Source: Nitrospira sp. BO4 (GTDB lineage: Bacteria; Nitrospirota; Nitrospiria; Nitrospirales; Nitrospiraceae). From it: DNA of 64,000 bases. A program made the position numbers and the translations under genes. The stretch covers positions 1 through 64,000 of the forward strand of contig JAMPUU010000025.1 of the NCBI GenBank assembly GCA_030144965.1. Direction: 5' to 3'. Below the pieces are notes generated by a model. That model did no database searches. It was not told where the DNA came from and saw nothing but the letters and a program-made list of their open reading frames with translations. The first letter of the stretch is position 1. Each line of letters starts with the position of its first letter. Positions 1 to 64,000 of the stretch are shown here, in pieces.

Positions 1-250
1 CGCCTCATTCTGAGCCTTATCTAGGTGTCCGTCAAAATGGGGCAGAACCCGGTTGGATGCGGAGATCGTCTGGGACATCGTGAAGAACAAAGTGCGAGGC
101 TCGAACGAGAGGTTCGAGCGATGCTGAATCAATAGACCTACCCTCGGCACTCCCTCATCACCTCAATCGCCAACCTCACAGATCCTCAGCCTTACAACAT
201 TTGGAGTCGAAGGTAAGCTTCGGAGGGCTGAAGGCTTCCCATAAGAGCGC

Positions 251-426
251 TCAGCGTTTCATTGCATGAGCGGCCATCCAGTCTTTGCCCTCACGGGCCA
301 CAGTGATTAGCACCTCTGGATCATTAGACCGAACAAGGTACCGTTCCGTCACTCGCCATCCTGGTCCTTAAATGACCGGAGAATGTCGTGGTGAAGAACG
401 GTCTCTTCTCGCTGACGTTCTGCCAT
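251..426 (-). pseudogene. Frameshifted small hypothetical gene
   Basis: Starting at the ATG whose complement is 424-426, the minus strand reads MAERQREETVLHHD... and then hits a TGA. Shifting frame near position 347 restores a sensible reading (RVTERYLVRSNDPEVL...) that ends at a TGA at 251-253. The joined product would be about 58 residues, charged and without membrane segments. A purine-rich AAAGGAAAGG lies upstream of the ATG. It follows the decayed SP-A gene on the same strand, about 110 bases away. No family is recognised. Only one lesion is seen, so a sequencing error is possible. Confidence 0.4.
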
Positions 427-539
427 ACTAACCAACCTTTCCTTTCATGAAGTCGGACATGTGATCTTCATGCCCTTCTGTCGTTTCATGACGATTTTCG
501 GCGGAGGGTCGAGGAGCTCGAAGCGGTGATGGCCGCCGC

Positions 540-726
540 TCATTTGGCTTTCATGATGACTTCTTTCAGCTTGTTATAACCAGGTGCTTCCGGGTGGCAA
601 TAATACTCGGTGAGACCTCCCGTGCTGTTAGGATCGAGATGCGAAAGCTTTTGCCATGCGCGTCGATTTGGCCGCCTGCGCGATATTCAGGTAAAGATCC
701 TGGTTCACCTGCACGATGCTATCCAC
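540..726 (-). pseudogene. SP-A family small protein, two frameshifts
   Basis: From a GTG at 724-726, preceded by GGAGGA, the minus strand encodes VDSIVQVNQDLYLNIAQAAK. The frame is then lost by one missing base near 667 and another near 632. Correcting both gives AHGKSFRISI, then LTEYYCHPEAPGYNKLK, ending at TGA 540-542. This matches the intact copies at 29616-29804 and 48141-48329 along the whole length, including the Shine-Dalgarno sequence and GTG start. The family has no known function. This is the third copy in the window and the only one clearly broken. Confidence 0.75.
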
Positions 727-981
727 CCGCGGTCCTCCATCTAATGACCCGAAGGTGCTATAGGGATCATCATCTATCAAGTTCTGTACAGCCTCAAGGG
801 CCATCGTATGGGCCCCCACCCTTCAGATTGGCCGGTTGCTCCAACCGTCCGCATGATCCGTGGTATGTCAGCGTCCTTTGACACCGTTTAGATTGAGAAT
901 CGGCAGGACGACGCCATCGGTGATCTCTACTGAGCAATTGTGCACAGACGGCAGCCGGTCACTGCAGTATGCTTCTTCACA

Positions 982-1521
982 ATGGAGAAGGTGTGGATGC
1001 TGCCAAGGACAAACACAATCCAGTCATGGCCGTTTGTACGGCGCGAAGGGGTTGAAGGCAGCGCCATGACCCTGAGAGGCAAAGCCGACGTGGAGAGAGT
1101 GACCGGCCTGCTGAACGAAGCGCTGGCCACGGAAATTATCTCCATCCTCCGCTACAAGCGGCATTACTTCATGACCACCGGGTTTCATTCTCGACACGTG
1201 AAGGCAAAATTCCTCCAGCATGTGGCTGAGGAACAAGCTCATGCCGATCAATTGGCGGAGCGCATTGTTCAGCTGGGGAGCGAACCGGATCTATCCCTTG
1301 AACGGCTGCTGAACCGGAGCCAGTCAGAACATGTTCCAGGGGATTCGTTGGTGGAACTACTCACGGCGGATCTGCTGGCCGAACGGGGCGCGATCGACAG
1401 CTATCGCGGCCTGATCGCGTGTGTCGGCGTTGATGATCCGACGACACGAAAGATCTTGGAGCGGATTCTGGCGCAAGAAGAAGAGCATGCCGAAGCCTTG
1501 GCCAGTCTCTTGAGGGTCTGA
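982..1521 (+). CDS. Ferritin-like / bacterioferritin-type protein
   Basis: The protein is predicted to be a four-helix ferritin-like di-iron protein. Helix A carries LNEALATEIISILRYKRHY, helix B carries HVAEEQAHADQLAERI, and the C-terminal helix carries ILAQEEEHAEALASLL. The E, ExxH and EExxH residues are the typical iron ligands of bacterioferritin/Dps-like folds. Such proteins store iron or protect against peroxide in the cytoplasm. From the ATG at 982 it would have 179 aa. An ATG at 1066 with a weak GAAGG upstream gives a 151-aa core, and a GTG at 940 is also in frame, so the start is uncertain. It stands alone between decayed genes. Confidence 0.8.
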   Translation: MEKVWMLPRTNTIQSWPFVRREGVEGSAMTLRGKADVERVTGLLNEALATEIISILRYKRHYFMTTGFHSRHVKAKFLQHVAEEQAHADQLAERIVQLGSEPDLSLERLLNRSQSEHVPGDSLVELLTADLLAERGAIDSYRGLIACVGVDDPTTRKILERILAQEEEHAEALASLLRV

Positions 1522-1716
1522 GCCTCCAACCGAACCCGTCTCACTCGAGTCGCCCAGGGATCCATGCTCCAGCGGACTGATCACCCGCCTCACGAGTCAT
1601 GATGGTGAGGGTTCAATTCACGATGGTGCCTGGTGCTTGTTGCCCTTCTTTAAAGGGTGCGCTATGAAGATCGAATCGATGCCCTAAACCGCTCACATGC
1701 ATAGTAAGGAGTTCTT

Positions 1717-1968
1717 ATGAAAGGCTATATTGTCCAGATCGAAGAGGCCACACTCAAGAAATTAAGAACTATCGCCAAGTCCTTTTCACCACCAAGCATT
1801 GTCAGCTGGTTGTCATGAATGTGAAACCGAATGATCAGATCGGAAGACCTCAAGCTCTATAGTCTCTATAGCCCTCCTGAGCACAAAGTCGGTACAACCC
1901 ACAAGACCAAGAACGATGCGGATGCCGATGACCATCACCACTTCGATGGGAGAACGTCTCTCGGATAA
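1717..1968 (+). pseudogene. Cupin-domain protein remnant with internal deletion
   Basis: A good AAGGAG precedes an ATG that reads MKGYIVQIEEATLK. A frameshift follows within about 20 codons. The shifted frame reads YRQVLFTTKHCQLVVMNVKP, and after NDQIG the text jumps to LKLYSLYSPPEHKVG and ends in DADDHHFDGRTSLG before TAA. This is the beginning and end of a small single-domain cupin. The central metal-binding His/Glu part of the barrel is missing. The gene should be inactive. The assignment rests on recognition of the family's start and end segments. Confidence 0.6.
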
Positions 1969-2244
1969 ACCATTTCGGCTCCTGGATTCGCACCACGGCC
2001 TAGGATGGTATCGGCCATCTGCTTTTCCGCACAGAGAACATCTTCCTATAAGAGGTGACTCGCTATTCGACCGGCCCGCCACCCACCAAACGCCCTGAAA
2101 CCCGCTGCAGCTGCAGGTCCGATTTCTTCTACGAACCCTTCATAGCGACTAGTCAAGATAAAGCAGGCAGTGGTCTTCGGGATCCGTCGAATTCGGCAAC
2201 CTTGAACTCCTGGGAGAAGCTTCCGCTATTGATCGCTAACCCAT

Positions 2245-5040
2245 TCATCGTCGTCGTAGCACCTTGACCAATTCCATAATCACGAGCGGCAGCACACCCA
2301 TGGCTCCCATCAGCGCCCAGTCTTCCATGGGCAACGGGGCGATTTTGAATATCGGCGCGGCAGCTGGGACGATAAGAACGGCGACCTGAATCGCGAGAGA
2401 GAGGGCAAAGGCTAAGAGGAGGGGACGATTGGTCTGCACGCCAACCTGAAAGAGCGACAATCGTTCACTTCGGCAGTTGAAGGCGTGCACCAGCTGCGTC
2501 ACTACCAACACAGTGAAGGCCACCGTCCTCGCCTGATCAAGCGTTTGATGCAATTCGAACAGGCTGTAGCTAAAGGCGCCTAACGCGATCACTCCGAGCA
2601 CCACTCCCTCTCCAGCGATGGCTAACAATCGTCTGCCGTCCAGCAGCCAGGCATCCGGCTGGCGGGGCCGACGCTTCATCAGGTCCGGTGCCTTGCGATC
2701 GACCGCCAACGCCAAGGCCGGAATGCCGTCCGTCACGAGATTCATCCAAAGAATTTGGATCGGCAAGAGCGGCAGGGGCAGACCCAGCAGCGTCGCAAAC
2801 AGCATGACCAACACTTCGCTGACATTGCACGAGAGGAGAAAATGAACGGTCTTCCGAATATTGTCGAAGACCCCTCGGCCTTCCTCCACCGCCGCTGCAA
2901 TGGAGGCGAAGTTGTCGTCGGTCACCACCATGTCGGCGGCTTCCTTCGTCACATCGGTGCCGGTTATCCCCATAGCCACGCCGATGTCTGCCGCTTTGAC
3001 TGCCGGCGCGTCGTTCACGCCGTCGCCCGTCATGGCCACGATCGCGCCTCGCGCCTTCCAGGCCTGGACAATCCGTAACTTATGTTCCGCCGAGACCCTT
3101 GCATAGACCGCCACCTGTTCCACGGTCCGAACCAGTTCATCCTGGGACAGCTGATCGAGTTCCATTCCGGATAATGACCGGATCGGTTCCTTCTCCCCGC
3201 TGAGTTCTTCTGCAATCGCCACGGCCGTATCCTTGTGATCTCCGGTAATCATCACTGTCCGAATGCCGGCATCGTGGCAGGCCTGGACGGCGACTTTTGC
3301 CTCAGGCCGCAGCGGATCTTTCATGGCCGCAAGCCCAAGAAAAACCAGCCGGTCCTCCAAGTCCTGCGCCCGATAGGCATCGGGCTCGCGATCCAACTGT
3401 CGCCGGGCCATCGCTAGCACGCGCAACGCCTGATGCGCAAAGGATGCATTCGCTTCGAGGATGGTGGCGCGAATCGATTCCGTGAGGGGACCGGTCGTGC
3501 CGTCCATGGCTAACCGATGCGTACAGTGCCGTAGCAACACATCCGGCGCGCCTTTGACGTAAGCGACTGGGCCATCCGGTGCTTGCCGTACGATCGTCAT
3601 CATCTTACGATCCGGATCGAACGGCACCTCTCCGAGAAAGCGGTAGACCGGATCCAGCTTCTCAATCGTAAGCGCCCCCTTAGCCGCCGCGACCAACAGC
3701 GCGCCTTCCGTCGGATCGCCAAGAATTTTCCACGTACCCTGCTCCTGCCGCAATGTGGCACCATTGCAGAGTACTGCTGCAGCCAGGAGTTCGCACAAGG
3801 CGGGATATTGTCTTGGTGCTGAGTTCTGGGTGTTGAGTTCTGAGTTATCAGGACGAGGAGTACTTCCGTGCAACTCAGAACTCAGAATTTTCGCCTCAGA
3901 CCTGCTTTCTCGAATTTCGCCCACCGGCTCATACCCTTCACCCGTCACATCGAACACCCGGTCTCCGGACAATAATCTCGTCACTGTCATTTCGTTCTTC
4001 GTGAGCGTGCCGGTCTTGTCGGAGCAGATGACAGTGGCGGATCCCAGCGTTTCCACCGCAGGCAGCTTGCGGATCAGCGCGTGCCGCTTCACCATGCGAG
4101 TGACGCCCAACGCCAGTGTGATCGTCACCACTGCGGGGAGGCCTTCGGGAACGGCTGCCACGGCCAAACTGACCGAGGTCAAGAACATCGTCATCAATGG
4201 CTCGCCACGCAAATACCCCAACACAAACACCACAGTCACAACACCCAGAGCCAGCCACAACAGCGTATAGCCGAATTGTTCAAGCCGACGCTGCAAGGGA
4301 GTTTCCACCCTCTCAGCTTCCGTGGCTTTTTGAATCATTGTGGCAATCTTACCTAGTTCTGTACCCAAGGCAGTAGCCACGATCAGCGCTCGTGCCTTGC
4401 CTGAGACCGCGATGGTGCCCATGAAGACCATGTTGGCCCGATCGGCCAGAGGGAGGTCGGCTCTTTGAAGGAATTCCACGTCTTTCTGAACCGGCGTGGA
4501 TTCGCCAGTCAGAGACGCTTCTTGCGCCTGAAAATTCGTCGTGTAACTCAGCCGGGCATCGGCGGGAATGCGATCACCCGCTTCCAGAAGAATCAGATCG
4601 CCAGGGACCAATTCACGTGCGGGAATGGAGCGAATGACGCCGCTTCGGAACACTCGCGACGTCGCCACAGACATCTTCCGCAATGCCGCCAAGGATCGCC
4701 CGGCCCGAGCTTCCTGCATAAAAGCGAGCAGGCCGTTGAGGAGCACGATAGTTAGTATGGCCGCTGCATCGAGCCAGTCTTCCAAGAGACCGGAGACGAC
4801 CGCCGCGCCGACCAGCACCCAGACGATAAGGCTGGTGAACTGGGAGAGAAACAGCTTCACAAGTGACGGGGGGGAAGCTTCGGGCAATTCATTGGGCCCA
4901 TACTCAGCCGCTCGTTGCACAACTGCATCTGAACTCAACCCCTCTTCGGGATTGACGCCTAACAGGCGGGCGACCTCGCTCACCGCGAGCAGGTGCCAAG
5001 AAGAAGGTTCAACGGGTTCTTGTGACTGCCCGATTTTCAT
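2245..5040 (-). CDS. P-type cation-transporting ATPase (P2, calcium-type)
   Basis: This is a 931-aa integral membrane pump of the P2 family (Ca2+-type/PMR1-like), using ATP to move a divalent cation. It has an N-terminal cation ATPase domain (residues 15-80), the actuator motif TGES (178-181), and M4 PEGLP (298-302). It also has the phosphorylation motif DKTGTLT with Asp341, a hinge motif GDGVNDAPA, and a C-terminal group of four to five membrane helices. AGGAGA precedes the ATG. Residues about 378-410 are a low-complexity insertion encoded by a palindromic repeat (separate entry). The ion is not certain from sequence. The gene stands alone and is convergent with the decayed region at 2 kb. 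Confidence 0.93.
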   Translation of the reverse strand: MKIGQSQEPVEPSSWHLLAVSEVARLLGVNPEEGLSSDAVVQRAAEYGPNELPEASPPSLVKLFLSQFTSLIVWVLVGAAVVSGLLEDWLDAAAILTIVLLNGLLAFMQEARAGRSLAALRKMSVATSRVFRSGVIRSIPARELVPGDLILLEAGDRIPADARLSYTTNFQAQEASLTGESTPVQKDVEFLQRADLPLADRANMVFMGTIAVSGKARALIVATALGTELGKIATMIQKATEAERVETPLQRRLEQFGYTLLWLALGVVTVVFVLGYLRGEPLMTMFLTSVSLAVAAVPEGLPAVVTITLALGVTRMVKRHALIRKLPAVETLGSATVICSDKTGTLTKNEMTVTRLLSGDRVFDVTGEGYEPVGEIRESRSEAKILSSELHGSTPRPDNSELNTQNSAPRQYPALCELLAAAVLCNGATLRQEQGTWKILGDPTEGALLVAAAKGALTIEKLDPVYRFLGEVPFDPDRKMMTIVRQAPDGPVAYVKGAPDVLLRHCTHRLAMDGTTGPLTESIRATILEANASFAHQALRVLAMARRQLDREPDAYRAQDLEDRLVFLGLAAMKDPLRPEAKVAVQACHDAGIRTVMITGDHKDTAVAIAEELSGEKEPIRSLSGMELDQLSQDELVRTVEQVAVYARVSAEHKLRIVQAWKARGAIVAMTGDGVNDAPAVKAADIGVAMGITGTDVTKEAADMVVTDDNFASIAAAVEEGRGVFDNIRKTVHFLLSCNVSEVLVMLFATLLGLPLPLLPIQILWMNLVTDGIPALALAVDRKAPDLMKRRPRQPDAWLLDGRRLLAIAGEGVVLGVIALGAFSYSLFELHQTLDQARTVAFTVLVVTQLVHAFNCRSERLSLFQVGVQTNRPLLLAFALSLAIQVAVLIVPAAAPIFKIAPLPMEDWALMGAMGVLPLVIMELVKVLRRR
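3818..3884. repeat. Palindromic repeat inserted in frame in the ATPase gene
   Basis: The 13-base arm TGAGTTCTGAGTT at 3834-3846 has its exact inverse complement at 3872-3884. A further partial direct copy, GCTGAGTTCTG, lies at about 3819-3829. The segment keeps the reading frame open and adds roughly 30 residues rich in Ser, Asn and Pro between the phosphorylation and nucleotide-binding parts of the pump. Confidence 0.75.
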
Positions 5041-5052
5041 TCCATCATTCTC

Positions 5053-5566
5053 CTACACAAGCCGGAAATGCTGTACGGCGCCAGCGCCCATTCGCCTTCT
5101 CCACTCACGTGCGACAGGATTGTGCTGCGCAGCCCATTGATAAGCACAGTCCAGGATTTCCCTGTAGACATCGTGCTTATCGTGCGCTAGCACTCAGAGT
5201 AGGAATTCCGCTGCGTCGTGCGAGAAGCTGATGCGATGGAGGGCATAGACGGAAAAGGCGGCATCGCGTTCCCACGCGTAGCGGTACCAGTTGCGGCTCC
5301 CCCAATCTGCTCGGGCAAGGATGACGTCGGTGCGGCGAACAATGGCGTCGACAGTTTATGGTGATGGTGGAACGGCGGACCCGCGCCTCCTGAGGGCTGC
5401 AATAATCCAGATGGCTCATCCAACTCCGCCAGCCCTTAAGCGTGTCCGCATGGAGCCACAGCCAAGCCGCCGTGGCTCCGTCTGCGATCATGCCATAATC
5501 TCTAATCGGGAAATAGCCGTCGAGTCGATGAAGTCTGTTCAGTGCCGACTGCCCTCGCAGCGACAT
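5053..5566 (-). pseudogene. Probable glycoside hydrolase family 15 remnant
   Basis: The minus strand shows the stretch DGYFPIRDYGMIADGATAA, which resembles the first conserved block of GH15 glucoamylase/trehalase-like proteins. The text then loses sense. Near the 3' end another frame reads DVYREILDCAYQWAAQHNP and reaches a stop at 5053-5055, resembling the later 'VYGEVLDA' block. The two blocks are in order but separated by only about 300 bases, where a real enzyme has hundreds of residues. This suggests a large internal deletion. The identification is from short motifs only. Confidence 0.4.
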
Positions 5567-5605
5567 CTGATCTTCCTCCTCATGCGTGTATCGCGGTCGA
5601 AGGCA

Positions 5606-6472
5606 TCAGCGTTCCGCTGTCGCCGGCTGATCGAGCCGCCCCCGATGTTCAAAGACCCAGCCCGCTTCCGCGCCCACGATAAACACCACGGACACGTAAT
5701 AGAGCCATACGAAGAAAAAGAGAAAGGCGCCCAACGCCCCGTAGAGAACAAGGCCAGCTTGGGCGAAATACACGTACCAGGCAAACCCATGCTTGGCCAA
5801 ACCGAACAGGATGACCGCGACGCCGGCGCCCACCCCCAGAGAACCGAGCTTCAACGTCGTGACTGGAGAGAATCGATAGAGCCCTAGGACCAAACTCCCG
5901 CCGAATATAACCACCATGACCTGATGGAGCACTTGCATGCCCTCCCCCCACAGAGCCCCCGCCCAGGGGACATGCTCACCGAGATTGCCGATGATGGTCT
6001 CCACGGACGCGAGGCCGATCGCCACAATCAGCAGAGCGACGCAGAAGGCCATCATCAATAGATCGTGGGCCGTCCCTCGTAGGAAACTCCGGGCGGGGCC
6101 GGCTTGGAACACGATATTGAGCACATGCCGAATCGAACCAAAGACCATCGTGCTGAACAGCAGAAACGAGCTAAATCCCACGATCCCCAGCAGTCCCCGG
6201 TCAGCGATGATCGCACCCACTTGTTCCACAAAGACCTGTTCCGACCGGGGAAGAAATTGTCGAATGACGGATTGTACTTCTTCCATGGCTTGCTCGGACT
6301 CCAGCACCGTGTATCCCAGAATGGAAATCATGAGGAGAGCAAGCGGGATTACATATAGCAGCAGGCTGAAGGCCAACCCGCTCGCCAGAAACAACCCGTT
6401 ATCCCGACCGAATTTCTGGATCAATGCACGGGTCATTTTCCATGCCGAGGTGCAGGCCCGCCGCGCTCTCAC
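5606..6472 (-). CDS. YihY/virulence factor BrkB family membrane protein
   Basis: This 288-aa inner-membrane protein has about six hydrophobic segments (residues near 28-52, 92-114, 136-160, 184-200, 208-226 and 240-270). The C-terminal signature YGALGAFLFFFVWLYY and the following GAEAG are typical of the YihY/BrkB family. The biochemical function is unsettled; the family was once misnamed ribonuclease BN. An internal ATG at residue 13 is an alternative start. The gene follows, on the same strand, a remnant of an AI-2E-type transporter whose stop lies just upstream of this start. Confidence 0.88.
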   Translation of the reverse strand: MRARRACTSAWKMTRALIQKFGRDNGLFLASGLAFSLLLYVIPLALLMISILGYTVLESEQAMEEVQSVIRQFLPRSEQVFVEQVGAIIADRGLLGIVGFSSFLLFSTMVFGSIRHVLNIVFQAGPARSFLRGTAHDLLMMAFCVALLIVAIGLASVETIIGNLGEHVPWAGALWGEGMQVLHQVMVVIFGGSLVLGLYRFSPVTTLKLGSLGVGAGVAVILFGLAKHGFAWYVYFAQAGLVLYGALGAFLFFFVWLYYVSVVFIVGAEAGWVFEHRGRLDQPATAER

Positions 6473-6496
6473 GAGTACAAAGCTCCTGCGCTGGCT

Positions 6497-6651
6497 TCAT
6501 TCCATCGACTTTCCATCGGAGACCTCAGCGCGCTCCTGATTCCCTGTCGGTACCATCATGTATGGCGTTTCCGTTCTGTAGGTTTCGACCAATGTGATCC
6601 CGAGTGCGACCACCAACGGTCCAGCGACAATCCCGACCAATCCACCGTTTG
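6497..6651 (-). pseudogene. C-terminal fragment of AI-2E family transporter
   Basis: The minus strand reads GGLVGIVAGPLVVALGITLV, followed by ETYRTETPYMMVPTGNQERA and a TGA at 6497-6499. The Gly/Leu-rich block is typical of the last membrane helices of AI-2E/PerM family transporters. Nothing upstream completes the protein. A similar tail, about 90 bases long, occurs again at 11440-11528, so this fragment has been copied within the region. Confidence 0.55.
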
Positions 6652-6839
6652 AGAGAGGCTATTCCGATTGGACAGACCGAACCAGCACGTGTAGTTCTAA
6701 CCAGTGCGATTTAATGTTTGGCTCCGACTGAACACGGCTAGCTTCAAACTTCTGACCTCTGCAACCTCCCTAGTTCCACCTGTTGTCTTGAAGCGGTCCT
6801 AGGTTCACAGACGAGCCGATGGTGCCATCGTGTGAGGCG

Positions 6840-8183
6840 TCAGCGCTCCTCGCCGGAATTGAGTGTGTCGCTTACTCCCGGATTAGCTGAAGGCAACTCA
6901 ACCTGCGTTGAGCTGTCAGCGTTGGATCGCGGGGATGCACTCGTGAGCACATCGTGCAACAGTTCGGCCGTGACGTCTTTTGACAGACAATGGGAAGCCC
7001 CCGCGTCCATCATGGCCTGAATGGTGTGCGTGACATGATTGACGGAGAGTCCCACGACGACGGTGGTCGGGCGGAAGGCTAAGATTTGTTGTGTGGCTTG
7101 AATCCCATCCATCCCCGGCATATTGATGTCCATGAGCACGACATCCGGCTTTAAGTCGCTAGCCATCTCCACGGCTTCGCGCCCGTTCCCGGCCTCACCG
7201 ACGATACAAATATCTGGGCACCCGTCTAAGATGGCCCGCAAACCTTGACGAACCAGCGCATGATCCTCAGCGAGAAGCACGCTGCGTACGCCGGTTGCCG
7301 TCCTGGTTGGTGTCACGCGCGGCTCGACGCCTGCCGGCGCACAGGCGACCCGGGTGTGTGGCGTGGAGTCGAGGGGTTCTTTCAGTGGTAATCCAAGTGT
7401 AATGGTCGTCCCCCGGCCAACCGCGCTGTCCACGGTCAGCCATCCGCCCATGGCGTCCATCCGTTCGTTCACGCTCAGCATGCCGAAGTGTTCATCCGCT
7501 GCCGTCCCCGGCGGTGCGCCCAGCTCGAAGCCGCAACCGCGGTCTTGCACGGTGATCCGCAGATGATCGCCCCCCTCGATCATGAGGGATACCGTGGCCT
7601 GGGACGTTTTGGCGTGCTTCCCGACGTTGATCAACAGCTCGCGAATCGACTGAAAGAGAAGGATGGCTTGATCTTCCGGCAAGGCCACCGTCTGTTGCGA
7701 GCACTGCACCTCGACCGTCAGATTGTGCGAGTGCATTTGTCCCGCCAGCCACTTGAGCGCCGCCGGCAACCCCAAATCATGCAGCACCGAGGGACTCAGT
7801 TCCGCCATCAGCGTGCGGGTATAGTCCAGCGCCTTGCTCAAGATGTCGTCGAGGTCGTGGATCACCGGCGCCTTGAGAAGATCGGCTGGCAGCATGTGGC
7901 GGCGCGCGTGTCCAATTTTCATCCGTCCCAAGACGAGCATTTGGGCGAGATAGTCGTGGAGCTCCGCAGCCAGCCGCTTCCGTTCTCGCTGCTCGGAGAC
8001 GGTCAATTGGGAAGCCAGCTCGCGCAACGCGCTCTGCTTGATCAGCAAGATGCTGTTTTGAACCTGATAGCGTTGCGCCAACTCCTCGGCGCGTTCCTCG
8101 GCCTGGAGCGCCGTAATTGTGAGGTGCTCGTTCGCGTCGCGCAGGCGATCGCTTGCCACCATCTGTGTGTCCTCGCTCGTCAT
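6840..8183 (-). CDS. Hybrid histidine kinase (HisKA_3 type) with C-terminal receiver
   Basis: This 447-aa soluble protein has an N-terminal coiled coil (20-75) and a NarX/DegS-type dimerisation domain with phospho-acceptor His76 in ELHD. It also has an HATPase_c domain (N-box around 182-191, G1 box DRGCGF 214-219) and a NarL-type receiver with acidic pair E306-D307, Asp352 and Lys402. There is no transmembrane segment and no output HTH. The start overlaps the stop of the KaiC-like gene by 4 bases (ATGA), so they are translationally coupled. The likely role is cytoplasmic signalling downstream of the KaiC-like ATPase; the input signal is unknown. Confidence 0.9.
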   Translation of the reverse strand: MTSEDTQMVASDRLRDANEHLTITALQAEERAEELAQRYQVQNSILLIKQSALRELASQLTVSEQRERKRLAAELHDYLAQMLVLGRMKIGHARRHMLPADLLKAPVIHDLDDILSKALDYTRTLMAELSPSVLHDLGLPAALKWLAGQMHSHNLTVEVQCSQQTVALPEDQAILLFQSIRELLINVGKHAKTSQATVSLMIEGGDHLRITVQDRGCGFELGAPPGTAADEHFGMLSVNERMDAMGGWLTVDSAVGRGTTITLGLPLKEPLDSTPHTRVACAPAGVEPRVTPTRTATGVRSVLLAEDHALVRQGLRAILDGCPDICIVGEAGNGREAVEMASDLKPDVVLMDINMPGMDGIQATQQILAFRPTTVVVGLSVNHVTHTIQAMMDAGASHCLSKDVTAELLHDVLTSASPRSNADSSTQVELPSANPGVSDTLNSGEER

Positions 8184-9709
8184 GGGGTTCCCTCCGTGGG
8201 CTCAGGTCGCTGGGGATCGGCAGGGACCAACCGCCTGGGTGTGCCAGTCATCAGTCCTTCATAATCCCTGAGTCCTGTCCCAACTGTTAGGCCCTGCGTT
8301 GTAATGTCGTACAACCTGAGTTCCTTGCTGTGCTGGCTCCCGCGCAGCTTTACCACGGTCATAAGCCGCTTTAATTGGCCGTCCAACTCGACATAGCGTT
8401 GGAGAATAATGCCGTCGGTGAGAAAGGCTGTGCCATGGGGGCTGAACCGGAGATCAATGTAGGAGTCCACAACTTCCACCGTCAAGAACAACGTGATGCC
8501 CATGGCTGTGAGCATCGCAACCATCCGGTGGAGCGTTTCACGGAAGTCCTCGCGAAAGGCCGGTGCGAGCGCCAGCTCCAGACCGGAGAGAGAGTCAATC
8601 ACTACCCGTTTCACTCCATGGGCCACGACCACCGTCCGCACTGCTTCCAGAGTTTCGTCGAGCGACAGGTCCAAAGGACGGAGGTACATGACATGGAGCA
8701 AGCCGTCCTCGAGATGCTGAGCGATTTTCATGCCGAGCGGGTTTGTCTTCAGATAGTCAGAAGGGCGCTTCTCGAATACTGCAAGGAGTCCGGGCTGACC
8801 CTGCGTGACGCCGTCGAGAAGAAATTGCACTGAGAGGATCGTTTTGCCGGAACCCGATGGACCCGCGACCAGCAGGGAGGAGCCGGCCGGGATGCCGCCG
8901 TCCATCATGCCGTCGAGCCCCAGCACACCAGTCGACAACCGCTCGACCGGCTTGGAAGAGAATTTGATTTTCTGCCGTTCCAACGCGCTGATTTCCTCCG
9001 GAATCGGCAGCCGAGGGAACACCTGAACGCCTTTTCCGGTGATGCGAAACGTTTGTAAGCCTGGAAGCGGGGCTTGGCCGCGCATCTTGACGACTTGGAG
9101 TTTGCGCACGATCGAACTCCGCTGAATACTCTGGGAGAGCCACAGGATGCCGTCGGCCACGGTAAAGATGGGATTGTCTTCCTTCTCGGAGTCCTGGTAT
9201 TCGCCGACAAGAAAGGTCGTCGCCTGCCAACTCGTGAGCTGTAACGCAAGGCGCTGCACAAAGGCTTGGAGGGTCAATTCGCCGCTCTCTTCCGGACCCT
9301 GTGAGGCTCGGATTACCGAGCGGAACGAATCCACGATCACCAGACTCGGATTCGTGGCTTCGACCTCCGCCACGATCCGCTCCAACACCTTACCGAGTCC
9401 GGCTTCCAAAACCTCGTGCGCAATCGACACGAAGCGGATGCAGGAATTGACCTTACCGGCATCGAAGAACGCAAATTGTTGCTGGTAGCGCAGGAGTTTG
9501 AGTGGAGGCTCGCCGAGGACCGTCACATATAAGGCCGGACGTTGGGGAGTGGCGAGGGAAAACGCGATTTGGTGGACCAAGGTCGTTTTGCCGGCGCCGG
9601 GTCCCCCCGCCAGCAGATTAAAGGAATACTCGGGCAACCCGCCTCCCAGGACTTCGTTGAGCCCGGGAACGCCGGTATCGAGTTGGACGATGGACACCTT
9701 TTCGGTCAT
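8180..9709 (-). CDS. KaiC-like tandem RecA-type ATPase
   Basis: This 509-aa protein has two KaiC domains. The first has Walker A GGPGAGKTT (35-43) and a Walker B-like VIVDS near 125. The second has GPSGSGKT (283-290) and VIDS near 375. In true KaiC a Glu-Glu pair follows the first strand. Here the corresponding sites read VLGEPP and FEKRP, so each keeps only one Glu, and activity may differ from clock KaiC. No KaiA or KaiB gene is visible. It overlaps both neighbours by 4 bases. Such proteins in non-cyanobacteria usually serve signalling, not a proven clock. Confidence 0.9.
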   Translation of the reverse strand: MTEKVSIVQLDTGVPGLNEVLGGGLPEYSFNLLAGGPGAGKTTLVHQIAFSLATPQRPALYVTVLGEPPLKLLRYQQQFAFFDAGKVNSCIRFVSIAHEVLEAGLGKVLERIVAEVEATNPSLVIVDSFRSVIRASQGPEESGELTLQAFVQRLALQLTSWQATTFLVGEYQDSEKEDNPIFTVADGILWLSQSIQRSSIVRKLQVVKMRGQAPLPGLQTFRITGKGVQVFPRLPIPEEISALERQKIKFSSKPVERLSTGVLGLDGMMDGGIPAGSSLLVAGPSGSGKTILSVQFLLDGVTQGQPGLLAVFEKRPSDYLKTNPLGMKIAQHLEDGLLHVMYLRPLDLSLDETLEAVRTVVVAHGVKRVVIDSLSGLELALAPAFREDFRETLHRMVAMLTAMGITLFLTVEVVDSYIDLRFSPHGTAFLTDGIILQRYVELDGQLKRLMTVVKLRGSQHSKELRLYDITTQGLTVGTGLRDYEGLMTGTPRRLVPADPQRPEPTEGTP

Positions 9710-10140
9710 TGTGGGGTCTCCTCTGGCTTAACGGACACGATGGCGGGCCACGCGTCCTGCAATAATTGACGCGTTAAACCTTCACCGACAAACGTCGCCA
9801 ATAGCTCCACGAAATTCTTCAACAAGGCGGTGGCAGCGTCACGCGCGATCTGTGGATGGCGCCGTAAATAGGATTCCACCGTGTTGAGAAGAGCGCCCTC
9901 TTCTACAATTCGCATCTCTTGGTAGCAGGGGAACGCCTGGTCCGTCAGATGAAGGCTTCGACGGAAAAGGGCCAAACTGCCCGCTTGTCCCAGGACGGGA
10001 AACAGAACTGATACCAGTCTCCCGAACATGGCCACAGCCGCTGAGGCTTCTTCTTCGGGGTTTTGGCTTCGGCCGAGGCAATGCTCTTGTATTTGACCGA
10101 TCGCATGGTCAAGCCGCGGAAACTTGTGAAGACCATCCAT
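9706..10140 (-). CDS. Helical hypothetical protein of the KaiC-kinase operon
   Basis: The ATG at 10140 is chosen because GAGGG lies about 8 bases upstream; longer in-frame starts exist to 10290 but lack one. The 144-aa product is predominantly helical, with LFRRSLHLTDQAFPCYQEMR and FVGEGLTRQLLQDAWP, and has no signal peptide or membrane span. Its stop overlaps the KaiC-like ATG, making it the first gene of the three-gene operon. The family is not recognised. It could be an adaptor or sensor for the ATPase; that role is inferred only from position. Confidence 0.75.
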   Translation of the reverse strand: MDGLHKFPRLDHAIGQIQEHCLGRSQNPEEEASAAVAMFGRLVSVLFPVLGQAGSLALFRRSLHLTDQAFPCYQEMRIVEEGALLNTVESYLRRHPQIARDAATALLKNFVELLATFVGEGLTRQLLQDAWPAIVSVKPEETPQ

Positions 10141-10593
10141 TATGCCCTCGTCTGCGGATCTGTGGATCTTCTGATGAGTCGGAATGCCACACTTATGGGG
10201 TTTGCAAGATAACTGAATGAGGGCAAAATAGGGCAGATTGACCTGTTCAAAGGAAAACCGCTTATGTAACGCGGCAGCATGGGGTACCATCTTTCTCGCC
10301 GATCACAGCGGGCTTTACGGAGTACGCAAAGGCCCAACATTAGAGGGGTGTACCAGTAGCAGTCTGGTCAAATTTGCTCACCTAACAGCATTTGATGATT
10401 CGAGGCCGATGGACCGTGTTTCGACGTGAAAATCAGCATCGATGAGAAGTACGGAACCCGCTGATGAAGAGTCCCGGCGAAGAGACGACCAGGACCTCCA
10501 GAACAGCGAATCAGCAACACAAAGGGAAGATGTGTGATGGCTCAGATCATCATGAGATGACGGTAGGGTCATCACATGGACACGGAGTCCGAA
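10141..10593. other. Intergenic region before the KaiC-like operon
   Basis: About 450 bases separate the operon start from the end of the Crp/Fnr gene, both on the minus strand. This stretch probably carries the operon promoter. I could not pick a convincing promoter or terminator by eye. Short frames here do not look coding. Confidence 0.4.
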
Positions 10594-11244
10594 TTAATCG
10601 TGGAGGACGACATTGAGGAGGGAGCTGTGAACGTGCAACACTTCATTGTAGTTAATGTAGCCCAGCTTGCGGAACTTATTCATGAAGACACTGACGCGAG
10701 AGCGGGTGGTGCCGATCATCTCCGCGAGCGTTTCCTGACTAATCTTCGGAATGACCACCTCGGGCTTGCCTTCTTTTCCGAAGTGGGCCAACAACGGCAG
10801 CACTCGCGCGAGCCGCTTCTCGCTGGAATTGAAGAGTTGATCCACCAAGTCCTCTTGGACGCGAATATTGTTTGCCACCAGATAGGCAATGAACATCTCG
10901 GCGAACGACGGTTCCTCGTGTAGCACACGGATCATGGCGGCTTTGTCGATGCGCACCAGACTAGAGTCTTCCAGGGCAGCCGCGGTGGCCGTGCGAACCG
11001 TCTGTCCAGCGAGGCAGGATTCTCCAAAAAAGGCCCCCGGTTCCAAAATCGAGATGATGGCTTCTTTGCCCTGTTGCGAGACCACGGTCAGCTTCACTTT
11101 GCCGGTCTGGAGATAGAAGACAGCATCCGACCCGTCCCCTTGTGAAAAGATGACCCCTTTCTTGGGGAAGGTGAGACTCGTTTTGCCGCTGCCGATCTTG
11201 GTGAGGAATGCCTTCGGATTGAATGGTGGTCGCGGCCGTGCCAT
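10594..11244 (-). CDS. Crp/Fnr family transcriptional regulator
   Basis: This 216-aa cytoplasmic regulator has a cyclic-nucleotide-binding beta barrel at about residues 20-115 (FSQGDGSDAVFYLQTGKVKL, then GAFFGESCLAG). A long dimer helix follows, then a winged-helix DNA-binding domain near 165-200 (QETLAEMIGTTRSRVSVFMN). No N-terminal cysteine cluster is present, so it is not an Fnr-type iron-sulfur sensor. The Arg of the classic cAMP pocket is not obvious, so the ligand is unknown. It stands between the KaiC operon and the transporter fragments. Confidence 0.9.
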   Translation of the reverse strand: MARPRPPFNPKAFLTKIGSGKTSLTFPKKGVIFSQGDGSDAVFYLQTGKVKLTVVSQQGKEAIISILEPGAFFGESCLAGQTVRTATAAALEDSSLVRIDKAAMIRVLHEEPSFAEMFIAYLVANNIRVQEDLVDQLFNSSEKRLARVLPLLAHFGKEGKPEVVIPKISQETLAEMIGTTRSRVSVFMNKFRKLGYINYNEVLHVHSSLLNVVLHD

Positions 11245-11439
11245 AAGGCATCCACTAAGTGGATTGTCTTAGTTTAAATGAAGTTTAGAGAAGATTATTT
11301 TGCCACCAGCACATTGGCAAATTCAAGAGGACCAGGCAGGGGGCGTCGACCGCATCACCTCGGTAAAGCCGACCTCAATGCCCTGGAACGTGACGGCGTA
11401 ATGTGCCGATCACAGACTTAGAGGCCTGCTGCACTGGCT

Positions 11440-11528
11440 TCATTCCATCGACTTTCCATTGGAGACCTCAGCGAGCTCCTGGTTCCCCCTCGGAACCATC
11501 ACACACGGAGTTTCCGTCCTGTAGCTTT
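11440..11528 (-). pseudogene. AI-2E transporter tail, second copy
   Basis: The minus strand reads ESYRTETPCVMVPRGNQELA and ends EVSNGKSME before TGA (11440-11442). This is the same ending as the fragment at 6497-6651. It is joined directly to an RND-transporter fragment, so it is a recombination scar and not a gene. Confidence 0.5.
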
Positions 11529-11735
11529 CTACCAAACCACCGGGACGACGGCGATCAGTAAATGCCATAGGAGTTCGTTGGCCTTTTCTTGGGCCGTTTC
11601 TCCATAGTCGCGGGTGACGGTCACACGCACGTCCGACGGAATCGTCAGGCCTCTCATCTCGTCGACTTTTCGGATCACGTCGGCCGCGATAGTTACGGCA
11701 TTTGTGCCGGCCTGTTTTGCGATGGCTACTGTCAC
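11529..11735 (-). pseudogene. RND efflux transporter internal fragment
   Basis: The 68-aa frame reads VAIAKQAGTNAVTIAADVI, then VTVTRDYGETAQEKANELL and HLLIAVVPVV. These match the porter-domain/TM boundary of heavy-metal or HAE1-type RND pumps. Complete RND pumps are about 1000 aa, so this is a small internal scrap. It is fused upstream to an ACR3 fragment and downstream to an AI-2E tail. Confidence 0.65.
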
Positions 11736-12070
11736 GGTGTCATCACAGGCACCTCAACCAAGACTCTGACCACGGTGACGAGGGCGGCACCGGATTCCGC
11801 ACCAAAAAGCGCGATTGCAGTGGCGACCGCGAGCTCAAAGAAATTGCTGGCTCCGATCAGGGCACCGGGTGCGGCCACCGCATAGGGCACCTTCAGCCAT
11901 TTCATGAGTCCGTAGGTCAGGGAGGCATTAAAATACACCTGCAAGAGTAACGGCAGGGCAATCAATGCCACATGCAACGCCTTGCCGCTGATATTGTCGG
12001 CCTGAAACGCAAAGATAAGCACCAGTGTAGCGAGTAGTGCGACAATGGTTACGGGGGCCCATCGCGCCAT
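11732..12070 (-). pseudogene. ACR3-type arsenite transporter C-terminal fragment
   Basis: The frame reads WAPVTIVALLATLVLIFAFQ, KALHVALIALPLLLQVYF, and then a stretch rich in small residues ending GALIGASNFFELAVATAI. This is the characteristic last third of ACR3 arsenite permeases. The text breaks at VEVPVM, where it joins the RND scrap. The upstream part (12070-12136) is not recognisable ACR3. The gene is decayed and inactive. Confidence 0.65.
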
Positions 12071-12150
12071 CCTGATAGCGTCCTGCTCATCCCCAGCATA
12101 CGTCACGTGCACCCCACACTTCCTTCTGCTCTCCAAGAGGAAGCGAACGA

Positions 12151-12723
12151 TCAGGGTGAGGGGTTGGGTACGTCCGGCCGGGGATCCAGGAGGAAACCGT
12201 GGCGGTTCGGCATAGGAATGCCGGGCAGTGAGTGGGCATCGAGCACGGTGGTCTCTGCAATAATGCCGTTCTGGTACAGCAACCAGGCCACGATCGAATA
12301 GACTTCGTCCGGCGAGAGACTTTGTGGAGCGGGAAATGGCATGGCGCGATGCACGTAATCATACAGCGTCGTTGCATAGGGCCAGTAACTGCCGATAGTT
12401 TTGATCGGGTGCGGACTCGCCAACGTGCCAGCGCCGCCGACCAAACGATCCATCGGCCCCTCCTGCCCCGTCGGTCCATGACAAGTCGCGCAACGTGCAG
12501 CAAAGAGGGCTGCTCCTTGTTTGGCGGTCCCTTGGCCGGCAGGCAATCCCTCGCCGGTCGGCGCCACATCGATGTTCCATGCCTGGACTTCCTGCTCTGT
12601 GGCGGGCCGTCCCAATCCATAGCCGTGAGACCGTTCCGGTCGGTCGGCCGCGCAGCCGGCCCACAGGAATCCTGCACCCAGGATCGTGGTGAGCCCCACC
12701 GTAAGGACGTTACGCATGGACAT
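12151..12723 (-). CDS. Cytochrome c, SoxD/SorB-like electron acceptor subunit
   Basis: This 190-aa protein begins with a short export signal ending LWAGC24, a plausible lipobox. It has one c-type heme site CATCH (Cys78, Cys81, His82) and a likely axial Met128 in RAMPFPAP. It is expected in the periplasm, attached to the membrane, accepting electrons from the sulfite-oxidising enzyme encoded just upstream, with which it overlaps by 14 bases. The pairing and the length resemble the SoxD/SorB cytochrome partner. The specific symbol is not certain. Confidence 0.85.
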   Translation of the reverse strand: MSMRNVLTVGLTTILGAGFLWAGCAADRPERSHGYGLGRPATEQEVQAWNIDVAPTGEGLPAGQGTAKQGAALFAARCATCHGPTGQEGPMDRLVGGAGTLASPHPIKTIGSYWPYATTLYDYVHRAMPFPAPQSLSPDEVYSIVAWLLYQNGIIAETTVLDAHSLPGIPMPNRHGFLLDPRPDVPNPSP

Positions 12724-13993
12724 TGCTCACCTGCCCGTCTGCGGCAATGTGCCAGCTCTGGATCGCATTGTAATGGTAGACGGAGTTCTGTCCACGCACC
12801 GCCACCAATGTCGCGCGAGCCGGCTGCCGGTACCCCGTGTCGTCCAGGCAGCGGCTCTGCAGAATCACGTCCTCTCCATTCCACCGCCAGGGCAAGTGAA
12901 ACCTGGTATGGCACTTGGGCAGGATCGGATCTTGTAAGGCTGCCTGCTGCCAGGATCGTCCTCCGTCCGTGCTTACCTCAACCAGCGCAATGCGGCCCCT
13001 GCCGCTCCAAGCCAAGCCGCGGATCTCCAGAAAGCCGGGCTGGATACGTTCTCCGCCCGACGGTGTCGTGATGACCGATTTCGCCTCCATGACCATGGTG
13101 AATTGGCGAGCCGTGCCGTCCGGCATCAGGTCCGTATATTGCGATGTTTCTTCGCGGGTCATGAAGGGCGCCGTGCCAAGTTTCAGCCGCCGCAACCATT
13201 TGATGCAGGTGTTGCCTTCCCAACCGGGGATGAGCAGGCGGAGCGGAAAGCCCTGTTCCGGGCGGAGCGGCTCACCGTTTTGTGCATAGCAGAGGATCGC
13301 CTCCTCTAGGATGGAAGCCAGCGGAAGGCTACGAGTCATGGCCGCCGCATCGCCGCCTTCCGCCAACATCCAGGATGCGTCAGGATGTATCCCGACTTCT
13401 CGCAGCAGGGTCTTCAAGGCTACGCCGGTCCATTCACTCGTGCTCGTCAGGCCGTGGGTTTCCTGCGCGGTCTGTCCCGTGGGTCCGCGCCATTCGATCG
13501 CCGAATTGCCCGAGCATTCGATGAAGGCCAACCGCGAGACAACGGGAAACCGCTTTAAATCGTCTACCGTGAAGGTCCATGGCTGGTCCACCATGCCGTG
13601 AATGAGGAGCCGGTGGTATGCTGGGTGAATGGTCGGCACGCCGTTGTGGTGTCGTTCGAAATGCAGGGCGGAAGGAGTCAGGATTCCGTGTGAGTCTTGC
13701 AGGGGTGTCAGCGACGCCCACCAGGACCGTGGTATACGGACCGCTTTTTCGAAGACCGATCGCTGCCCATAGGCAGCCGGCGCCGCACCGGGCACCCGCG
13801 TGGGGTCTTCCGGCACCCCCTCCGTGGTCGCTTCGGCGGACGACTTCATCGAGCCCATGAGCATCATGCTCACCAAGCCAGCCGTTCCGGCCAGAAGGCT
13901 CCTGCGATTGAGAAGGGATTCGCTTTCGGCATCGGGCGGGCCGTCGGCTCCTGAGGGTCCCTCCTCCTGAAGGCGCTTCGTCATGGAATGCAC
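12710..13993 (-). CDS. soxC: Sulfite dehydrogenase, molybdopterin subunit (SoxC-like)
   Basis: This 427-aa enzyme of the sulfite oxidase family has a Tat signal (NRRSLLAGTAGL, residues 29-40). A molybdenum-cofactor domain contains the conserved cysteine in FIECSGNSAIEW (Cys160), and a C-terminal Mo-co dimerisation domain contains VEVSTDGGRSWQ. It should be exported folded and oxidise sulfite or a bound sulfane intermediate, passing electrons to the overlapping cytochrome gene. The other sox genes are not in the window, so stand-alone sulfite oxidation is as likely as thiosulfate oxidation. The ATG at residue 4 is an alternative start. Confidence 0.88.
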   Translation of the reverse strand: MHSMTKRLQEEGPSGADGPPDAESESLLNRRSLLAGTAGLVSMMLMGSMKSSAEATTEGVPEDPTRVPGAAPAAYGQRSVFEKAVRIPRSWWASLTPLQDSHGILTPSALHFERHHNGVPTIHPAYHRLLIHGMVDQPWTFTVDDLKRFPVVSRLAFIECSGNSAIEWRGPTGQTAQETHGLTSTSEWTGVALKTLLREVGIHPDASWMLAEGGDAAAMTRSLPLASILEEAILCYAQNGEPLRPEQGFPLRLLIPGWEGNTCIKWLRRLKLGTAPFMTREETSQYTDLMPDGTARQFTMVMEAKSVITTPSGGERIQPGFLEIRGLAWSGRGRIALVEVSTDGGRSWQQAALQDPILPKCHTRFHLPWRWNGEDVILQSRCLDDTGYRQPARATLVAVRGQNSVYHYNAIQSWHIAADGQVSNVHA

Positions 13994-14132
13994 CTCGATC
14001 TATGATGGAGCGGCGGCAGGGTCATCCAAAAACCTATTCCGAACGGGGAGTAGTTCGACTCACTATAAAAAATTGCTGAAGTGGTTGCAACGGCAAAGTC
14101 GAGGTTCGTGTGCGGCGATCTGAACTCCCCGT

Positions 14133-14381
14133 GTGACACCTCCCCATCAAAATGCGAAATGCCCTCATCGTAAACTATTCCCTGTTAATTCCCTGTTTCT
14201 TCCAATGCGTGGTATCCTGAGGGAAACCGTCAACAGGCGCGTGGATAGGCCGTTCCCTAGAACACGTGGTGGGAAGAATCCCGCTAACCCCATCAAACTC
14301 GCTGGAGCAGCGGCTGACGCGGCTATCGGTCAACCGCGCACACCAAAGCGTAAGGCTGCTAAGAAGAAGGGTCGGCGTTGA
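14133..14381 (+). CDS. Small basic hypothetical protein
   Basis: This 82-aa frame has a strongly basic C-terminus (RTPKRKAAKKKGRR), suggesting nucleic-acid binding, and an Ala/Pro-rich middle. An ATG at residue 25 is an alternative start, since no ribosome site is evident before the first ATG. No family is recognised. The first third may be non-coding. Confidence 0.35.
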   Translation: MTPPHQNAKCPHRKLFPVNSLFLPMRGILRETVNRRVDRPFPRTRGGKNPANPIKLAGAAADAAIGQPRTPKRKAAKKKGRR

Positions 14382-14511
14382 CAAATAGCCCCAGCGTTCT
14401 CCCCTCCTCATGCCGCGAGCCGCTCAGAGCCCCCCTCCTTTCGGATGGTATTGCCTCCACCACTGCTTCTGGCAGAATGCCGCCACATTTAAGCCTGGGA
14501 AAGGAGCGTTG

Positions 14512-14694
14512 ATGGAGCTCGCAAAAGAAGTCCAGACATTCTCTTCAGCGTGCGAACACATTCTCTCGACTATTGCTCAGAACCGACCGCTTACCCATGA
14601 TGAAGCCCATTTGATCGAGTACTACTGCGGGGAAGTCCTCTCTAAGATTGCCCCTCACCTGACCAAACCAAATAATCCTGCTAGGCAGTCGTAA
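14512..14694 (+). CDS. SP-B family small helical protein (copy 1)
   Basis: The protein has 60 aa from an ATG with AAAGGAG 8 bases upstream. It is predicted to be two helices: LAKEVQTFSSACEHILSTIA and DEAHLIEYYCGEVLSKIAP, joined by the PLTHDE turn. The copy at 15001-15183 is about 75 percent identical by eye and shares downstream non-coding sequence, so this is a tandem duplication of about 490 bases. Further relatives are at 27494, 31536, 47154 and 51423. The function is unknown. It may be a small regulator or adaptor. Confidence 0.7.
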   Translation: MELAKEVQTFSSACEHILSTIAQNRPLTHDEAHLIEYYCGEVLSKIAPHLTKPNNPARQS

Positions 14695-15000
14695 GCCGCT
14701 CATACTATGACGACGGGTCAGGTGTGCCTCACGTCAGCACCTCCGGTATTGCGGGCTGGTGGATCCATGATGGCTCAGAACCGATCCGCCTGGGCTTGGA
14801 GCGTTCGGTCCACCTCCTCGCCCGCCCTTCACCACTAACATTGCTTCCTCTCGCCAAGGCACTTGCCCAGTTACGGACATGGCTGTGCTACGCAACAATG
14901 CTTCATCAGTCCATGGAGGTTTGTGCAAACCCTACTCCCATCGGTCTCAAGGTTCGCCTCAGAAGGATACGATCAAACGGTCCAGATAGGAGGGCAGTTA

Positions 15001-15183
15001 ATGCAACTTGCGAAAGAAGTGAAAACTTTCTCCGCCGCCTGTGAACACATTCTTGCCGCCATTGCGCAGCATCGACCGCTCACGCAGGACGAGGCCCTCA
15101 TGATTGAATATTATTGTGTGGAGATCCTCTCCAAGGTTGCGCCTCTCATGACCAAACCCAATGATCCTGCTAACCAGCCATAA
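15001..15183 (+). CDS. SP-B family small helical protein (copy 2)
   Basis: The protein has 60 aa from an ATG with AGGAGGG upstream. It reads LAKEVKTFSAACEHILAAIA, then PLTQDEALMIEYYCVEILSK. It has the same architecture as copy 1 and the same downstream sequence block (AGAACCGATCC about 90-100 bases after each stop). A third partial copy follows at 15783-15854. Confidence 0.7.
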   Translation: MQLAKEVKTFSAACEHILAAIAQHRPLTQDEALMIEYYCVEILSKVAPLMTKPNDPANQP

Positions 15184-15369
15184 TGCCATCATGGGACACC
15201 AATGGGTTTCGCTGCTCCCTCAATCAGCGCCTCTGGTAATGCAGCGGGTGGACTCACTATCGCACAGAACCGATCCTCTTGCGCCTGAAGCGCTCGATCC
15301 ACCGCCTTCGTATTTCAGGGAGAAGGCCCAGTTGTCCTCACTGGTCATGGGACGTATGTTGACAGAGGA

Positions 15370-15768
15370 ATGTACCGCCTACTCGCCATTATCACTCTCC
15401 TATCCTTACCATTGATTTCCTGCAAAGGGGACACCATCCGAGAAGGTACGTGTCCAGATGGAGAACCCATGTTTGTTCCCACGAATCTTGAAACTGCTTT
15501 CCCTGGGTATGTGCAAGAGAACCAACTCGTTATCACTGAGACAGAGAATTTGCTCACCAAAGTGCAACCTTCTGCAACAGTCGAAGAAAAGGTGATCAAG
15601 CTGCGCGAAGACCTCGAACTGGAAAAAATAGAATTGGAGACACGACTTAAAACAGTGCTAGTGGCACTGCAAATGACGCCATGTGGCAAAGCGGCGCGAG
15701 ACAGTGCATGGAAGCTACTGGGCGACATCAACACCAAGACAAAGGAAATACCGGATCGAGTGAAATAG
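15370..15768 (+). CDS. Putative small lipoprotein
   Basis: The protein has 132 aa with a signal peptide ending LPLISC, a good lipobox, so it is probably anchored in a membrane. The mature part is a long charged helix (EEKVIKLREDLELEKIELET) with two further cysteines. No family is recognised. The AGAGGA is directly adjacent to the ATG, so the start could differ. It lies within the SP-B duplication cluster. Confidence 0.65.
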   Translation: MYRLLAIITLLSLPLISCKGDTIREGTCPDGEPMFVPTNLETAFPGYVQENQLVITETENLLTKVQPSATVEEKVIKLREDLELEKIELETRLKTVLVALQMTPCGKAARDSAWKLLGDINTKTKEIPDRVK

Positions 15769-15782
15769 TTAAACGACAGGTA

Positions 15783-15854
15783 GAAGCCAATAGAATTGAC
15801 TACTCCTGTGGGAAAATCCTCACCAAGATTGCCCTGTTGCCCAGACCTGACTAA
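15783..15854 (+). pseudogene. SP-B family C-terminal remnant
   Basis: The frame EANRIDYSCGKILTKIALLP, ending RPD and a stop, matches the second helix of the SP-B proteins just upstream (LIEYYCGEVLSKIAP). No N-terminal half is present. This is a decayed third tandem copy. Confidence 0.5.
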
Positions 15855-16199
15855 TCATCCCGGCCACTCCTGCGTCTTCCCCTCGAGCGCGAGGTTCGGC
15901 GGCGCGATGGTGGCTAAGATCCGTTCTGCTTGTTGATCGAGCGCCTGACGGACCGATGCAATCGAGAGCCGGGCATAAACCTGGGTGCATGTGAGGCTAG
16001 AATGATTCAGGACCTGCTGAATCACGGGAAGATTGGCGCCGTCGATTGCCAACCAGGATGCGGCAGTGCGTCGGAGTTCGTGAATCCGCACATCGTGCAA
16101 GCCGATCCGACCGGGGATGATGCGCCAGGCATGCTCGACGTTGGTGAGGGTGTACCCACTGGCGGGAAGAAGAAAATAATGGGCGACGAGACCGATACG
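15855..16199 (-). pseudogene. Tyrosine recombinase (integrase) C-terminal fragment
   Basis: The minus strand encodes LHDVRIHELRRTAASWL, then VIQQVLNHSSLTCTQVYARL. This contains the HxLRR box, the NH of the third motif and the nucleophile Tyr of tyrosine recombinases. Only about the last 100 of the usual 350-420 residues are recognisable; the upstream text is scrambled. An integrated element once had its integrase here. Confidence 0.7.
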
Positions 16200-16687
16200 C
16201 CCTATATGGAGATTGGGAAATGCTCGCCCTTCCAGTGACACAGGCGGGTACGGACAAGGCTCAAAGATAAGCCGACTCGCTAGGCGTCCGTGCCGATTCT
16301 GGGGGTGAGTGGCAACCACGGGATGCGCCCGGTGTCTGGAGGTTGCTTGAGTGAAGCCTTTGGCTCAAAAGAAGAATTGTAGCGGTTTACCTTCCTGCAA
16401 CTCTTTCCTTTCTGGTTGGTCATAGAACGGGCCTTGGAATGCTTTAAGGAGTGCATCACACATTTTATCATTCTCGGCTGCCTAATGAACTTTAGGAGTT
16501 GTTCGTATGGTAGATATGCGTACATTACCCTCTTACAACGCCTTCGGGAAACTCGAACCAATCCACGTCTGATGGGCTTACATATACCCTCAATAACCTT
16601 CGGGACTAATGACAGCTCCTTGCGCCTCAAGTGATGACTCTCCTACAATACGCCACTCTATACTAGCGGATTCCAAGGACTACGGAG
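16200..16687. other. Intergenic, no supported gene
   Basis: After the integrase fragment about 490 bases show only low-quality frames on both strands. I see no tRNA, repeat or promoter with confidence. Confidence 0.35.
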
Positions 16688-16924
16688 ATGAGCCGTTCAG
16701 TATCCTATAAAGGCTACATCATTCGGCCTGCCCCTCAGCATCTCGTGGAGAGCGGCCTGTGGGGATTGAACCTGTTCATTTCATGGTCCACTGCGAACAA
16801 AGAGCACTCTCATCATTTTTCCAAAGACGAGGCGTATGTGACGAAGGACGAGGCCGAGATCATGTGTATTGACTACGGCAAACTGATCATTGATGGCCAA
16901 GTTCCTGGCGAATCGGTTGGATAG
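16688..16924 (+). CDS. SP-C family small protein (copy 1)
   Basis: This 78-aa soluble protein reads VSYKGYIIRPAPQHLVESG, WGLNLFISWS, KDEAYVTKDEAE, and ends YGKLIIDGQVPGESVG. The copies at 30110-30346 (about 75 percent identical by eye) and 22359-22592 share the pattern. A more distant relative is at 31027-31428. The fold is probably beta strands followed by a helix. No function is known. The ATG follows CTACGGAG, a reasonable ribosome site. Confidence 0.75.
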   Translation: MSRSVSYKGYIIRPAPQHLVESGLWGLNLFISWSTANKEHSHHFSKDEAYVTKDEAEIMCIDYGKLIIDGQVPGESVG

Positions 16925-17051
16925 CGCAAGCGGGCAGCTTGGATTTAGGATTTAGAAAAGAAAGGTCAGCTGCCGAAAGGAAAATAGACCAACGTCGAGA
17001 CTCGAAGGCGACTGCCTCAGTTGCTTGACTGTCTATTCTGGCAGCGCGATT

Positions 17052-17276
17052 ATGCCTCGCGGCGAATGTCGTAAATGTCATAAGTCACTTTCGCTTACCG
17101 CCAAAGACTGCCCCCGTTGTGGCTCTCAGGTGAGGAATCGGATCGAATGGGTCGCGGTTGTCGTGGCAGCGCTCGTCCTCTTGGTGGGTCTGATCTTGGT
17201 CAGCTTCCTTGCGGATAACTCGAAGTTACAGCTCACGCCTCACGCCACGCCTGAGTCAGGAAAAGGCGCGCGATAG
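17052..17276 (+). CDS. Zinc-ribbon membrane protein
   Basis: The protein has 74 aa from the ATG at 17052. An N-terminal ribbon has two CxxC knuckles (CRKCHKS and CPRCGS), followed by one hydrophobic helix (VAVVVAALVLLVGLILVSFL) and a short polar tail. The likely topology is a cytoplasmic zinc ribbon on a single membrane span. This layout is common in small bacterial proteins of unknown role. Confidence 0.65.
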   Translation: MPRGECRKCHKSLSLTAKDCPRCGSQVRNRIEWVAVVVAALVLLVGLILVSFLADNSKLQLTPHATPESGKGAR

Positions 17277-17336
17277 CGGACTGTAACAAGCAACCGAAAA
17301 GAAGAGTCTCTTTTGCCCAAGGGGAAGCCATAGGGA

Positions 17337-17669
17337 ATGCACAAGAAGGATATTGCCATGCGCATTCAGCAGCACGCGGGAATCTCAAAGGACGAAGCCG
17401 CTGAGGTGCTGGAATGGATTCTGAGCCTCCTCAAGACCACTCTTCAGGCCGGTGAACCGATCATCATCTCCGGCTTTGGAAGGTTTGCAGTCCGCAATAA
17501 GAACGCTCGCCCGGGACGGAATCCTCGAACAAGGGAAACGATGACGATCTCGGCGCGCCGAGCGGTGAGCTTTCAGGCGAGCAAGCTTTTCAAAGCGGAA
17601 ATAAATTCGCCCTCGGCACAAATCCTACCATCGCAAGCGGATCTGGGAACGCCGGCCAGAGTGGAATGA
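17337..17669 (+). CDS. HU/IHF family DNA-binding protein
   Basis: The 110-aa protein carries the full HU/IHF fold: a helical N-terminus (MRIQQHAGISKDEAAEVLEW), a strand with ISGFGRFAVRNK, the arm ARPGRNPRTRET and the closing ISARRAVSFQASKLFK. The GRNPxT arm inserts in the DNA minor groove. The basic tail after residue 90 is an extra 20 residues. It bends DNA and may serve nucleoid structure or recombination. A start at residue 7 (ATG 17355) is possible. Confidence 0.92.
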   Translation: MHKKDIAMRIQQHAGISKDEAAEVLEWILSLLKTTLQAGEPIIISGFGRFAVRNKNARPGRNPRTRETMTISARRAVSFQASKLFKAEINSPSAQILPSQADLGTPARVE

Positions 17670-17727
17670 ACGCCATGAAACTTGTCGATCTTCTGGGGGA
17701 GTGACCTCTTACAGAGGCATCCACCCC

Positions 17728-18975
17728 TCAGCTGGCAGCAGCCGGAGTACTCGATGGGCCCCTCAATCGTTTTAGGCGGGTCCGCAGTTGCAAGTGGCTT
17801 CGAAGCCTCAGGAGCATTTTCTTCACTCGGCCCATGCGGACCATGACCACATTGCGATCGACTCGCTCGTGCGACCCCAGGGCAAATTTATACTGTTCCG
17901 TTCCTCTTCCAAAATCACAGATCCGATAGCCGTGCTCGATCGCATAGCGAATCGCATGGAGGCACCAGATCTTCCCCGGCGATACGTGCGCATACTGATA
18001 GTTCACGGCAATCTTATGAATACAAAAGTGTTTTTTTACGGGGTCGCATATCACCGCACCCGCGGCAATCGGGGTCTCCCCGTCCCATAAAATATTTAAC
18101 CACAACCGGTTCGCATGGAAACAGGAGCGGAGAAAGGAGCGCTTAATGGTCAGCACGTCTTCAAGCTTAAAACCCATATAGAGATTCTCGTCTGTGAGCC
18201 CCCACCGCGATTGCCAGAGCGACAACAGCGTCTCGGTTTGAGCGTCCGCATTGCCGCTCTGGAGTGAGGTCACATGATAGCCCTTGAGACGTTGTATGCG
18301 GTTGAGGCAATTTTTTAAATTCTTGCGCGTTCTGCTGCCAAGTACCGCATAAAAGTACTCCTCCCACGTCTCTGGTAACGGAATATACGGCGACGCCGTG
18401 CCGCTCCCTTCTTGGAGGCTGATCCGTTGTGTCTCGAGGCTGGTTAAGAACAGATCGAACCGGGGGACAGGTTCATTGACGTTGAGCAACTCCAGGGTGT
18501 CCCAAGTTACCTGTTCTCGTAGGAAGACAGCCAATGCAGGAATGGCCTGCTCGGCATAGTCAGGCACGCAGACAAATCCTGTGTGATCGGCATGCGGATA
18601 GCCCCCCATCGACAAGATGGTGTGTGATGCCTTCGTCCGCGCCGAGAAGACCAAGAATGCCACATAGGGTGCACGTGCGATGTCGGTCGAGCCATTCGCC
18701 GCGCGCGTGGCATGAGCCCGTTGCCGTGGCGCCTGCCGTTGCACCCCGAGCACCACCCACTTGCGAGGCGTGCTTTCCAGCCACCCACTTATCCAAGCCC
18801 AGGAGTCAAAGACGGTGGCATCGGGGTCCGCCGCATAAATGTCCGTCCAGGCCTTCTTCAGTTCACGAAGGCGGGAGAGGTCCTCGATGATGGTCACGCT
18901 GAGGGTTTCGCTATGGCCTTTCGTCCGTTCCGGCTTCTCGAGAGGGAGGAAGAATTCTCTTACGATAGTGCCCAT
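17728..18975 (-). CDS. CelD/BioF2-type GNAT acyltransferase
   Basis: This 415-aa soluble protein has an N-terminal segment with SWAWISGWLE typical of CelD/FemAB-like proteins. Its C-terminal GNAT (BioF2-like) domain includes LWLNILWDGETPIAAGAVIC, the HKIAVNYQYAHVSPGKIW block and CDFGRGTEQYKFALG. Members act in polysaccharide or envelope synthesis by acyl transfer. No cellulose or exopolysaccharide genes are adjacent, so the substrate is open. It is downstream of the candidate structured RNA on the same strand. Confidence 0.85.
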   Translation of the reverse strand: MGTIVREFFLPLEKPERTKGHSETLSVTIIEDLSRLRELKKAWTDIYAADPDATVFDSWAWISGWLESTPRKWVVLGVQRQAPRQRAHATRAANGSTDIARAPYVAFLVFSARTKASHTILSMGGYPHADHTGFVCVPDYAEQAIPALAVFLREQVTWDTLELLNVNEPVPRFDLFLTSLETQRISLQEGSGTASPYIPLPETWEEYFYAVLGSRTRKNLKNCLNRIQRLKGYHVTSLQSGNADAQTETLLSLWQSRWGLTDENLYMGFKLEDVLTIKRSFLRSCFHANRLWLNILWDGETPIAAGAVICDPVKKHFCIHKIAVNYQYAHVSPGKIWCLHAIRYAIEHGYRICDFGRGTEQYKFALGSHERVDRNVVMVRMGRVKKMLLRLRSHLQLRTRLKRLRGPSSTPAAAS

Positions 18976-19181
18976 CTGTTCGTCTCCCAGCCGTAAGGTG
19001 GTCGTGGCTCATGCTGTAAAATGCAGGCCGCAGAGACGGCGGTCAGATACAGAGGCCGCCGACATGCTGCGTTGATGTGAAACCCTGTATTAGGGTAAGG
19101 GTCGCGGGATGGAAGGTATACTAGCAGTTGTCCGAGTTTCTGCAAGCTTATCCTGCGTTGCTGCTTGATTCGCGTCGAGAA

Positions 19182-19300
19182 AAAAGAAAGCTCCGTCCTC
19201 TTTCAAGAACGGAGCTTACCGAACAGCGCAATGTTTCCATCGTGTCTTCGATAGCGTTTCCATTACCGGTTCACAATGTTTCCACTGTGCTGTTCGATTG
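19182..19300 (-). ncRNA. Candidate structured RNA with three GAAA hairpins and terminator (copy 1)
   Basis: On the minus strand a 7-bp stem GAACAGC/GCTGTTC (19295-19289 with 19227-19221) encloses three hairpins, each capped by GAAA. They are CACAGTG-GAAA-CATTGTG, CGGTAATG-GAAA-CGCTATCG with one mismatch, and CGATG-GAAA-CATTG. Right after it, AGCTCCGTTCTT...GAGGACGGAGCT followed by TTTCTTTTTT is a textbook Rho-independent terminator. A related copy is at 56283-56395. It lies between the stop of the gene at 19368 and the acyltransferase, so it is either a 3' UTR or a separate small RNA. Two hairpins present ATGGA, the core of CsrA/RsmA sites. Confidence 0.5.
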
Positions 19301-19367
19301 TGATGTTATGGTGGACATCTCCCCAGCCGGTACTCGGAAAATCCCCAAGCTCACGCTCTGAGCAAGC

Positions 19368-19640
19368 CTAAGAAAAGCTTAGTGCGTGTTCGACTTCCTG
19401 AGAATCAATAGGCGAGTCATGGGTGCCCTCGATCATCTGATGGTAGGAGGAGGACTGAACCCAGTAAGTCCTGTCTGCATCCAAGCGTATACGAACTTGC
19501 CCAGTCCGGCTCAGGTAATCAATGGCGAGGAAAAGCTGGTTCCATGTGATCTCCGGACAGAGGTTCATGACCTCTTCCAAGGGGCACTCTGTACCCAATT
19601 GTTCTAAGGCTGTGTGGATTCGCTCAATCAGGATGGGCAT
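19368..19640 (-). CDS. Small hypothetical protein, possible winged helix
   Basis: The 90-aa product has helix-turn features (IHTALEQLGTECPLEEVMNL, WNQLFLAIDYLSRTGQVRI), then a short beta wing (LDADRTYWVQS), suggesting a winged-helix fold. No family name is known to me. The stop is followed after about 70 bases by the structured RNA and terminator on the same strand, which would end this transcript. Confidence 0.6.
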   Translation of the reverse strand: MPILIERIHTALEQLGTECPLEEVMNLCPEITWNQLFLAIDYLSRTGQVRIRLDADRTYWVQSSSYHQMIEGTHDSPIDSQEVEHALSFS

Positions 19641-19961
19641 ACATCACCTCCGCTGGCGTTGAGGTCGACGCTCCATTAAGCAGCGCAGTGGTTCTACCCT
19701 AGAGAGCAATCCACATACACTAGGGGACGCCCCAGGGTACAGAGCACCGTCGTAGCGACGCGTTGCGATGCTCCTGCGGCGGGAAAAGCTATTCTCAAGA
19801 GCTAATCGCAACGGGAGACGGGTTTACGAAATCAACGTGCCGGAATCCACCAAAGCACCGTAGTTCTTAGTGCTCTTCCTAGTGGTTCGTGCTCTGCGTT
19901 CGTGACAATAAAAGCGGATTCGCGCTCTGACGAACCACGACACGGAAGGCATGGGGCTCGT
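19641..19961. other. Intergenic, divergent promoter region
   Basis: About 320 bases separate two divergent genes, so promoters for both probably lie here. A hexamer pair could not be chosen with confidence. No coding frame is seen. Confidence 0.35.
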
Positions 19962-20357
19962 ATGGAGAAGGCAGTGAAGGAAGAAAAAGCGATACAGATT
20001 TTAGTCGTCGACGATCATGCCCTCGTCCGGCAGGAAATTCGCTCAATATTGGAAGGGTACCCAGACCTCGAGGTCGTGGGAGAAGCGCGTAATGGCCTCG
20101 AAGCGATCTTCTTGGTGGAAAAACTCCGTCCACGCGTCGTCCTCATGGACATCAACATGCCGAAAATGAATGGCATTGAGGCCACGGCCCAAATCAGGAA
20201 GGGCTATCCGGACACCATAGTCATTGGGTTTTCAGTGAATACGACCACGGACAATCATGAGGCCATGAAACAAGCCGGTGCCGTTCAGCTTGTCGCGAAG
20301 GATGCGGCGGTCGAAGAGCTGTATGAAGCCATTCGCGAGGCGGTGACGAATCGTTAA
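19962..20357 (+). CDS. Stand-alone response-regulator receiver (NarL-type)
   Basis: The 131-aa protein is a complete receiver: acidic pair in VVDDHALVRQE, phospho-acceptor Asp in LMDINMPKMNG, and Lys in LVAKDA. The sequence resembles NarL/FixJ receivers but there is no DNA-binding domain. It would act by protein-protein contact, like CheY or Spo0F. The start at 19962 follows GGAAGG; a GTG at 19902 is in frame. No kinase is adjacent. The hybrid kinase at 6840 is the only histidine kinase in the window. Confidence 0.88.
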   Translation: MEKAVKEEKAIQILVVDDHALVRQEIRSILEGYPDLEVVGEARNGLEAIFLVEKLRPRVVLMDINMPKMNGIEATAQIRKGYPDTIVIGFSVNTTTDNHEAMKQAGAVQLVAKDAAVEELYEAIREAVTNR

Positions 20358-20400
20358 GGCGGCGGGGGGGGTGACTACTGGGAAGCATGGGTAGGTTGAT

Positions 20401-20604
20401 TCACAGAAGGTAAAACACAACCACCTTCTGCTGACCACAATCCTCGCAAATTCCCATCTCTGTTCTTAATTTCTTAGAGTCAACCGGAGAGCCAGCCAAG
20501 TCGCTAGCCTTCACAAATTCCCTTTGTTTTTCAGTCCGCTGGGATACAGGTACCTTCCCAAACGCCATGCAGCAGTCCGCGCAATATTTAGCCGTCTCCT
20601 TCAT
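20401..20604 (-). CDS. SP-D zinc-ribbon small protein
   Basis: The 67-aa protein has two cysteine knuckles, AKYCADCC near residue 5 and CEDCGQQ near residue 54, with a charged helix between them and ending VVVFYLL. It belongs to the same family as 20769-20966, 25670, 42929, 50198, 50424 and 53013 in this window. It probably binds one zinc and is cytoplasmic. The function is unknown. It is paired with the next gene on the same strand. Confidence 0.7.
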   Translation of the reverse strand: MKETAKYCADCCMAFGKVPVSQRTEKQREFVKASDLAGSPVDSKKLRTEMGICEDCGQQKVVVFYLL

Positions 20605-20768
20605 TGGCGGCGGTTAGCGTAAATCCATACTCCACCTCAACCGCCTTTATACATCAGGAATGGGAGAGAAGCGCATAACTTTTCTATATGAATTGGGAGG
20701 GTGCGGTCTCTGGCATACGGGTTTACTAGCAATGCTGAGGCAAGGCATAGGGTACAGGACTGTGTCAT

Positions 20769-20966
20769 TCAGAGAGGATAAAACCACACGACCTTTATTT
20801 GACCGCATTTTTCGCAAGTCCCGGTATCTGTTCTGATGGTTTTCTTGTAATCAACGTGAAACTTGCCCGCTTTCAAAAAGTCCTTTTCCTTTTCACTCTG
20901 CTTGTCAACAGGCAGTACGCTGAATAGCGCGTGACATTCCCCACAATATTGAGCCGTCTGTCCCAT
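20769..20966 (-). CDS. SP-D zinc-ribbon small protein
   Basis: The 65-aa protein reads AQYCGECHALF, then EKEKDFLKAGKF and TGTCEKCGQIKVVWFYPL. The two CxxC sites and the C-terminal aromatic ending match its neighbour at 20401. The pair probably arose by duplication. Confidence 0.7.
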   Translation of the reverse strand: MGQTAQYCGECHALFSVLPVDKQSEKEKDFLKAGKFHVDYKKTIRTDTGTCEKCGQIKVVWFYPL

Positions 20967-21088
20967 TGGTCGGCTTCCTTCCAGCAGAGCAGTTTTGGGA
21001 ACGGTGACAAGCCTCTAACGCAATAGCATCACAACTAGTAAAGCAACAATTACCCAGATGTGTATGCGCAATACAACCAGCCGCGCGG

Positions 21089-21265
21089 TCAGGCCGTATT
21101 CCGGTTGCCGATCGCGTGATCGGCAAGGAACACAATGTGGGCGGCTTCCGTCACAGTATCGCTGTTTCCATCAATGATACTCTGTGCTCGGCGTTTGATC
21201 TCGACCAAGGCTTCGACTTGGTTATGAACGGTCGTCCGAAGTTCCTCCTCCAGCTTGGGCTCCAT
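21089..21265 (-). CDS. Small helical hypothetical protein
   Basis: The ATG at 21265 is preceded by GAGAGGA. The 58-aa product is helical (EEELRTTVHNQVEALVEIKR, AAHIVFLADHAIG), with no signal, cysteines or membrane span. No family is recognised. Confidence 0.5.
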   Translation of the reverse strand: MEPKLEEELRTTVHNQVEALVEIKRRAQSIIDGNSDTVTEAAHIVFLADHAIGNRNTA

Positions 21266-21360
21266 ATGATGTCCTCTCTTCGGCGTAATGGCTGTTCGAG
21301 GCAAGAGTGGGTTCATCGACGCGGACCATTCAGTGGGTGGGCTCTAGGAGCCCGGCCCAT

Positions 21361-21678
21361 TCACCCTCCTGTGCACGACATTTGATTTCGAGATCCAGAT
21401 ATCTCGCCCGCAAGGTCCCGTTCTTCAGCTTTCCACATTTGCACAATGACGGGCTTTTCAGCCGCATGTCGCCGATACCAATAGAGCCCTGGTGTCGTCG
21501 GTCTTTCGCCCTTCAAGGTCAATTCACGTGAGAGCTGCGGAGGGGGTGGTTCATGCATCACCTGGCAATAGATCGATTCGGCGTCCTCACGAGAGATGCC
21601 ATAGATTCTCCCCACCATTTTCAAGGTTTGCGCCTTCAGCTTCTCCCGGCTCGGATCGAATGGAGTATCATCTTTCAT
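21361..21678 (-). CDS. Hypothetical protein
   Basis: The 105-aa product has an N-terminal helix pair (FDPSREKLKAQTLKMVGRIY, EDAESIYCQVM) and a second half with LKGERPTTPGLYWYRR and VIVQMWKAEE. The latter recalls small beta domains that carry a 'PGxYW' turn. It is not a known family to me. It lies in the same direction as the gene at 21089. Confidence 0.55.
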   Translation of the reverse strand: MKDDTPFDPSREKLKAQTLKMVGRIYGISREDAESIYCQVMHEPPPPQLSRELTLKGERPTTPGLYWYRRHAAEKPVIVQMWKAEERDLAGEISGSRNQMSCTGG

Positions 21679-22117
21679 TGTGACGGATCCTCAAGGGAAA
21701 CACCTTTCCCGCGCACTCATCGCCGCATTCGTTCTTCGGCTCGGGTCGCGTGGCTCGCACCGTCACCCTCCAATGAGCTTTGCACTCGTCAGGCCTCTCG
21801 TTAACTAGTCTTTTCCCGCAATGCCCTTTTCTAGTGTCACGTCCTCTCGAGGCCCTTTACACTGCCTAGAGGCAACACGAATTTCTTCACACCAAACCGG
21901 AGTCTGATATGAAATCAATCGTGATGGTGGCGGTAGCCATGACCGTAAAGGTATCCATATTGTAGCTATTAGATAAGAACAACCCCCCTCTCTCCCCTCC
22001 CCAATCTTTGCAAAACCCCTTAACCTCTCACTCCGTTGGCCATCCTGATATGCACCTATATCACTATATTTTTAGTGATATTTATTATAGTCGCAATCGT
22101 GGTATGCTGCCGCCCCT
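21679..22117. other. Intergenic, no supported gene
   Basis: About 440 bases include an AT-rich tract at 22040-22100 just before the next gene, a likely promoter area. No conserved frame or repeat was found. Confidence 0.35.
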
Positions 22118-22309
22118 ATGCCGAAGCCAACCGATATCAAAGAGAAGGGCGGATCCTGGATTTTTCGTGGTATCCCGCGGGCCCTAATGAAGCGGGCCAA
22201 AATCGCTGCCGCCGTGGAGGGGAAGAGCATTAAAGCGCTGGTACTGGAAGCACTCGAGGGAAAGATTCAGGAACTCGAAAAAACAGGGATCCTTCCAAAG
22301 GGAAAGTAG
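22118..22309 (+). CDS. Small protein, possible ribbon-helix-helix
   Basis: The 63-aa protein reads GGSWIFRGIPRALMKRAKIA, then AAVEGKSIKALVLEALEGKI. A basic strand followed by two helices, with the 'IPRALMKRAKIAAAVEGKS' arrangement, resembles Arc/MetJ-type ribbon-helix-helix DNA-binding antitoxins. No toxin is adjacent. The SP-C gene follows after 49 bases. Confidence 0.6.
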   Translation: MPKPTDIKEKGGSWIFRGIPRALMKRAKIAAAVEGKSIKALVLEALEGKIQELEKTGILPKGK

Positions 22310-22358
22310 GTCGCGTTGGGACAGGACACCTCCACACACACGAGAAAGCGAAGCGCAC

Positions 22359-22592
22359 ATGAGACAAACCATGATCTACCACGGATACGGGATTCAACCT
22401 GCACCTCGACATCTGGATACCGGCCAGTGGGGATTGAACCTCTTCATTTTGTGGTCCTCCAACGATGAGGAGAGGACTCGGCATTTCTATACGATTGACG
22501 AATATGCGACCGAGGAGGAAGCCCGCACCCACTGCCTTGCCTACGGCCAGCAGATCATTGATGGGAAGATTCCCGGCTCCGCGGTGGGATAA
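22359..22592 (+). CDS. SP-C family small protein (copy 2)
   Basis: The 77-aa protein reads IYHGYGIQPAPRHLDTGQWG, LNLFILWS, YATEEEARTHCLAYG and ends IIDGKIPGSAVG. It is the most divergent of the three close SP-C copies (16688, 30110) but keeps all the landmark residues. The function is unknown. Confidence 0.75.
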   Translation: MRQTMIYHGYGIQPAPRHLDTGQWGLNLFILWSSNDEERTRHFYTIDEYATEEEARTHCLAYGQQIIDGKIPGSAVG

Positions 22593-22664
22593 TGCCGTCT
22601 GTTCCCGCAGAAGAACACGCTTAAGACCTCGAACGGAAGGGTCCTGCAGAAGGGGGGAACGAGG

Positions 22665-22973
22665 ATGGTAATGCGCATGGTACGGAACCACAAATATCGA
22701 CGGTTCGTGATTTTCTCCGGCACAAAGCGGCGGAAGTCGCCAGGGACGCGATTCATCGCGACGGATGGCACCACGACGAACGATCGCGTGAAGGCGGCCA
22801 AGTTCTATACCCTCAGTGAGACAACCGCGTTTGTGCGTGAGAATGGCATTACGCTGAGCGACCGTACCTCCATCGAACAGGAGGACTTTTCAGAAGCTGA
22901 GGTGAGCAGCCGGTTGAGGATGGAACGATGGATTACCATTCGTCCAGTACGGACCCCAGGAAGATTCAGCTGA
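22665..22973 (+). CDS. Hypothetical basic protein
   Basis: The 102-aa frame begins with a very basic segment (RMVRNHKYRRFVIFSGTKRR) and ends overlapping the next gene by 46 bases in another frame. GGGGGAACGAGG precedes the ATG. No family is recognised. The long overlap means the true end or the neighbour's start may differ. Confidence 0.45.
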   Translation: MVMRMVRNHKYRRFVIFSGTKRRKSPGTRFIATDGTTTNDRVKAAKFYTLSETTAFVRENGITLSDRTSIEQEDFSEAEVSSRLRMERWITIRPVRTPGRFS

Positions 22974-23224
22974 TCACTGACCTTCTTCGAACGCGGTTCG
23001 CCAATGTCGTCAATCATGGAGCGTTCAGTGAGGAGTTTGTCGTGAGGCATGACGGAGTGTCCTCACAATTGGGGTTTGCCCTGGAAGTACTGGACGAGCG
23101 CTCTCTTGAAGACCTGAAGAGGTCGATGGTCGGGGTGATTCTTCCCATCCTGCTGGAAAACCCGGGCAAGCGTGTTTCCGTCTTCACAACGGAAGTCGAT
23201 GTAGGGCCCACGATCGCGTTTTGA
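22928..23224 (+). CDS. Hypothetical protein, paralogue of the 56789 gene
   Basis: The 98-aa protein reads IQLITDLLRTRFANVVNHGA, FALEVLDERSLEDLKRSMVG and LENPGKRVSVF. The order helix, strands, helix, then 'NPGKR' and a final strand is shared with the product of 56789-57115, so both belong to one unnamed small family. The start lies within the previous gene. Confidence 0.6.
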   Translation: MDYHSSSTDPRKIQLITDLLRTRFANVVNHGAFSEEFVVRHDGVSSQLGFALEVLDERSLEDLKRSMVGVILPILLENPGKRVSVFTTEVDVGPTIAF

Positions 23225-23296
23225 ACGATGGCCGGTGCCAGCAGATGGTTGATGGCACCATTTCCCCATCCCGGGATCTGACAGGAGGCAGCGGGT

Positions 23297-23644
23297 ATGT
23301 CTTTTATGCTTGTGATCACGTCATTGCCACACCGGGACGATCCTCGTGAGCTCGAGGCCTGGTCATCATTTCGGGGCTATGCAGAAACGGATAGCCTGAA
23401 GGGAGCGAACGGGGTGTTTTGTTTGAATGAATCGGCATGGCTCTTTGATACCCGGAAGGCCCTGAACCTATTCGGCTCAGTCGTGCACCATGCCCATCGT
23501 TTTGCCGTTCAACTGCATACATTCCAACTGGATGCCGACACAGTTCGAGCTGGTGTGGCGTCGTACCCGCAATCACCCGCACTGGAAGAGTTTCTCGCGC
23601 CCCATCAGAATCCCGGCATGAGCGGAAGAGACGCGGGCGCCTGA
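23297..23644 (+). CDS. Hypothetical protein
   Basis: AGGAGGCAGCGGGT precedes the ATG. The 115-aa product (MLVITSLPHRDDPRELEAWS, ESAWLFDTRKALNLFGSVVH) looks like an alpha/beta fold without signal peptide. No family is recognised. It follows the 22928 gene by about 70 bases and may be cotranscribed. Confidence 0.55.
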   Translation: MSFMLVITSLPHRDDPRELEAWSSFRGYAETDSLKGANGVFCLNESAWLFDTRKALNLFGSVVHHAHRFAVQLHTFQLDADTVRAGVASYPQSPALEEFLAPHQNPGMSGRDAGA

Positions 23645-23711
23645 CCCCAGGGCCGCTTATAGCACGTCAGTCAAAGGGTACAGTACTTATGCCCAATGGC
23701 AGTTGAATTAG

Positions 23712-23900
23712 GAGAGCATATCAGAACATCGTGAGGCCTATTGTGCTAAATACCGGGCGAGTGTCCGAGAATATATTCTTGCCAGTAAAAGAGTGCTCGA
23801 ACTAGGAGACCTCTCTGATGAGGAAGCGGAGGCTGTGAGTGAAATGGCTACGCGAGTGACCGTGCTGCTCGATGATAATCGGGACCGTCTAGGAGAGTAG
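23712..23900 (+). pseudogene. SP-B-like fragment without a start
   Basis: An open frame after a TAG at 23709 reads YCAKYRASVREYILASKRVL, then LSDEEAEAVSEMATRVTVLL, ending at TAG 23898-23900. The pattern of helix, 'LSDEE' turn and second helix matches the SP-B family. There is no ATG or GTG at the expected place; an ATG at 23696 is in another frame (MAVELGE), implying one lost base. Confidence 0.4.
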
Positions 23901-24177
23901 CCGCGTGGCCTTCACCTCAGCAGCGCCGAGTGTCCTCATGCTTCCTGGCCTGCCAATTGTCACATAAGAGTTCCCACCTCACCAAAGTCACTTGAATCGT
24001 TGAATAAGATTCACTTTTGACCAGATTCCGTGTGCGGGACATGCCATCCTTCACCTCAGAAGAACGTTGAGCGGACTATCGAGGCAGAGTTGTGAAGCGT
24101 CTTGAGCATCGGAAGCAGGCGGAAGCGGCCTCGCCTCATGAAGCAGGTGGGTATGTCACCGTCCGGTCCAGATAGCT

Positions 24178-24597
24178 ATGGCTATGGAATGCACACCAGA
24201 CTCCGTTAGTACGATGGCATCAGCATCTCAGCCTATTCGCGTGCTCGTGGTGGAGAACCATCGTCTGATTCGCCAGGAGTTGCGGATTCTAGTTAATGGC
24301 TTTGGTGAGTTCATGGTCGTCGGCGAAGCGGAGAATGGAGAGTTGGCCTGCGTGCTGGCGCAACAATTACAGCCCGATGTCATCTTGATGGATGTGAGTA
24401 TGCCGAGAATGAATGGCATCGAGGCAACACGGTGGATCAAGAAGACGCTCCCTCAGGTCGTCATTATCGGGCTCTCGGTTTATCCAAATGCCGCAGTGGC
24501 TCAGGATATGCAAGCCGCAGGCGCCTCGTCCTATCTGACGAAAGACACCGCGCCGGAGGCCTTATATCAGGCCCTCCATGGGGGGCTCACCACGTAA
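24178..24597 (+). CDS. Stand-alone receiver with altered acidic pocket
   Basis: The 139-aa receiver keeps phospho-acceptor Asp in [11 protein letters not shown] and Lys in YLTKD. The usual Asp-Asp pair is replaced by Glu-Asn in [13 protein letters not shown], which should weaken Mg2+ binding and may change phosphorylation. No output domain is present. A close paralogue is at 50812-51231. Both are followed by the same type of short GC-rich repeat. Confidence 0.85.
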   Translation: MAMECTPDSVSTMASASQPIRVLVVENHRLIRQELRILVNGFGEFMVVGEAENGELACVLAQQLQPDVILMDVSMPRMNGIEATRWIKKTLPQVVIIGLSVYPNAAVAQDMQAAGASSYLTKDTAPEALYQALHGGLTT

Positions 24598-24732
24598 GAC
24601 TCGATCCGGCCACCCGCAGCATCTCCTATATGTGAGAGTTTCATGAGCTCCTCGTCGTAAATCCGTCCCCGACCTTCCCGTCTTGACGAACTTTGGACGG
24701 AAGGCATACCCTGAACGAATCCTCTCCACCAC

Positions 24733-24780
24733 ACAACCTGCCGTCGGGTCCTGGACGGCCCACCGCCGACACCTTGTGAG
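24733..24780. repeat. 48-base dispersed repeat (copy 1)
   Basis: The block starting ACAACCTGCCGTCGGGTCCT and ending CACCTTGTGAG recurs at 28549-28596 with one mismatch. A looser version is at 51364-51404. It can form a GTCGG/CCGAC stem. It lies between a receiver gene and a zinc-ribbon gene. Confidence 0.65.
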
Positions 24781-24916
24781 AAGGCGGTGACGTATGGCGG
24801 CGTCCAGGAGTCGTCTCTCTTTCCCTGGTAAGCCATCCAAGAGTTCATTCGTTCCTGTACATGGCTTTTCCCCTCTTTGCTGATGGCATTGATGACTGCG
24901 AAGCAGGAGACAGCTC

Positions 24917-25267
24917 GTGAGTGTTCCTAGACCATCCCCAGATGTGATCTGGATCTGTCGAGAGTGCTGGCGGCAGCGCTCGGGTGCTGAGGTGGTCCCG
25001 CCTCACATCCCTGCCTTCATCGGGGCATGTGCGGAATGCGATGCGACGGATGTTGCGCTCGTCTATGTCCGAGTGGGTGCTACATCGAAGCAGGCCTATA
25101 AGGGCCGCTTGATTCGGTTGACGCCGAGCCAACAGGATGGACGCTGGGGGTGTCACTTTTTAGTGATTAAACCCGGCAATACCCAAGGGCTCTCACAAAA
25201 GGGGTACGTAGACCAGATCTTTTCTTCCTCTCCCGAGGCGGAAGCGGCCGCTCTGCGTGCGGCGTAA
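24917..25267 (+). CDS. Fusion of zinc ribbon and SP-E domain (possibly truncated)
   Basis: The 116-aa protein has an N-terminal cysteine ribbon (WICRECWRQR and GACAECDATD) joined to an SP-E domain (YKGRLIRLTPSQQDGRWGCH, ending SSPEAEAAALRAA). The TAA at 25265 falls where other SP-E proteins continue. The same frame goes on with QLIDTHDPST and a TAG at 25300, so this may be a nonsense mutation of a 127-aa original. The fusion suggests that SP-D-like and SP-E domains work together. The GTG or nearby start follows AGGAGACAGCTC. Confidence 0.7.
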   Translation: MSVPRPSPDVIWICRECWRQRSGAEVVPPHIPAFIGACAECDATDVALVYVRVGATSKQAYKGRLIRLTPSQQDGRWGCHFLVIKPGNTQGLSQKGYVDQIFSSSPEAEAAALRAA

Positions 25268-25324
25268 CAGCTCATCGACACACATGACCCGAGCACATAG
25301 GGCTGCGGGATCTGAAGGAACCAC

Positions 25325-25528
25325 ATGTCGCGACATAAATTTAGAGGATGCACAATCATTTTGAGTCCCGTTCAAACTGCTGATGGGCAATGGACCTGTC
25401 AGTATGCCATCAGTGAATTTGGGAACCCAGAGTCTGCATCCAAGACAGGATGCCCGGACGGGACCTTTCCTTCGTGCCTGAAAGCAGAAGCGGCAGCGTT
25501 AACACAAGCGCAACTACTGATCCATTAA
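25325..25528 (+). CDS. SP-E family small protein
   Basis: The 67-aa protein reads KFRGCTIILSPVQTADGQWT, CQYAISEFG, GTFPSCLKAEAAALTQAQLL. It contains the family landmarks ADGxWxCxYxI and the C-terminal helix with Ala-Ala. It lies next to the fused gene on the same strand. The function is unknown. Confidence 0.7.
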   Translation: MSRHKFRGCTIILSPVQTADGQWTCQYAISEFGNPESASKTGCPDGTFPSCLKAEAAALTQAQLLIH

Positions 25529-25669
25529 CATACGGTCAAGTCCATCTCCTCGCCCTCATTCACATTAGCGCCTAGTCATTTTCCTAGTACGACGCTCGAT
25601 CAAGGTCCATTAGTCTGGGGCTCCTTAGGGACAGGTCGATGGAACGAACGGGGGAAAGGAGCGTCAATC

Positions 25670-25855
25670 ATGACGACAACGGTTAAATACTGTTCGAGAT
25701 GTGCTGGTCTGCTCTCGCTGTTAAGCCCCCGGAACGAAAATGAGATACGGTTTTACTGGGCTGGCGTTCGCCAGATTCGTCCAGCCATCCATAAGGGCCA
25801 GTGCGAGAAATGTGGGCGGACCGAAAGTCTGACCTATTATCGGTTTCCCGGCTGA
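25670..25855 (+). CDS. SP-D zinc-ribbon small protein
   Basis: The 61-aa protein reads VKYCSRCAGLLSLL, then EIRFYWAGVRQIRP and GQCEKCGRTESLTYYRFPG. Two CxxC sites and the YYRFPG ending define this subgroup, shared with 50198, 50424, 42929 and 53013. The next gene starts 15 bases downstream. Confidence 0.72.
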   Translation: MTTTVKYCSRCAGLLSLLSPRNENEIRFYWAGVRQIRPAIHKGQCEKCGRTESLTYYRFPG

Positions 25856-25869
25856 CCCCAGGGAGCCAC

Positions 25870-26022
25870 ATGCAACATTCCAATGCGGAGCTGCTGAGAA
25901 ACCTGGCGAAGGAACTGCCTGCAGCTCAGGAGCTGAATGAGCCGTCGACGAAAGCCCTCTGGAGCATTCTGATCGATATGGCAGAACGACTCGAAAAACT
26001 CGAAGCACAATTGAAGTGCTGA
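25870..26022 (+). CDS. Small coiled-coil protein
   Basis: The 50-aa product starts at an ATG with AGGGAG upstream: MQHSNAELLRNLAKELPAAQ, ending DMAERLEKLEAQLKC. It is helical with a heptad-like end, giving possible dimers. The same gene pair is repeated at 50198-50431, where the partner of the zinc ribbon survives only as the first codons (MPHSNEFYD). Confidence 0.6.
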   Translation: MQHSNAELLRNLAKELPAAQELNEPSTKALWSILIDMAERLEKLEAQLKC

Positions 26023-26130
26023 TCGCGTCATGCTCCCCAGATGGGTCAAACCCCGCCCGAGTGCACAGCATCATGATCAGCATACAGACTCCCTGCTTAA
26101 GGCAGGAGTTAGTCTAGGGTTTACTTTCTC

Positions 26131-26345
26131 GAGGGGGTTCCCTTTTGGCATAGTTTGATTTTGGAAAGGCCCGGGGGGGCTGATGGTGGACGGAGATGGA
26201 TACATGGCTAGGCGTAGAGGACTCCATGTGGCATCCGCCAACCGGGAACAAGCCGGGGGGGTCTTCTGCTGGGCAGTTACTCGAACAAAAGTGTAACCAT
26301 AAGTGTCACCGTTGTTCCTCACTCCCGTCACATCCTGCGCAACGG
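26131..26345. repeat. Noncoding repeat beside tRNA-Thr remnant (att-associated, copy A)
   Basis: This shares blocks with 31874-32105 in the same order: GGGGGTTCC(C)TTTTGG, TTTTGG(G)AA, ATACATGGCTAG, CCGGGGGGTCTTCT and the exact GTGTAACCATAAGTGTCACC. The two copies are clearly homologous although diverged. Each precedes a tRNA 3' end by 85-100 bases. This suggests an integrase attachment region. Confidence 0.6.
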
Positions 26346-26442
26346 GATGTAACGGACGGTCAGGAGCTAGGCCATTGGTGATTCAGGCGAATTGGGCGGT
26401 TGCAGTACAGATTTCGGTTGTGAGGGATTGTCGGGGGATGCC

Positions 26443-26488
26443 TTTTGTAAACCGCAGGTTGGAGGTTCGATTCCTCTCGCCAGCTCCA
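26443..26488 (+). other. tRNA-Thr-like 3' half, probable attachment-site remnant
   Basis: From TTTTGTAAACCGC onward the sequence has a T-arm GGAGG-TTCGATT-CCTCT, an acceptor strand CGCCAGC, T73 and CCA. This is the 3' end of a tRNA with an anticodon loop reading TTTGTAA (Thr, UGU). The 5' half is missing; bases upstream cannot pair with ACCGC. Integrative elements commonly leave such tRNA ends as attL/attR. Confidence 0.6.
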
Positions 26489-26627
26489 CACCACCCTTCG
26501 GTTGGGCCAGCGTCGCTTATCGGATGGGTTGCCGTTTTGATTACTTTGATTGAACGTCATGGTAGTCTCATTGCTCCAGTCTGCCTGAAGACAGCAGTCG
26601 GAGCCTTACGTTCGTTAAGCAACCCTC

Positions 26628-26990
26628 TTACATGGTCGTTCCCAGTCGGTTTATCAAGGTTTTCCCACGCGCTCGTGCTTTGTGAAGCCCCGCCTTGAAT
26701 CGTTCGACGATCATGCTGCGTTCAAATTCGGCAAAGCCTAACATTTGAAAGAGCAGCTTCCCAGCTGGTGTCGTGGTATCGATCCCTTGCTTGTACAGAT
26801 ACACATTCGTCTGTTTGCTGTGAAGTTCATTGAGCAACGCCACCAAATCCTGCAGGCTCCGACCCAGACGATCCACCGACCACGCCGCCACCAGATCAAA
26901 TTCTCGGCGCACAATCCCTTTGTGTAAGGCATCAAAGGCAGGTCGTCCCTTCCGCCCTTTAGACCCGCTAATCCCCTGATCGGTCTATGA
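26628..26990 (-). pseudogene. Serine recombinase (resolvase) N-terminal-domain fragment
   Basis: The minus strand reads REFDLVAAWSVDRLGRSLQD, NELHSKQTNVYLYKQGIDTT, GKLLFQMLGFAEFERSMIVE. This is the catalytic-domain core of resolvases (DRLGRS motif, ER region). The upstream part with the catalytic Ser is scrambled by frameshifts, and the DNA-binding end is lost after RARGKT. It lies next to the tRNA-Thr remnant, consistent with a decayed mobile element. Confidence 0.75.
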
Positions 26991-27171
26991 AAGGAATCTC
27001 GTCGTCGAGATTGTAGGCGCTCGCCAGCGGAGGGGAGGAGCCGACGCTACCAGACCGTTAACAACCGCTGCGGTGGCTCACCGTCAGCCAGGTCAGATCC
27101 AGTTCAACCCGAGCTGGTTTGCTCTAAGGCCCAGCGGGCTAGGCGTTTCATGGGTCTCACAAGCATTGTTT

Positions 27172-27426
27172 TTATCTCCTCAGAGACACCGCCTCCTGTC
27201 CTGGCTTTGCGAATTCCCTAGTCGGCGGTTCGGGATCCGCGAGGATCTCTTCTTCCATGTCATAGATCTCTTCATCCCACTCCCGAAAATCATCCTTCAC
27301 GCGATTGACATAATTGCAAAACGTGGCACGGAGCTCTGTGCCCCATTGAGGCGCAAACAGCAATACAGCAGCAGCCCCAAGCAATGCTCCAGCTCTAAAG
27401 GGAAACCATTCTATAGCGTTGTGCAT
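27172..27426 (-). CDS. YtxH-like small membrane protein
   Basis: The 84-aa protein has one hydrophobic segment (RAGALLGAAAVLLFAP) followed by the YtxH-like pattern PQWGTELRATFCNYVNRVKD and an acidic C-terminal region. YtxH proteins are small stress-related membrane proteins without known activity. AGGAGGTCATTATGC marks a strong ribosome site on the minus strand. Confidence 0.7.
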   Translation of the reverse strand: MHNAIEWFPFRAGALLGAAAVLLFAPQWGTELRATFCNYVNRVKDDFREWDEEIYDMEEEILADPEPPTREFAKPGQEAVSLRR

Positions 27427-27493
27427 AATGACCTCCTGGTCGGTGGTTACCTACAAGGCAGTAGAATCGTAACTATGCTTGAATGAAGATTGC

Positions 27494-27736
27494 TCATATA
27501 TGGCACTCTCCCCTGAGCACTGACCCAGTCAGGGATGATTGCGATGGGACATCCGCATTATCTTGCATCGAAGAATGGGTCAGTTTTGGGTGGGTCGGAA
27601 ACTTCAGACTTACCTTAAATACATAATAGTGTAGAAGTTCGTGTTCGATGTAGGTCAGGTCTGCTTCTTTGATCGTATCGTCGAGCAAGCTTTCCGAGAC
27701 AACCATAAACTGCCGAATTTCATCACGTAAGGTCAT
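27494..27736 (-). CDS. SP-B family small protein with polar tail
   Basis: The 80-aa protein from the ATG at 27736 reads LRDEIRQFMVVSESLLDDTI, then DLTYIEHELLHYYVFKVSLK and FPTHP. The first 52 residues match the SP-B pattern (helix, 'LT..E', YY, KFP). The Ser-rich last 28 residues are unique to this copy. Confidence 0.6.
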   Translation of the reverse strand: MTLRDEIRQFMVVSESLLDDTIKEADLTYIEHELLHYYVFKVSLKFPTHPKLTHSSMQDNADVPSQSSLTGSVLRGECHI

Positions 27737-28073
27737 GAGAGAGCCGCTCTTCTGCACTCGTAATGGCGGTCAATCTGGAAGCATTTTCAAAAGGAACGTC
27801 TTTAGTTATGCATTCGGAAGAGTATCTTCTGAACTAGCAACTCTCCTAGTGGATGCTGCGTGTCGTGTTCATACGTATTTATATGCATGTATATGCGTGA
27901 GCACATATCCAGCGCCAATACGTGTTCCTAAGCAAAGTCTCAGGCTCTATGACTATGCCTACCCGTTTTCTCTTGCGCGCGAGCTATATCGTGATGTACA
28001 AGTCATCCACTTCAGAGACGGCCTGATAAACACGTGTAATAAGTGACCGCCTAGTAGCGAACGAGCGGCAATT
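27737..28073. other. Intergenic, no supported gene
   Basis: A frame of over 100 codons crosses this stretch on the plus strand but its composition is unlike the neighbouring genes and it overlaps the SP-B gene antisense. Nothing is supported here. Confidence 0.3.
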
Positions 28074-28502
28074 GTGCACGAACGGGAACTGTCCCTATAC
28101 TGCGTCGATGCGTTTTCCTCGCACTTTCCCGCTGAGGTGAACGCACGATACACGGAGAACGAGCTCATTGTGGGCTGTTCGTGTGAGCTCGCGGAACTCG
28201 GAAGTCTTTGCCCTCATCTCAGAGGACTCATCAATAACGATCCCTTTATCCTTGCACACCCGATAAACCCGGAGCAGATCGCAAACCTTGCCCTATTCCA
28301 CGTCTGGCTCGCAGACACCTCGTGCCACGATGATATGAACAAATTGGACGAGCTCGAGCGCGTGGTTGAAGAGCTCCAGCGCCTCAAAGTGTTGGTGAAG
28401 CGCAGGCTGCGGTCAGGTTGGAAACGAGAATCAAAGTTGATTCGCAAAAACGATGAAACCAGCAATGAGGCCTCAGCTCGAGAGCCTGTAGCTGGTTGTT
28501 GA
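28074..28502 (+). CDS. Hypothetical protein with SWIM-like CxC...CxH motif
   Basis: The 142-aa product from a GTG contains CSCELAELGSLCPHLRGLI, a CxC-x8-CxH arrangement matching the SWIM zinc finger. A helical, basic C-terminus follows (LERVVEELQRLKVLVKRRLR). SWIM fingers bind DNA or proteins; here no partner domain is present. The start is uncertain, since no clear ribosome site precedes the GTG. Confidence 0.55.
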   Translation: MHERELSLYCVDAFSSHFPAEVNARYTENELIVGCSCELAELGSLCPHLRGLINNDPFILAHPINPEQIANLALFHVWLADTSCHDDMNKLDELERVVEELQRLKVLVKRRLRSGWKRESKLIRKNDETSNEASAREPVAGC

Positions 28503-28548
28503 CACCCCCAACGAGAGCGCGTAGCCTTCACGCCACACAATCCAACCC

Positions 28549-28596
28549 ACAACCTGCCGTCGGGTCCTGGAAGGCCCACCGCCGACACCTTGTGAG
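28549..28596. repeat. 48-base dispersed repeat (copy 2)
   Basis: This is nearly identical to 24733-24780 (one mismatch). Loose similarity continues for about 80 bases downstream in both copies. It lies 47 bases after the SWIM-like gene. Confidence 0.65.
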
Positions 28597-28767
28597 CACG
28601 CAGGGGTCTATGCGGCGTCTCCCTTGCTTTTCTTGCTCTTGCACAAAGAACTTCACGAGTACATCCGTGCCTGCGACCGGCTCGTATGTTCTGCACTCTC
28701 CTCTGGCAATGGGCCGGGAACCGCTTGTATCGAACCATTACACGCACGTCAGAAAGGAGTCCTGCCT

Positions 28768-28959
28768 ATGCTGACCCCACCCCAAAGCAGAGTGTCCGTT
28801 GAACCGGCATCATCGCTGAAGGAGCGCACCGCGTGTACTCACAGTCGTGCCGTCGATGAGGTTCGCTCGCGGGATGGGTCCAAATCGGGTCAACTGCGAT
28901 GTCTGGAATGTCAGGCGACCTTTCCCGATCCGCTGGCAGCCGCCGAAGATCCTTCTTAA
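28768..28959 (+). CDS. Small cysteine-containing hypothetical protein
   Basis: AAAGGAG precedes the ATG. The 63-aa product has an N-terminal Ser/Pro part, a CTH, and a single knuckle LRCLECQATFPDP. It may be a half zinc ribbon. No family is recognised. Confidence 0.45.
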   Translation: MLTPPQSRVSVEPASSLKERTACTHSRAVDEVRSRDGSKSGQLRCLECQATFPDPLAAAEDPS

Positions 28960-29014
28960 CTCGTTCCTGTTACTTTTTGCAGAGAGGAACCCTGCGAGAA
29001 GGAGGAGGTGCCCC

Positions 29015-29580
29015 ATGCCTGCCAGTGGCATTCATAACATTCATGAGATTCCCTTGGGATCGCACCTCTGTGTATTTTATGGACGGCTCATGGAGTTTTT
29101 GCACCTCAGTGCATCCTTCCTCAAAGCAGGTCTAGCCAGTCATGAGTTCTGTGTCTGGGTTGTTCCGCCACCGTTGACCATCACGGTCGCTCTCGATGAA
29201 TTGTCCTATCACGGCCTTGACGGTCCGGCGCTGCAAGCCACGAAGCAGCTGTACATTTCATCTACGGAGGACTGGTATGGTGTTGGCACCTTCGATGTGG
29301 ATGATTCGCTGGATCGGCTGGCCGACTTACCGGCGAGGCTCACCAGCGTGGCTATGCGGGTGTTCGCGTAGTGGGCGGCCCGGGACCATTTACGTCAATC
29401 GAATTACGCCAGGCCTTTATGCGGTATGAGCACCAAGCCTCCACGCTCATTGCGGCATTTCCAATGATCGCCCTGTGCTGCTATGCCTCAATCCAAAGCT
29501 TGGACACAGACATGTTCGACATCATGAGGGCCCATCCACGGGCCTTGGTGCAGACTCACGCAGGCTGGGCCAGCATTTAA
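29015..29580 (+). pseudogene. MEDS (DcmR sensory) domain protein, frameshifted
   Basis: A very strong GGAGGAGGTG precedes the ATG. The first frame reads EIPLGSHLCVFYGRLMEFLH, then FLKAGLASHEFCVWVVPPP. This is the start of a MEDS domain, a KaiC-related ligand-sensing module. The frame ends at 29371. Shifting near 29335 gives HQRGYAGVRVVGGPGPFTS, then MRYEHQASTLIAAFPMIALC, the expected end, closing at 29580. One frameshift therefore splits the gene. If that base were an error, the protein would be about 188 aa. Confidence 0.7.
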
Positions 29581-29615
29581 GTTGAGGTGAGTGACTCTTA
29601 AATGGAGGACCGCAG

Positions 29616-29804
29616 GTGGAGAATATCGTTCAGGTGAATCCAGACCTCTATATCAACATCGCGGAGACGGTAAAGATCGAGGCTCATGGGAAAAGCTTTC
29701 GCATCTCCATCAGGAACGGCAGTGGATCCTTGACCGAGTATTACTGCCATCCTGACGCGCCTGGGTACAACAAATTGAAGGAACTCTTAACAAAAGCCAA
29801 GTAA
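29616..29804 (+). CDS. SP-A family small protein (intact copy)
   Basis: The 62-aa protein from GTG with GGAGGA upstream reads NIVQVNPDLYINIAETVKIE, SFRISIRNGSGSLTEYYCH, APGYNKLKELLTK. The region is probably a small beta domain with a C-terminal helix. It is followed after 41 bases by an SP-E gene and then an SP-C gene, all in one direction. The copy at 48141 is about 85 percent identical by eye. Confidence 0.8.
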   Translation: MENIVQVNPDLYINIAETVKIEAHGKSFRISIRNGSGSLTEYYCHPDAPGYNKLKELLTKAK

Positions 29805-29845
29805 GGGAGGCATCTTCACCGAGGACCCCAGCCATCCATTCAATC

Positions 29846-30073
29846 ATGTTCACTCCTTTGCGTGACTTTTACTATGCGGGATACATGATCACACTGATTC
29901 CCCACCGCCAAGCGGATGGACGATGGGGCTGCCGGTATTCGATCATTATGGAAGGCTTGAAGGCGAAATTGAATTCAAAAGAGGGGGGTGTGGAAGCGGA
30001 CTTCATGACCTCGCTGGCTGCAGAAATAGCCGCATTGAAAGCCGCCAAGGGGCAGATTGATTCTTGGGTGTAG
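29846..30073 (+). CDS. SP-E family small protein
   Basis: The 75-aa protein reads FTPLRDFYYAGYMITLIPHR, QADGRWGCRYSIIMEG, SLAAEIAALKAAKGQIDSW. It pairs with the upstream SP-A gene here and at 48371; another truncated copy starts at 51931. The Trp and Cys within ADGRWGC are conserved in all family members in the window. Confidence 0.78.
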   Translation: MFTPLRDFYYAGYMITLIPHRQADGRWGCRYSIIMEGLKAKLNSKEGGVEADFMTSLAAEIAALKAAKGQIDSWV

Positions 30074-30109
30074 GCGTTCTATTCACTAACGTGCTCAAGG
30101 TAAATCGAC

Positions 30110-30346
30110 ATGACCCGAGCAGTGGCCTACAAAGGATTCATCATTCGGCCTGCACCGCAGCAGCTCGTGGAGAGCGGCATGTGGGGATTGAACCTTTTCA
30201 TTTCGTGGTCCATTCACAACCAAGAACACTCGCTTCATTTCTTCAAAGACGAAGCATATGCGAGTAAGGACGAAGCCGAGGCCATCTGTATTAACTACGG
30301 CAAGCTGATCATTGATGGCGAAATCCCCGGAGCTTCGGTGGGATAG
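30110..30346 (+). CDS. SP-C family small protein (copy 3)
   Basis: The 78-aa protein reads VAYKGFIIRPAPQQLVESGM, WGLNLFISWSIHNQEHS, ASKDEAEAICINYGKLIIDG. It is the third gene of an SP-A/SP-E/SP-C run with 36-41 base gaps, probably one transcript. It closely matches 16688-16924. Confidence 0.78.
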   Translation: MTRAVAYKGFIIRPAPQQLVESGMWGLNLFISWSIHNQEHSLHFFKDEAYASKDEAEAICINYGKLIIDGEIPGASVG

Positions 30347-30420
30347 CTAAGCCGATTGGCTGGAGCCGATAAGGTTTGAGGAGGATCAGCGGCCGAAGGG
30401 GAAATAACTCCTATACGCTT

Positions 30421-30934
30421 CTATTTTCGTTGTTCACGAACAGCCCGAACACGCAGAATTACCTCGCTCTCAAACTCCGTTCGCCGAAGCTGGTCTTGAC
30501 GGTAAGCCTCAGCCACGTCCTTCGGAAGGCCCTGGATCAATTCCTTCTCGAGCTGAATAAGCTCTCTGTCGGGTGGGGGGTACACCCTCTCACGATGATT
30601 GATGTCCACGGCCGTCATATCGAACAGCTCGTGGGCCACGCAAAATATATCAGCATAGGTCATGACATACCCGAAGTCTAAAACACCCGACTCGGTTAGA
30701 TACTCGGCCAGCCGAGGCTGGATATCGAATAAGCCGTCACATGCCGCTTGTAGTTGTGCAACGTGAGTTGAGCAGCCGATTAAACTTTAGCTGCCGCAGA
30801 TGATGGACGATTTCATGCCCCTGCACATGATCGAAGTAGCCAATCACAATCCGACGTGTGAACGCCACCTACCTCATCTCACTCGCGAGAATCTGTCCAA
30901 AAATTTGGCCGACAGGCATCGCCTTCTCTATCAT
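30421..30934 (-). pseudogene. Hypothetical gene broken by a stop and a frameshift
   Basis: An intact 80-codon 3' part (VMTYADIFCVAHELFDMTAV, ending RVRAVREQRK) extends upstream in frame without a start (LQAACDGLFDIQPRLAEYLT). The other frame then continues GYFDHVQGHEIVHHLRQLKF, and before an in-frame TAG reads EKAMPVGQIFGQILASEM. The reconstructed protein would be about 170 aa. No family is recognised. At least two lesions make it inactive. Confidence 0.5.
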
Positions 30935-31026
30935 TTCCGGTAGGCTCCGTCTACACGACTATCCTTTCCGTGACGGCCTTTCGATCAGCCGCGATTGATG
31001 CAGGCACCTGAATCCATTTTGATTCT

Positions 31027-31428
31027 ATGAGAATCGGAATCGATTCACTTCGTAACTCGGTCGCCTACGACAAACATCGGATTCCAATGAGACTCTACTT
31101 GGGCGCATTCCTTGCTGGGGGGATTCATTTCGACGGAGGAGATGATGTGAATGACCAAATCAGATCACACGGGGGAGGCTACACTAATTACAAAGGCATC
31201 ACAATGCACTCATGGCCGTGTGAGAGCGCGGAAAGGAAAGGGTTATTTAAAAGGCGAGTAGAAATCTTTTTCCCAAAAGGCAATAGTCGTGAATTGATTG
31301 ATCCGTTCGTCCGGGGAAAGGCCATCGAAGACAATTTTCCTTATTCAAGTTTTGATGAATGCTACGAGGCCGGCTTCGAATGGGGCAGGAAAATTATAGA
31401 TGAATGGGAGCTAACCGGACTGCGTTAG
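31027..31428 (+). CDS. Hypothetical protein, distant SP-C relative
   Basis: The 133-aa product has YTNYKGITMHSWPCESAE in the middle and ends SSFDECYEAGFEWGRKIID. The 'YKG..., ...F/Y.S.DE...G...G.KIID' order parallels SP-C proteins on a larger scale. An ATG at 31087 (MRLYLGAF) is an alternative start. The base composition is lower in GC than its neighbours, suggesting a different origin. Confidence 0.5.
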   Translation: MRIGIDSLRNSVAYDKHRIPMRLYLGAFLAGGIHFDGGDDVNDQIRSHGGGYTNYKGITMHSWPCESAERKGLFKRRVEIFFPKGNSRELIDPFVRGKAIEDNFPYSSFDECYEAGFEWGRKIIDEWELTGLR

Positions 31429-31535
31429 ATAGCTTCAGGACTAAACGGGGCTTCCAAACCATCCAGCGCAAACCAAACCGGTTCGCTGTAGCCGCTGAGT
31501 TGCAAGCATGTACTTCCGTAAAGCGTGCGAGTCAG

Positions 31536-31694
31536 CTAGGGGGTGACCGCTGGAAATTTCGCGGCAATCATAGACACATAATGTTGAATCAGTCCTCGTT
31601 CCATCGTGGTCAACTCGTCTAGTTTCACGCTGGGATTGAGCAAGTTATGCGAGGCGACAATGAAACGCTTAATGTCCTCATGTTGAATATCCAT
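31536..31694 (-). CDS. SP-B family small protein (52 aa)
   Basis: This short frame from the ATG at 31694 reads MDIQHEDIKRFIVASHNLL, then LTTMERGLIQHYVSMIAAKF and PAVTP before TAG. It aligns throughout with the SP-B member at 47154-47321 (DFIRQEVNLFVYASEHLL, LTTDERDIIQYYL, KFP). AAGAGGACCACTC lies upstream as a ribosome site. Confidence 0.65.
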   Translation of the reverse strand: MDIQHEDIKRFIVASHNLLNPSVKLDELTTMERGLIQHYVSMIAAKFPAVTP

Positions 31695-31873
31695 GAGTGG
31701 TCCTCTTGCTAGCATCGCGGCTCACCTGGCCGACAGTTGATTATCCTTTAAGGATACCACCGCCACACCATGAGTGGATTGCCATCATCTGCTGTCAAAT
31801 CGGCAGACTTGCCGCTTCCGCCCCTAGCCCCGCCGCTTCAAGGGACCGAAGGACGGTGCCGGGGTTCCTTGGA

Positions 31874-32105
31874 CGCGGGGGTTCCTTTTGGGAGCGAATC
31901 GTTTTGGGAAGACCCGGGGTGGTCGCTCTGGTAGCAGGAACGCTGTGAATACATGGCTAGTCGTCGGTGTCCTCTAGGGTGGTCAGGCCGCCTGCAGCAA
32001 AGAGCCCGGGGGGTCTTCTCCTGGGTAGGTGCTAGAAATAAAGGTGTAACCATAAGTGTCACCGTTGCCCCTCCCTCCCCTCACACCCCACGCAACTAGA
32101 TGCAA
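31874..32105. repeat. Noncoding repeat beside tRNA-Ser remnant (att-associated, copy B)
   Basis: This is homologous to 26131-26345, with the same ordered blocks including GTGTAACCATAAGTGTCACC at 32044-32063. Inside, GAAGACCCGGGG and CCCGGGGGGTCTTC form an imperfect inverted repeat. Confidence 0.6.
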
Positions 32106-32191
32106 ACCTTCCAATCCGCTTAAGACTCGCTCCTGTTGTGAGTTTTCACGTCCTTCTGTATGTTTGAGGAATTGGAGGCATATGGTTTGGT

Positions 32192-32254
32192 TTGGTCTTG
32201 AAAACCGGAGATGGAGTAACCCATCCGCGAGTTCAAATCTCGCCCCTTCCGCCA
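32192..32254 (+). other. tRNA-Ser-like 3' half, probable attachment-site remnant
   Basis: The sequence has a loop CTTGAAA (anticodon UGA, Ser) and a long variable arm GATGG/CCATC. It also has a T-arm GCGAG-TTCAAAT-CTCGC, an acceptor strand CCCTTCC, G73 and CCA. These are the 3' features of a class-II tRNA-Ser. The matching 5' half (starting GGAAGGG) is absent; upstream bases fit only by wobble in the anticodon stem. It is consistent with an integration scar at a tRNA-Ser gene. Confidence 0.65.
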
Positions 32255-32700
32255 CCGAGTCTCGAGGCGTTTATTAGGTTCTCTATCTTTCTAAAAATCG
32301 CCCACATTTCCGCGAGATTGCCGCCCTCGAATCTCCAAATCTTCTGTACCAGAGAGGCGATGGGGCTGGTTTGAGGGAGCACTCTCTGTGGGGGGCTTGG
32401 CCAGTCTAGTTCCAACTATTCACGAGTTCAAATCTCGACCGCGAATTAATCGGAGAGTTGTAATGTTGGTCCCCCCGCCACCGAGTCTCGAGACGATAGT
32501 TAGGTTCTCTACTCTTCGCAATCTCGCCCCAATTTTCGCGACATTGGCGATCTCGATTTCATCAGTTGACTCTCCCAGAGATGCAATGGGACGCGCGTGG
32601 GAAGCTTTTCTCTACCGGGCTGTAGGCCAGTCTAGTTCACGATGTCTTCGAATGCACTTCTCGACCGGAATTAATTGTAGCAGTTGAGCCTCGACCGGCA
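32249..32700. repeat. Two diverged tandem units of about 226 bases after the tRNA-Ser remnant
   Basis: Unit 1 starts CCGCCACCGAGTCTCGAGGC at 32249 and unit 2 starts CCGCCACCGAGTCTCGAGAC at 32475. Both go on with TAGGTTCTCTA and CAATCTCG/AAATCGCCC-type text. Further on both carry GGCCAGTCTAGTTC, then a T-arm-like or TCTCGACCG block and AATTAAT. They look like repeated integration or amplification downstream of the tRNA end. Confidence 0.65.
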
Positions 32701-32896
32701 GTCAGCATCAGCTATCGGCCCAAAGCAGAATTACACGGCGTCATTTGCCCTGATCTGATCGAATATTCCGTTATCCCGGCTTCTCCCCCAATCCGCTGCC
32801 ACTGCCGGTCTCAATGTCTTCAGTGACATCCGGAATTGTTTGGGGCGTTGATGGGGCAGGCATGGGCGGAGGTTCTAGCAGACCTGAGTGTAATGG
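32701..32896. other. Intergenic, no supported gene
   Basis: No frame, repeat or RNA gene was recognised between the tandem units and the next gene. Confidence 0.3.
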
Positions 32897-33568
32897 TTAA
32901 GACATGCCTTGTTCGACCAACCCATTCTCGATCGTGAAGCCCATTCGTTCTATTAGCCGAGTGAGTAATGTGAAATGGGCGCGCGAGTCAGTCGCAACGG
33001 CCAGCTGTTCAGCCGTCGCCAGTTCTATTGTATACACCAGTGAGGCGGAGGTTTTCAGTAGGGCAAGGCCATAGTCGAAGAGATCAGCTTCTCTGCCGAT
33101 GAGCCGTCGCCGGCTGAGTTGACGGATACCAGCCACCGTAAAGGGAGTCGTCTCGAACGAAACATCCTTCAGACGAACCATCAAGGTCTGCTCGGCATGG
33201 CCAGCTTTGTGACGCCCAGTGATGTCTGTGCCGTCGAACAGACCGCGTTGGAATCGGCGATTCTCCACCAGCGCGCTATGAAAGAGCCCACGCCACGTTG
33301 AATCTGTTAGATCACGATCCACGGCGATGCAGGTGTCCGGCTTGAGCGGTCCGCTGACGTTGTACCCCTGCACCAGTCGTTTGCTTGCCAGGAGGTCGGG
33401 GAAGGAATCTCCCATACGTTCGGGAAAGGCCGTTGTTCCGCAGAAAGGACTGACTTGTATGGCCATATAGTCCCGGAAATGCACCTGCTGATACCGCTCC
33501 AGCAGCCACTGCAAGGTGCGCTCGTGGCACAGATGGAAAGGATAAAATATGACGCCGGATCGTGTCAT
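32897..33568 (-). CDS. Hypothetical protein (223 aa)
   Basis: The soluble protein begins SGVIFYPFHLCHERTLQWLL and has a mainly helical layout (LFHSALVENRRFQRGLF, ATAEQLAVATDSRAHFTLLT). No catalytic motif, signal or membrane segment is seen, and I do not recognise the family. It lies between the tRNA-Ser tandem repeats and the IS3 element, so it may be cargo of a decayed element. Confidence 0.65.
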   Translation of the reverse strand: MTRSGVIFYPFHLCHERTLQWLLERYQQVHFRDYMAIQVSPFCGTTAFPERMGDSFPDLLASKRLVQGYNVSGPLKPDTCIAVDRDLTDSTWRGLFHSALVENRRFQRGLFDGTDITGRHKAGHAEQTLMVRLKDVSFETTPFTVAGIRQLSRRRLIGREADLFDYGLALLKTSASLVYTIELATAEQLAVATDSRAHFTLLTRLIERMGFTIENGLVEQGMS

Positions 33569-33767
33569 GCCAGTGATTCAGAATAGCTGTTCTGCAACAG
33601 TATCGGCAAGCTGTCGTCCCAGGGGCAATGGAACGGAAGCTGTTATATTGCGCCACAGCGATTCTAACCGTTTGAAAATACTGCGCTGACGATCCCTGGA
33701 GACAAAACGTACTTTGCGTAGCGGAAGCTTGACCTGTCCCCTGTGGTTGTACCAGCGTGCATGTGAG

Positions 33768-34577
33768 TCATGCGCAATGCGGCACGATGGACTCCGGAGC
33801 GGGTGGACGATAGCCTAAGGCACTATGGGGCCAAATCCGGTTATACGTCGGGCGCCACCGTTCCACGAGCACCTGGACCTCCCAGAGTGTAGCAAACAAC
33901 TCCCGATCCAACAGTTCATCCCGTAACTTTCCGTTGAAGCTTTCAATGTAGCCGTTCTCCCACGGACTGCCTGGGGTGATGAAGAGCGCCTGCACGCCGA
34001 CGCGCTAGAGCCACTCGCGCACTGCCTTGGCGGCGAACTCGGGGCCGTTATCCGAGCGAATATGTCGTGGTACCCCACGCTGGACACATCACTCCGCAAG
34101 TCGAAAGAGGACATCGTCCGATCGCAACCGTCGCGCCACATCAATGGCCAGACACTCCCGCGTGTATTCATCCACAATCGTCAGCAGTTTCACTGGACGT
34201 CCGTCTTCCGTCCGAGTCGCCATGAAGTCATACGCCCAGACGTGATTCGGCCGTTCCGCTCGGAGTTGCACGCAGGAACCGTCCGTGAGCCAGAGCCGCC
34301 GACGCGGCGGCTGCTTCTTCGGCACCTTCAGCCCTTCTTGCCGCCAGATCCGTTCCACACGCTTATGGTTCACCCGCCAGCCATCGTTCCTCAGCAATCC
34401 GGTCACCTGGCGATACCCATAGCGGCCATACTGGCTCGCCAACCGGATGATGGCCGCAGTCAGCGGCGCTTCATCATCCGGGGGCTGACGCTGATAGCGT
34501 TGTGTCGAGCGCGGTTGGCCCAGCACGCGACAGACGCGGCGTTCGGCGAGGCCCAGCGTCACGCAGCAGTGGTCCAC
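33768..34577 (-). pseudogene. IS3 transposase orfB (DDE integrase) with two in-frame stops
   Basis: The frame reads YGYRQVTGLLRNDGWRVNHK, HVWAYDFMATRTEDGRPVKL (first catalytic Asp), then LFRLAE and a TGA at 34086. It continues RGVPRHIRSDNGPEF (second Asp), EWL with a TAG, and finally GSPWENGYIESFNGKLRDEL (catalytic Glu) to the end. All three catalytic blocks remain in one frame, so only two nonsense codons disable it. Recent decay is likely. Confidence 0.85.
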
Positions 34578-34600
34578 CGTCTGCCGTCGGCGCGCTGGGC

Positions 34601-34879
34601 TTAGAAGTTTCCCTCCGCGGCTTCTTTCAGGATCAGCTTATCGACGGTCAGCTCGGCCACCGCCCGTTTCAAGCGACTGTTCTCGCGTTCCAGCTCCCTC
34701 AGGCGCTTGACTTGATCGACTTTGAGACCGCCGTACTCGTTGCGCCACCGATAGTACGTTTGCTCGGTGATGCTCAGGGTTCGACAGACTTGCGCAACCG
34801 GCTGGCCTTTGCCCAAGGCGACTTCGGCTTCACGCAGTTTGCTGAGGATCTGTTCGACGGTGTGACGCAGACGTGGCAT
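34601..34879 (-). CDS. IS3 transposase orfA (HTH protein)
   Basis: The 92-aa protein has a helix-turn-helix (VEQILSKLREAEVALGKGQ, VCRTLSITEQTYYRWRNEYG) and a C-terminal leucine-zipper-like helix (LRELERENSRLKRAVAEL) as in IS3/IS407-group OrfA. It is intact, but no functional OrfA-OrfB fusion can form because orfB is broken. Confidence 0.85.
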   Translation of the reverse strand: MPRLRHTVEQILSKLREAEVALGKGQPVAQVCRTLSITEQTYYRWRNEYGGLKVDQVKRLRELERENSRLKRAVAELTVDKLILKEAAEGNF

Positions 34880-35098
34880 ACAGCCCTCCTTTCGGCCCGA
34901 CCCTAACAGAGGATCTGGACCCGTTTAAGGGGGCTAGGTCAGGAGACCTTGGAGGCCCGCAGCAATTTGGACATGGCACATCGATGGATGCACCACCCTG
35001 ATCAAGATCCCTATCGGCGAGAGTGAGAGAAGGTTACTGCGCGAGTTATCCATCGAGTGACTAGAGTTTGACTTGCTTTTCCATTTTGCCAAGCTGCA

Positions 35099-35371
35099 TT
35101 AGCTTGCAGGTGACGAAGGTATGTTTTCCTTCTTTGCCATTGTGATGAAGGTCAATGGCTGCGTTGTTTCATCTACGACCACGCTGACTTCATCACCTTC
35201 CTTGAAGGCGACATGGCCGTGACGATGTGATTGATTTTCATTAACCTGAAACTCAGCTCCCTCTGGCGTCTTTACGGTGATCCCGGTGCCCTGTTTGATC
35301 ACGACTCCCGAGAATGTTCGATGGCTGCTGTGTGACTCCTCCGCATGCGCAACACCAGGTATCAGTATCAT
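35099..35371 (-). CDS. Small exported protein, N-terminus uncertain
   Basis: The 90-aa frame begins MILIPGVAHAEES, which looks like only the end of a signal peptide (VAHA-EE cleavage). A compact beta-type domain follows: SGVVIKQGTGITVKTPEGAE, EGDEVSVVVDETTQPL. The pattern is reminiscent of small periplasmic DUF5666-like domains. A lost upstream part of the signal is likely, so it could be inactive. Confidence 0.5.
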   Translation of the reverse strand: MILIPGVAHAEESHSSHRTFSGVVIKQGTGITVKTPEGAEFQVNENQSHRHGHVAFKEGDEVSVVVDETTQPLTFITMAKKENIPSSPAS

Positions 35372-35487
35372 TGGCTCTGAAAGCAGCGCATCAGCTCATC
35401 GATTCAAGAGATCTCGCCATCCCTTTCCCGACACATTTGATTGTCAAACGGTTCGATCTGCTGTCCTAATCAGTGGGCCATCTGCGC

Positions 35488-35997
35488 CTAAGGACTCGGC
35501 TGGAATTGTGCGATGTGATACATGTATCGAGCATGGCCCTGTTCCGTCACATAAGCCTCGAGCTTATCTCCGACTCGAAAGGGACCGCCCTCCAGATGTG
35601 TCGTCTTGTCGACATGCAGGCGCACGTCGTGGCCCGATCGATCACGGACGATGTAATACTCCCCCTCGGTTTTCAGCACGTCACCTTCCACAATCTTGGA
35701 GCCAGGTGTGGCCATCGTGCCCGACCCAGTCAAGTGGATCATGGAGCGAACATGACCCTTCTCAGTCACGTGAGCTTCGACCTTGTCACCGACTTTGAAC
35801 ACGCCGCCCTCCAGATACGTCGTCTTGTCAACGTGGAGGCGGACTTCGTGGCCCGCCGTGTCGTGGACGGTATAAAATTCTCCCTCGATCTTGAGGACGC
35901 TCCCTTCGATCAGCTTGGACTCTCCGGCATGGGAAAAGGGTGCCATCATGAAACCCGTGATCAATGCGAACAGACACAGCATGAGTCGTTTCGTCAT
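35488..35997 (-). CDS. Secreted protein with duplicated HVDK domain
   Basis: The protein has 169 aa from the ATG at 35997 (AAAGGA upstream), with a signal peptide (MLCLFALITGFMMAPFSHA). It has two tandem domains of about 60 residues, each carrying the sequence order EG.VLK.EGE, VRLHVDKTT, LEGG, VGDK, AYVTE.GH. Single-domain relatives or remnants lie at 42526, 37975 and 46939. The domains are probably small beta barrels in the periplasm. No enzyme motif is seen. Confidence 0.75.
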   Translation of the reverse strand: MTKRLMLCLFALITGFMMAPFSHAGESKLIEGSVLKIEGEFYTVHDTAGHEVRLHVDKTTYLEGGVFKVGDKVEAHVTEKGHVRSMIHLTGSGTMATPGSKIVEGDVLKTEGEYYIVRDRSGHDVRLHVDKTTHLEGGPFRVGDKLEAYVTEQGHARYMYHIAQFQPSP

Positions 35998-36104
35998 ATC
36001 AGGTCCTTTCGGTTCAGAACTCGTGTGTTCCTGGAATATGGCCTCTACGATTGAAATCCTTCCTTGCAACCGAGGGGAGATATGCTGATCACGAACAATA
36101 CATA

Positions 36105-36647
36105 CTAGGCCACGGCGCCTTTCTCTTCAGGTACCGTCGTATGTGTGTCGAGTACATGCGGTTGTGTCGTGTGGAGAATCTTTCGGGCCTGCGCGGCCTC
36201 GTCCGCCGTGCCATGAGCCACCAGGATGAACTTGTTGGATTTCAGCGCCATTTCGTACTTGAGAACGCTATCTTTTGGAATTCCCAAGCTATAAAGCCCT
36301 GCCCCAATCGCCGTCATGCCCCCGGTTACGACCGCCCCTTCAAGCGCCCCGAGGACCCACCCGAGAAGAGGTCCCCCGATCAACACCGGGCCGATCCCCG
36401 GGATGGCGAAGAACCCTGCGCCCAGGAGCACCCCCCAGACACTGCCCCAGAGTGCGCCGAGTGTGCCCCAGTATTTCATCCGATCACCGGTGTTGTAATA
36501 GCCCACCACGTGTTCGTCTGAGTGGTAGTCCTTCCCGACGATTGAAAGCTTCGTGATGTTGAAGGATGCTCGCTTGAGCTCTTTGATGGCGGCCTCGGCC
36601 TCGGTGTGCGTGTCATAAATGGCGACGACTGCGTTGTGCTCGCTCAT
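36105..36647 (-). CDS. General stress protein, YflT/DUF1269-like
   Basis: The 180-aa protein begins AVVAIYDTHTEAEAAIKELK, the typical start of YflT-type heat/general-stress proteins. It has a Gly-rich hydrophobic middle (VWGVLLGAGFFAIPGIGPVL, LGALEGAVVTGG) and ends with a second alpha/beta part (KFILVAHGTADEAAQARKIL). It is probably membrane associated. The ATG overlaps the stop of the upstream gene by 4 bases. Confidence 0.8.
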   Translation of the reverse strand: MSEHNAVVAIYDTHTEAEAAIKELKRASFNITKLSIVGKDYHSDEHVVGYYNTGDRMKYWGTLGALWGSVWGVLLGAGFFAIPGIGPVLIGGPLLGWVLGALEGAVVTGGMTAIGAGLYSLGIPKDSVLKYEMALKSNKFILVAHGTADEAAQARKILHTTQPHVLDTHTTVPEEKGAVA

Positions 36648-36883
36648 GATGCCCGCTCCTTTTCTGTGATGGGAGGGTCCACTTGCTCGATGCCTCCTTG
36701 TTCCATAGAGAGCATGTCTTGCAGTGCCATGAGATAACCATAATGCCAGTACAACCGCTCCATTGAATTGGCGTTACGATGTCGTTCCTGCATGGCAAAG
36801 GGCCCATGGGTGAGCATCCATTCCGCCAGCACATCCACACGCTGTTTGATCTCAGGACACGCCTCTTTATTGTGCTGTCCCAT
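36644..36883 (-). CDS. Small hypothetical protein in stress operon
   Basis: The 79-aa helical product has IKQRVDVLAEWMLTHGPFA and MERLYWHYGYLMALQDML, with no signal or cysteine ribbon. Its TGA overlaps the ATG of the YflT-like gene (ATGA), so they are cotranslated. No family is recognised. Confidence 0.6.
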   Translation of the reverse strand: MGQHNKEACPEIKQRVDVLAEWMLTHGPFAMQERHRNANSMERLYWHYGYLMALQDMLSMEQGGIEQVDPPITEKERAS

Positions 36884-37111
36884 TCCGTCACGATATTCTC
36901 AACGCGCGTCCTGGGAGCTAGGAATATCCCTTATTGCATGCAGATCTGGTTCGGCCTACATTCGCGGGGCGGGTCACTGTATGCAAGACTAATTGAGTAT
37001 GTGGCTTAACAACCGGGGGGAGGTCACCGCGCGTGTGGCCTTTCAGTAATCAGAGGCGTCTAATCATCGTCCCGAAATGTAAAATATATCGCATACTGAC
37101 GCGCATGCGCC

Positions 37112-37804
37112 CTAGAGTTTAGGGATGCGGAGAGTTTTGCTGATCATCAGTGTTCCGGAAATGGCGAACATGAGGGACAATGGATGTAGATCCCAGAGTC
37201 CGAGGGTCCATGCGCCCCAGTAGAGACGCTCGTCGAGTCGATCTTGCCAGGCGGCCACGGCGAGGAGGCCGGTAAGCAACGCGGTGGTGGGAATCGGGGT
37301 GCCTTCAAAATAGGCGACCTTGTCCCTCCCCCCGGAGAGGCGATCGGCGGTTACATTATAGCGGGCAAGTCGGCTCACCCCGCAGCAGACGAAGTACGTC
37401 AGTGCGATCCAGTCCCACCCTCCCCGCAGACCGGCAGCGAATCCGAGAGCGGCCGGTGCGACCCCGAAGGAGATAATGTCGGCCAGTGAATCCAATTCAC
37501 GTCCGAGCACCGACTGCTGATGCCGCCACCGAGCCACCCGGCCGTCGAGCCAGTCGAAGAGCAGCGCCGCCGGCGATAAGGCTATCGCGGCGAAGAAATG
37601 GGCCGGCGACCGGCTGCTCATATAGTGCATGGCGAAGAACACGGCGGCGAGTCCGCAGGCAGCATTGGCCAAGGTAAGCACATCGGCCAGATGAAACTCG
37701 CGGAGCAACAAGAAATGTTTCGGAGGTGGAGCGGTCACGGTAAGAACACCTATGCGTGATAGAGTAAAGACAATGTCCGGAATCGGGCCACCGATAAAGA
37801 CCAT
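37112..37804 (-). CDS. pssA: CDP-diacylglycerol-serine O-phosphatidyltransferase
   Basis: This 230-aa membrane enzyme of the CDP-alcohol phosphatidyltransferase family makes phosphatidylserine, precursor of phosphatidylethanolamine. The signature D-G-x2-A-R-x8-G-x3-D-x3-D is complete (Asp87, Gly88, Ala91, Arg92, Gly101, Asp105, Asp109). Helices lie at about 36-62, 68-86, 108-135 and 165-225. The PssA subtype is inferred from length and the 'REFHLADVLTLAN' start. A GTG at 37738 (VTAPPPKH) is a credible alternative start. Confidence 0.85.
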   Translation of the reverse strand: MVFIGGPIPDIVFTLSRIGVLTVTAPPPKHFLLLREFHLADVLTLANAACGLAAVFFAMHYMSSRSPAHFFAAIALSPAALLFDWLDGRVARWRHQQSVLGRELDSLADIISFGVAPAALGFAAGLRGGWDWIALTYFVCCGVSRLARYNVTADRLSGGRDKVAYFEGTPIPTTALLTGLLAVAAWQDRLDERLYWGAWTLGLWDLHPLSLMFAISGTLMISKTLRIPKL

Positions 37805-37974
37805 GTGACCAGATTACTGCGGGTTGAGAAGTAGCCCCATCCCCACGCGGTGGGCTGCCCAGCATGCCCGCCCCCGCCGCTTTCTCTGAGGGGGCACCCA
37901 TCCACTGTAGATCCGAGGAGACGATTGGGCTTAAGACCGTAGAATTTTCGCTCGAGTTCCTTCAGGAGCACCCG

Positions 37975-38105
37975 AGGAGCAATAGTACGACGTAGGCTTT
38001 GACCATATCGCCGTCTGCGACCTTGTCCAGCTTCGTGCTCTTGTCCACATGCACTTTTATCTGTTCGCCGTCTGTATTCTTGATTGAATATTACTCGCCA
38101 TTTCA
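37975..38105 (-). pseudogene. HVDK-domain remnant
   Basis: One minus-strand frame reads GE, a stop, then YSIKNTDGEQIKVHVDKSTK, LDKVADGDMVKAYV. This is a recognisable HVDK domain as in 35488 and 42526, with an in-frame stop and no signal peptide or ending. Confidence 0.55.
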
Positions 38106-38150
38106 AGACTTCGCTGAATCATAAATCCTCCCTTTCATAATAGTGCCCGT

Positions 38151-39110
38151 ATCGACATCTAGAGCATAGACCTTGTGAGCAGGAGGACCTACTGGGTAAA
38201 TGCCCTGCGACACGGGCTCTGGGTCACGCCGTGGACCACAGTATCAACCCCTTGACGTTCTGGATTCTGCCAATGCCGGAGGGAGAGTTCTGTAAACATG
38301 GAACCGACAGGGAGCATGGGGCAACCGCCTGCGTGCCTCCTCGACGTTACCCTGTCCCAACCCGTGCGTGATTCGCTCCCGTTCCCGCGAGATCTCCGTG
38401 CCGATCCCTACTCGCACCTTCGCGAGCCCTTGGTTGATGGCCTGCTAAAGAAAGGGTCAAGCGGAGGGTGACGTGAATATATGGCCGTTAACATGGAAAG
38501 ACTCCCGTGCCTGCCGGAGATCTGCGCCGGCGTCGGAGAGCACCACGACTTGCTGGTTTTGTTGCATTCTTGGGACTTCATCAGCTTTCAGAAACACTGA
38601 CGGAGCTGCGGATCGTAGGCTGGTCAAACGCAATGCAATAGGAGGGACCATACCCGCTTTCCAGCGTCACAACGCCACTACACTGGCGCCCGTTATCACA
38701 ATGCAATCGGCCAGCGCGTTCATCTCTTTGCCCAAAGAGTGCTCGATTGATGCGTTGGGCTATGCCATCGAACAGACCGTGTGATACGAAAGCCTACGGT
38801 GCACCCCTGATCCACCCACAGCCCGGTAGTTATCTCGAACACTTCCTCCCCACCTAAGACCTACCGTTTGATAGTCTCATCGTTCCGTTTCGCAGCGGCT
38901 GCTCAAAGGATCTGCCAGGTATGAAAGCAGGTCGGACGCACAGGTTTTCAGAAGCCTATCGAAACGCGCGGCAAGGTACAAGGTCGATGTTTAAGAAATC
39001 GCGAATTTCTGATGTTTCACTTAGGGGGTTGCCTAGGTATAAAAGGTAGGTAAGAGGAATAATACTATTCCATCAAATGGACGTTAGACTTTTAACCAAG
39101 GAGTGACTCA
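38151..39110. other. Intergenic, no supported gene
   Basis: Nearly 1 kb has only weak frames on either strand. AT-rich sequence around 39040-39095 and an AAGGAG at 39097 belong to the PepSY gene's upstream region. Otherwise nothing is recognised. Confidence 0.35.
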
Positions 39111-39395
39111 ATGAAAAAGATTAGTTTGTTGGCTGGAATGCTGCTGTTGCTCGCTGGGACGGTGATGCCGGCCTGGGCCCTCTTCGAAAGTGATCGAGAG
39201 CTGAGTAACAAATCCACCGTGAGCATGATCGACGCGATTAAAACCGCGGAGCAGGCCCGCCCTGGCAAAACAGTTGAAGCGAATATTGGGAAAGACGATG
39301 GTCGTGTGGTCTACAAGATTGAGATCGTAGAGGGGAAATCTACCTACAAAGTCTATGTGGACGCCGTGACAGGAAAGGTCCACGAAATTAAGTAA
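39111..39395 (+). CDS. PepSY-domain exported protein
   Basis: The 94-aa protein has a signal peptide (KKISLLAGMLLLLAG, cleaved near AWA). It also has a PepSY domain: SMIDAIKTAEQARPGKTVEA, VVYKIEIVEGKSTYKVYVDA, VTGKV. PepSY domains are thought to inhibit peptidases or bind ligands at the cell surface. AAGGAG lies 9 bases before the ATG. It is not overlapped by other genes, and the upstream promoter region is AT-rich. Confidence 0.85.
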   Translation: MKKISLLAGMLLLLAGTVMPAWALFESDRELSNKSTVSMIDAIKTAEQARPGKTVEANIGKDDGRVVYKIEIVEGKSTYKVYVDAVTGKVHEIK

Positions 39396-39551
39396 GCCTT
39401 CTTCAGTCCTTCCTCAGGCGGGGTCCCCTATGCATAGCGTTCCTCAGGGGGGGCCTCGCAGTCGACGTCAATCCTTCACATCCCCGCCTGCAGAGAGGCC
39501 GCATCTCTTGCTAGAATGCCCGCCTACATTCACCAGGGGAAGGGGCCCGCT

Positions 39552-41501
39552 ATGAGTTCCAGATCCACTATCACATACATTCTACCGGTCGTGTTGCTGG
39601 TCTGCTTCCTTCTCGGGCTACCCGGCTGCAAACGCCTCCTCCCCGCTCCAGCCCCACACCCTACCCAGAGCAGATTGCAGGGGGTGCTGAATGGTCATCC
39701 GATTGAGCATGTTGTGATCTTTGCGATTGATGGACTCGCACACGACACGTTGGTCCACTATCTCGAACACAGTCCTTCGCGAAAAGTGGGGGGCCTGCAC
39801 GATCTGTTTGGGGTGCGGGCGGAGTCGGGCAGATTGGTCTTCACCAAGGGGGTGGCTGTCCAACAATCGACCACGGTGTTCCCCTCTTACACCTACCCAG
39901 CCTGGACGTCGGCCTTTACCGGGGTGTTTCCCGGCGCCCATGGCATTGCAGGGAATAGCGTGTTTTTTCGAGATCGCGCCGTCGCCCGGTATTATACGGA
40001 GTATCATCTCGATGCCCTCAAGGTGCAACTGGCGGACGACTTCCTCTCCGACGATCTCAACCCTCAGGTCAAGACCCTCTATGAACATATCGACCAACAT
40101 GGCGGGCAGAGCATCGTCGTGCACCACATGCTCACGCGTGGCAGTGGGGCGGGAGTGATCCCGGCGGATGTGGACACGCTTCTGAGTTATACCCAGAACC
40201 GAAGTACCGCCGTCGATGCAAACGCGTTATGGGATGCCGTCCATGCGATCCAACAATTCAATGACGGCGACCTGACATCGGGTGCATTACGACTTCCGAG
40301 TGTCCTGACAATCTATTTTGCCGGACTGGACCATGCCGAGCATGTCTCGCCGGAAGACCCGGAACAGGCCCGTTTAGAATATCTTGCCCACCTCGATGAT
40401 CTTATTGCCAAATTCATCGCAGGCGATCCGGCGCTTACCAAGCAGCACCACGCCTCGACGGGATCTGGGATGAGGTCCATCGATCCGATTCGATGGAGCG
40501 GAGTGCGGAATGAGGCCGTGCTGGAACGCACCCTCTTCGTGCTGGTCTCGGACCATGGGCATACGGCCATTGATTGGAATACCGCCGTTGGCATCGACGA
40601 CCTGAAGCTCGTGTTTGATGAACTGAATACGGTGCGAGGGACGGCCTATCGTCTTGAACTGCCGTCCTTGATCGACGAAACCTTGGGATCAAAAATCCGT
40701 GCCGCGTTTGGATTGTTCTCAAGAGGAGCGATTGCCAGAGAGTCCAATGTGGTGGCCACACTGAATGGCGGGGCGCTGGGATTCCATGTGAAGCCCTCGA
40801 CCGGGGAGTGGACAGAGAATCCTGACTACCACCGTGACCTCGTGCCGATTGTGGAACATGTCCTGCTCACGCTTCATGCCAATCACCAGGACCCGGACGC
40901 GGTCCTCATCAAACAAGAGAACCGTTATGACTATCTTCCCTATCAATTTGATGGAACCACGGTGCAGCTATCACCGGCCATCTCTCTTGAGTACAGTCGG
41001 TTAAACAGTCCCTCCTACCCCATGGCCGTCCGACGGGTGACGGGCCTCGCATCACGGCTCCCTACGGATCCTCTGAGTGCTCCGGATATCATTCTATTAG
41101 CCGACCGGTCGAAACACCTGACCTATCTCAATAAGCAGGACGGGCGGGTATTGGAGCAGCTCGACGTGTCCACGCATCGACACTTTCATTCCGACCATTG
41201 GCATCTCAATGCCTCAGACTCCCTCGTGCCGATCCTCTTTGTACGAGGCGGCCAGGAGGAAGGTGAGGCGCTCGCATCACTGTGCGAGGCCTCGGTCGTC
41301 GACATCACCCCCACCATCCTCGACACGCTGGGGTTGCTTCCATCCTTTCAGGCTTCCGTGCAGACTCGTCCGGAGGAGATGACGGGGCACTCACTGAAAT
41401 CTGCGATGGATCGTATTCTGGCTAAAGCTTTCCCCGTAGCCGGTGGAGAAAACATCTGCCCTTCGTCGGTTTCACTGGGGCTTCCCCACACATCCAATTA
41501 G
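39552..41501 (+). CDS. Nucleotide pyrophosphatase/phosphodiesterase-type lipoprotein
   Basis: The protein has 649 aa from the ATG at 39552, where AGGGGAAGGGG is a strong ribosome site; the ATG at 39516 lacks one. The signal peptide ends LLGLPGC26, a lipobox. The alkaline-phosphatase-superfamily core has the metal Asp in IFAIDGLAHD, the nucleophile region VFPSYTYPAWTSAFTGVFPG, YFAGLDHAEH, VSDHGHTAID and the late His in HRHFHSDHWH. It is predicted to cleave phosphodiester or pyrophosphate bonds outside the cytoplasm. The substrate is unknown. Confidence 0.87.
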   Translation: MSSRSTITYILPVVLLVCFLLGLPGCKRLLPAPAPHPTQSRLQGVLNGHPIEHVVIFAIDGLAHDTLVHYLEHSPSRKVGGLHDLFGVRAESGRLVFTKGVAVQQSTTVFPSYTYPAWTSAFTGVFPGAHGIAGNSVFFRDRAVARYYTEYHLDALKVQLADDFLSDDLNPQVKTLYEHIDQHGGQSIVVHHMLTRGSGAGVIPADVDTLLSYTQNRSTAVDANALWDAVHAIQQFNDGDLTSGALRLPSVLTIYFAGLDHAEHVSPEDPEQARLEYLAHLDDLIAKFIAGDPALTKQHHASTGSGMRSIDPIRWSGVRNEAVLERTLFVLVSDHGHTAIDWNTAVGIDDLKLVFDELNTVRGTAYRLELPSLIDETLGSKIRAAFGLFSRGAIARESNVVATLNGGALGFHVKPSTGEWTENPDYHRDLVPIVEHVLLTLHANHQDPDAVLIKQENRYDYLPYQFDGTTVQLSPAISLEYSRLNSPSYPMAVRRVTGLASRLPTDPLSAPDIILLADRSKHLTYLNKQDGRVLEQLDVSTHRHFHSDHWHLNASDSLVPILFVRGGQEEGEALASLCEASVVDITPTILDTLGLLPSFQASVQTRPEEMTGHSLKSAMDRILAKAFPVAGGENICPSSVSLGLPHTSN

Positions 41502-42525
41502 CGGATGGTACCTCCTGTGCGTTCGGTGGCGCAGATCAAGCGCGAGGATGGGTTGACTGCGGCACGAAGCAACAGGAGCAAATTGCTCTACACATATATA
41601 TCTGGATAGCCCGAAATCATCTCCTTAATCCACCAAGCCTAACACGACGGATATTCCACCACGAGGCAAAGAGCAATACACACCGTAAAAGGCCTTTAAT
41701 ATAACCTACCCGCTCCCTTATGAGCCATTTAAAGTAAGGCGTATTTGCTGCTTTCTCAGGATCTTGGATATGGACGGTTATGCAGCCATGCACGCAATAG
41801 GCGCTTGCATCGCCATATATCTCACAGGCATGGAGATGGCACCATGTTGACCCGGGCCCTGCCTCCGCCTTGTCTCGATCATCGGCAGAAAGCGATAACG
41901 GAGTCGCGAACTCAATGCCACTTACCGCACAGGACCAGATACACATCCATAGCCCACAGCTTCATAGTCACCTCCCCATAACGCATACCGACAAACTGAT
42001 TGAAGATAACCTGATCGGTTTCTTCGACTGCGCGAAGACAGTGGAGTCCCGGAGGTCTTTCAGTGAGGATATATCACAGAGTAAAGATGCATCGACGGTA
42101 CCGTCTGTCAGCAAACGATTGGCTGGCGTTTGAAATTGGAGGACACAAGAAGTGGGGGCACGGATAGAAAAGGCATTTTCTTTATCTACTCCCTGTGAGC
42201 CTCAGTATCACTCTTCTTGCCTTCATAGGTACAACTCTGAGCCCAGATTCGTGCTCAAGGCCCCATACCTCAAGGCCGGGGTGAATCTGATGTGACTTTC
42301 AGAAATCTGTTCGAAAATCTCGCGAGTTGGCCTCGTGGAACAGGTCAGGAGACCTGAAGAGATTAAAAGAAGACAATGCTCTCCGAGTTTAATGGAAACA
42401 GCGCAGTTTCTATATTAGGGAGGGATGTCTCATAATATTTTCACTGGCTGTTCCACTTTCATAGTATGACTTTCACATCCAGCCTGGCACTGGGTGAAAA
42501 CCTGGTGTCGTGCTCCGACACTGAT
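41502..42525. other. Intergenic, one weak frame
   Basis: A 109-codon minus-strand frame (41617-41946) contains HLHACEIYGDASAYCVHG and looks partly coding. It has no recognisable family or good start. The rest of the 1-kb stretch shows nothing. It may be a decayed gene. Confidence 0.3.
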
Positions 42526-42849
42526 TCACTTCAAACGTTGCAAGGTCGTCGTATGGCCTTGGTCTGTCACATAGGCTCGGACCATGTCGCCTGGCTTCAC
42601 AGAATCCAACTGGGTACTTTTGTCGACGTGGATCCTCTGCAACCCACGATCGGCCTGGATGAAGTAATACTCACCTTCTGTTTTTATTAAGGGACCTGTA
42701 ATGGTGTCTTCCGTCAAACGCTCCTTGAGGCTGGGACTTGTTTCCTTCCCCGCCATAGCATCTGTTGGATAGGGATCGGCTGCGTAAGTCACACCGAGTC
42801 CAGAGCCCAACAGTCCAACCACCAGTATCGAAGGTAGGAATGTTCTCAT
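42526..42849 (-). CDS. Secreted protein with single HVDK domain
   Basis: The 107-aa protein from the ATG at 42849 (AGAGGTG upstream) has a signal peptide (LPSILVVGLLGSGLGVTYA). One HVDK domain follows: ITGPLIKTEGEYYFIQADRG, IHVDKSTQLDSVKPGD, MVRAYVTDQGHTTTL. It is related to each half of the duplicated protein at 35488. The role is unknown. Confidence 0.75.
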   Translation of the reverse strand: MRTFLPSILVVGLLGSGLGVTYAADPYPTDAMAGKETSPSLKERLTEDTITGPLIKTEGEYYFIQADRGLQRIHVDKSTQLDSVKPGDMVRAYVTDQGHTTTLQRLK

Positions 42850-42928
42850 ACAACACCTCTGTGCAGTATTGAATCGTTCTCGGTGAAGAGTCGTCAGTCC
42901 CAAGACAATCTGACTAGACTCTCAAGTC

Positions 42929-43120
42929 TCAAGGCCAGCTTGGGAGCTGATAATAGGTCAGCATCTGCTTGCGCCCACAGTTTTCGCAGAGGCCCTCTTG
43001 CGTGACCGCACCGGGTCGGCAGACGCTGGCCCAGTAAAACTGTATCTCCAGATCATTCCTCGTCTGGATGTACGACAACCTCTCACGACACCGAGAACAG
43101 AATTTAGCGGTGATCCTCAT
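42929..43120 (-). CDS. SP-D zinc-ribbon small protein
   Basis: The 63-aa protein reads AKFCSRCRERLSYI, LEIQFYWASVCRPG, GLCENCGRKQMLTYYQLP. It has two CxxC sites with the TYYQLP ending of the main SP-D subgroup. It is convergent with nothing close and lies between the HVDK gene and the DUF72 remnant. Confidence 0.7.
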   Translation of the reverse strand: MRITAKFCSRCRERLSYIQTRNDLEIQFYWASVCRPGAVTQEGLCENCGRKQMLTYYQLPSWP

Positions 43121-43244
43121 GATCGCACCTCATGCATGGTGAGCTGCGTTGGATTTATTTATTGGAAGGAAACCAAGTCTGATCGGCTGAGATGGGGCGC
43201 GGAACTGGGAGTAACCCTAGGCTGACAACATGAAAGGAGACAGT

Positions 43245-44133
43245 TTAGATCATGTCAACCAATGCCTGAATGGTGGTAGGGGCATTCCCCTCTGAGCGGT
43301 TGTTCACGAGGACATAGGCTGGTTTGGCTGCCTTGACCGATTGCTGAATGAGTGCAACCGCATCTTTTCGCATTTCGGGGAGTTCACCCACAATCTTGTT
43401 ATACGGTTCCGCCCGCTTCTTGGCTGCCTCGTAGGACATCTTCAAGGGTGGTGAGGAGTCGCAGTACGGTAAAGGGAGCTGTGAAGGTTTCTCCCATGCG
43501 TTTGTGCTGCTCTGCCAACGACGGCATGTAACACCAGTGATTATAGACGTGAGCCACCCCATGCCGTTCTAACACTTGGCGGTAAGCAGGACCAAGTAAT
43601 CCAGCATTGCGAATTTCAACAGCGTACTTAAACTCCTTCGGTAGTTGAGTAAAGAACGCATCCAGTCGGGTACAAAACCCCTCCACAGAAAACCCATGTC
43701 GCTGAAATTCAAAGAGGAAAGGCCCTGTATGCTCATGGAACTTTGCCTCTTGAAATGGCGTCAGGACCAGGTCCCTAAAGAGTTTGGCATCAAGGAAATG
43801 GGGGGTTAGCTTGCCTGCTCTCAGCCCATATCTGGAATGAGTGGCAAAACTAGGAATGGTGATGTCTTCTAACACCTTAAAACACATCTCGAAGTCTTCG
43901 GGGATTTGGTTCAGGTACTTGCGAAGCTGGTTAGCGGATGGAGGCCGGTAGAAGGTGGAGTCATTACCGACCGTCCGAAAGAGCGGCTTCCCGTTGTAGA
44001 GATACTGGCAATACTCGCCTAAGCATTCTCGTGCAAAGGTCGTCTTGGCCTACTGCCTCAAGTACACCTGACCTTGCCAGCCCTCATAGGTCCAGGTGGA
44101 AGTCCCGAATCGAACGAGCGGGGAAAGAGGCAT
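43245..44133 (-). pseudogene. DUF72 family protein, broken
   Basis: The reading begins MPLSPLVRFGTSTWTYEGW and meets a TAG at 44050-44052. It continues LGEYCQYLYNGKPLF, NDSTFYRPPSANQLRKYL, then KYAVEIRNAGLLGPAY and MPSLAEQHKRMGETF. An extra base near 43440 shifts frame before the ending KMSYEAAKKRAEPYNKIVGE. With both repaired, it spans a full DUF72 protein of about 295 aa. A C-terminal copy lies at 52011-52312 and a scrap at 49900-50112. Confidence 0.8.
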
Positions 44134-44397
44134 GGGGCGGAATTCTACCCCAGCGGGGAATGTGACGCCAGCATGCTCCAGGAGGGCTTCAAATTGACCA
44201 GACCAACCGATCGGGTCGATTCCTACCGCAGTAGATTCGAATATTCCTCAACGCGAGCCTAGCCGAGAAACTACATCGCGGGCCGGTAGTCGCCCCCACG
44301 CCAGGGCTTTGTCTAGTCCACGCCGTAGACACATTATGCTAGTGATAGCTAGTCAGACCATTCGTTCTTTCTATAATTGATTAACCAGGGGGAAAGC

Positions 44398-44841
44398 ATG
44401 AAAATCACGACTTCTCTTTTTCTTCCAATTCTCTTGCTGGGCGGAGTCTCCTGCGGGCCAACCACTGAAACCCTTCAGGCTCCCTTTAAGCTGACTGGCG
44501 ATTTTACGTCGAGCACCTCCGGCAGCAGCCCTCTCCCCGATCCTTCTGCCAAGGTTCGCCACCGATTGGAACAGTTCGTGGCCCATGCCTATGATGGCGT
44601 GAGTTGCGATATTGCGCAGGGGCATGGCGAGTATTTAACGTCTCTAGCGGTCCTCGCCGGGATTCCGATGGACGAGCAGACCGCATTTGGAACGGAAATG
44701 CAGAGCCGCTATGCCGTGCTATCTGATCCTCTCTTGTCGCCTAAAGAGGCCTCGAGGCTGGTTCTGAACCATGCCTGGTCGGCTGGCTATGGAAAGACTG
44801 AAAAAAGCATAACCCGACTGCGGCGAGAGGTTTATGAGTAA
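44398..44841 (+). CDS. DUF3015-like lipoprotein (copy 1)
   Basis: The protein has 147 aa with a signal and lipobox LLLGGVSC, then a Ser/Thr-rich linker. The domain LEQFVAHAYDGVSCDIAQGH, GEYLTSLAVLAGIP resembles DUF3015 proteins. It is probably a membrane-anchored periplasmic protein of unknown role. AGGGGGAAAGC precedes the ATG. The copy at 52453 is about 85 percent identical and carries similar upstream DNA. Confidence 0.8.
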   Translation: MKITTSLFLPILLLGGVSCGPTTETLQAPFKLTGDFTSSTSGSSPLPDPSAKVRHRLEQFVAHAYDGVSCDIAQGHGEYLTSLAVLAGIPMDEQTAFGTEMQSRYAVLSDPLLSPKEASRLVLNHAWSAGYGKTEKSITRLRREVYE

Positions 44842-45281
44842 GCTTGGACTAGTAAGGGGGAGGTTATCGAACTTCTCCCCTGGGCAGCATCCGACAAGAT
44901 AGGGAATTGTGCCGTCATTGCTTTTGGCCATCGCGACGTTCACGCCGCCTACACCCGACTGTGGCTAGGCGCTGATTTGCTCTATGCGTTCGGAAAATGC
45001 TTCGATGTTATGGACCGGAGGTTTGATTATTTGTTACCCAGGAAACTTGTTTTTGAGATAGTTCCGAATCTCCTTGAGTTGTTTTTAATAGATCTGTTTC
45101 GTCAGGCGCTGTCATAGCGGTTTGATGTCACTCCCACAAATAGAAGACTATTCCACCTTCCTAATCACAATAGCCCGTAATCCAGTTCTTTTAAGCCTCT
45201 CAAACAGACGTACGCCGCTGTGTATCGGCGATAGATGCGTCCGCACCTTGCCCTTGAGTCTGATAGACAAATCAAGATTGT
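44842..45281. other. Intergenic with a hairpin after the lipoprotein gene
   Basis: An inverted repeat GGGGGAG/CTTCTCCCC at about 44856-44881 follows the stop and may help end transcription, though it lacks a T run. No gene is supported in the rest. Confidence 0.35.
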
Positions 45282-45371
45282 CTATCTTTTCTCTTCCTCT
45301 GGAATTGAGGCCCAAATCATGAGGCCCCACAAGAACACGACAATGGCAACCATGGGATAAATGTCATCCAT
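45282..45371 (-). CDS. Tiny single-helix membrane peptide (29 aa)
   Basis: The sequence MDDIYPMVAIVVFLWGLMIW, then ASIPEEEKR, is one hydrophobic helix with an acidic start and charged tail. AGGTGAGAAAG precedes the ATG. Similar-sized peptides occur at 49629, 53913 and 54187. The product is too short for family assignment. Confidence 0.5.
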   Translation of the reverse strand: MDDIYPMVAIVVFLWGLMIWASIPEEEKR

Positions 45372-45787
45372 CTTTCTCACCTCACATTTGCCCTTCCTTC
45401 GTGTTTGGACTCCATATTCCAAGCTAAGCGTATGATAGTCAGCAGCAGGGTGGCTCAGTACTGGGAAGACCTCGCGGGGATGAAACAGTCCGGGAAAACC
45501 TCCAGTTTGTTGGTGGGCCTATGCCAACCCCCTACTTGGTGCGTGATAAATCCGTAGGACTTAATAGCAAGGGCATGCCTGGTACATTCCGGGGCTCTTA
45601 TCAACCATACTTTGACCAGGGTTCGTCTTCGCTCATGGCTCCTTCGCCACACGCGGAGAAGGTGAGACCGTTGCGCTGCAACGAGGACGTTGAATCATCG
45701 TCTAATATAGCGGTGTTAGGAGCCACCCCCACTATATTCGCTAGGGACTAAGCTAGTCGTTCCTCGCCATGCCATGAGTTAAGAGAT
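45372..45787. other. Intergenic, no supported gene
   Basis: Only shadow-type frames are seen here. No repeat or RNA gene was recognised. Confidence 0.3.
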
Positions 45788-46012
45788 ATGTGAAATGGGA
45801 TCAATTCTAAGGGAGAGCTCAAACGACAGTGGGGGAAGTTTACCGATGATGATCTGATGCAGATTGAAGGAAACTACGCCAAGTTCAAAGGTAAGGTCCA
45901 AGAACGCTACGGCGACCGTAAGGACGAGCTCGAAACCTGAGCTGATAAATGGTATGCCGGATCAATCGATGCCGCGAAAAAGGGCGGCGATACTAGCACC
46001 TCAAAAAGGTAA
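45788..46012 (+). pseudogene. CsbD family stress protein, decayed
   Basis: After a frame-shifted beginning (M-KWDQF-type text), one frame reads WGKFTDDDLMQIEGNYAKFK, GKVQERYGDRKDELET, a TGA, then ADKWYAGSIDAAKKGG and a TAA. This is the complete CsbD pattern of about 70 residues with one frameshift and at least one nonsense codon. CsbD is a small general-stress protein. Confidence 0.75.
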
Positions 46013-46310
46013 TGCCCCGCCATTTAGGCAGGTTTCCATCCAGTGAGCGGCGGTAGTTTCTATATCGACTGAGGGGTATGTAGTTCTTGCTCTTGTTCCC
46101 TGATTTTTAAACGCGATGCTTCCTGATGTCTGTGTGCTGGGTGATTCTTTAGCTGGCTTGAATGACAGTCCGAGGCGGGTCAGCAGCGCCCCAATTTTAC
46201 GCAGCGTCTGTTCTCCGCACCCCTTATTGATCAAGATTTGATGCTCAGTCGTATTGAGGAGGTCAGCCAGTGTGATGATGCCAGCATGTCTGAGGCAGGC
46301 TAATACACGA
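46001..46310 (-). pseudogene. RNA polymerase alpha-CTD-like helix-hairpin-helix protein, no start
   Basis: The minus-strand frame reads ACLRHAGIITLADLLNTTEH, QILINKGCGEQTLRKIGALL, TRLGLSF. This follows the alpha subunit C-terminal domain pattern (xAxIxTLxDLLxxTExxLLxxKGxGxxxLxxIxxxLxxxGL). A stop lies upstream without ATG or GTG before the domain, although a TTG at 46234 lies inside it. It may be a truncated gene. The 45-residue tail is unrelated. Confidence 0.5.
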
Positions 46311-46334
46311 GGCCATTAAAGGAAAGGAGTTGTT

Positions 46335-46724
46335 ATGGGGGAGTTACCTGGTTTATTTAGAGTGCTTTCCTTGTCGGTATCTCTGCTATGCGTGCTAAGC
46401 GGCTGTACAAAGGCCTTAATCCACGACGATGTGAAATCTGCTAAGACCGGCACCCATTGTTCAGGGTCCGAGGGAGTGGATAATTCGTCTTTGGCTGTTC
46501 TTCCGATTCCTGTGTTGGCATTCTTCGTCCCTCACATAACCCTGCACGACATCAAAGCCGATGATTATCTGAAACGTTGTGGCGAACCAACGAAGTTAAT
46601 CAACCGCCATGTGACAGTGGACCGCACTGTCTGTATCCCAGCGTCACTGACCCGCATCATCAGCCTGGGTATTTGGCAATGGTGCCCGGCAAGCGTGTCG
46701 TGGGAGGCGGATGTCACGACATAA
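46335..46724 (+). CDS. Putative lipoprotein
   Basis: The 129-aa protein has signal peptide and lipobox LLCVLSGC and a second hydrophobic stretch (LPIPVLAFFVPHITL). The C-terminal portion has CGEPTKLINRHVTVDRTVC. AAAGGAG precedes the ATG. No family is recognised. It is probably attached to the membrane facing the periplasm. Confidence 0.65.
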   Translation: MGELPGLFRVLSLSVSLLCVLSGCTKALIHDDVKSAKTGTHCSGSEGVDNSSLAVLPIPVLAFFVPHITLHDIKADDYLKRCGEPTKLINRHVTVDRTVCIPASLTRIISLGIWQWCPASVSWEADVTT

Positions 46725-46938
46725 GTGAAAGAGTACTGTCCCGGGGCCATGCCTACTCCAATATGGCCTTTATGTCCGCTTGTGATCATACGCGACCCAA
46801 TCATCAGAGTGGTTCAAATTGATTTCTTTTTGGATCCGCGAGAGGAGGGTCGATACCCGAATAAATCAAGCCGCAGGTGACAAGACGATCTTGCCAGACG
46901 GATTTTAATAGCCTCTGTTAAGGTCCTTTTGCCCTAGT

Positions 46939-47040
46939 GTCGACAAGAGTACCAAGTTGTATACGGTGAAGACAGGAGACGTGGTCAAAGCTTATGTCAC
47001 GGAGCAAGGCCATGCGACCACGCTGCAGCGTGATAATTGA
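46939..47040 (+). pseudogene. HVDK-domain C-terminal remnant
   Basis: The frame VDKSTKLYTVKTGDVVKAYV, then TEQGHATTLQRDN and TGA matches the last third of the HVDK domain at 42526. The upstream signal peptide and first strands are missing. Confidence 0.6.
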
Positions 47041-47153
47041 GGAAGTCCGTCAGTAGATGCGCATAGTGGCATTATACAGACCCTATCATGAAGGGGCAGG
47101 ATACCCTAAACAAGCATAAGGGTATCCGTTATGTCTCAGAAAGCGATGGCTCC

Positions 47154-47321
47154 ATGGATTTTATTCGCCAGGAAGTGAATTTATTTGTGTACGCCTCGGA
47201 GCATCTGCTGGGAGATGGCGTGTTACCAGAGGAACTGACGACGGATGAGCGAGATATCATTCAATACTATCTCGTTTCTATGGCCGGGAAGTTCCCCGTC
47301 GCATGCCGGTCTTTGCTGTAG
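47154..47321 (+). CDS. SP-B family small protein (55 aa)
   Basis: The product DFIRQEVNLFVYASEHLLGD, ELTTDERDIIQYYLVSMAGK, FPVACRSLL has the SP-B layout. The ATG at 47154 is chosen by comparison with other family members. An in-frame ATG at 47088 adds 22 residues not seen elsewhere. Neither has a strong ribosome site. Confidence 0.55.
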   Translation: MDFIRQEVNLFVYASEHLLGDGVLPEELTTDERDIIQYYLVSMAGKFPVACRSLL

Positions 47322-47349
47322 ATAAGTGAATGCTATCTAGACTTTGCAT

Positions 47350-47440
47350 TTCCGCCCTCCTTTTTGTCCAGGTGTTGCAAACCCAATATGGAACCTTAGC
47401 CTATGACGGGTGGAGGGTGCGCCGATTCGAGGGGCTGGCA
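47350..47440. repeat. Dispersed repeat of about 85 bases (copy 1)
   Basis: This shares CCTCCTTTT, GTGTTGCAAA, CGATATGG/CAATATGGAAC and GGGTGCGCC-type blocks in order with 49825-49905. Neither copy contains a gene. Copy 1 lies upstream of, and facing, an SP-E gene. Copy 2 lies beside a DUF72 scrap. Confidence 0.5.
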
Positions 47441-47471
47441 GGTACTTAGGTCCACTTGCCTTGAGTACCCG

Positions 47472-47729
47472 TCAGTGGATCATGTCGCGTAATCGACTCG
47501 GACGCAGAGGCGGCAAAGCATATGGTTCAAATGCATCGACGATCTGTTTCGCTTCCTTCCAGGCAGCCGATTTGGCCTCTTGGCGGGACGAGAAGGTACC
47601 CTCAAGGTGCCCTTCCTGACACCTCCAGCAGGCTTGCTTGAATTCAATAATGGCATACGAACATTGCCACGTCCCGTCAGCCTGACAGATGGGGACTAAC
47701 TCGATTCTGCGTTGCTTGTATGTCGGCAA
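47472..47729 (-). CDS. SP-E family small protein
   Basis: The 85-aa protein reads YKQRRIELVPICQADGTWQC, SYAIIEFKQACWRCQEGHLE, GTFSSRQEAKSAAWKEAKQI. It is very similar in layout to 54968-55261 (same Cys-Trp and Gly-xx-Glu-Gly positions). The subgroup has extra cysteines, perhaps for metal. The function is unknown. Confidence 0.72.
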   Translation of the reverse strand: MPTYKQRRIELVPICQADGTWQCSYAIIEFKQACWRCQEGHLEGTFSSRQEAKSAAWKEAKQIVDAFEPYALPPLRPSRLRDMIH

Positions 47730-48140
47730 TGATGATTCTCCCCGCTGAGCTATTTTCCCCCTCGAACACCTACTCGCAACAACTAGGAGTTTCCTCTGTT
47801 TGGGCTAGAAATATTGCTAGAAGGTTTCGTCACCTATCGGAGCACCGGCTAGTAACACAGGTTTCACACGGAAGCAGAGAGGATCATCAGGCTGACTCAC
47901 ACTAGTCTGTAGGAAATACCCACGGCTATGAATAAAGTGTACTAGGGGCAATCAGCCCTTTACCCAAGCCTAGTCACCCTAGGGCCTTTTTGTGCTGACC
48001 AGGCGAGAGAGGCGGCCCTAGCTATCCCCTCGTCACAAGTATACATAAGGAGCTGAATACGACGACCGATTCTCACTGGTCAGGCGAGAGTGCTAGATAG
48101 ATGGGCTGAACGACAGATTCGTCTTTGCGGAGAATAGCAG
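47730..48140. other. Intergenic, no supported gene
   Basis: The stretch upstream of both neighbours should hold promoters for the divergent SP-E and SP-A genes. No conserved element is obvious. Confidence 0.3.
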
Positions 48141-48329
48141 GTGGACAACATCGTCCAGGTAAATAAGGATCTGTATTTGAACATTGCCGAGTCGGTCAAA
48201 ATCGAGGCTCATGGAAACAGTTTCCGCATTTCGATCAGGAATGGCAATGGGTCTCTGACCGAATATTACTGTCATCCCGAGGCGCCGGGGTACAACAAAC
48301 TGAAAGAGCTCCTAACTAAAACCAAATAA
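48141..48329 (+). CDS. SP-A family small protein (intact copy)
   Basis: The 62-aa protein from a GTG reads NIVQVNKDLYLNIAESVKIE, SFRISIRNGNGSLTEYYCH, APGYNKLKELLTKTK. It is paired with the SP-E gene 41 bases downstream, exactly the spacing seen at 29616-29846. This indicates that the pair moves or duplicates as a unit. Confidence 0.8.
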   Translation: MDNIVQVNKDLYLNIAESVKIEAHGNSFRISIRNGNGSLTEYYCHPEAPGYNKLKELLTKTK

Positions 48330-48370
48330 GGGAGGCATCGTCGCCGAGGTTCCCAACAGTTTATGTAATC

Positions 48371-48652
48371 ATGTTTACTCCTTTGCGTGACTTTTATTAT
48401 GCGGGATACATAATCAGATTGGATCCCCAACGCCACGAGGATGGACAATGGGGATGTCAGTACTCCATTCTTATGGAGGGCCTGAGAGTCAAGGTGAATT
48501 CGAAAGGGGGATGTATCACATCGCAGTTCCTCACCTCGCTTGCTGCCGAAATCGCTGCCTTGAAAGCCGCCAAAGTCCAGATAGATTCTGAACTTGCCCC
48601 CCAGCGCTTAAATAAACGGACAGAGGACGCTGAGAAATTGTCCCTGGCTTGA
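48371..48652 (+). CDS. SP-E family small protein with tail
   Basis: The 93-aa protein reads FTPLRDFYYAGYIIRLDPQR, EDGQWGCQYSILMEGL, SLAAEIAALKAAKVQIDSE, then an 18-residue polar tail missing in the 29846 copy. It is otherwise the partner of the upstream SP-A gene. Confidence 0.78.
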   Translation: MFTPLRDFYYAGYIIRLDPQRHEDGQWGCQYSILMEGLRVKVNSKGGCITSQFLTSLAAEIAALKAAKVQIDSELAPQRLNKRTEDAEKLSLA

Positions 48653-48901
48653 CTAGGCTGAAGCCAAGCGGTCGCTTAGTCGCTACATTTTCCCCTAAAA
48701 AGCATGAATCCATTTGGATTCTACCTGTATCCAAATGATCCACCTCATCGCACCTCTTGTTACCAGACACACGACAATACGTGTGAATGCATATCCTTTC
48801 CGCGAAATCGCCGTAGGCTCATTACTTGCTGTCCATTCGGGCATGGAATTTTCTATTCGACATGGTTCCTGAGAACGAGGAGCAAACAGGAAACGATTGG
48901 G

Positions 48902-49501
48902 ATGGTGAACCAGGATAGTGACATGGCTGCTGATGCGTTCCGAAAGTTGGAGAGGAATTTTCGAGCACAAGCACATTTTGAGGCTCCCTATGAGAGAGCC
49001 CTTGGCAAACTGACCATCCGTTTTTCCCTACTCCATATCTCCTTGGAAAGTTTTGCCTGGGACGCATGGGGGCTTGCCACTCGGACGGCCCACGTTCTGA
49101 CAAGGGACTTGTCTACTAAACATCTGGTGGAGAAATTACGCTCCAGCGAGGAATGGCTCCTCTACAAAGAGAAGGACCGCGAATATTTTCGGGGGATTCT
49201 GAATAGGATAGAAAGCGTGGCCAGTCGAAGGAATGAGTTAGTGCGTTCACTCTGGTTGATCGACGCGGGTACACCTGTACGGTCTTTCAATCGAAAAAAG
49301 CAAGCAGGTGGGAATGTCGCGTCAGTGGATGAAATCAACCGGTTAAGTCGGACGATCACCGAAATTCTGGCAGACTTGCTAGCATTCCGAGAGAGAAGGC
49401 CGTTGGAGCAGGTTGGGCTGGGCCTTAACGCAGACCACAACAATGCAGCATGTGGCAGTCGTGGTGCCACGGCGATGGCAGAGCACTATGACACACCATG
49501 A
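48902..49501 (+). CDS. Hypothetical helical protein
   Basis: The 199-aa product from 48902 is helical (ERALGKLTIRFSLLHISLES, LVEKLRSSEEWLLYKEKDRE, VDEINRLSRTITEILADLLA). No signal, membrane segment or cysteine motif is visible. An ATG at 48923 with AGGATAG upstream is an alternative start. No family is recognised. Confidence 0.6.
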   Translation: MVNQDSDMAADAFRKLERNFRAQAHFEAPYERALGKLTIRFSLLHISLESFAWDAWGLATRTAHVLTRDLSTKHLVEKLRSSEEWLLYKEKDREYFRGILNRIESVASRRNELVRSLWLIDAGTPVRSFNRKKQAGGNVASVDEINRLSRTITEILADLLAFRERRPLEQVGLGLNADHNNAACGSRGATAMAEHYDTP

Positions 49502-49628
49502 TCCATCGGGTTCTGAGTCATTACCAGCAAAAACTGGCGTTATCAAGAAAATACGCTAGAGTTGTTCGAACATGTCGGGACAGCAATATTTAGGGGACCA
49601 CGACAATTTAGAAAGGGGGTGAGAATCG

Positions 49629-49715
49629 ATGGGATCACTGGCTATCGAACTGAGTATCTTGAGTGCCATTGTGGGGGTGATGTATACGCTGGCCTTATTA
49701 GTAGGCCGCGAATAG
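49629..49715 (+). CDS. Tiny single-helix membrane peptide (28 aa)
   Basis: The sequence MGSLAIELSILSAIVGVMYT, then LALLVGRE, is one hydrophobic helix. AAAGGGGGTGAG precedes the ATG, a strong ribosome site, which supports translation of so short a frame. Confidence 0.5.
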   Translation: MGSLAIELSILSAIVGVMYTLALLVGRE

Positions 49716-49899
49716 ATCGTTGTGCCTCACTTGATATCTGGTAAGGGTAAGGTACAACAACATGCTGGCAGGACCATCTTTGACGCGTCTACAAAGTTAA
49801 AAAGCGGTTAGTACTTGCCGCTACCCTCCTTTTGTCCTCGTGTTGCAAAGTCGATATGGGAACCCAAGCTTATGCCGGGGGCAGGGTGCGCCTGTTCGT

Positions 49900-50112
49900 G
49901 AGACAGTTCTTTGTACGAGAACCGAGGATAAATAAATCGACAGCTAGGTGTCTTTGCCGTTCTTGGGCATGGTAGACAACCGCGATATGCGGCTCAAACT
50001 TCGTGTCGCGAAATGGCGTCAGACGAGATCCTGAAGATCTTCGCGTTGAGAAAGTTAGGATTGGATTGAGCAGCGGCTTACCCTCATATGTCCTAGTAAT
50101 CGTCCTAGGCAT
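49900..50112 (-). pseudogene. DUF72 internal scrap
   Basis: The minus strand reads RTYEGKPLLNP, then after a frame change text like FLNAKIFRIS, then LTPFRDTKFEPHIAVVYHAQ. These correspond to the YNGKPLF, FLDAKLFRDLVLTPFQEAKF and adjoining parts of the DUF72 remnant at 43245, with a deletion between. It is a fragment only. Confidence 0.5.
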
Positions 50113-50197
50113 TGTCCTAGTACCACTTTCTACCCAGTCCTAGATAATCGACCATCCAGAAGCAATCAAAGCAATTGACTCCCAAGAAAGCGCAATC

Positions 50198-50386
50198 ATG
50201 ACTAGTAGGACCGTTAAATACTGTTCGAGATGTTCTGACTTGTTATCGATGTTACGAGCCAGCAGTGAAAATAGTATTCGGCGTTTCCGGACTAGTGTCC
50301 GGCAGCTTCGTCCAGTCGACATGAAGGGAACATGCGATAAATGTGGACGGACGGAGGGTCTGATTTATTTTCAGTTCCCAGGCTAA
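50198..50386 (+). CDS. SP-D zinc-ribbon small protein
   Basis: The 62-aa protein reads VKYCSRCSDLLSML, IRRFRTSVRQLRPVD, GTCDKCGRTEGLIYFQFPG. It is the closest paralogue of 25670-25855, including the small gene that follows, which here is reduced to 9 codons at 50402. Confidence 0.72.
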   Translation: MTSRTVKYCSRCSDLLSMLRASSENSIRRFRTSVRQLRPVDMKGTCDKCGRTEGLIYFQFPG

Positions 50387-50401
50387 CCTCGCAGGAATCA
50401 C

Positions 50402-50431
50402 ATGCCTCATTCCAACGAATTCTATGACTAA
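50402..50431 (+). pseudogene. Truncated start of the coiled-coil partner gene
   Basis: ATG-CCT-CAT-TCC-AAC... encodes MPHSNEFYD and a TAA. It matches the first codons of the 25870 gene (MQHSN) in the same position after a zinc-ribbon gene. The next SP-D gene starts inside it at 50424. Confidence 0.5.
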
Positions 50432-50630
50432 AACAGTCAAGTACTGTGGGAAGTGCAGTGACCGGTTGTCGTCAATCACTCCGAGGACCGAAAGGCAAAT
50501 TGAATACTATAGGGCCAGCCTCTTCCAGTTTGCGGTACTCGGTCAGGATAGGCTTCCTCTCACTCAACAGGGCATATGCGATAACTGCGGACACGAAGCA
50601 CTTCTCACTTATTATCGAATACCAAGCTGA
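50424..50630 (+). CDS. SP-D zinc-ribbon small protein
   Basis: The 68-aa protein reads VKYCGKCSDRLSSI, QIEYYRASLFQFAV, GICDNCGHEALLTYYRIPS. It is 38 bases from the previous SP-D gene. It has an 8-residue longer linker than the 50198 copy. Confidence 0.7.
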   Translation: MTKTVKYCGKCSDRLSSITPRTERQIEYYRASLFQFAVLGQDRLPLTQQGICDNCGHEALLTYYRIPS

Positions 50631-50689
50631 CCTCATCGCCTTATACCCGGCAGCTCGCTCAGAAAACTAGCTCTTATTTGAGGTATGCG

Positions 50690-50811
50690 GATCGAGGTGA
50701 AGGCGTTTCTGAGGGAACCTTTCATTCTCCCAGCGGGGCCAGGGTGGCCGCTCTCCTCGCGGCAGAAGGCGCCGCTTGGTTCTTGGATAAAACCACTTCG
50801 TCCAGCTGTGT
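50690..50811 (+). pseudogene. SP-E C-terminal remnant
   Basis: The frame GVSEGTFHSPSGARVAALLA, then AEGAAWFLDKTT matches the end of SP-E proteins (EGTFSSRQEAKSAAWKEAKQ). No QADGxW part is upstream. It abuts the receiver gene start. Confidence 0.45.
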
Positions 50812-51231
50812 GTGGCTATGGAACGTAACCCCGATTCCGACAACTCCAGTGCACAATCATCCCAGCCCGTTCGCGTGCTCGTGGTCGAGAATCATCGCCT
50901 GATCCGCCAGGAGTTGCGAAACATGGTGAATGCCTCTGGTGAGTTCACGGTGGTCGGAGAAGCAGAAAACGGAGAGCTGGCCTGCGTGTTGGCGCAACAG
51001 GTGCAGCCCCATGTTATCTTAATGGATGTGAGCATGCCCAGGATGAACGGCATCGTAGCGACGCGGTGGATCAAGGATACGCTCCCCAAGATCGTCATTA
51101 TCGGGCTCTCGGTTTATCCAAGTGCCGCAGTGGCTCAGGACATGAAAGCCGCAGGCGCGTCGGCCTACCTGACGAAGGAAGCCTCGCCAGAGGAGTTATA
51201 CCAGGCCATCCGCGCGGCCCTGACCGTGTAA
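50812..51231 (+). CDS. Stand-alone receiver with altered acidic pocket (paralogue)
   Basis: The 139-aa protein from GTG has [13 protein letters not shown] (Glu-Asn instead of Asp-Asp), phospho-acceptor Asp in [11 protein letters not shown] and Lys in YLTKEA. It is about 80 percent identical by eye to 24178-24597, which carries the same Glu-Asn change, so the altered pocket is conserved. No DNA-binding domain is present. Confidence 0.85.
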
Positions 51232-51363
51232 TAGTCGATTGCTTACCCAACGCCTCGACATGACCTGACCGTGAGCCTTGCTTATAAACCCGTAACCAGC
51301 ATTCTCCGGTTGACCTACCCGCCAGTAAAGCCTAGGCTTAACAGTGTATCCTATAACTACATC

Positions 51364-51404
51364 TGACGGCGGCCTCATGGAAGGCCTGACCGCCGACTTT
51401 GGTG
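51364..51404. repeat. Loose copy of the 48-base dispersed repeat
   Basis: GACGGCGGCC...GGAAGGCC...CCGCCGAC...TTGGTGAG follows the same outline as 24733-24780 and 28549-28596. Like the first copy, it lies roughly 130 bases after a receiver gene. Confidence 0.4.
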
Positions 51405-51422
51405 AGAAAAGGCAGTCGCGCG

Positions 51423-51764
51423 ATGATATCTCTCCGAAAAGAAGTTAAGGACTATTCCCGCACTTGTGAACACCTCATTTCTGCAGCGGCTTCGCCAGAT
51501 TCCATTCCTCTCACTCAGGACGAGATGGATTGGATATCATATTACACAGCTGAGATGACCAACGTTATCGACCAACTCGTGCATAAATCCAAAACACAGA
51601 GGCTACACCATCGGCAAACAATACGAGACTTCGCCATTGCCTCTGAGGCCTTGTTCCTCATGGATGGCCTTTCGGAAGGCGAAAAAGACAGCATCCGCCA
51701 ATCGGTATCAGATGTAACAACACAGGTTCTGGATGAACAGAAAGATCCCGCATTGGATCGGTAA
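51423..51764 (+). CDS. Double-domain SP-B protein
   Basis: The 113-aa protein has two SP-B units: LRKEVKDYSRTCEHLISAAA with LTQDEMDWISYYTAEM, then IRDFAIASEALFLMDGLSEG with EKDSIRQSVSDVTTQVL. The internal duplication shows the unit is a self-contained two-helix domain. The ATG follows a purine-rich GAGAAAAGG. Confidence 0.65.
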   Translation: MISLRKEVKDYSRTCEHLISAAASPDSIPLTQDEMDWISYYTAEMTNVIDQLVHKSKTQRLHHRQTIRDFAIASEALFLMDGLSEGEKDSIRQSVSDVTTQVLDEQKDPALDR

Positions 51765-51930
51765 TTCACGCAGTTAACGCGATGGTCACGGTGGGGTTAA
51801 ATCCTGACGGAATCGCCGCCCCGTAACAAACCTGTTCGAACCGTGAAGCTTCCCGCCGTCGTGAGCGACTAATCTACAATCTCAATAGGTTGCGTGATCA
51901 AGCCGATGGTAGATCTGCCATCCACCTGAC

Positions 51931-52005
51931 ATGTTCACCCCGCTACGTGAATTTTATCATGCGGGATACATGATCAAATTGACTCCCGATCTACATGTCC
52001 GAACC
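51931..52005 (+). pseudogene. SP-E N-terminal fragment
   Basis: The fragment starts MFTPLREFYHAGYMIKLTPD and is lost where the DUF72 fragment begins (opposite strand). It matches the first 20 residues of 29846 and 48371. It marks the left edge of the duplicated DUF72/lipoprotein block. Confidence 0.6.
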
Positions 52006-52010
52006 CCTCA

Positions 52011-52312
52011 TCAGTCCACGACTGCTTGCAGCGCATTCATTAACGCCTGAACCGTCAACGGAGCATTCCCCTCGCACCGGTTGTTGACGATGACGTAGGC
52101 TCGCCGATTCTCTGCCACCGCTGTCTTCACTAGCTCCATCGTATCCCGCCGCATGTCCGGCAGCTCTCTCACCATCTTGTTGTACGGCTCGGCTCGTTTC
52201 TTTGCGGCTTCATAGGACATCTTTAAAGAAGTCAGGAGACAGAGCACCGTGAAAGGCACCGTGAATGCTTCCATGCGCTTGTGTTGGTCGGCTAAGGACG
52301 GCTGCCCGCGGC
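52011..52312 (-). pseudogene. DUF72 C-terminal fragment
   Basis: The frame PSLADQHKRMEAFTVPFTVL, LTSLKMSYEAAKKRAEPYN, AYVIVNNRCEGNAPLTVQAL corresponds to the last 95 residues of the DUF72 remnant at 43245. Here the frame is open where the other copy has its frameshift. The N-terminal 200 residues are absent. Confidence 0.75.
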
Positions 52313-52452
52313 TGGGGGGCTATAGCGAGACTGTTTCGCCTTCAAGTCGAAGCCAGGGGATTGTCTAGTCCATGCCGGAGCATGCACCATGCTAAGAACA
52401 ATTAGACACATCATTCATTCTTCCAATGCACTCGATTACCCAGGAGGAAAAC

Positions 52453-52893
52453 ATGAAAATCAACGCTGCTCTCTTTCTTCCAATCCTCTTATTGGGCGGA
52501 GTCTCCTGCGGGCCGACCACTGAAACCGTTGGAGCTCCCTTCAAGCTGACCGGCGACTTTACGTCGAGCACCTCCGGCAACAGCCCTCTCCCCGATCCTT
52601 CTGCCAAGGCTCGCCAGCGATTAGAACAGTTCGTGGCCCATGCCTATGATGGCGTGAGTTGCGATATTGCGCAGGGGCATGGCGAATATTTGACATCCTT
52701 GGCGGTCCTAGCGGGGATTCCGACCGACGCGCAGACCGCATTTCGAACGGAGATACAGAGCCGCTATACCGTGCTCTATGATCCCCTCTTGTCGCGTAAA
52801 GAAGCCGGGACACTGGTTGTAAACCACGCCTGGTCGGCCGGCTACGGAAAGACTGAAACACAGCATAACCCGTCTGCGGCGAGCGGTTTATAA
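52453..52893 (+). CDS. DUF3015-like lipoprotein (copy 2)
   Basis: The 146-aa protein has lipobox LLLGGVSC and the same domain as copy 1 (LEQFVAHAYDGVSCDIAQGH). An extra base after GKTE shifts the last 10 codons, so the end reads TQHNPSAASGL instead of SITRLRREVYE. The main domain is intact, so it is probably still functional. AGGAGGAAAAC precedes the ATG. Confidence 0.78.
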   Translation: MKINAALFLPILLLGGVSCGPTTETVGAPFKLTGDFTSSTSGNSPLPDPSAKARQRLEQFVAHAYDGVSCDIAQGHGEYLTSLAVLAGIPTDAQTAFRTEIQSRYTVLYDPLLSRKEAGTLVVNHAWSAGYGKTETQHNPSAASGL

Positions 52894-53012
52894 GTACACT
52901 TGGGCACTCGATTGCAAAAGGCGCAGTGAGTACTCATCACGGTACTTAAGCCGCGTTCCTCTTGCTGGTGCATAGATTCCGTTTAAGGGTGGTGAGTAAA
53001 TCTGGAAGCCCG

Positions 53013-53216
53013 ATGATAGCAACCGCCAAATACTGCCAACCATGCATCGACACGTTATTTCCGGACACAGTGAAGACGGAGAAAGAGAGACAGTTCCTCG
53101 ATGCCCATCTCTTCGCCCCTCGACCGGCCTCTGACTATGGTCCCACCAGCGAGGAAGGAACCTGCGAGAAATGCGGACAGCGCGCTCTCGTGACGTATTA
53201 TCGACTTCCTGGATGA
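53013..53216 (+). CDS. SP-D zinc-ribbon small protein
   Basis: The 67-aa protein from the ATG at 53013 reads AKYCQPCIDTLFPD, EKERQFLDAHLFAP, GTCEKCGQRALVTYYRLPG. It combines features of the 20401/20769 pair (EKERQF) and of the 25670 subgroup (TYYRLPG). It therefore links the two subgroups as one family. Confidence 0.7.
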   Translation: MIATAKYCQPCIDTLFPDTVKTEKERQFLDAHLFAPRPASDYGPTSEEGTCEKCGQRALVTYYRLPG

Positions 53217-53402
53217 GGACCGGATAAGGTGAAGAATCGTCCTGAACCTTCGATATGAAAGAACTTCATCCATCCTTCCTGTCAGGAAAACCACCCTCAT
53301 GCCTTTCATGCCGGATGATTTGTCAGAACATCTCGGCTCGAAGAGAAATGGAGAGATTACGCGAGCAATTCAGATCCCAGATCGATCCTGGAAGGGACAT
53401 AC

Positions 53403-53696
53403 TTAACTTTTGGCGATATGGTCGATTTTTTGGGCTAAGTCAAAGTCACGCTCGCTGATACCGCCCACATCGTGAGTCGATAAGTGCACCTTCACGGTGT
53501 CATAGACGTTGAACCACTCCGGATGATGAGCCATCGCCTCGGCTGCTTGGGCCACCTTGGTCATGAAGGCGAACGCCGTGACAAAATCTTTGAATTTATA
53601 CTCCTTGGAGAGCTTTCCGCGATCTAAGGACCAAGCGTTCAGGTTGGTTAAGCGTGCTCTGATCTCAGGATCTGATAATTTCCGTACCGCTGTCAT
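53403..53696 (-). CDS. Pterin-4a-carbinolamine dehydratase
   Basis: The 97-aa protein is a typical PCD/DCoH protein: VRKLSDPEIRARLTNLNAW, then AEAMAHHPEWFNVYDTVKV, HLSTHDVGGISERDFDLA. The His-His-Pro-x-Trp and STHDxGG motifs form the active site. It dehydrates 4a-hydroxytetrahydrobiopterin after aromatic hydroxylation or supports cofactor recycling. No phenylalanine hydroxylase gene is in the window. Confidence 0.92.
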   Translation of the reverse strand: MTAVRKLSDPEIRARLTNLNAWSLDRGKLSKEYKFKDFVTAFAFMTKVAQAAEAMAHHPEWFNVYDTVKVHLSTHDVGGISERDFDLAQKIDHIAKS

Positions 53697-53912
53697 AGCA
53701 ACCTCCCATGGTATTCCAAGCGCCTATGCGACCTCCCGATACTGAGCATACCAGTATCATTGTAGGCAATGCTGGCGAGAGGGGCCCCTAGCCGAAACCC
53801 CGGATGCCGACGCTCCCTTGCATGAGTAGTTCTTCACGCACTCTTCACTCGTCCTTCATTTCACTGCGGTACGCTGATGTATCGAACAAGGACAGGGGGG
53901 ATACGGGATACT

Positions 53913-54002
53913 ATGGACGCCAACTGGCTGATATTCGGAGCGGCGCTTCTCGGGGTCGTGGTGACGGCTGTCGTGGTCTATAGAAAGGACCACCAGTCGT
54001 AG
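53913..54002 (+). CDS. Tiny single-helix membrane peptide (29 aa)
   Basis: The sequence MDANWLIFGAALLGVVVTAV, then VVYRKDHQS, is one hydrophobic helix with a basic tail. A GGGGGGATACGGG stretch precedes the ATG, and a terminator hairpin follows at 54033, which together suggest a real transcript. Confidence 0.5.
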   Translation: MDANWLIFGAALLGVVVTAVVVYRKDHQS

Positions 54003-54032
54003 AAGTGCCTCCCTCGCAGGGCACTTCAGAGG

Positions 54033-54090
54033 AACCTATGGGCCGTCCTAGCTGTACTTGTGGGGCGGTTCCATAGGTTTCTCTTTTTGT
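54033..54090 (+). terminator. Rho-independent terminator
   Basis: AACCTATGG at 54033-54041 pairs exactly with CCATAGGTT at 54071-54079, with an inner GGCCG/CGG contribution. TCTCTTTTT follows. It ends the transcript of the small membrane peptide. Confidence 0.7.
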
Positions 54091-54186
54091 GGTTCAGATA
54101 TATGAAGAAGTGTTCACGATATCGTCATCGAGAATTCATGTTCGCCGTGTAGCCTTAAGAAAGAAGAGAAGGGAGGTGAGGACACC

Positions 54187-54267
54187 ATGTTAATGCTCAT
54201 TTAAGTATTCATATTGGCCGCCATATTCGGAGTGGCCTACGAGGTATTGCACCTTGCGGGTCGTTAA
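54187..54267 (+). pseudogene. Tiny membrane peptide gene with nonsense codon
   Basis: GGGAGGTGAGGACACC, an excellent ribosome site, precedes MLMLI, a TAA, then VFILAAIFGVAYEVLHLAGR in the same frame. The layout of one hydrophobic helix matches the neighbouring 53913 peptide. One base change removed the product, unless the TAA is a sequence error. Confidence 0.45.
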
Positions 54268-54825
54268 ACCGTGCGGAGCAAGGGACACTGTTACCGGCCA
54301 ATAGTGAGAACACGGCGGAACGGGCCTGAGGTCTCTTCTTTGTACTTGGGGTTGGTAGTCTGTTCAAACCACTTGCCGGGAGGTTTCTCCCTATCCCGAT
54401 CGGTGAGCACTGCCTGTTCTGCATCGGCAAGAGATCGAGTTTCCCCACTATCCTGTCGGAATCTAATTCTTTCTTGGTCATCTGCTGTACTCCATGAGTG
54501 CCTCGCCCGGAAAGGGGTGATACCGCACACTCCAAAGCTATCATCCATGCGGTCTAGTCGAATAGCTTTCTCGGTAACACTTCTTGGTCTTAACGGTGAT
54601 GTAACGCGATTGCCTCGGCTGGAGGTGGAACGTGACAGGCAAGGTGCTTCCGGGGGGGGGAAGGGGTCGGTGGGGCTTCGATAGAAGCGGCCTCCGAAAG
54701 TGGAATTCTGCTTCGTTGCCACAGCCGCGGTGGCCAATAAACCTTGCACCCATTGGGGTTGCTGCACAGGGGAAATCAGTCTCAAGCCCATGACGGGGAG
54801 CAAGGTATACCGATCCCGCGGGTCA
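54268..54825. other. Region with a 182-codon frame of doubtful status
   Basis: The minus-strand frame at 54291-54839 begins MALVIDPRDRYTLLPVMGLR and ends FRRVLTIGR. Its middle contains runs of Pro, Ser and Arg and shows no known domain. It may be a decayed exported protein. No repeat was found. Confidence 0.3.
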
Positions 54826-55053
54826 ATGACCAGAGCCATACTTTGGGAGGATTATAGACTGATCCTCACCCCGTCCCACTGCGGGATTGGCGGAAGCCCG
54901 CACGATAAGGCGGGTATCGAGTGGCGGGCGATTGTCCGTAATCTAACTAACGGAAACTCACCAGCTATCATCGAGCCCACGCAAACAGTTTTCCCATCCG
55001 GCTGGCATATGTTGCAAGAACCGAGTCGGATTCGGACAGTGGATCTTGGATAG
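54826..55053 (+). CDS. Doubtful small protein, SP-E-like start
   Basis: The 75-aa frame reads MTRAILWEDYRLILTPSHCG, then AGIEWRAIVRNLTNGNSPA. The 'Y+L.LTP...W' opening recalls SP-E proteins. It overlaps the opposite-strand SP-E gene by about 85 bases and lacks a good ribosome site. Confidence 0.3.
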   Translation: MTRAILWEDYRLILTPSHCGIGGSPHDKAGIEWRAIVRNLTNGNSPAIIEPTQTVFPSGWHMLQEPSRIRTVDLG

Positions 55054-55261
55054 GGCATTCAAGCATGTCCACGATACGTTTCGCCTCTTCCAAGGCTATC
55101 GATACGGCAGCATCACGAGAGGCAAAGATTCCCTCAGGATATCCTTGGCGATATCCCCAACAGGTTTCTCTGAATTCAATAATGCGATACTGGCAATGCC
55201 ACGTTCCGTCGGCTTGCCGTCTGGGAGTTAGCTCAATCTTGCGGTGCTTATAATCCAGCAT
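54968..55261 (-). CDS. SP-E family small protein, extended
   Basis: The 97-aa protein reads YKHRKIELTPRRQADGTWHC, QYRIIEFRETCWGYRQGYPE, GIFASRDAAVSIALEEAKRI, then a 28-residue tail. It is a close paralogue of 47472-47729. The tail may be read-through from loss of an original stop near 55050. Confidence 0.7.
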   Translation of the reverse strand: MLDYKHRKIELTPRRQADGTWHCQYRIIEFRETCWGYRQGYPEGIFASRDAAVSIALEEAKRIVDMLECPIQDPLSESDSVLATYASRMGKLFAWAR

Positions 55262-55530
55262 GGTCGTTTTCTCCAGCCATCACCATTTGCTGAGAAGTCC
55301 GTGAAAGAAGAAATGCAGAAGCGATGCCAGCTGCATGAAAGGGTTCCGCACAGCTTGTTCGCGAGATCGGCGGTGCCTTCGTTGGACAGTCACCAGAAGT
55401 TGCATAGCTACTGTTGATAAAGAAGCGAATGCGGTTTTCACCGTTCACGACTCCGCATCGCGGTGGTTGCGTTACTCACTGACCGTCAAGAGTCTCCCGT
55501 ACTGAAGTTACGGTGGTGTTAACGCGATGT

Positions 55531-55653
55531 TTATTTTGTGGCGTGAACCACGAACTGGTAAGCCAAGGTTGGTGCTGGTGGCATCAGAAATATGATTAGA
55601 CTCCCCCAGACAAAGGCCGCAGAGAAAACAGCTCGATAAGGTTGGTTCGACAT
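55531..55653 (-). CDS. Small membrane peptide (40 aa)
   Basis: The frame MSNQPYRAVFSAAFVWGSLI, then IFLMPPAPTLAYQFVVHATK has one hydrophobic helix followed by a second partly hydrophobic part. CAGGGGTATGAC precedes the ATG as a ribosome site. It lies next to the universal stress protein, transcribed in the same direction. Confidence 0.45.
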   Translation of the reverse strand: MSNQPYRAVFSAAFVWGSLIIFLMPPAPTLAYQFVVHATK

Positions 55654-55734
55654 GTCATACCCCTGCGAGAATCATCGTACCGGTTTGCGAGGAGTTACCT
55701 AACCGGGAAAACCCATAGGAAAGAATGATTTGGC

Positions 55735-56226
55735 TTAAGGCCTTGTGATAATCCAGATCGCTACGTCTTGCGCATCACGCAGTAGATGGTCAGTGATACC
55801 GCCGCCGAAGATTCGCGTGATTCCAGTCGTGCCCGTGCGGCCCACGACGATCGTGTCGTGATGTCCCTTTCTCGTTTCTTCGAGAATAGTAGTCGCAATG
55901 TCGTCCTCATGTCCAAACTTCAGGGCGACTCGGCTCTTGTCAAAGCCGGCACGGATCAATGTCTCGCAGGCTCGCTCGAGAATAGGGCATTCTGCCTCTT
56001 TTTCCTGCCTCAACCACGCCTCCCGTTCTTCCCTCAAACGATCGCTCAGCACTTCTTCCATGTGGGGATTTTCAGATCCGCCATGCTCCAATAAGCCGCG
56101 TGGTATGGGTTTAAGCACATGAAAGAGCGTAACGATGACATCTGGCGTCTGCCGCAGAAGCGACCCCACATATCGCACGGCATGCAACGCGTTTTCGGAT
56201 TCATCCACTGCCACAAGGATCCGCAT
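55735..56226 (-). CDS. Universal stress protein, UspA family
   Basis: The 163-aa cytoplasmic protein starts RILVAVDESENALHAVRYVG and ends with GRTGTTGITRIFGGGITDHL. The latter matches the ATP-binding G-x2-G-x9-G-S/T motif of Usp proteins. It binds ATP and is induced under stress or growth arrest in other bacteria. It stands alone; the RNA element copy 2 lies just upstream. Confidence 0.9.
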   Translation of the reverse strand: MRILVAVDESENALHAVRYVGSLLRQTPDVIVTLFHVLKPIPRGLLEHGGSENPHMEEVLSDRLREEREAWLRQEKEAECPILERACETLIRAGFDKSRVALKFGHEDDIATTILEETRKGHHDTIVVGRTGTTGITRIFGGGITDHLLRDAQDVAIWIITRP

Positions 56227-56282
56227 ATGTGACTCCGTGGTAAAGGGACGTGAGGTCTACAATTGTTAACGCCAAAAAGAAA

Positions 56283-56395
56283 GCTCCGTCCTGTTTCAGG
56301 AACGGAGCCCTCCACGAACAGCGCAATTTTTACATCATGTCCTCGATAGCGTTTCCGTTACCGGTTCGTAATGTTTCCACTGCTCTGTTCTTCTG
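56283..56395 (-). ncRNA. Candidate structured RNA (copy 2, partly degraded)
   Basis: On the minus strand GAACAG (56390-56385) and CTGTTC (56321-56316) enclose hairpins with CAGTG-GAAA-CATT and CGGTAACG-GAAA-CGCTATCG. In the second hairpin a T-G pair of copy 1 is C-G here. The third hairpin (GATGTAAAAATTG) has lost its GAAA. GGCTCCGTTCCTG...CAGGACGGAGC then TTTCTTTTT is the terminator. It may be a transcript of its own or a decaying duplicate. Confidence 0.4.
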
Positions 56396-56460
56396 TCATG
56401 CTATCATCTTCTTGTCTCGGCCGGTACTGGGAAACTCCCTAACATTCCGACCAAGGCATG

Positions 56461-56788
56461 AATGCAGGACGCATTCCCCCCTTCAATGCGATTAGTCGCC
56501 AAGACCTAGGCCGAGTACCGATCTGGAGGTATTTAGATTAACACCCGGTCTCAGTTTAAGAAATTCCTCGACCGGCTGCTCCACGCATGCTCCAATGCAA
56601 AAACAAAGGAACAATCGGAGGAGCGGCAATCGCTTCAGGACGGGACTAAATGAGAGCGATCGTGAACCAAGCCGATTACTGGCAGCGTTGAAGTTTGAGG
56701 AGGGTGCCCAGGAGCAGCTGCCGAAGAGGATGTAAGACCGACTATCCACGTGCCAGTCATACAGTAATAACGGGTGCGTCTATACGTC
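56461..56788. other. Intergenic, no supported gene
   Basis: Frames on the minus strand here are low quality. The region upstream of 56789 should contain that gene's promoter. Nothing else is recognised. Confidence 0.3.
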
Positions 56789-57115
56789 ATGGAGGAATCT
56801 GTGGACAGTGAAAGTGGTAAAGATGGAATGGGTCCGACAAAACTTCAGTCCATACGGGAATGTCTCGAAAAGCAATTCGTAGATGTGAAGTTCCGTCAGG
56901 ATATACGACCGACATTCACTTTTACCAACGGCGCCGGCAAGCAGTCCTGGCACCTCGTGATCAACGAGGCGTTTTTAGCTGACCCCATGTCCATCCAGGA
57001 GTTACGGCAATTCGTCGAGGACAAGGTCATCAAGAAGGTCCATCAGAATCCCGGCAAGCGAATTCAGATTTCAAAGTATCGGGACATCACCGTCGAAGAG
57101 AAAAATTTTTCGTAG
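56789..57115 (+). CDS. Hypothetical protein, paralogue of the 22928 gene
   Basis: The 108-aa protein reads KLQSIRECLEKQFVDVKFRQ, SWHLVINEAFLADPMSIQEL, HQNPGKRIQISKYRDITV. It shares the layout and the NPGKR motif with 22928-23224. It looks like a small alpha/beta domain. The function is unknown. A GTG at 56774 is an alternative start. Confidence 0.6.
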   Translation: MEESVDSESGKDGMGPTKLQSIRECLEKQFVDVKFRQDIRPTFTFTNGAGKQSWHLVINEAFLADPMSIQELRQFVEDKVIKKVHQNPGKRIQISKYRDITVEEKNFS

Positions 57116-57260
57116 CGTTCCTGCGGCGGAACAGAGGCTCGCCCAAGATCGACGAGCGGTCAGAATTCTTCGACTTGTGGTGCACGCATACAGCTTGAAC
57201 TGTTGCCATCTGGTCGATTGTTGGCAGTCACGCCAAAAAGACAGCTCCGTCCTGTTTCAA

Positions 57261-57533
57261 CTATTTTTTCGTATCTGGGATCTCCTTCAATGCTGCGCCT
57301 TGAAGAGTATTGATCTTCACGAGCCTTTCGATTTCGTTCCTTAACCGGTCATTTTCCTCTCTGAGAAATGCGATCTTGTCTGTCTGGAGTACTAGCTTTG
57401 TGTGAAAGTGCCAATAAAGCCCTCCTCCGATCAAAGAACAGACCGTTAATAACGCTATGCCAAACGACACCGGTGCGTGCTTCACCACTTGCCACTCCAC
57501 GCGTAACTTGGAGTCAGACTCGTTGGTCCCCAT
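57261..57533 (-). CDS. Membrane-anchored coiled-coil protein
   Basis: The 90-aa protein has a hydrophobic helix (VSFGIALLTVCSLIGGGLYW) followed by a heptad-patterned helix (LQTDKIAFLREENDRLRNEI) and a short tail. It probably forms a homodimer anchored in the inner membrane with the coil outside or inside. The 3' end lies next to half of the GCTCCGTCCTG hairpin seen at 56283. Confidence 0.6.
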   Translation of the reverse strand: MGTNESDSKLRVEWQVVKHAPVSFGIALLTVCSLIGGGLYWHFHTKLVLQTDKIAFLREENDRLRNEIERLVKINTLQGAALKEIPDTKK

Positions 57534-57751
57534 GTCTCACCCCCTTGGAAGTGGTGGTAGAATACGGGCATGTTTGATCGAGGGCAAGCTCGTCACACCT
57601 ATCTCGACGCCTCTTAAGCGTCCCCTCGCCGCTGCCCCTCGTTTGAGCCGGGCCACGCACAGCCCCTATATGTCCGTAATTGCGGCACTTCCTCTCGCCA
57701 TGTGATTTCTCCTCGGTCAGGTATACTTGATTCTTTGGGAAGAGCTTGATC

Positions 57752-57952
57752 ATGAACAAACCTCATACCAGATTTCTCTGCCGAACGTGCTGTATGAAGG
57801 CAGAACCAACCATTCCTCTCCTCGTCACTGAGTGGTTTGGCAACTGCCAGAAATGTGGAACGTGGGAGCAGCTCTGTTTTCATCGTTCCCGGCCAGTCCT
57901 CTATCCGACGACGTCGGGCTCATGTCCTAAATTTCAAGGGGACACACCCTAA
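57752..57952 (+). CDS. Small zinc-ribbon-like protein
   Basis: The 66-aa protein reads TRFLCRTCCMKAEPTI, then WFGNCQKCGTWEQLCF. The two CxxC knuckles indicate a zinc ribbon, distantly like SP-D, though the spacing and ending differ. Pro/Ser-rich C-terminus. GGGAAGAGC precedes the start. Confidence 0.6.
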   Translation: MNKPHTRFLCRTCCMKAEPTIPLLVTEWFGNCQKCGTWEQLCFHRSRPVLYPTTSGSCPKFQGDTP

Positions 57953-57987
57953 CGGCTACCCCGAGCGAACCTCTTTTACTTCTGCTG

Positions 57988-58605
57988 TTGACACCTCTTT
58001 CTCCACCACGTAGGTTTTTCCTCAGACCCTGTCGCGTATACACCCGGGACACGAACATTGTGGATTGGTCAGTGCTGATCAGCTTATTCGTGCTTCTCAT
58101 CCTCGGTGGAGCCGGCATGTTCTTTCTCCGCGGATTCATCGCGAAAACCAGGAAAGAGTTTCAAGGACATCAACCCGCCCTTCGTGTGACCAACCTCTCG
58201 ACGATGAATGCCGGAGATGTAATTACGTTGACACCGGAATTGGAAAACGCCGGGCGCGGAGCGGCCTTCGATTGCGTGCTCCAGCTGAGCGGATGGGACG
58301 GCGACTTTTCGGTGAAAACCATTCATCCTGAAGGGCCACGGCACCGGAAACACGCCATCCCGATCGTTCTTGGTCCGGAAGCGCCAATCCGGGCGAAACC
58401 CCTCAGCAGGTGCTATTTGCGATTATCTTGTCGTGATCGGTGGGAACTGCGGTACGAATGTTGGTACCCCGTCATTCAAGTGCAAAACCCAAACACTCAC
58501 CTTTACAACATTCACATCGATCTGACTCGGCCGGAACTGGCTGAACCGAACCTCTCATTTCCGGAGATGTGGAAGTTACTTCGGAGAACGTCTCTGAACA
58601 CCTGA
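57988..58605 (+). CDS. Membrane-anchored hypothetical protein
   Basis: The 205-aa protein has one N-terminal membrane helix (VLISLFVLLILGGAGMFFL), followed by a beta-rich domain with NAGRGAAFDCVLQLSG and LSRCYLRLSC. No family is recognised. The beginning before the helix (residues 1-25) may be a wrong start. Confidence 0.6.
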   Translation: MTPLSPPRRFFLRPCRVYTRDTNIVDWSVLISLFVLLILGGAGMFFLRGFIAKTRKEFQGHQPALRVTNLSTMNAGDVITLTPELENAGRGAAFDCVLQLSGWDGDFSVKTIHPEGPRHRKHAIPIVLGPEAPIRAKPLSRCYLRLSCRDRWELRYECWYPVIQVQNPNTHLYNIHIDLTRPELAEPNLSFPEMWKLLRRTSLNT

Positions 58606-58795
58606 TGGAATGCGGAGGCCGGACTGAGAGAGCGCGTCACACGACACTCTCCATCGCAGTTGCATTCCGATCTCCTGGACTTTACCATTTCGGTAACGGG
58701 ATCAAGAGGTGACCCAGTTATATGGCGATGTAAGGTTCGTGTCGGATGGACGACTGATCAGCAGTCGTCCTATCCAACGCCAAAAGGAGATTCTT

Positions 58796-59215
58796 ATGCC
58801 TCCTAAAGTACAGATCGCTCCAATCGTCAAAGTGACAAAGGCCGATGAAGAATGGAAGAAGCAGTTGTCGTCGACTGCCTACAGAGTATTACGGCATGAA
58901 GATACAGAACGCCCGTTTGTCAACCCGCTGCATGAGAACCACGAGTCCGGAATCTATTATTGTGCCGGCTGCGACTTACCGCTGTTCTCCTCCGAGCACA
59001 AGTTTGACAGCCGTACAGGCTGGCCCAGCTTCTGGCAGCCGATCGATCCCCGCGTGATCGAAAGCCGCACCGATTTCAAAATTTTTGTCCCTCGTACGGA
59101 GGTGCATTGCGCCCGATGCGAGGGTCACCAGGGTCACGTGTTTAAGGACGGGCCGAAGCCGACCGGCCTTCGCTATTGCATCAATGGGGTCGCACTGAAA
59201 TTCGTGGCCGGCTGA
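58796..59215 (+). CDS. msrB: Peptide-methionine (R)-S-oxide reductase
   Basis: The 139-aa enzyme, from an ATG with AAGGAG, reduces methionine-R-sulfoxide in proteins. It has two structural CxxC pairs (Cys56/59 and Cys105/108) for zinc, the FDSRTGWPSFWQP block, and the catalytic Cys128 in RYCINGVALKF. The in-frame upstream ATG at 58709 lacks a ribosome site. It is cytoplasmic, as no signal is present. There is no msrA neighbour. Confidence 0.95.
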   Translation: MPPKVQIAPIVKVTKADEEWKKQLSSTAYRVLRHEDTERPFVNPLHENHESGIYYCAGCDLPLFSSEHKFDSRTGWPSFWQPIDPRVIESRTDFKIFVPRTEVHCARCEGHQGHVFKDGPKPTGLRYCINGVALKFVAG

Positions 59216-59361
59216 TTGTGCCGGACTATCACTATTTTCTTTCGACCAACGGCCTTCCTGCACACCAGCGTAAGCGACCGGCCTCCCGTCAATCGCCGCT
59301 GGCACTCCCCGGCTGATTCGCGGTACAATTCGAGACCACGGATCATCGAGTTAACATTGTC

Positions 59362-60645
59362 ATGTTCCGCCGAGCACTACCGCCTACATCTCTTCTTCTC
59401 CTCCTTCCATTCCTTCTTTCGTGTGGTGAGACGGGCAGTCTGTTCGCGTCGAAGACAGACCCCTGTTCCTTGATGACGGTCGCAGATGCGGAACGAGCCC
59501 TCGGAGAACCGGTTCGGGAGGGAATTTCCACCGAACCGATGACCTGTCTCTTCCAAGCTCAACGCCACGAAGGCAATGCCGTCACCATTCAGCTTGATGA
59601 AGCCTCCGGCAAGGACCGGCGGACTTGGTTCAACAAAGAGCGCTTACGTCGCGACAGCCTCCTGATACCCGGCTTGGGTGACGGGGCGGTGAGAATCGAC
59701 TCCTCTCCTACCTTGTCCCGCCTGACTTTTATGCATAAGGATGCGCTGGTGACAGTGATCGTCGCCTCGACCAAACAGAATCATCTCGGTGAATCTGCCA
59801 CTGTGTTGAGCCGGACCGTCGCAACTCGCTATGGAGCGACGTTGACTGCGACGCTCCCACCCACTCCCACCGCCCCCCCGACCGATCACGGAATAAAGGC
59901 CGAACCCGTCCCTCTCACAGCTCCTGTCGCGCTCACGCAAACACATCCTGCTCCCTCCGGGACCCAGGTCGGGCCCCAGAAAGCAGCGGCTCTGAATTCC
60001 GGGAGCCTGATAGGAACGTGGCACGCTCGTGTGACACAGGGTACGACTCAACATGACCTGCTGCTCATCATCCAGCCGAACCTGGAGTGGTCGCTCTCTT
60101 CGATGATGCAATTTGAGGGTGTCTTGAATGCCGAAGCAGGGCTGTGGTCTCTCGAACGAGCGAACACCTTCAAGGGTCTTGGATGGAAAGGGACATACCG
60201 CAAGAATTCCCCGAACTCCTTTGCCAGCACCGGCAGCGTCCAGGCGACCTGGACGAGGCTTTCGATCGATCAAGACCCGCCGCACATTCCGGCTGAACTG
60301 TGGAAACTGCGGCGAGAAGCGACCAGCGTGCCGGTATTCCAACTCAAAACGGTCGATCCGGACTTGGTCGGCGCGTGGGAAGGAACCGGCACCTATGCGG
60401 GCGGATCCGCCACGTTCGTGTGGGCGATCAAACCCTCTGCGGCCACGAGCTTGCTGATCGTGGATACGCTCCGTGGAACCGTACAGACCAAAGACGGCAT
60501 CCCACAACTCCACCCCGTCCAAAAACAGCAACAACGGGTCAGCATCGTTGCCCTCCATGACCGTGGCTTTACGACGACTGATGGGAAAACCAATCTTCGA
60601 TGGAGCAAACTTCGTCCTGAATCGGTAGAAGATCGTCAGCTCTAG
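59362..60645 (+). CDS. Hypothetical lipoprotein (427 aa)
   Basis: The signal peptide ends LLPFLLSC, a lipobox. An N-terminal domain (20-165) has DPCSLMTVADAERALGEPV, which recalls DUF3558-like export domains. A Pro/Thr-rich linker follows (170-215), then a C-terminal beta domain with SLIGTWHARVTQG and LVGAWEGTGTYAGG repeats. It is probably periplasmic. No enzyme site is seen. It is followed after 45 bases by the dehydrogenase gene. Confidence 0.8.
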   Translation: MFRRALPPTSLLLLLPFLLSCGETGSLFASKTDPCSLMTVADAERALGEPVREGISTEPMTCLFQAQRHEGNAVTIQLDEASGKDRRTWFNKERLRRDSLLIPGLGDGAVRIDSSPTLSRLTFMHKDALVTVIVASTKQNHLGESATVLSRTVATRYGATLTATLPPTPTAPPTDHGIKAEPVPLTAPVALTQTHPAPSGTQVGPQKAAALNSGSLIGTWHARVTQGTTQHDLLLIIQPNLEWSLSSMMQFEGVLNAEAGLWSLERANTFKGLGWKGTYRKNSPNSFASTGSVQATWTRLSIDQDPPHIPAELWKLRREATSVPVFQLKTVDPDLVGAWEGTGTYAGGSATFVWAIKPSAATSLLIVDTLRGTVQTKDGIPQLHPVQKQQQRVSIVALHDRGFTTTDGKTNLRWSKLRPESVEDRQL

Positions 60646-60690
60646 CAATCGCGCTCGCCGATCACGCTCCCCCGGAAAGGAACCTTTCTC

Positions 60691-61593
60691 ATGGCGAACA
60701 GAGCAGCCGGCATCGGGTTCGTCGGAATAGGCCGCATGGGCGCCAACATGGCGCGCCGACTTCACGAACGTGATTTCCGTCTGACCTCGGTCTACGACCT
60801 ACAACCAGCGGTTGCATTGTCACTAGCCGCTGAGCTCAAGATCCATGCTGCGCAGACTCCGGCTGAGGTAGCCGGCAGTTCCACCGTCATTATCACAGTC
60901 ATCTCCGACGATGCGGCAATGCGTTCAATCTTCTCTGAGCACAATGAAGCCAGCCTTCTTGGGAAAGCCCGAGACCGGCTCTTCATCAACTGCGCGACCC
61001 TTTCCCCAGGCGTTCACCGAGATATTGAACGGTTGGTCACGGCACAGGGTGGGACATGCCTGGAAGCGTGCATGGCGGGGAGCATCACCCAAGCTCGACA
61101 AGGCACACTGTACCTGATGTGCGGCGGCAACCCCGAGGTCTTTGCCAATGCGAAGGTCATCCTGGAAGCGCTCGGAACCACTGTGCGATATATCGGCCAG
61201 GCCGGCGAGGCGGCAAAAGTGAAAGCACTCGTAAACATGGTGATGAACAGTAATACGGCCGCGCTGGCGGAAGGGTTGGGACTGGGAGCGGCGCTTGGAA
61301 TCGACCTCACGCTACTGCGCGAAGTCTTCGGCCAAACGGGCGCGGCCTCCCGTGTGCTGGAAACCGACGGAGAAGATATGCAGCAACGCGCGCACGAATG
61401 TTATTTCTCCGCCGCCCATGCCGCAAAAGATTCGACCATCGCGCTCGACCTGGCTCACCGTGCCGGACTCTCTCTGCCGGTCGCCCATGCAACACTGAGC
61501 CAATACCGTCGCTTGATTGAATTGGGGAAAGGTGAGTTAGATAAATCTGCAGTGGCCGAATTGACGTTTCTCGACCGTGAAGGGCTGCGCTAG
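60691..61593 (+). CDS. 3-hydroxyisobutyrate dehydrogenase-family NAD(P) oxidoreductase
   Basis: The 300-aa enzyme has an N-terminal Rossmann motif GFVGIGRMGANMARRL (residues 9-24). The catalytic Lys176 lies in GQAGEAAKVKALVNMVMN, and a helical C-terminal domain follows. The substrate loop reads EACMAGSITQAR instead of the usual DAPVSGG, so the substrate may differ from glyoxylate reductase or tartronate semialdehyde reductase. AAAGGAACC precedes the ATG. It is likely cotranscribed with the upstream lipoprotein gene. Confidence 0.9.
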   Translation: MANRAAGIGFVGIGRMGANMARRLHERDFRLTSVYDLQPAVALSLAAELKIHAAQTPAEVAGSSTVIITVISDDAAMRSIFSEHNEASLLGKARDRLFINCATLSPGVHRDIERLVTAQGGTCLEACMAGSITQARQGTLYLMCGGNPEVFANAKVILEALGTTVRYIGQAGEAAKVKALVNMVMNSNTAALAEGLGLGAALGIDLTLLREVFGQTGAASRVLETDGEDMQQRAHECYFSAAHAAKDSTIALDLAHRAGLSLPVAHATLSQYRRLIELGKGELDKSAVAELTFLDREGLR

Positions 61594-61690
61594 CCGCAGC
61601 ACTGGTTTAGGCATTACCAAGCAAGCGCAATGACACAACGCGCTTAAGTAGCTGGCGTGTGGGGAGCGGTTTTGTTGATTGCGGCTTGGC

Positions 61691-62257
61691 CTATCCCGAA
61701 AAGAAGGACCGTACCTGATCTGCCGATACATAGCCGACCAGGAAATCTCCATCCGGAGCAACGATCAATGGAACACCGGTCTGGCCTGTTGCGTGCCATG
61801 CCGTCTCCCATTTCTGGGCGGTACTGCGACTGTGCCCGTCAACGTCTTCAGTGAAATGCTCTCCCGCCAACTGCTCCAGGATCTTTGGATCGGAAATGTC
61901 TTGTCCTTCACACCAGAAAGCGCGGTATGCCCGTTGAACAAAATCCATTCCGCGCGCAACATCCTGTCCTAACAACGAGATCGCTTGTTCGATCGCGGCC
62001 TGAGTATTCGGTTTACCGCTCGGCAATGCGATAGGAAGACCGGGAGCCAGTCGTTGTACTACCGCCACTTCATGCCGCAGTTCAGCCTCCCACGACCCTT
62101 GCCAAGGTTTCATCGATTTCGGCAGATGCGGTGCATGTTGCACTCCGCGCCATTCACAGCGACGCAGCAAATCCATTTGATGCAGCCGCTCATGCTGGGC
62201 ATAGCAAAAAGGACAGTTGAAATCACTATAGAGGACAAATTTGTCGGAAGAAAGCAT
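61691..62257 (-). CDS. DsbA-family thioredoxin-fold protein
   Basis: The 188-aa protein has thioredoxin-fold beginning FVLYSDFNCPFCYAQHERL with a CPFC active site (Cys15, Cys18). The helical insert is typical of DsbA/HCCA isomerase relatives, and cis-Pro is in TGVPLIVAPDG. No signal peptide is present, so it is cytoplasmic, like FrnE-type oxidoreductases. The substrate is unknown. It is convergent with the dehydrogenase gene. Confidence 0.85.
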   Translation of the reverse strand: MLSSDKFVLYSDFNCPFCYAQHERLHQMDLLRRCEWRGVQHAPHLPKSMKPWQGSWEAELRHEVAVVQRLAPGLPIALPSGKPNTQAAIEQAISLLGQDVARGMDFVQRAYRAFWCEGQDISDPKILEQLAGEHFTEDVDGHSRSTAQKWETAWHATGQTGVPLIVAPDGDFLVGYVSADQVRSFFSG

Positions 62258-62619
62258 GGCGCCACTTTACAGAAGTGGCTCGCCGGAGTCTACTCTGACA
62301 TTCACAAGGGGCGCCCGATGCCATGATCACTCGGTGTTTCGCAACAGTGCTTGGAGATTTGTCCCGAGGACCGTCAGTGTTACAGGTTTGGTCGCGGCCT
62401 GGCATACCCCTATACTCATTATCTGAGCCAGAAGCCTAGGGGTGTCACATTATAAGTGTTCGGGAGGAACTCGCCATCCTCGATTGAGGTGAGCAGTCTG
62501 CCTGCGTCCTATGTGTTCGATCCTGCTGGTTGGTGGCGGTCGTTCGCAGTTCCCACACACCGGCTTCTGCTACACTTCAACTAGTCGTTCGCTCAAGTAT
62601 CAGGCAGAACAGCCGATAC
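62258..62619. other. Intergenic, contains promoter for the riboswitch transcript
   Basis: No coding frame stands out. The promoter for the c-di-GMP-controlled transcript and for the divergent DsbA-like gene should lie here. No consensus could be assigned. Confidence 0.35.
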
Positions 62620-62624
62620 AGTGT

Positions 62625-62722
62625 TCGACAGGGTGAAAAAGGCAAACCACCCGAGAGGGTGGGACGCAAAGCCGAGGGACCTTAACAGGGACGGAACATG
62701 TTCCAGGGTCAGCCTAGCTGCC
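62625..62722 (+). promoter_or_regulatory. Cyclic di-GMP-I (GEMM) riboswitch
   Basis: GGCAAACCACCCGAGAGGGT followed by GGGACGCAAAGCC reproduces the GEMM-I core. It has the first helix with a GNRA (GAGA) tetraloop, the conserved GGCAAACC and GGGACGCAAAGCC joining strands, then the second helix GGGACCTTAACAGGGACGG...AGGGTC. It lies about 90 bases upstream of the flagellar rod-type gene on the same strand. It probably turns that gene on or off with c-di-GMP level. The expression platform was not identified. Confidence 0.88.
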
Positions 62723-62813
62723 ACACAATCGACGACCTGACCAGTCTGGACCTCCCTCCCATTCACCCGGTACCTTCCTCTGAATTACAGTCCCAACCGA
62801 TCGGAGGTGCCGC

Positions 62814-63167
62814 ATGATTTCCGCGATCCATACCGCACTCTCAGGCCTGACGGCCTTTGGTAAACAGATCGAAGTCGTGGCACACAATGTTGCGAACGTC
62901 AACACTGACGGCTTCAAGAGATCGAAGACGGAGTTTGTCGAGGTACCTACCGGCGGCGTCCTTCCGGTAGTTGAGAAAGATCATTCCGCAGGCCCAACCG
63001 TCCTTCGAGACACAGGCAGCAGCCCGGCCATGGTCGAGCTTTCGAATGTCGATCTTGGCGAAGAAACGGTGCAACAAATCTTGGCGCAACGCAGTTTCGA
63101 AGCCAACCTGCATACTCTCAAGACGGGAGATGCCTTGCTCGGCAGTATCCTAGACCTAAGAAAGTAG
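62814..63167 (+). CDS. Flagellar basal-body rod/hook-type protein (FlgC-like)
   Basis: The 117-aa protein begins MISAIHTALSGLTAFGKQIE, VVAHNVANVNTDGFKRS, the FlgB/C/F/G N-terminal motif. It ends with the rod C-terminal motif NVDLGEETVQQILAQRSFEA, NLHTLKTGDALLGSIL. The short length, with both ends and almost no central domain, fits a proximal rod protein like FlgC. No other flagellar genes are in the window, so it may be an orphan. GGAGGT precedes the ATG. It is under the c-di-GMP riboswitch. Confidence 0.85.
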   Translation: MISAIHTALSGLTAFGKQIEVVAHNVANVNTDGFKRSKTEFVEVPTGGVLPVVEKDHSAGPTVLRDTGSSPAMVELSNVDLGEETVQQILAQRSFEANLHTLKTGDALLGSILDLRK

Positions 63168-63289
63168 GAGCGACTGACCAGCACGCCATGTGCGCACATC
63201 GATCTCGACACTGAAACGAGCACATCGCTGACAACCGGCTCTCCGCGCCGGACATAGCATTCGAGTCTCTCTGTATGCTATGTCGAGTC

Positions 63290-64000
63290 ATGACTTCCCC
63301 TCGTGTTTTGTTGCTGATTCCGCCGTTGACTCAGCTCAATACCCCCTACCCATCCACCGCCTATCTGACAGGGTTTCTTGAGTCTCGCAGAATCCAGGTC
63401 GACCAAGCTGACTTGGGCATTGAAATGGTACTACGCCTGTTCAGCCCTGACGGCCTACGATGTATCTTCAGGCAACTGCGCGACTACGACGGCTCTCTTC
63501 CCAAGGAAGCGCTCGCCATGATGAAAGCGGAGCACAGCTACATCGCAATGGTCGGACCCGTCATCGCCTTCTTGCAGGGAGACACGCCAGATGCCGCCTC
63601 GCACTTGATTCAGCCTGGCGTGCTACCTCAGGGGCCAAGATTTCGGGGTCGTAAGACATTCCCTCGATCCGTATCCGTGGTTGATAGGGCTAAACAATGG
63701 GCCACATTCTTTCTTGAAGACCTGGCTGATTTGGTCCAAGCCACCATCACCCCACATTTTGCCTTAAGCCGATATGCCGAACACATCGGACGCTCCGCCT
63801 CCTCCTTTGATCAAATCGCCGCGGCCTTAGCTGAGCCGCCAACTGTGATTGATGAATGGATGTTGATGTCGTTCTGGAAACATTTCGAGCGGGTCCGTCC
63901 ATCGCTGATCGGTCTTTCCGTACCATTCCCCGGCAATCTGTATGGCGCATTCCTTATCGCAAAAACGATCAAGCAACACTATCCCGATCTGCCGGTAGCC
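63290..64000 (+). CDS. B12-binding radical SAM-type protein (5' part, runs off window)
   Basis: The frame from the ATG at 63290 is open to the window end (237 codons). It starts VLLLIPPLTQLNTPYPSTAY, LTGFLESRRIQVDQADLG, as in proteins with an N-terminal cobalamin-binding domain. It later has SLIGLSVPFPGNLYGAFLIA. The radical SAM CxxxCxxC would lie beyond the window, so the class is inferred from the N-terminal domain. An ATG at 63275 is an in-frame alternative. It is separated from the rod gene by 122 bases. Confidence 0.75.
   Translation, partial: MTSPRVLLLIPPLTQLNTPYPSTAYLTGFLESRRIQVDQADLGIEMVLRLFSPDGLRCIFRQLRDYDGSLPKEALAMMKAEHSYIAMVGPVIAFLQGDTPDAASHLIQPGVLPQGPRFRGRKTFPRSVSVVDRAKQWATFFLEDLADLVQATITPHFALSRYAEHIGRSASSFDQIAAALAEPPTVIDEWMLMSFWKHFERVRPSLIGLSVPFPGNLYGAFLIAKTIKQHYPDLPVA

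Follow-up and report, generated by a model that had tools for sequence, protein, structure and literature searches.

In streptococci, the csRNAs are several related small RNA (sRNA) genes per genome that belong to the regulon of one response regulator, CiaR, and in Listeria all five copies of LhrC depend on one stress two-component system, LisR (PMC4132741). The RNA family found here in the genus Nitrospira is like the csRNAs in having several related copies in one regulon (PMC3091779); however, csRNAs pair with mRNAs, whereas no seed is evident in the Nitrospira RNA and its regulator is putative, and no sequence or structural relation between the two was seen. LhrC carries redundant CU-rich motifs, whereas the Nitrospira RNA is a rod with A/G-rich loops. 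CsrB, RsmY and RsmZ are likewise structured RNAs under activator control (putative here) with GGA in loops and a terminator, but they display many hairpins, in contrast to a single rod with about two GGA that are not strictly conserved and a conserved GNRA tip. No Rfam 15 family matched at its gathering score, and no Csr/Rsm RNA was among the sub-threshold matches; the best of these, to the PyrG leader, the PyrR site and Ref55, were far below their cut-offs, chance-like, and were discarded. This RNA is described in none of the open-access papers found by a search. The molecule itself is new to Rfam 15 and to the papers searched; as a kind it resembles the regulon-controlled multicopy sRNAs. 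Bacteria of the genus Nitrospira drive nitrite oxidation and complete nitrification. A 2022 review gives three annotated sRNAs for Nitrospirae (PMC9029176).

The analysed stretch of 64,000 nt from Nitrospira sp. BO4 (hereafter the window) contains two copies of the RNA (Table 1), and a search of the whole genome revealed nine substantial copies, while the same-species genome G091 has 14-15. The family thus described comprises up to about 15 related copies per genome, each consisting of a long rod and a terminator, and in this it agrees with other multicopy sRNAs. A further terminator-like fragment in the window is probably a remnant. The closing stem GAACAGC/GCTGTTC, the three GAAA motifs and the strong terminator reported in the initial annotation are all present on the minus strand, as is the related copy placed there near 56283-56395, to which the covariance model assigns slightly different limits. 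The structured RNA lies where it had been located, but its extent had been drawn too short, since the element reaches further upstream, with the promoter extending to about 19347. The covariance model R1, built from seven copies, retrieved 62 matches.

The predicted folding energy of copy 1 is -56 kcal/mol versus -31±3.4 in shuffled sequences (z -7.35), and among nine copies z ranged from -5.6 to -8.7. In eight of the nine folds P1, made up of the closing stem and GCAGU/AUUGC, is followed by a symmetric A/G-rich internal loop (GAAA/GAAA in copy 1) and then by P2; a second, asymmetric loop separates P2 from the GAAA-capped P3, and the gap between rod and terminator is 2-6 nt. Covariation was evaluated against shuffled and slid controls in a cleaned set of 44 distinct sequences; the shortened copy L008 was left out of the seed, because the first alignment (A1) had misaligned it. 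Rod and terminator are paired in 89.6% of cells, the terminator helix (helix 4) in 96.8%, and 29 of the 42 pairs changed on both sides. Two-sided changes occupy 169 cells, versus 63.5±7.3 in shuffled and 24-48 in slid controls, in an alignment fitted to the structure, which favours structure in such counts; this concern is minor given the size of the excess and the recovery by RNAalifold, on the same alignment, of P1, P2 and the terminator for the most part and of P3 in part. The seven-copy alignment alone gave no significant covariation, which appears in the wider set. On the modelled strand 225 G-U pairs were counted versus 39 A-C mismatches, which favours an RNA of this strand. Antisense open frames cross the element at 13 loci; they vary in length and frame, conflict with the RNA-type covariation and were rejected as candidates.

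Sequence comparison supports a fold of one long rod plus terminator and not the three GAAA-looped hairpins initially proposed. Eight of the nine copies fold, at minimum energy, into a single rod; there the two outer motifs (GGAAA on one side, UAAA in most cases on the other) lie opposite one another across the symmetric internal loop, so that only the middle GAAA caps a hairpin. In the alignment the two outer hairpins are paired in 81% and 67% of cells and covary no more than shuffles do, whereas pairing reaches 93% and 97% in the competing helices of the rod, which do covary; the three-hairpin fold was ruled out on these grounds. The T-G to C-G change noticed between the copies is real and lies in the apical stem, at pair two counted from the loop; this pair is C-G in 31 copies and U-G in 5. 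Of the earlier interpretation, what holds is that this is an independent structured sRNA which ends in a terminator of its own, has related copies and shows covariation, the covariance-model search of related genomes having found both covariation and conservation elsewhere.

Table 1. Features of the RNA genes, their promoters and neighbouring genes in the window
Feature	Position	Strand	Basis or remark
RNA copy 1, rod and terminator	19181-19296	minus	covariance model match, 129.4 bits (R1, whose building set contains copy 1), 121.6 bits (R2)
Rod of copy 1	19220-19296	minus	minimum-energy folds and covariation over 44 distinct sequences
P1	19283-19296 with 19220-19233	minus	
P2	19272-19278 with 19238-19244	minus	
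P3	19261-19268 with 19249-19256	minus	
Apical GAAA (GNRA) loop	19257-19260	minus	
Intrinsic terminator	19181-19217	minus	sequence; stem 19205-19217 with 19188-19200, U-rich tail 19181-19187
-10-like TAACAT	19303-19308	minus	22 nt after the operator-like element
Operator-like element TGGGGATTTTCCGAGTA	19331-19347	minus	upstream of copy 1, centred near -42
Response-regulator receiver gene	19902-20357	plus	divergent neighbour, about 600 nt upstream of copy 1
RNA copy 2, rod and terminator	56274-56391	minus	covariance model match, 111.7 bits (seed member of R1)
Promoter of copy 2, TAGGGAGTTTCCCAGTA - 21 nt - TAGCAT	56398-56441	minus	zero mismatches
Universal stress protein (Usp) gene	55735-56226	minus	neighbour, not part of the RNA; 47 nt downstream of the copy 2 terminator
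26-nt fragment like part of the terminator	57235-57260	minus	E 0.0015
Same promoter layout	25573-25616	plus	ahead of 25670-25852 (plus), 61 aa, zinc-ribbon-like (Pfam match below the curated cut-off)
Operator-like TAGGCATTGTCCTAGTA	50106-50122	plus	ahead of a similar small protein gene
Operator-like TAGGGGGTTGCCTAGGT	39022-39038	plus	ahead of a PepSY-domain gene (frame 39111-39395)

Upstream of the RNA genes there is a conserved block, TTAGGGGATTTTCCCAGTACCGG ... GATAGCATGA. The 17-nt element TAGGGNNTTNCCNAGTA, scored as present when at least 9 of 13 positions agreed, was found in 45 of 52 upstream regions (sister genera included), and in 43 of these 45 it is followed 20-22 nt downstream, nearly always 21 or 22, by TANNNT. 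Most copies have a promoter of their own of the form TAGGGNNTTNCCNAGTA - 21/22 nt - TANNNT, which places the start at the rod, the latter beginning 27-36 nt (usually 32-36 nt) after the element. A start about 7 nt after the -10 box would hit the rod base, and the transcript would therefore consist almost only of rod and terminator, with almost no single-stranded leader. The element shows partial dyad symmetry, as TAGG-N6-CCTA in many of the copies ahead of protein genes, and the operator of the RNA genes (TAGGGG..) is slightly unlike those of the protein genes (TATGNC..). The element is centred near -42, which is the usual place for a class II activator. The putative activator would bind TAGGGNNTTNCCNAGTA and recruit RNA polymerase at the -10 box 21-22 nt downstream; transcription would start approximately at the rod's first base and end at the terminator. 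The predicted product, of about 116 nt in copy 1, would have hardly any unstructured part: its rod would contain a symmetric, purine-rich internal loop and be capped at the tip by GNRA.

Protein genes of stress type are preceded by the same layout. The combination of operator, N21 and -10 box has 22 matches in the window's own genome versus 5 for a reversed-pattern control, the operator pattern being derived partly from the genome in which it was counted. Two of the 22 are RNA copies, and the other 20 precede an open frame starting within about 370 nt, many with a Shine-Dalgarno-like site before the frame. The examined downstream genes carry the Pfam names hemerythrin, YtxH, DUF4142, polyketide-cyclase/SRPBCC, FtsH-like, PRC-barrel and receiver-only response regulator. 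Over 79 genomes, 91 matches versus 24 in the control were counted in the 14 RNA-bearing genomes, a number that includes some RNA genes and is dominated by two genomes of one species, whereas the other 65 genomes gave 43 versus 44, which is background (Mann-Whitney p 3e-6, phylogeny being ignored). On sequence evidence the RNA genes and the protein genes share a common promoter, and control by a shared stress activator is likely. Weaker operator-like matches, maybe due to chance, occur in the window at 14246-14262 (plus) and 60956-60972 (minus).

The window also encodes, at 6840-9709 (minus), a HisKA_3 histidine kinase fused to a receiver, adjoining a KaiC-like ATPase. Kinases of the HisKA_3 type often partner NarL/LuxR-type regulators, and this kinase is therefore a candidate link to the activator of the regulon. 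A c-di-GMP-I-GGC riboswitch (Rfam RF03167, 68 bits) lies at 62632-62726 (plus).

Within the genus Nitrospira, the RNA was found in 14 of 79 genomes at E<=0.01, and a wider model found it in 18 at E<=0.1, some of them marginal; being patchy, it is therefore not essential there. Beyond the genus, strong single-copy matches came from further genera of the same family and, in one case, from a different family of that order. The single copies of sister genera carry the same operator, and in four sister-genus genomes the RNA follows an hflX-type GTPase gene. Weak covariance-model matches across the phylum (E 1e-4 to 1e-6) are probably terminator-like and were not counted. Two genomes of the same species share seven loci at 98-99.9% identity, and extra diverged copies lie inside duplicated stress-gene segments, so that the RNA seems to have spread with segment duplication and not by transposition.

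Several observations concern the surroundings of the copies. In the near-complete same-species genome, eleven RNA copies, nine of them on one strand, are located within about 480 kb (G091 C1:4.06-4.54 Mb), a region that looks rich in stress genes and repeatedly duplicated, and in another genome two copies of opposite orientation are about 270 nt apart (G061 C9:11513-12015, locus L085). Genes of a small secreted protein family (..GDLVKAYVTDQGHTTTLQR..), with no Pfam match above the cut-off, directly precede seven or more RNA copies and occur in the vicinity of others (L122:3656-3967, L120, L077, L079, L090, L106 and L008). In three Nitrospira genomes a protein of about 1270 aa with about ten HAMP domains is encoded divergently from one RNA copy (L121, L104 and L111); the one that was scanned, at L121, also contains a GAF domain.

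The placement of the copies relative to genes bears on whether the RNA is a gene in its own right. The nearest downstream gene is on the same strand in about 20 cases and on the opposite strand in about 27, and upstream genes also occur on either strand, the neighbours being called approximately, by a home-made codon-usage method. With no fixed strand in the flanking genes, the element is therefore an independent small RNA gene, and a fixed position or strand ahead of related genes, as in a cis-acting leader, was not found. A cis attenuator or riboswitch controlling, for example, the Usp gene, which is co-oriented with copy 2 and close behind it, was rejected on gene strand; moreover, the identity of the downstream gene varies, and the terminator is closed throughout and no competing pairing was seen, which makes this reading highly improbable. 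The possibility raised in the initial annotation that the region is just a terminator of the 19368 gene, here taken together with that gene's 3' tail, takes its appeal from a 90-aa frame (19368-19640, minus) that ends about 70 nt upstream of copy 1, but is hardly credible, as at other copies the upstream gene is another one or is divergent, and the RNA has its own promoter. Dispersal in several copies per genome would also suit a mobile repeat of the MITE or REP type devoid of RNA function; against this, the copies are 70-94% alike, diverged and syntenic instead of near-identical, the operator and -10 box keep a fixed spacing, covariation is of the RNA type with an excess of G-U, positions are conserved beside the hflX-type gene in sister genera and the HAMP-repeat/GAF gene in three Nitrospira genomes, and the expansion accompanies duplicated stress-gene segments, so that such an origin is very improbable. 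An IS21-like transposon end, an integron attC site and a MITE were dropped in view of the diverged copies, own promoters and G-U bias, with no flanking duplication noticed. It is concluded with high confidence that the element is an autonomous structured sRNA gene of Nitrospira.

As to what the RNA does, the initial annotation had suggested a CsrA/RsmA sponge. On the present fold, the GGA of the internal loop and the GGA of the tip would then bind a CsrA dimer, and stress-induced copies would free CsrA-repressed mRNAs. CsrA is encoded in the same genome (G000 C17:630704-630859, E 5e-24) and in 66 of the 79 genomes of the genus, Hfq was found in none of 39 Nitrospira genomes and ProQ was not found in the window's own genome, the only one searched for it, and multiple copies with an activator-type promoter resemble RsmX/Y/Z in logic. 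Of the 44 rods, 36 carry GGA in the internal loop, 35 at the tip and 30 in both places. However, the number of GGA per rod varies from 0 to 5, three rods have none, and ANGGA is present in just 21; CsrA prefers hexaloop ANGGAN sites in weak hairpins, and base-paired GGA weakens binding (PMC7652899), whereas the first G of the apical GGA belongs to a closing pair. A GNRA apical loop is seen in 43 of 44 rods (GAAA 35, GAGA 4, GCAA 2, GUGA 2), and the variants GAGA, GCAA and GUGA keep GNRA and lose GGA; this is the pattern expected if selection acts on a GNRA tetraloop and not on GGA. A sponge would moreover have only about two sites per RNA, the multiple GGA exposed in hairpin loops that characterise sponges were not found, the outer hairpins being unsupported and the tip GNRA, and it leaves unexplained the UAAA strand facing the GGA strand, which is about equally conserved. 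More than 50 CsrA-bearing genomes, the majority of those in the genus, lack the RNA. A CsrA sponge is possible but improbable, and is not supported as such. An Hfq-independent trans-acting sRNA that pairs with mRNAs of the same regulon through its loops, like csRNAs or LhrC, would agree with the multiple copies, the shared stress-type promoter and the terminator, such families being known; it is nevertheless unlikely, since no conserved unpaired stretch exceeds about 5 nt, a single-stranded leader is nearly lacking and the unpaired loops are A/G-rich, not anti-SD, though the GGA/GAAA loops could still pair with short targets.

Protein binding is the most likely mode of action because a sizeable conserved unpaired seed is lacking and Hfq and ProQ were not found, yet its chance of being the main mode is about even, and both the binding and the choice of protein are speculative. 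We infer that the RNA would work in trans: its purine internal loop and GNRA tip would bind a protein, or else a larger RNA-protein particle, with copy number setting the dosage. The RNA is probably a structured, likely protein-binding regulator, and the explanation as a whole, an autonomous sRNA gene of a stress-type regulon that probably binds protein, is slightly favoured. A bolder but fairly unlikely version sees in it a new class of RNA that titrates protein: a rod, induced by stress and amplified in dosage, that would use its purine internal loop and its GNRA tip to sequester the ribosome or a global regulator different from CsrA.

These results give a phylum with few recorded small RNAs a well-supported RNA family that had not been catalogued, with its promoter defined and a regulon proposed for it, together with covariance-model-ready sequences for annotation. 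The activator of the regulon and sRNA action free of Hfq thereby become directly testable. If the tentative reading as a protein-titrating rod is true, it would be chiefly through this RNA that sRNAs contribute to stress control in Nitrospira.
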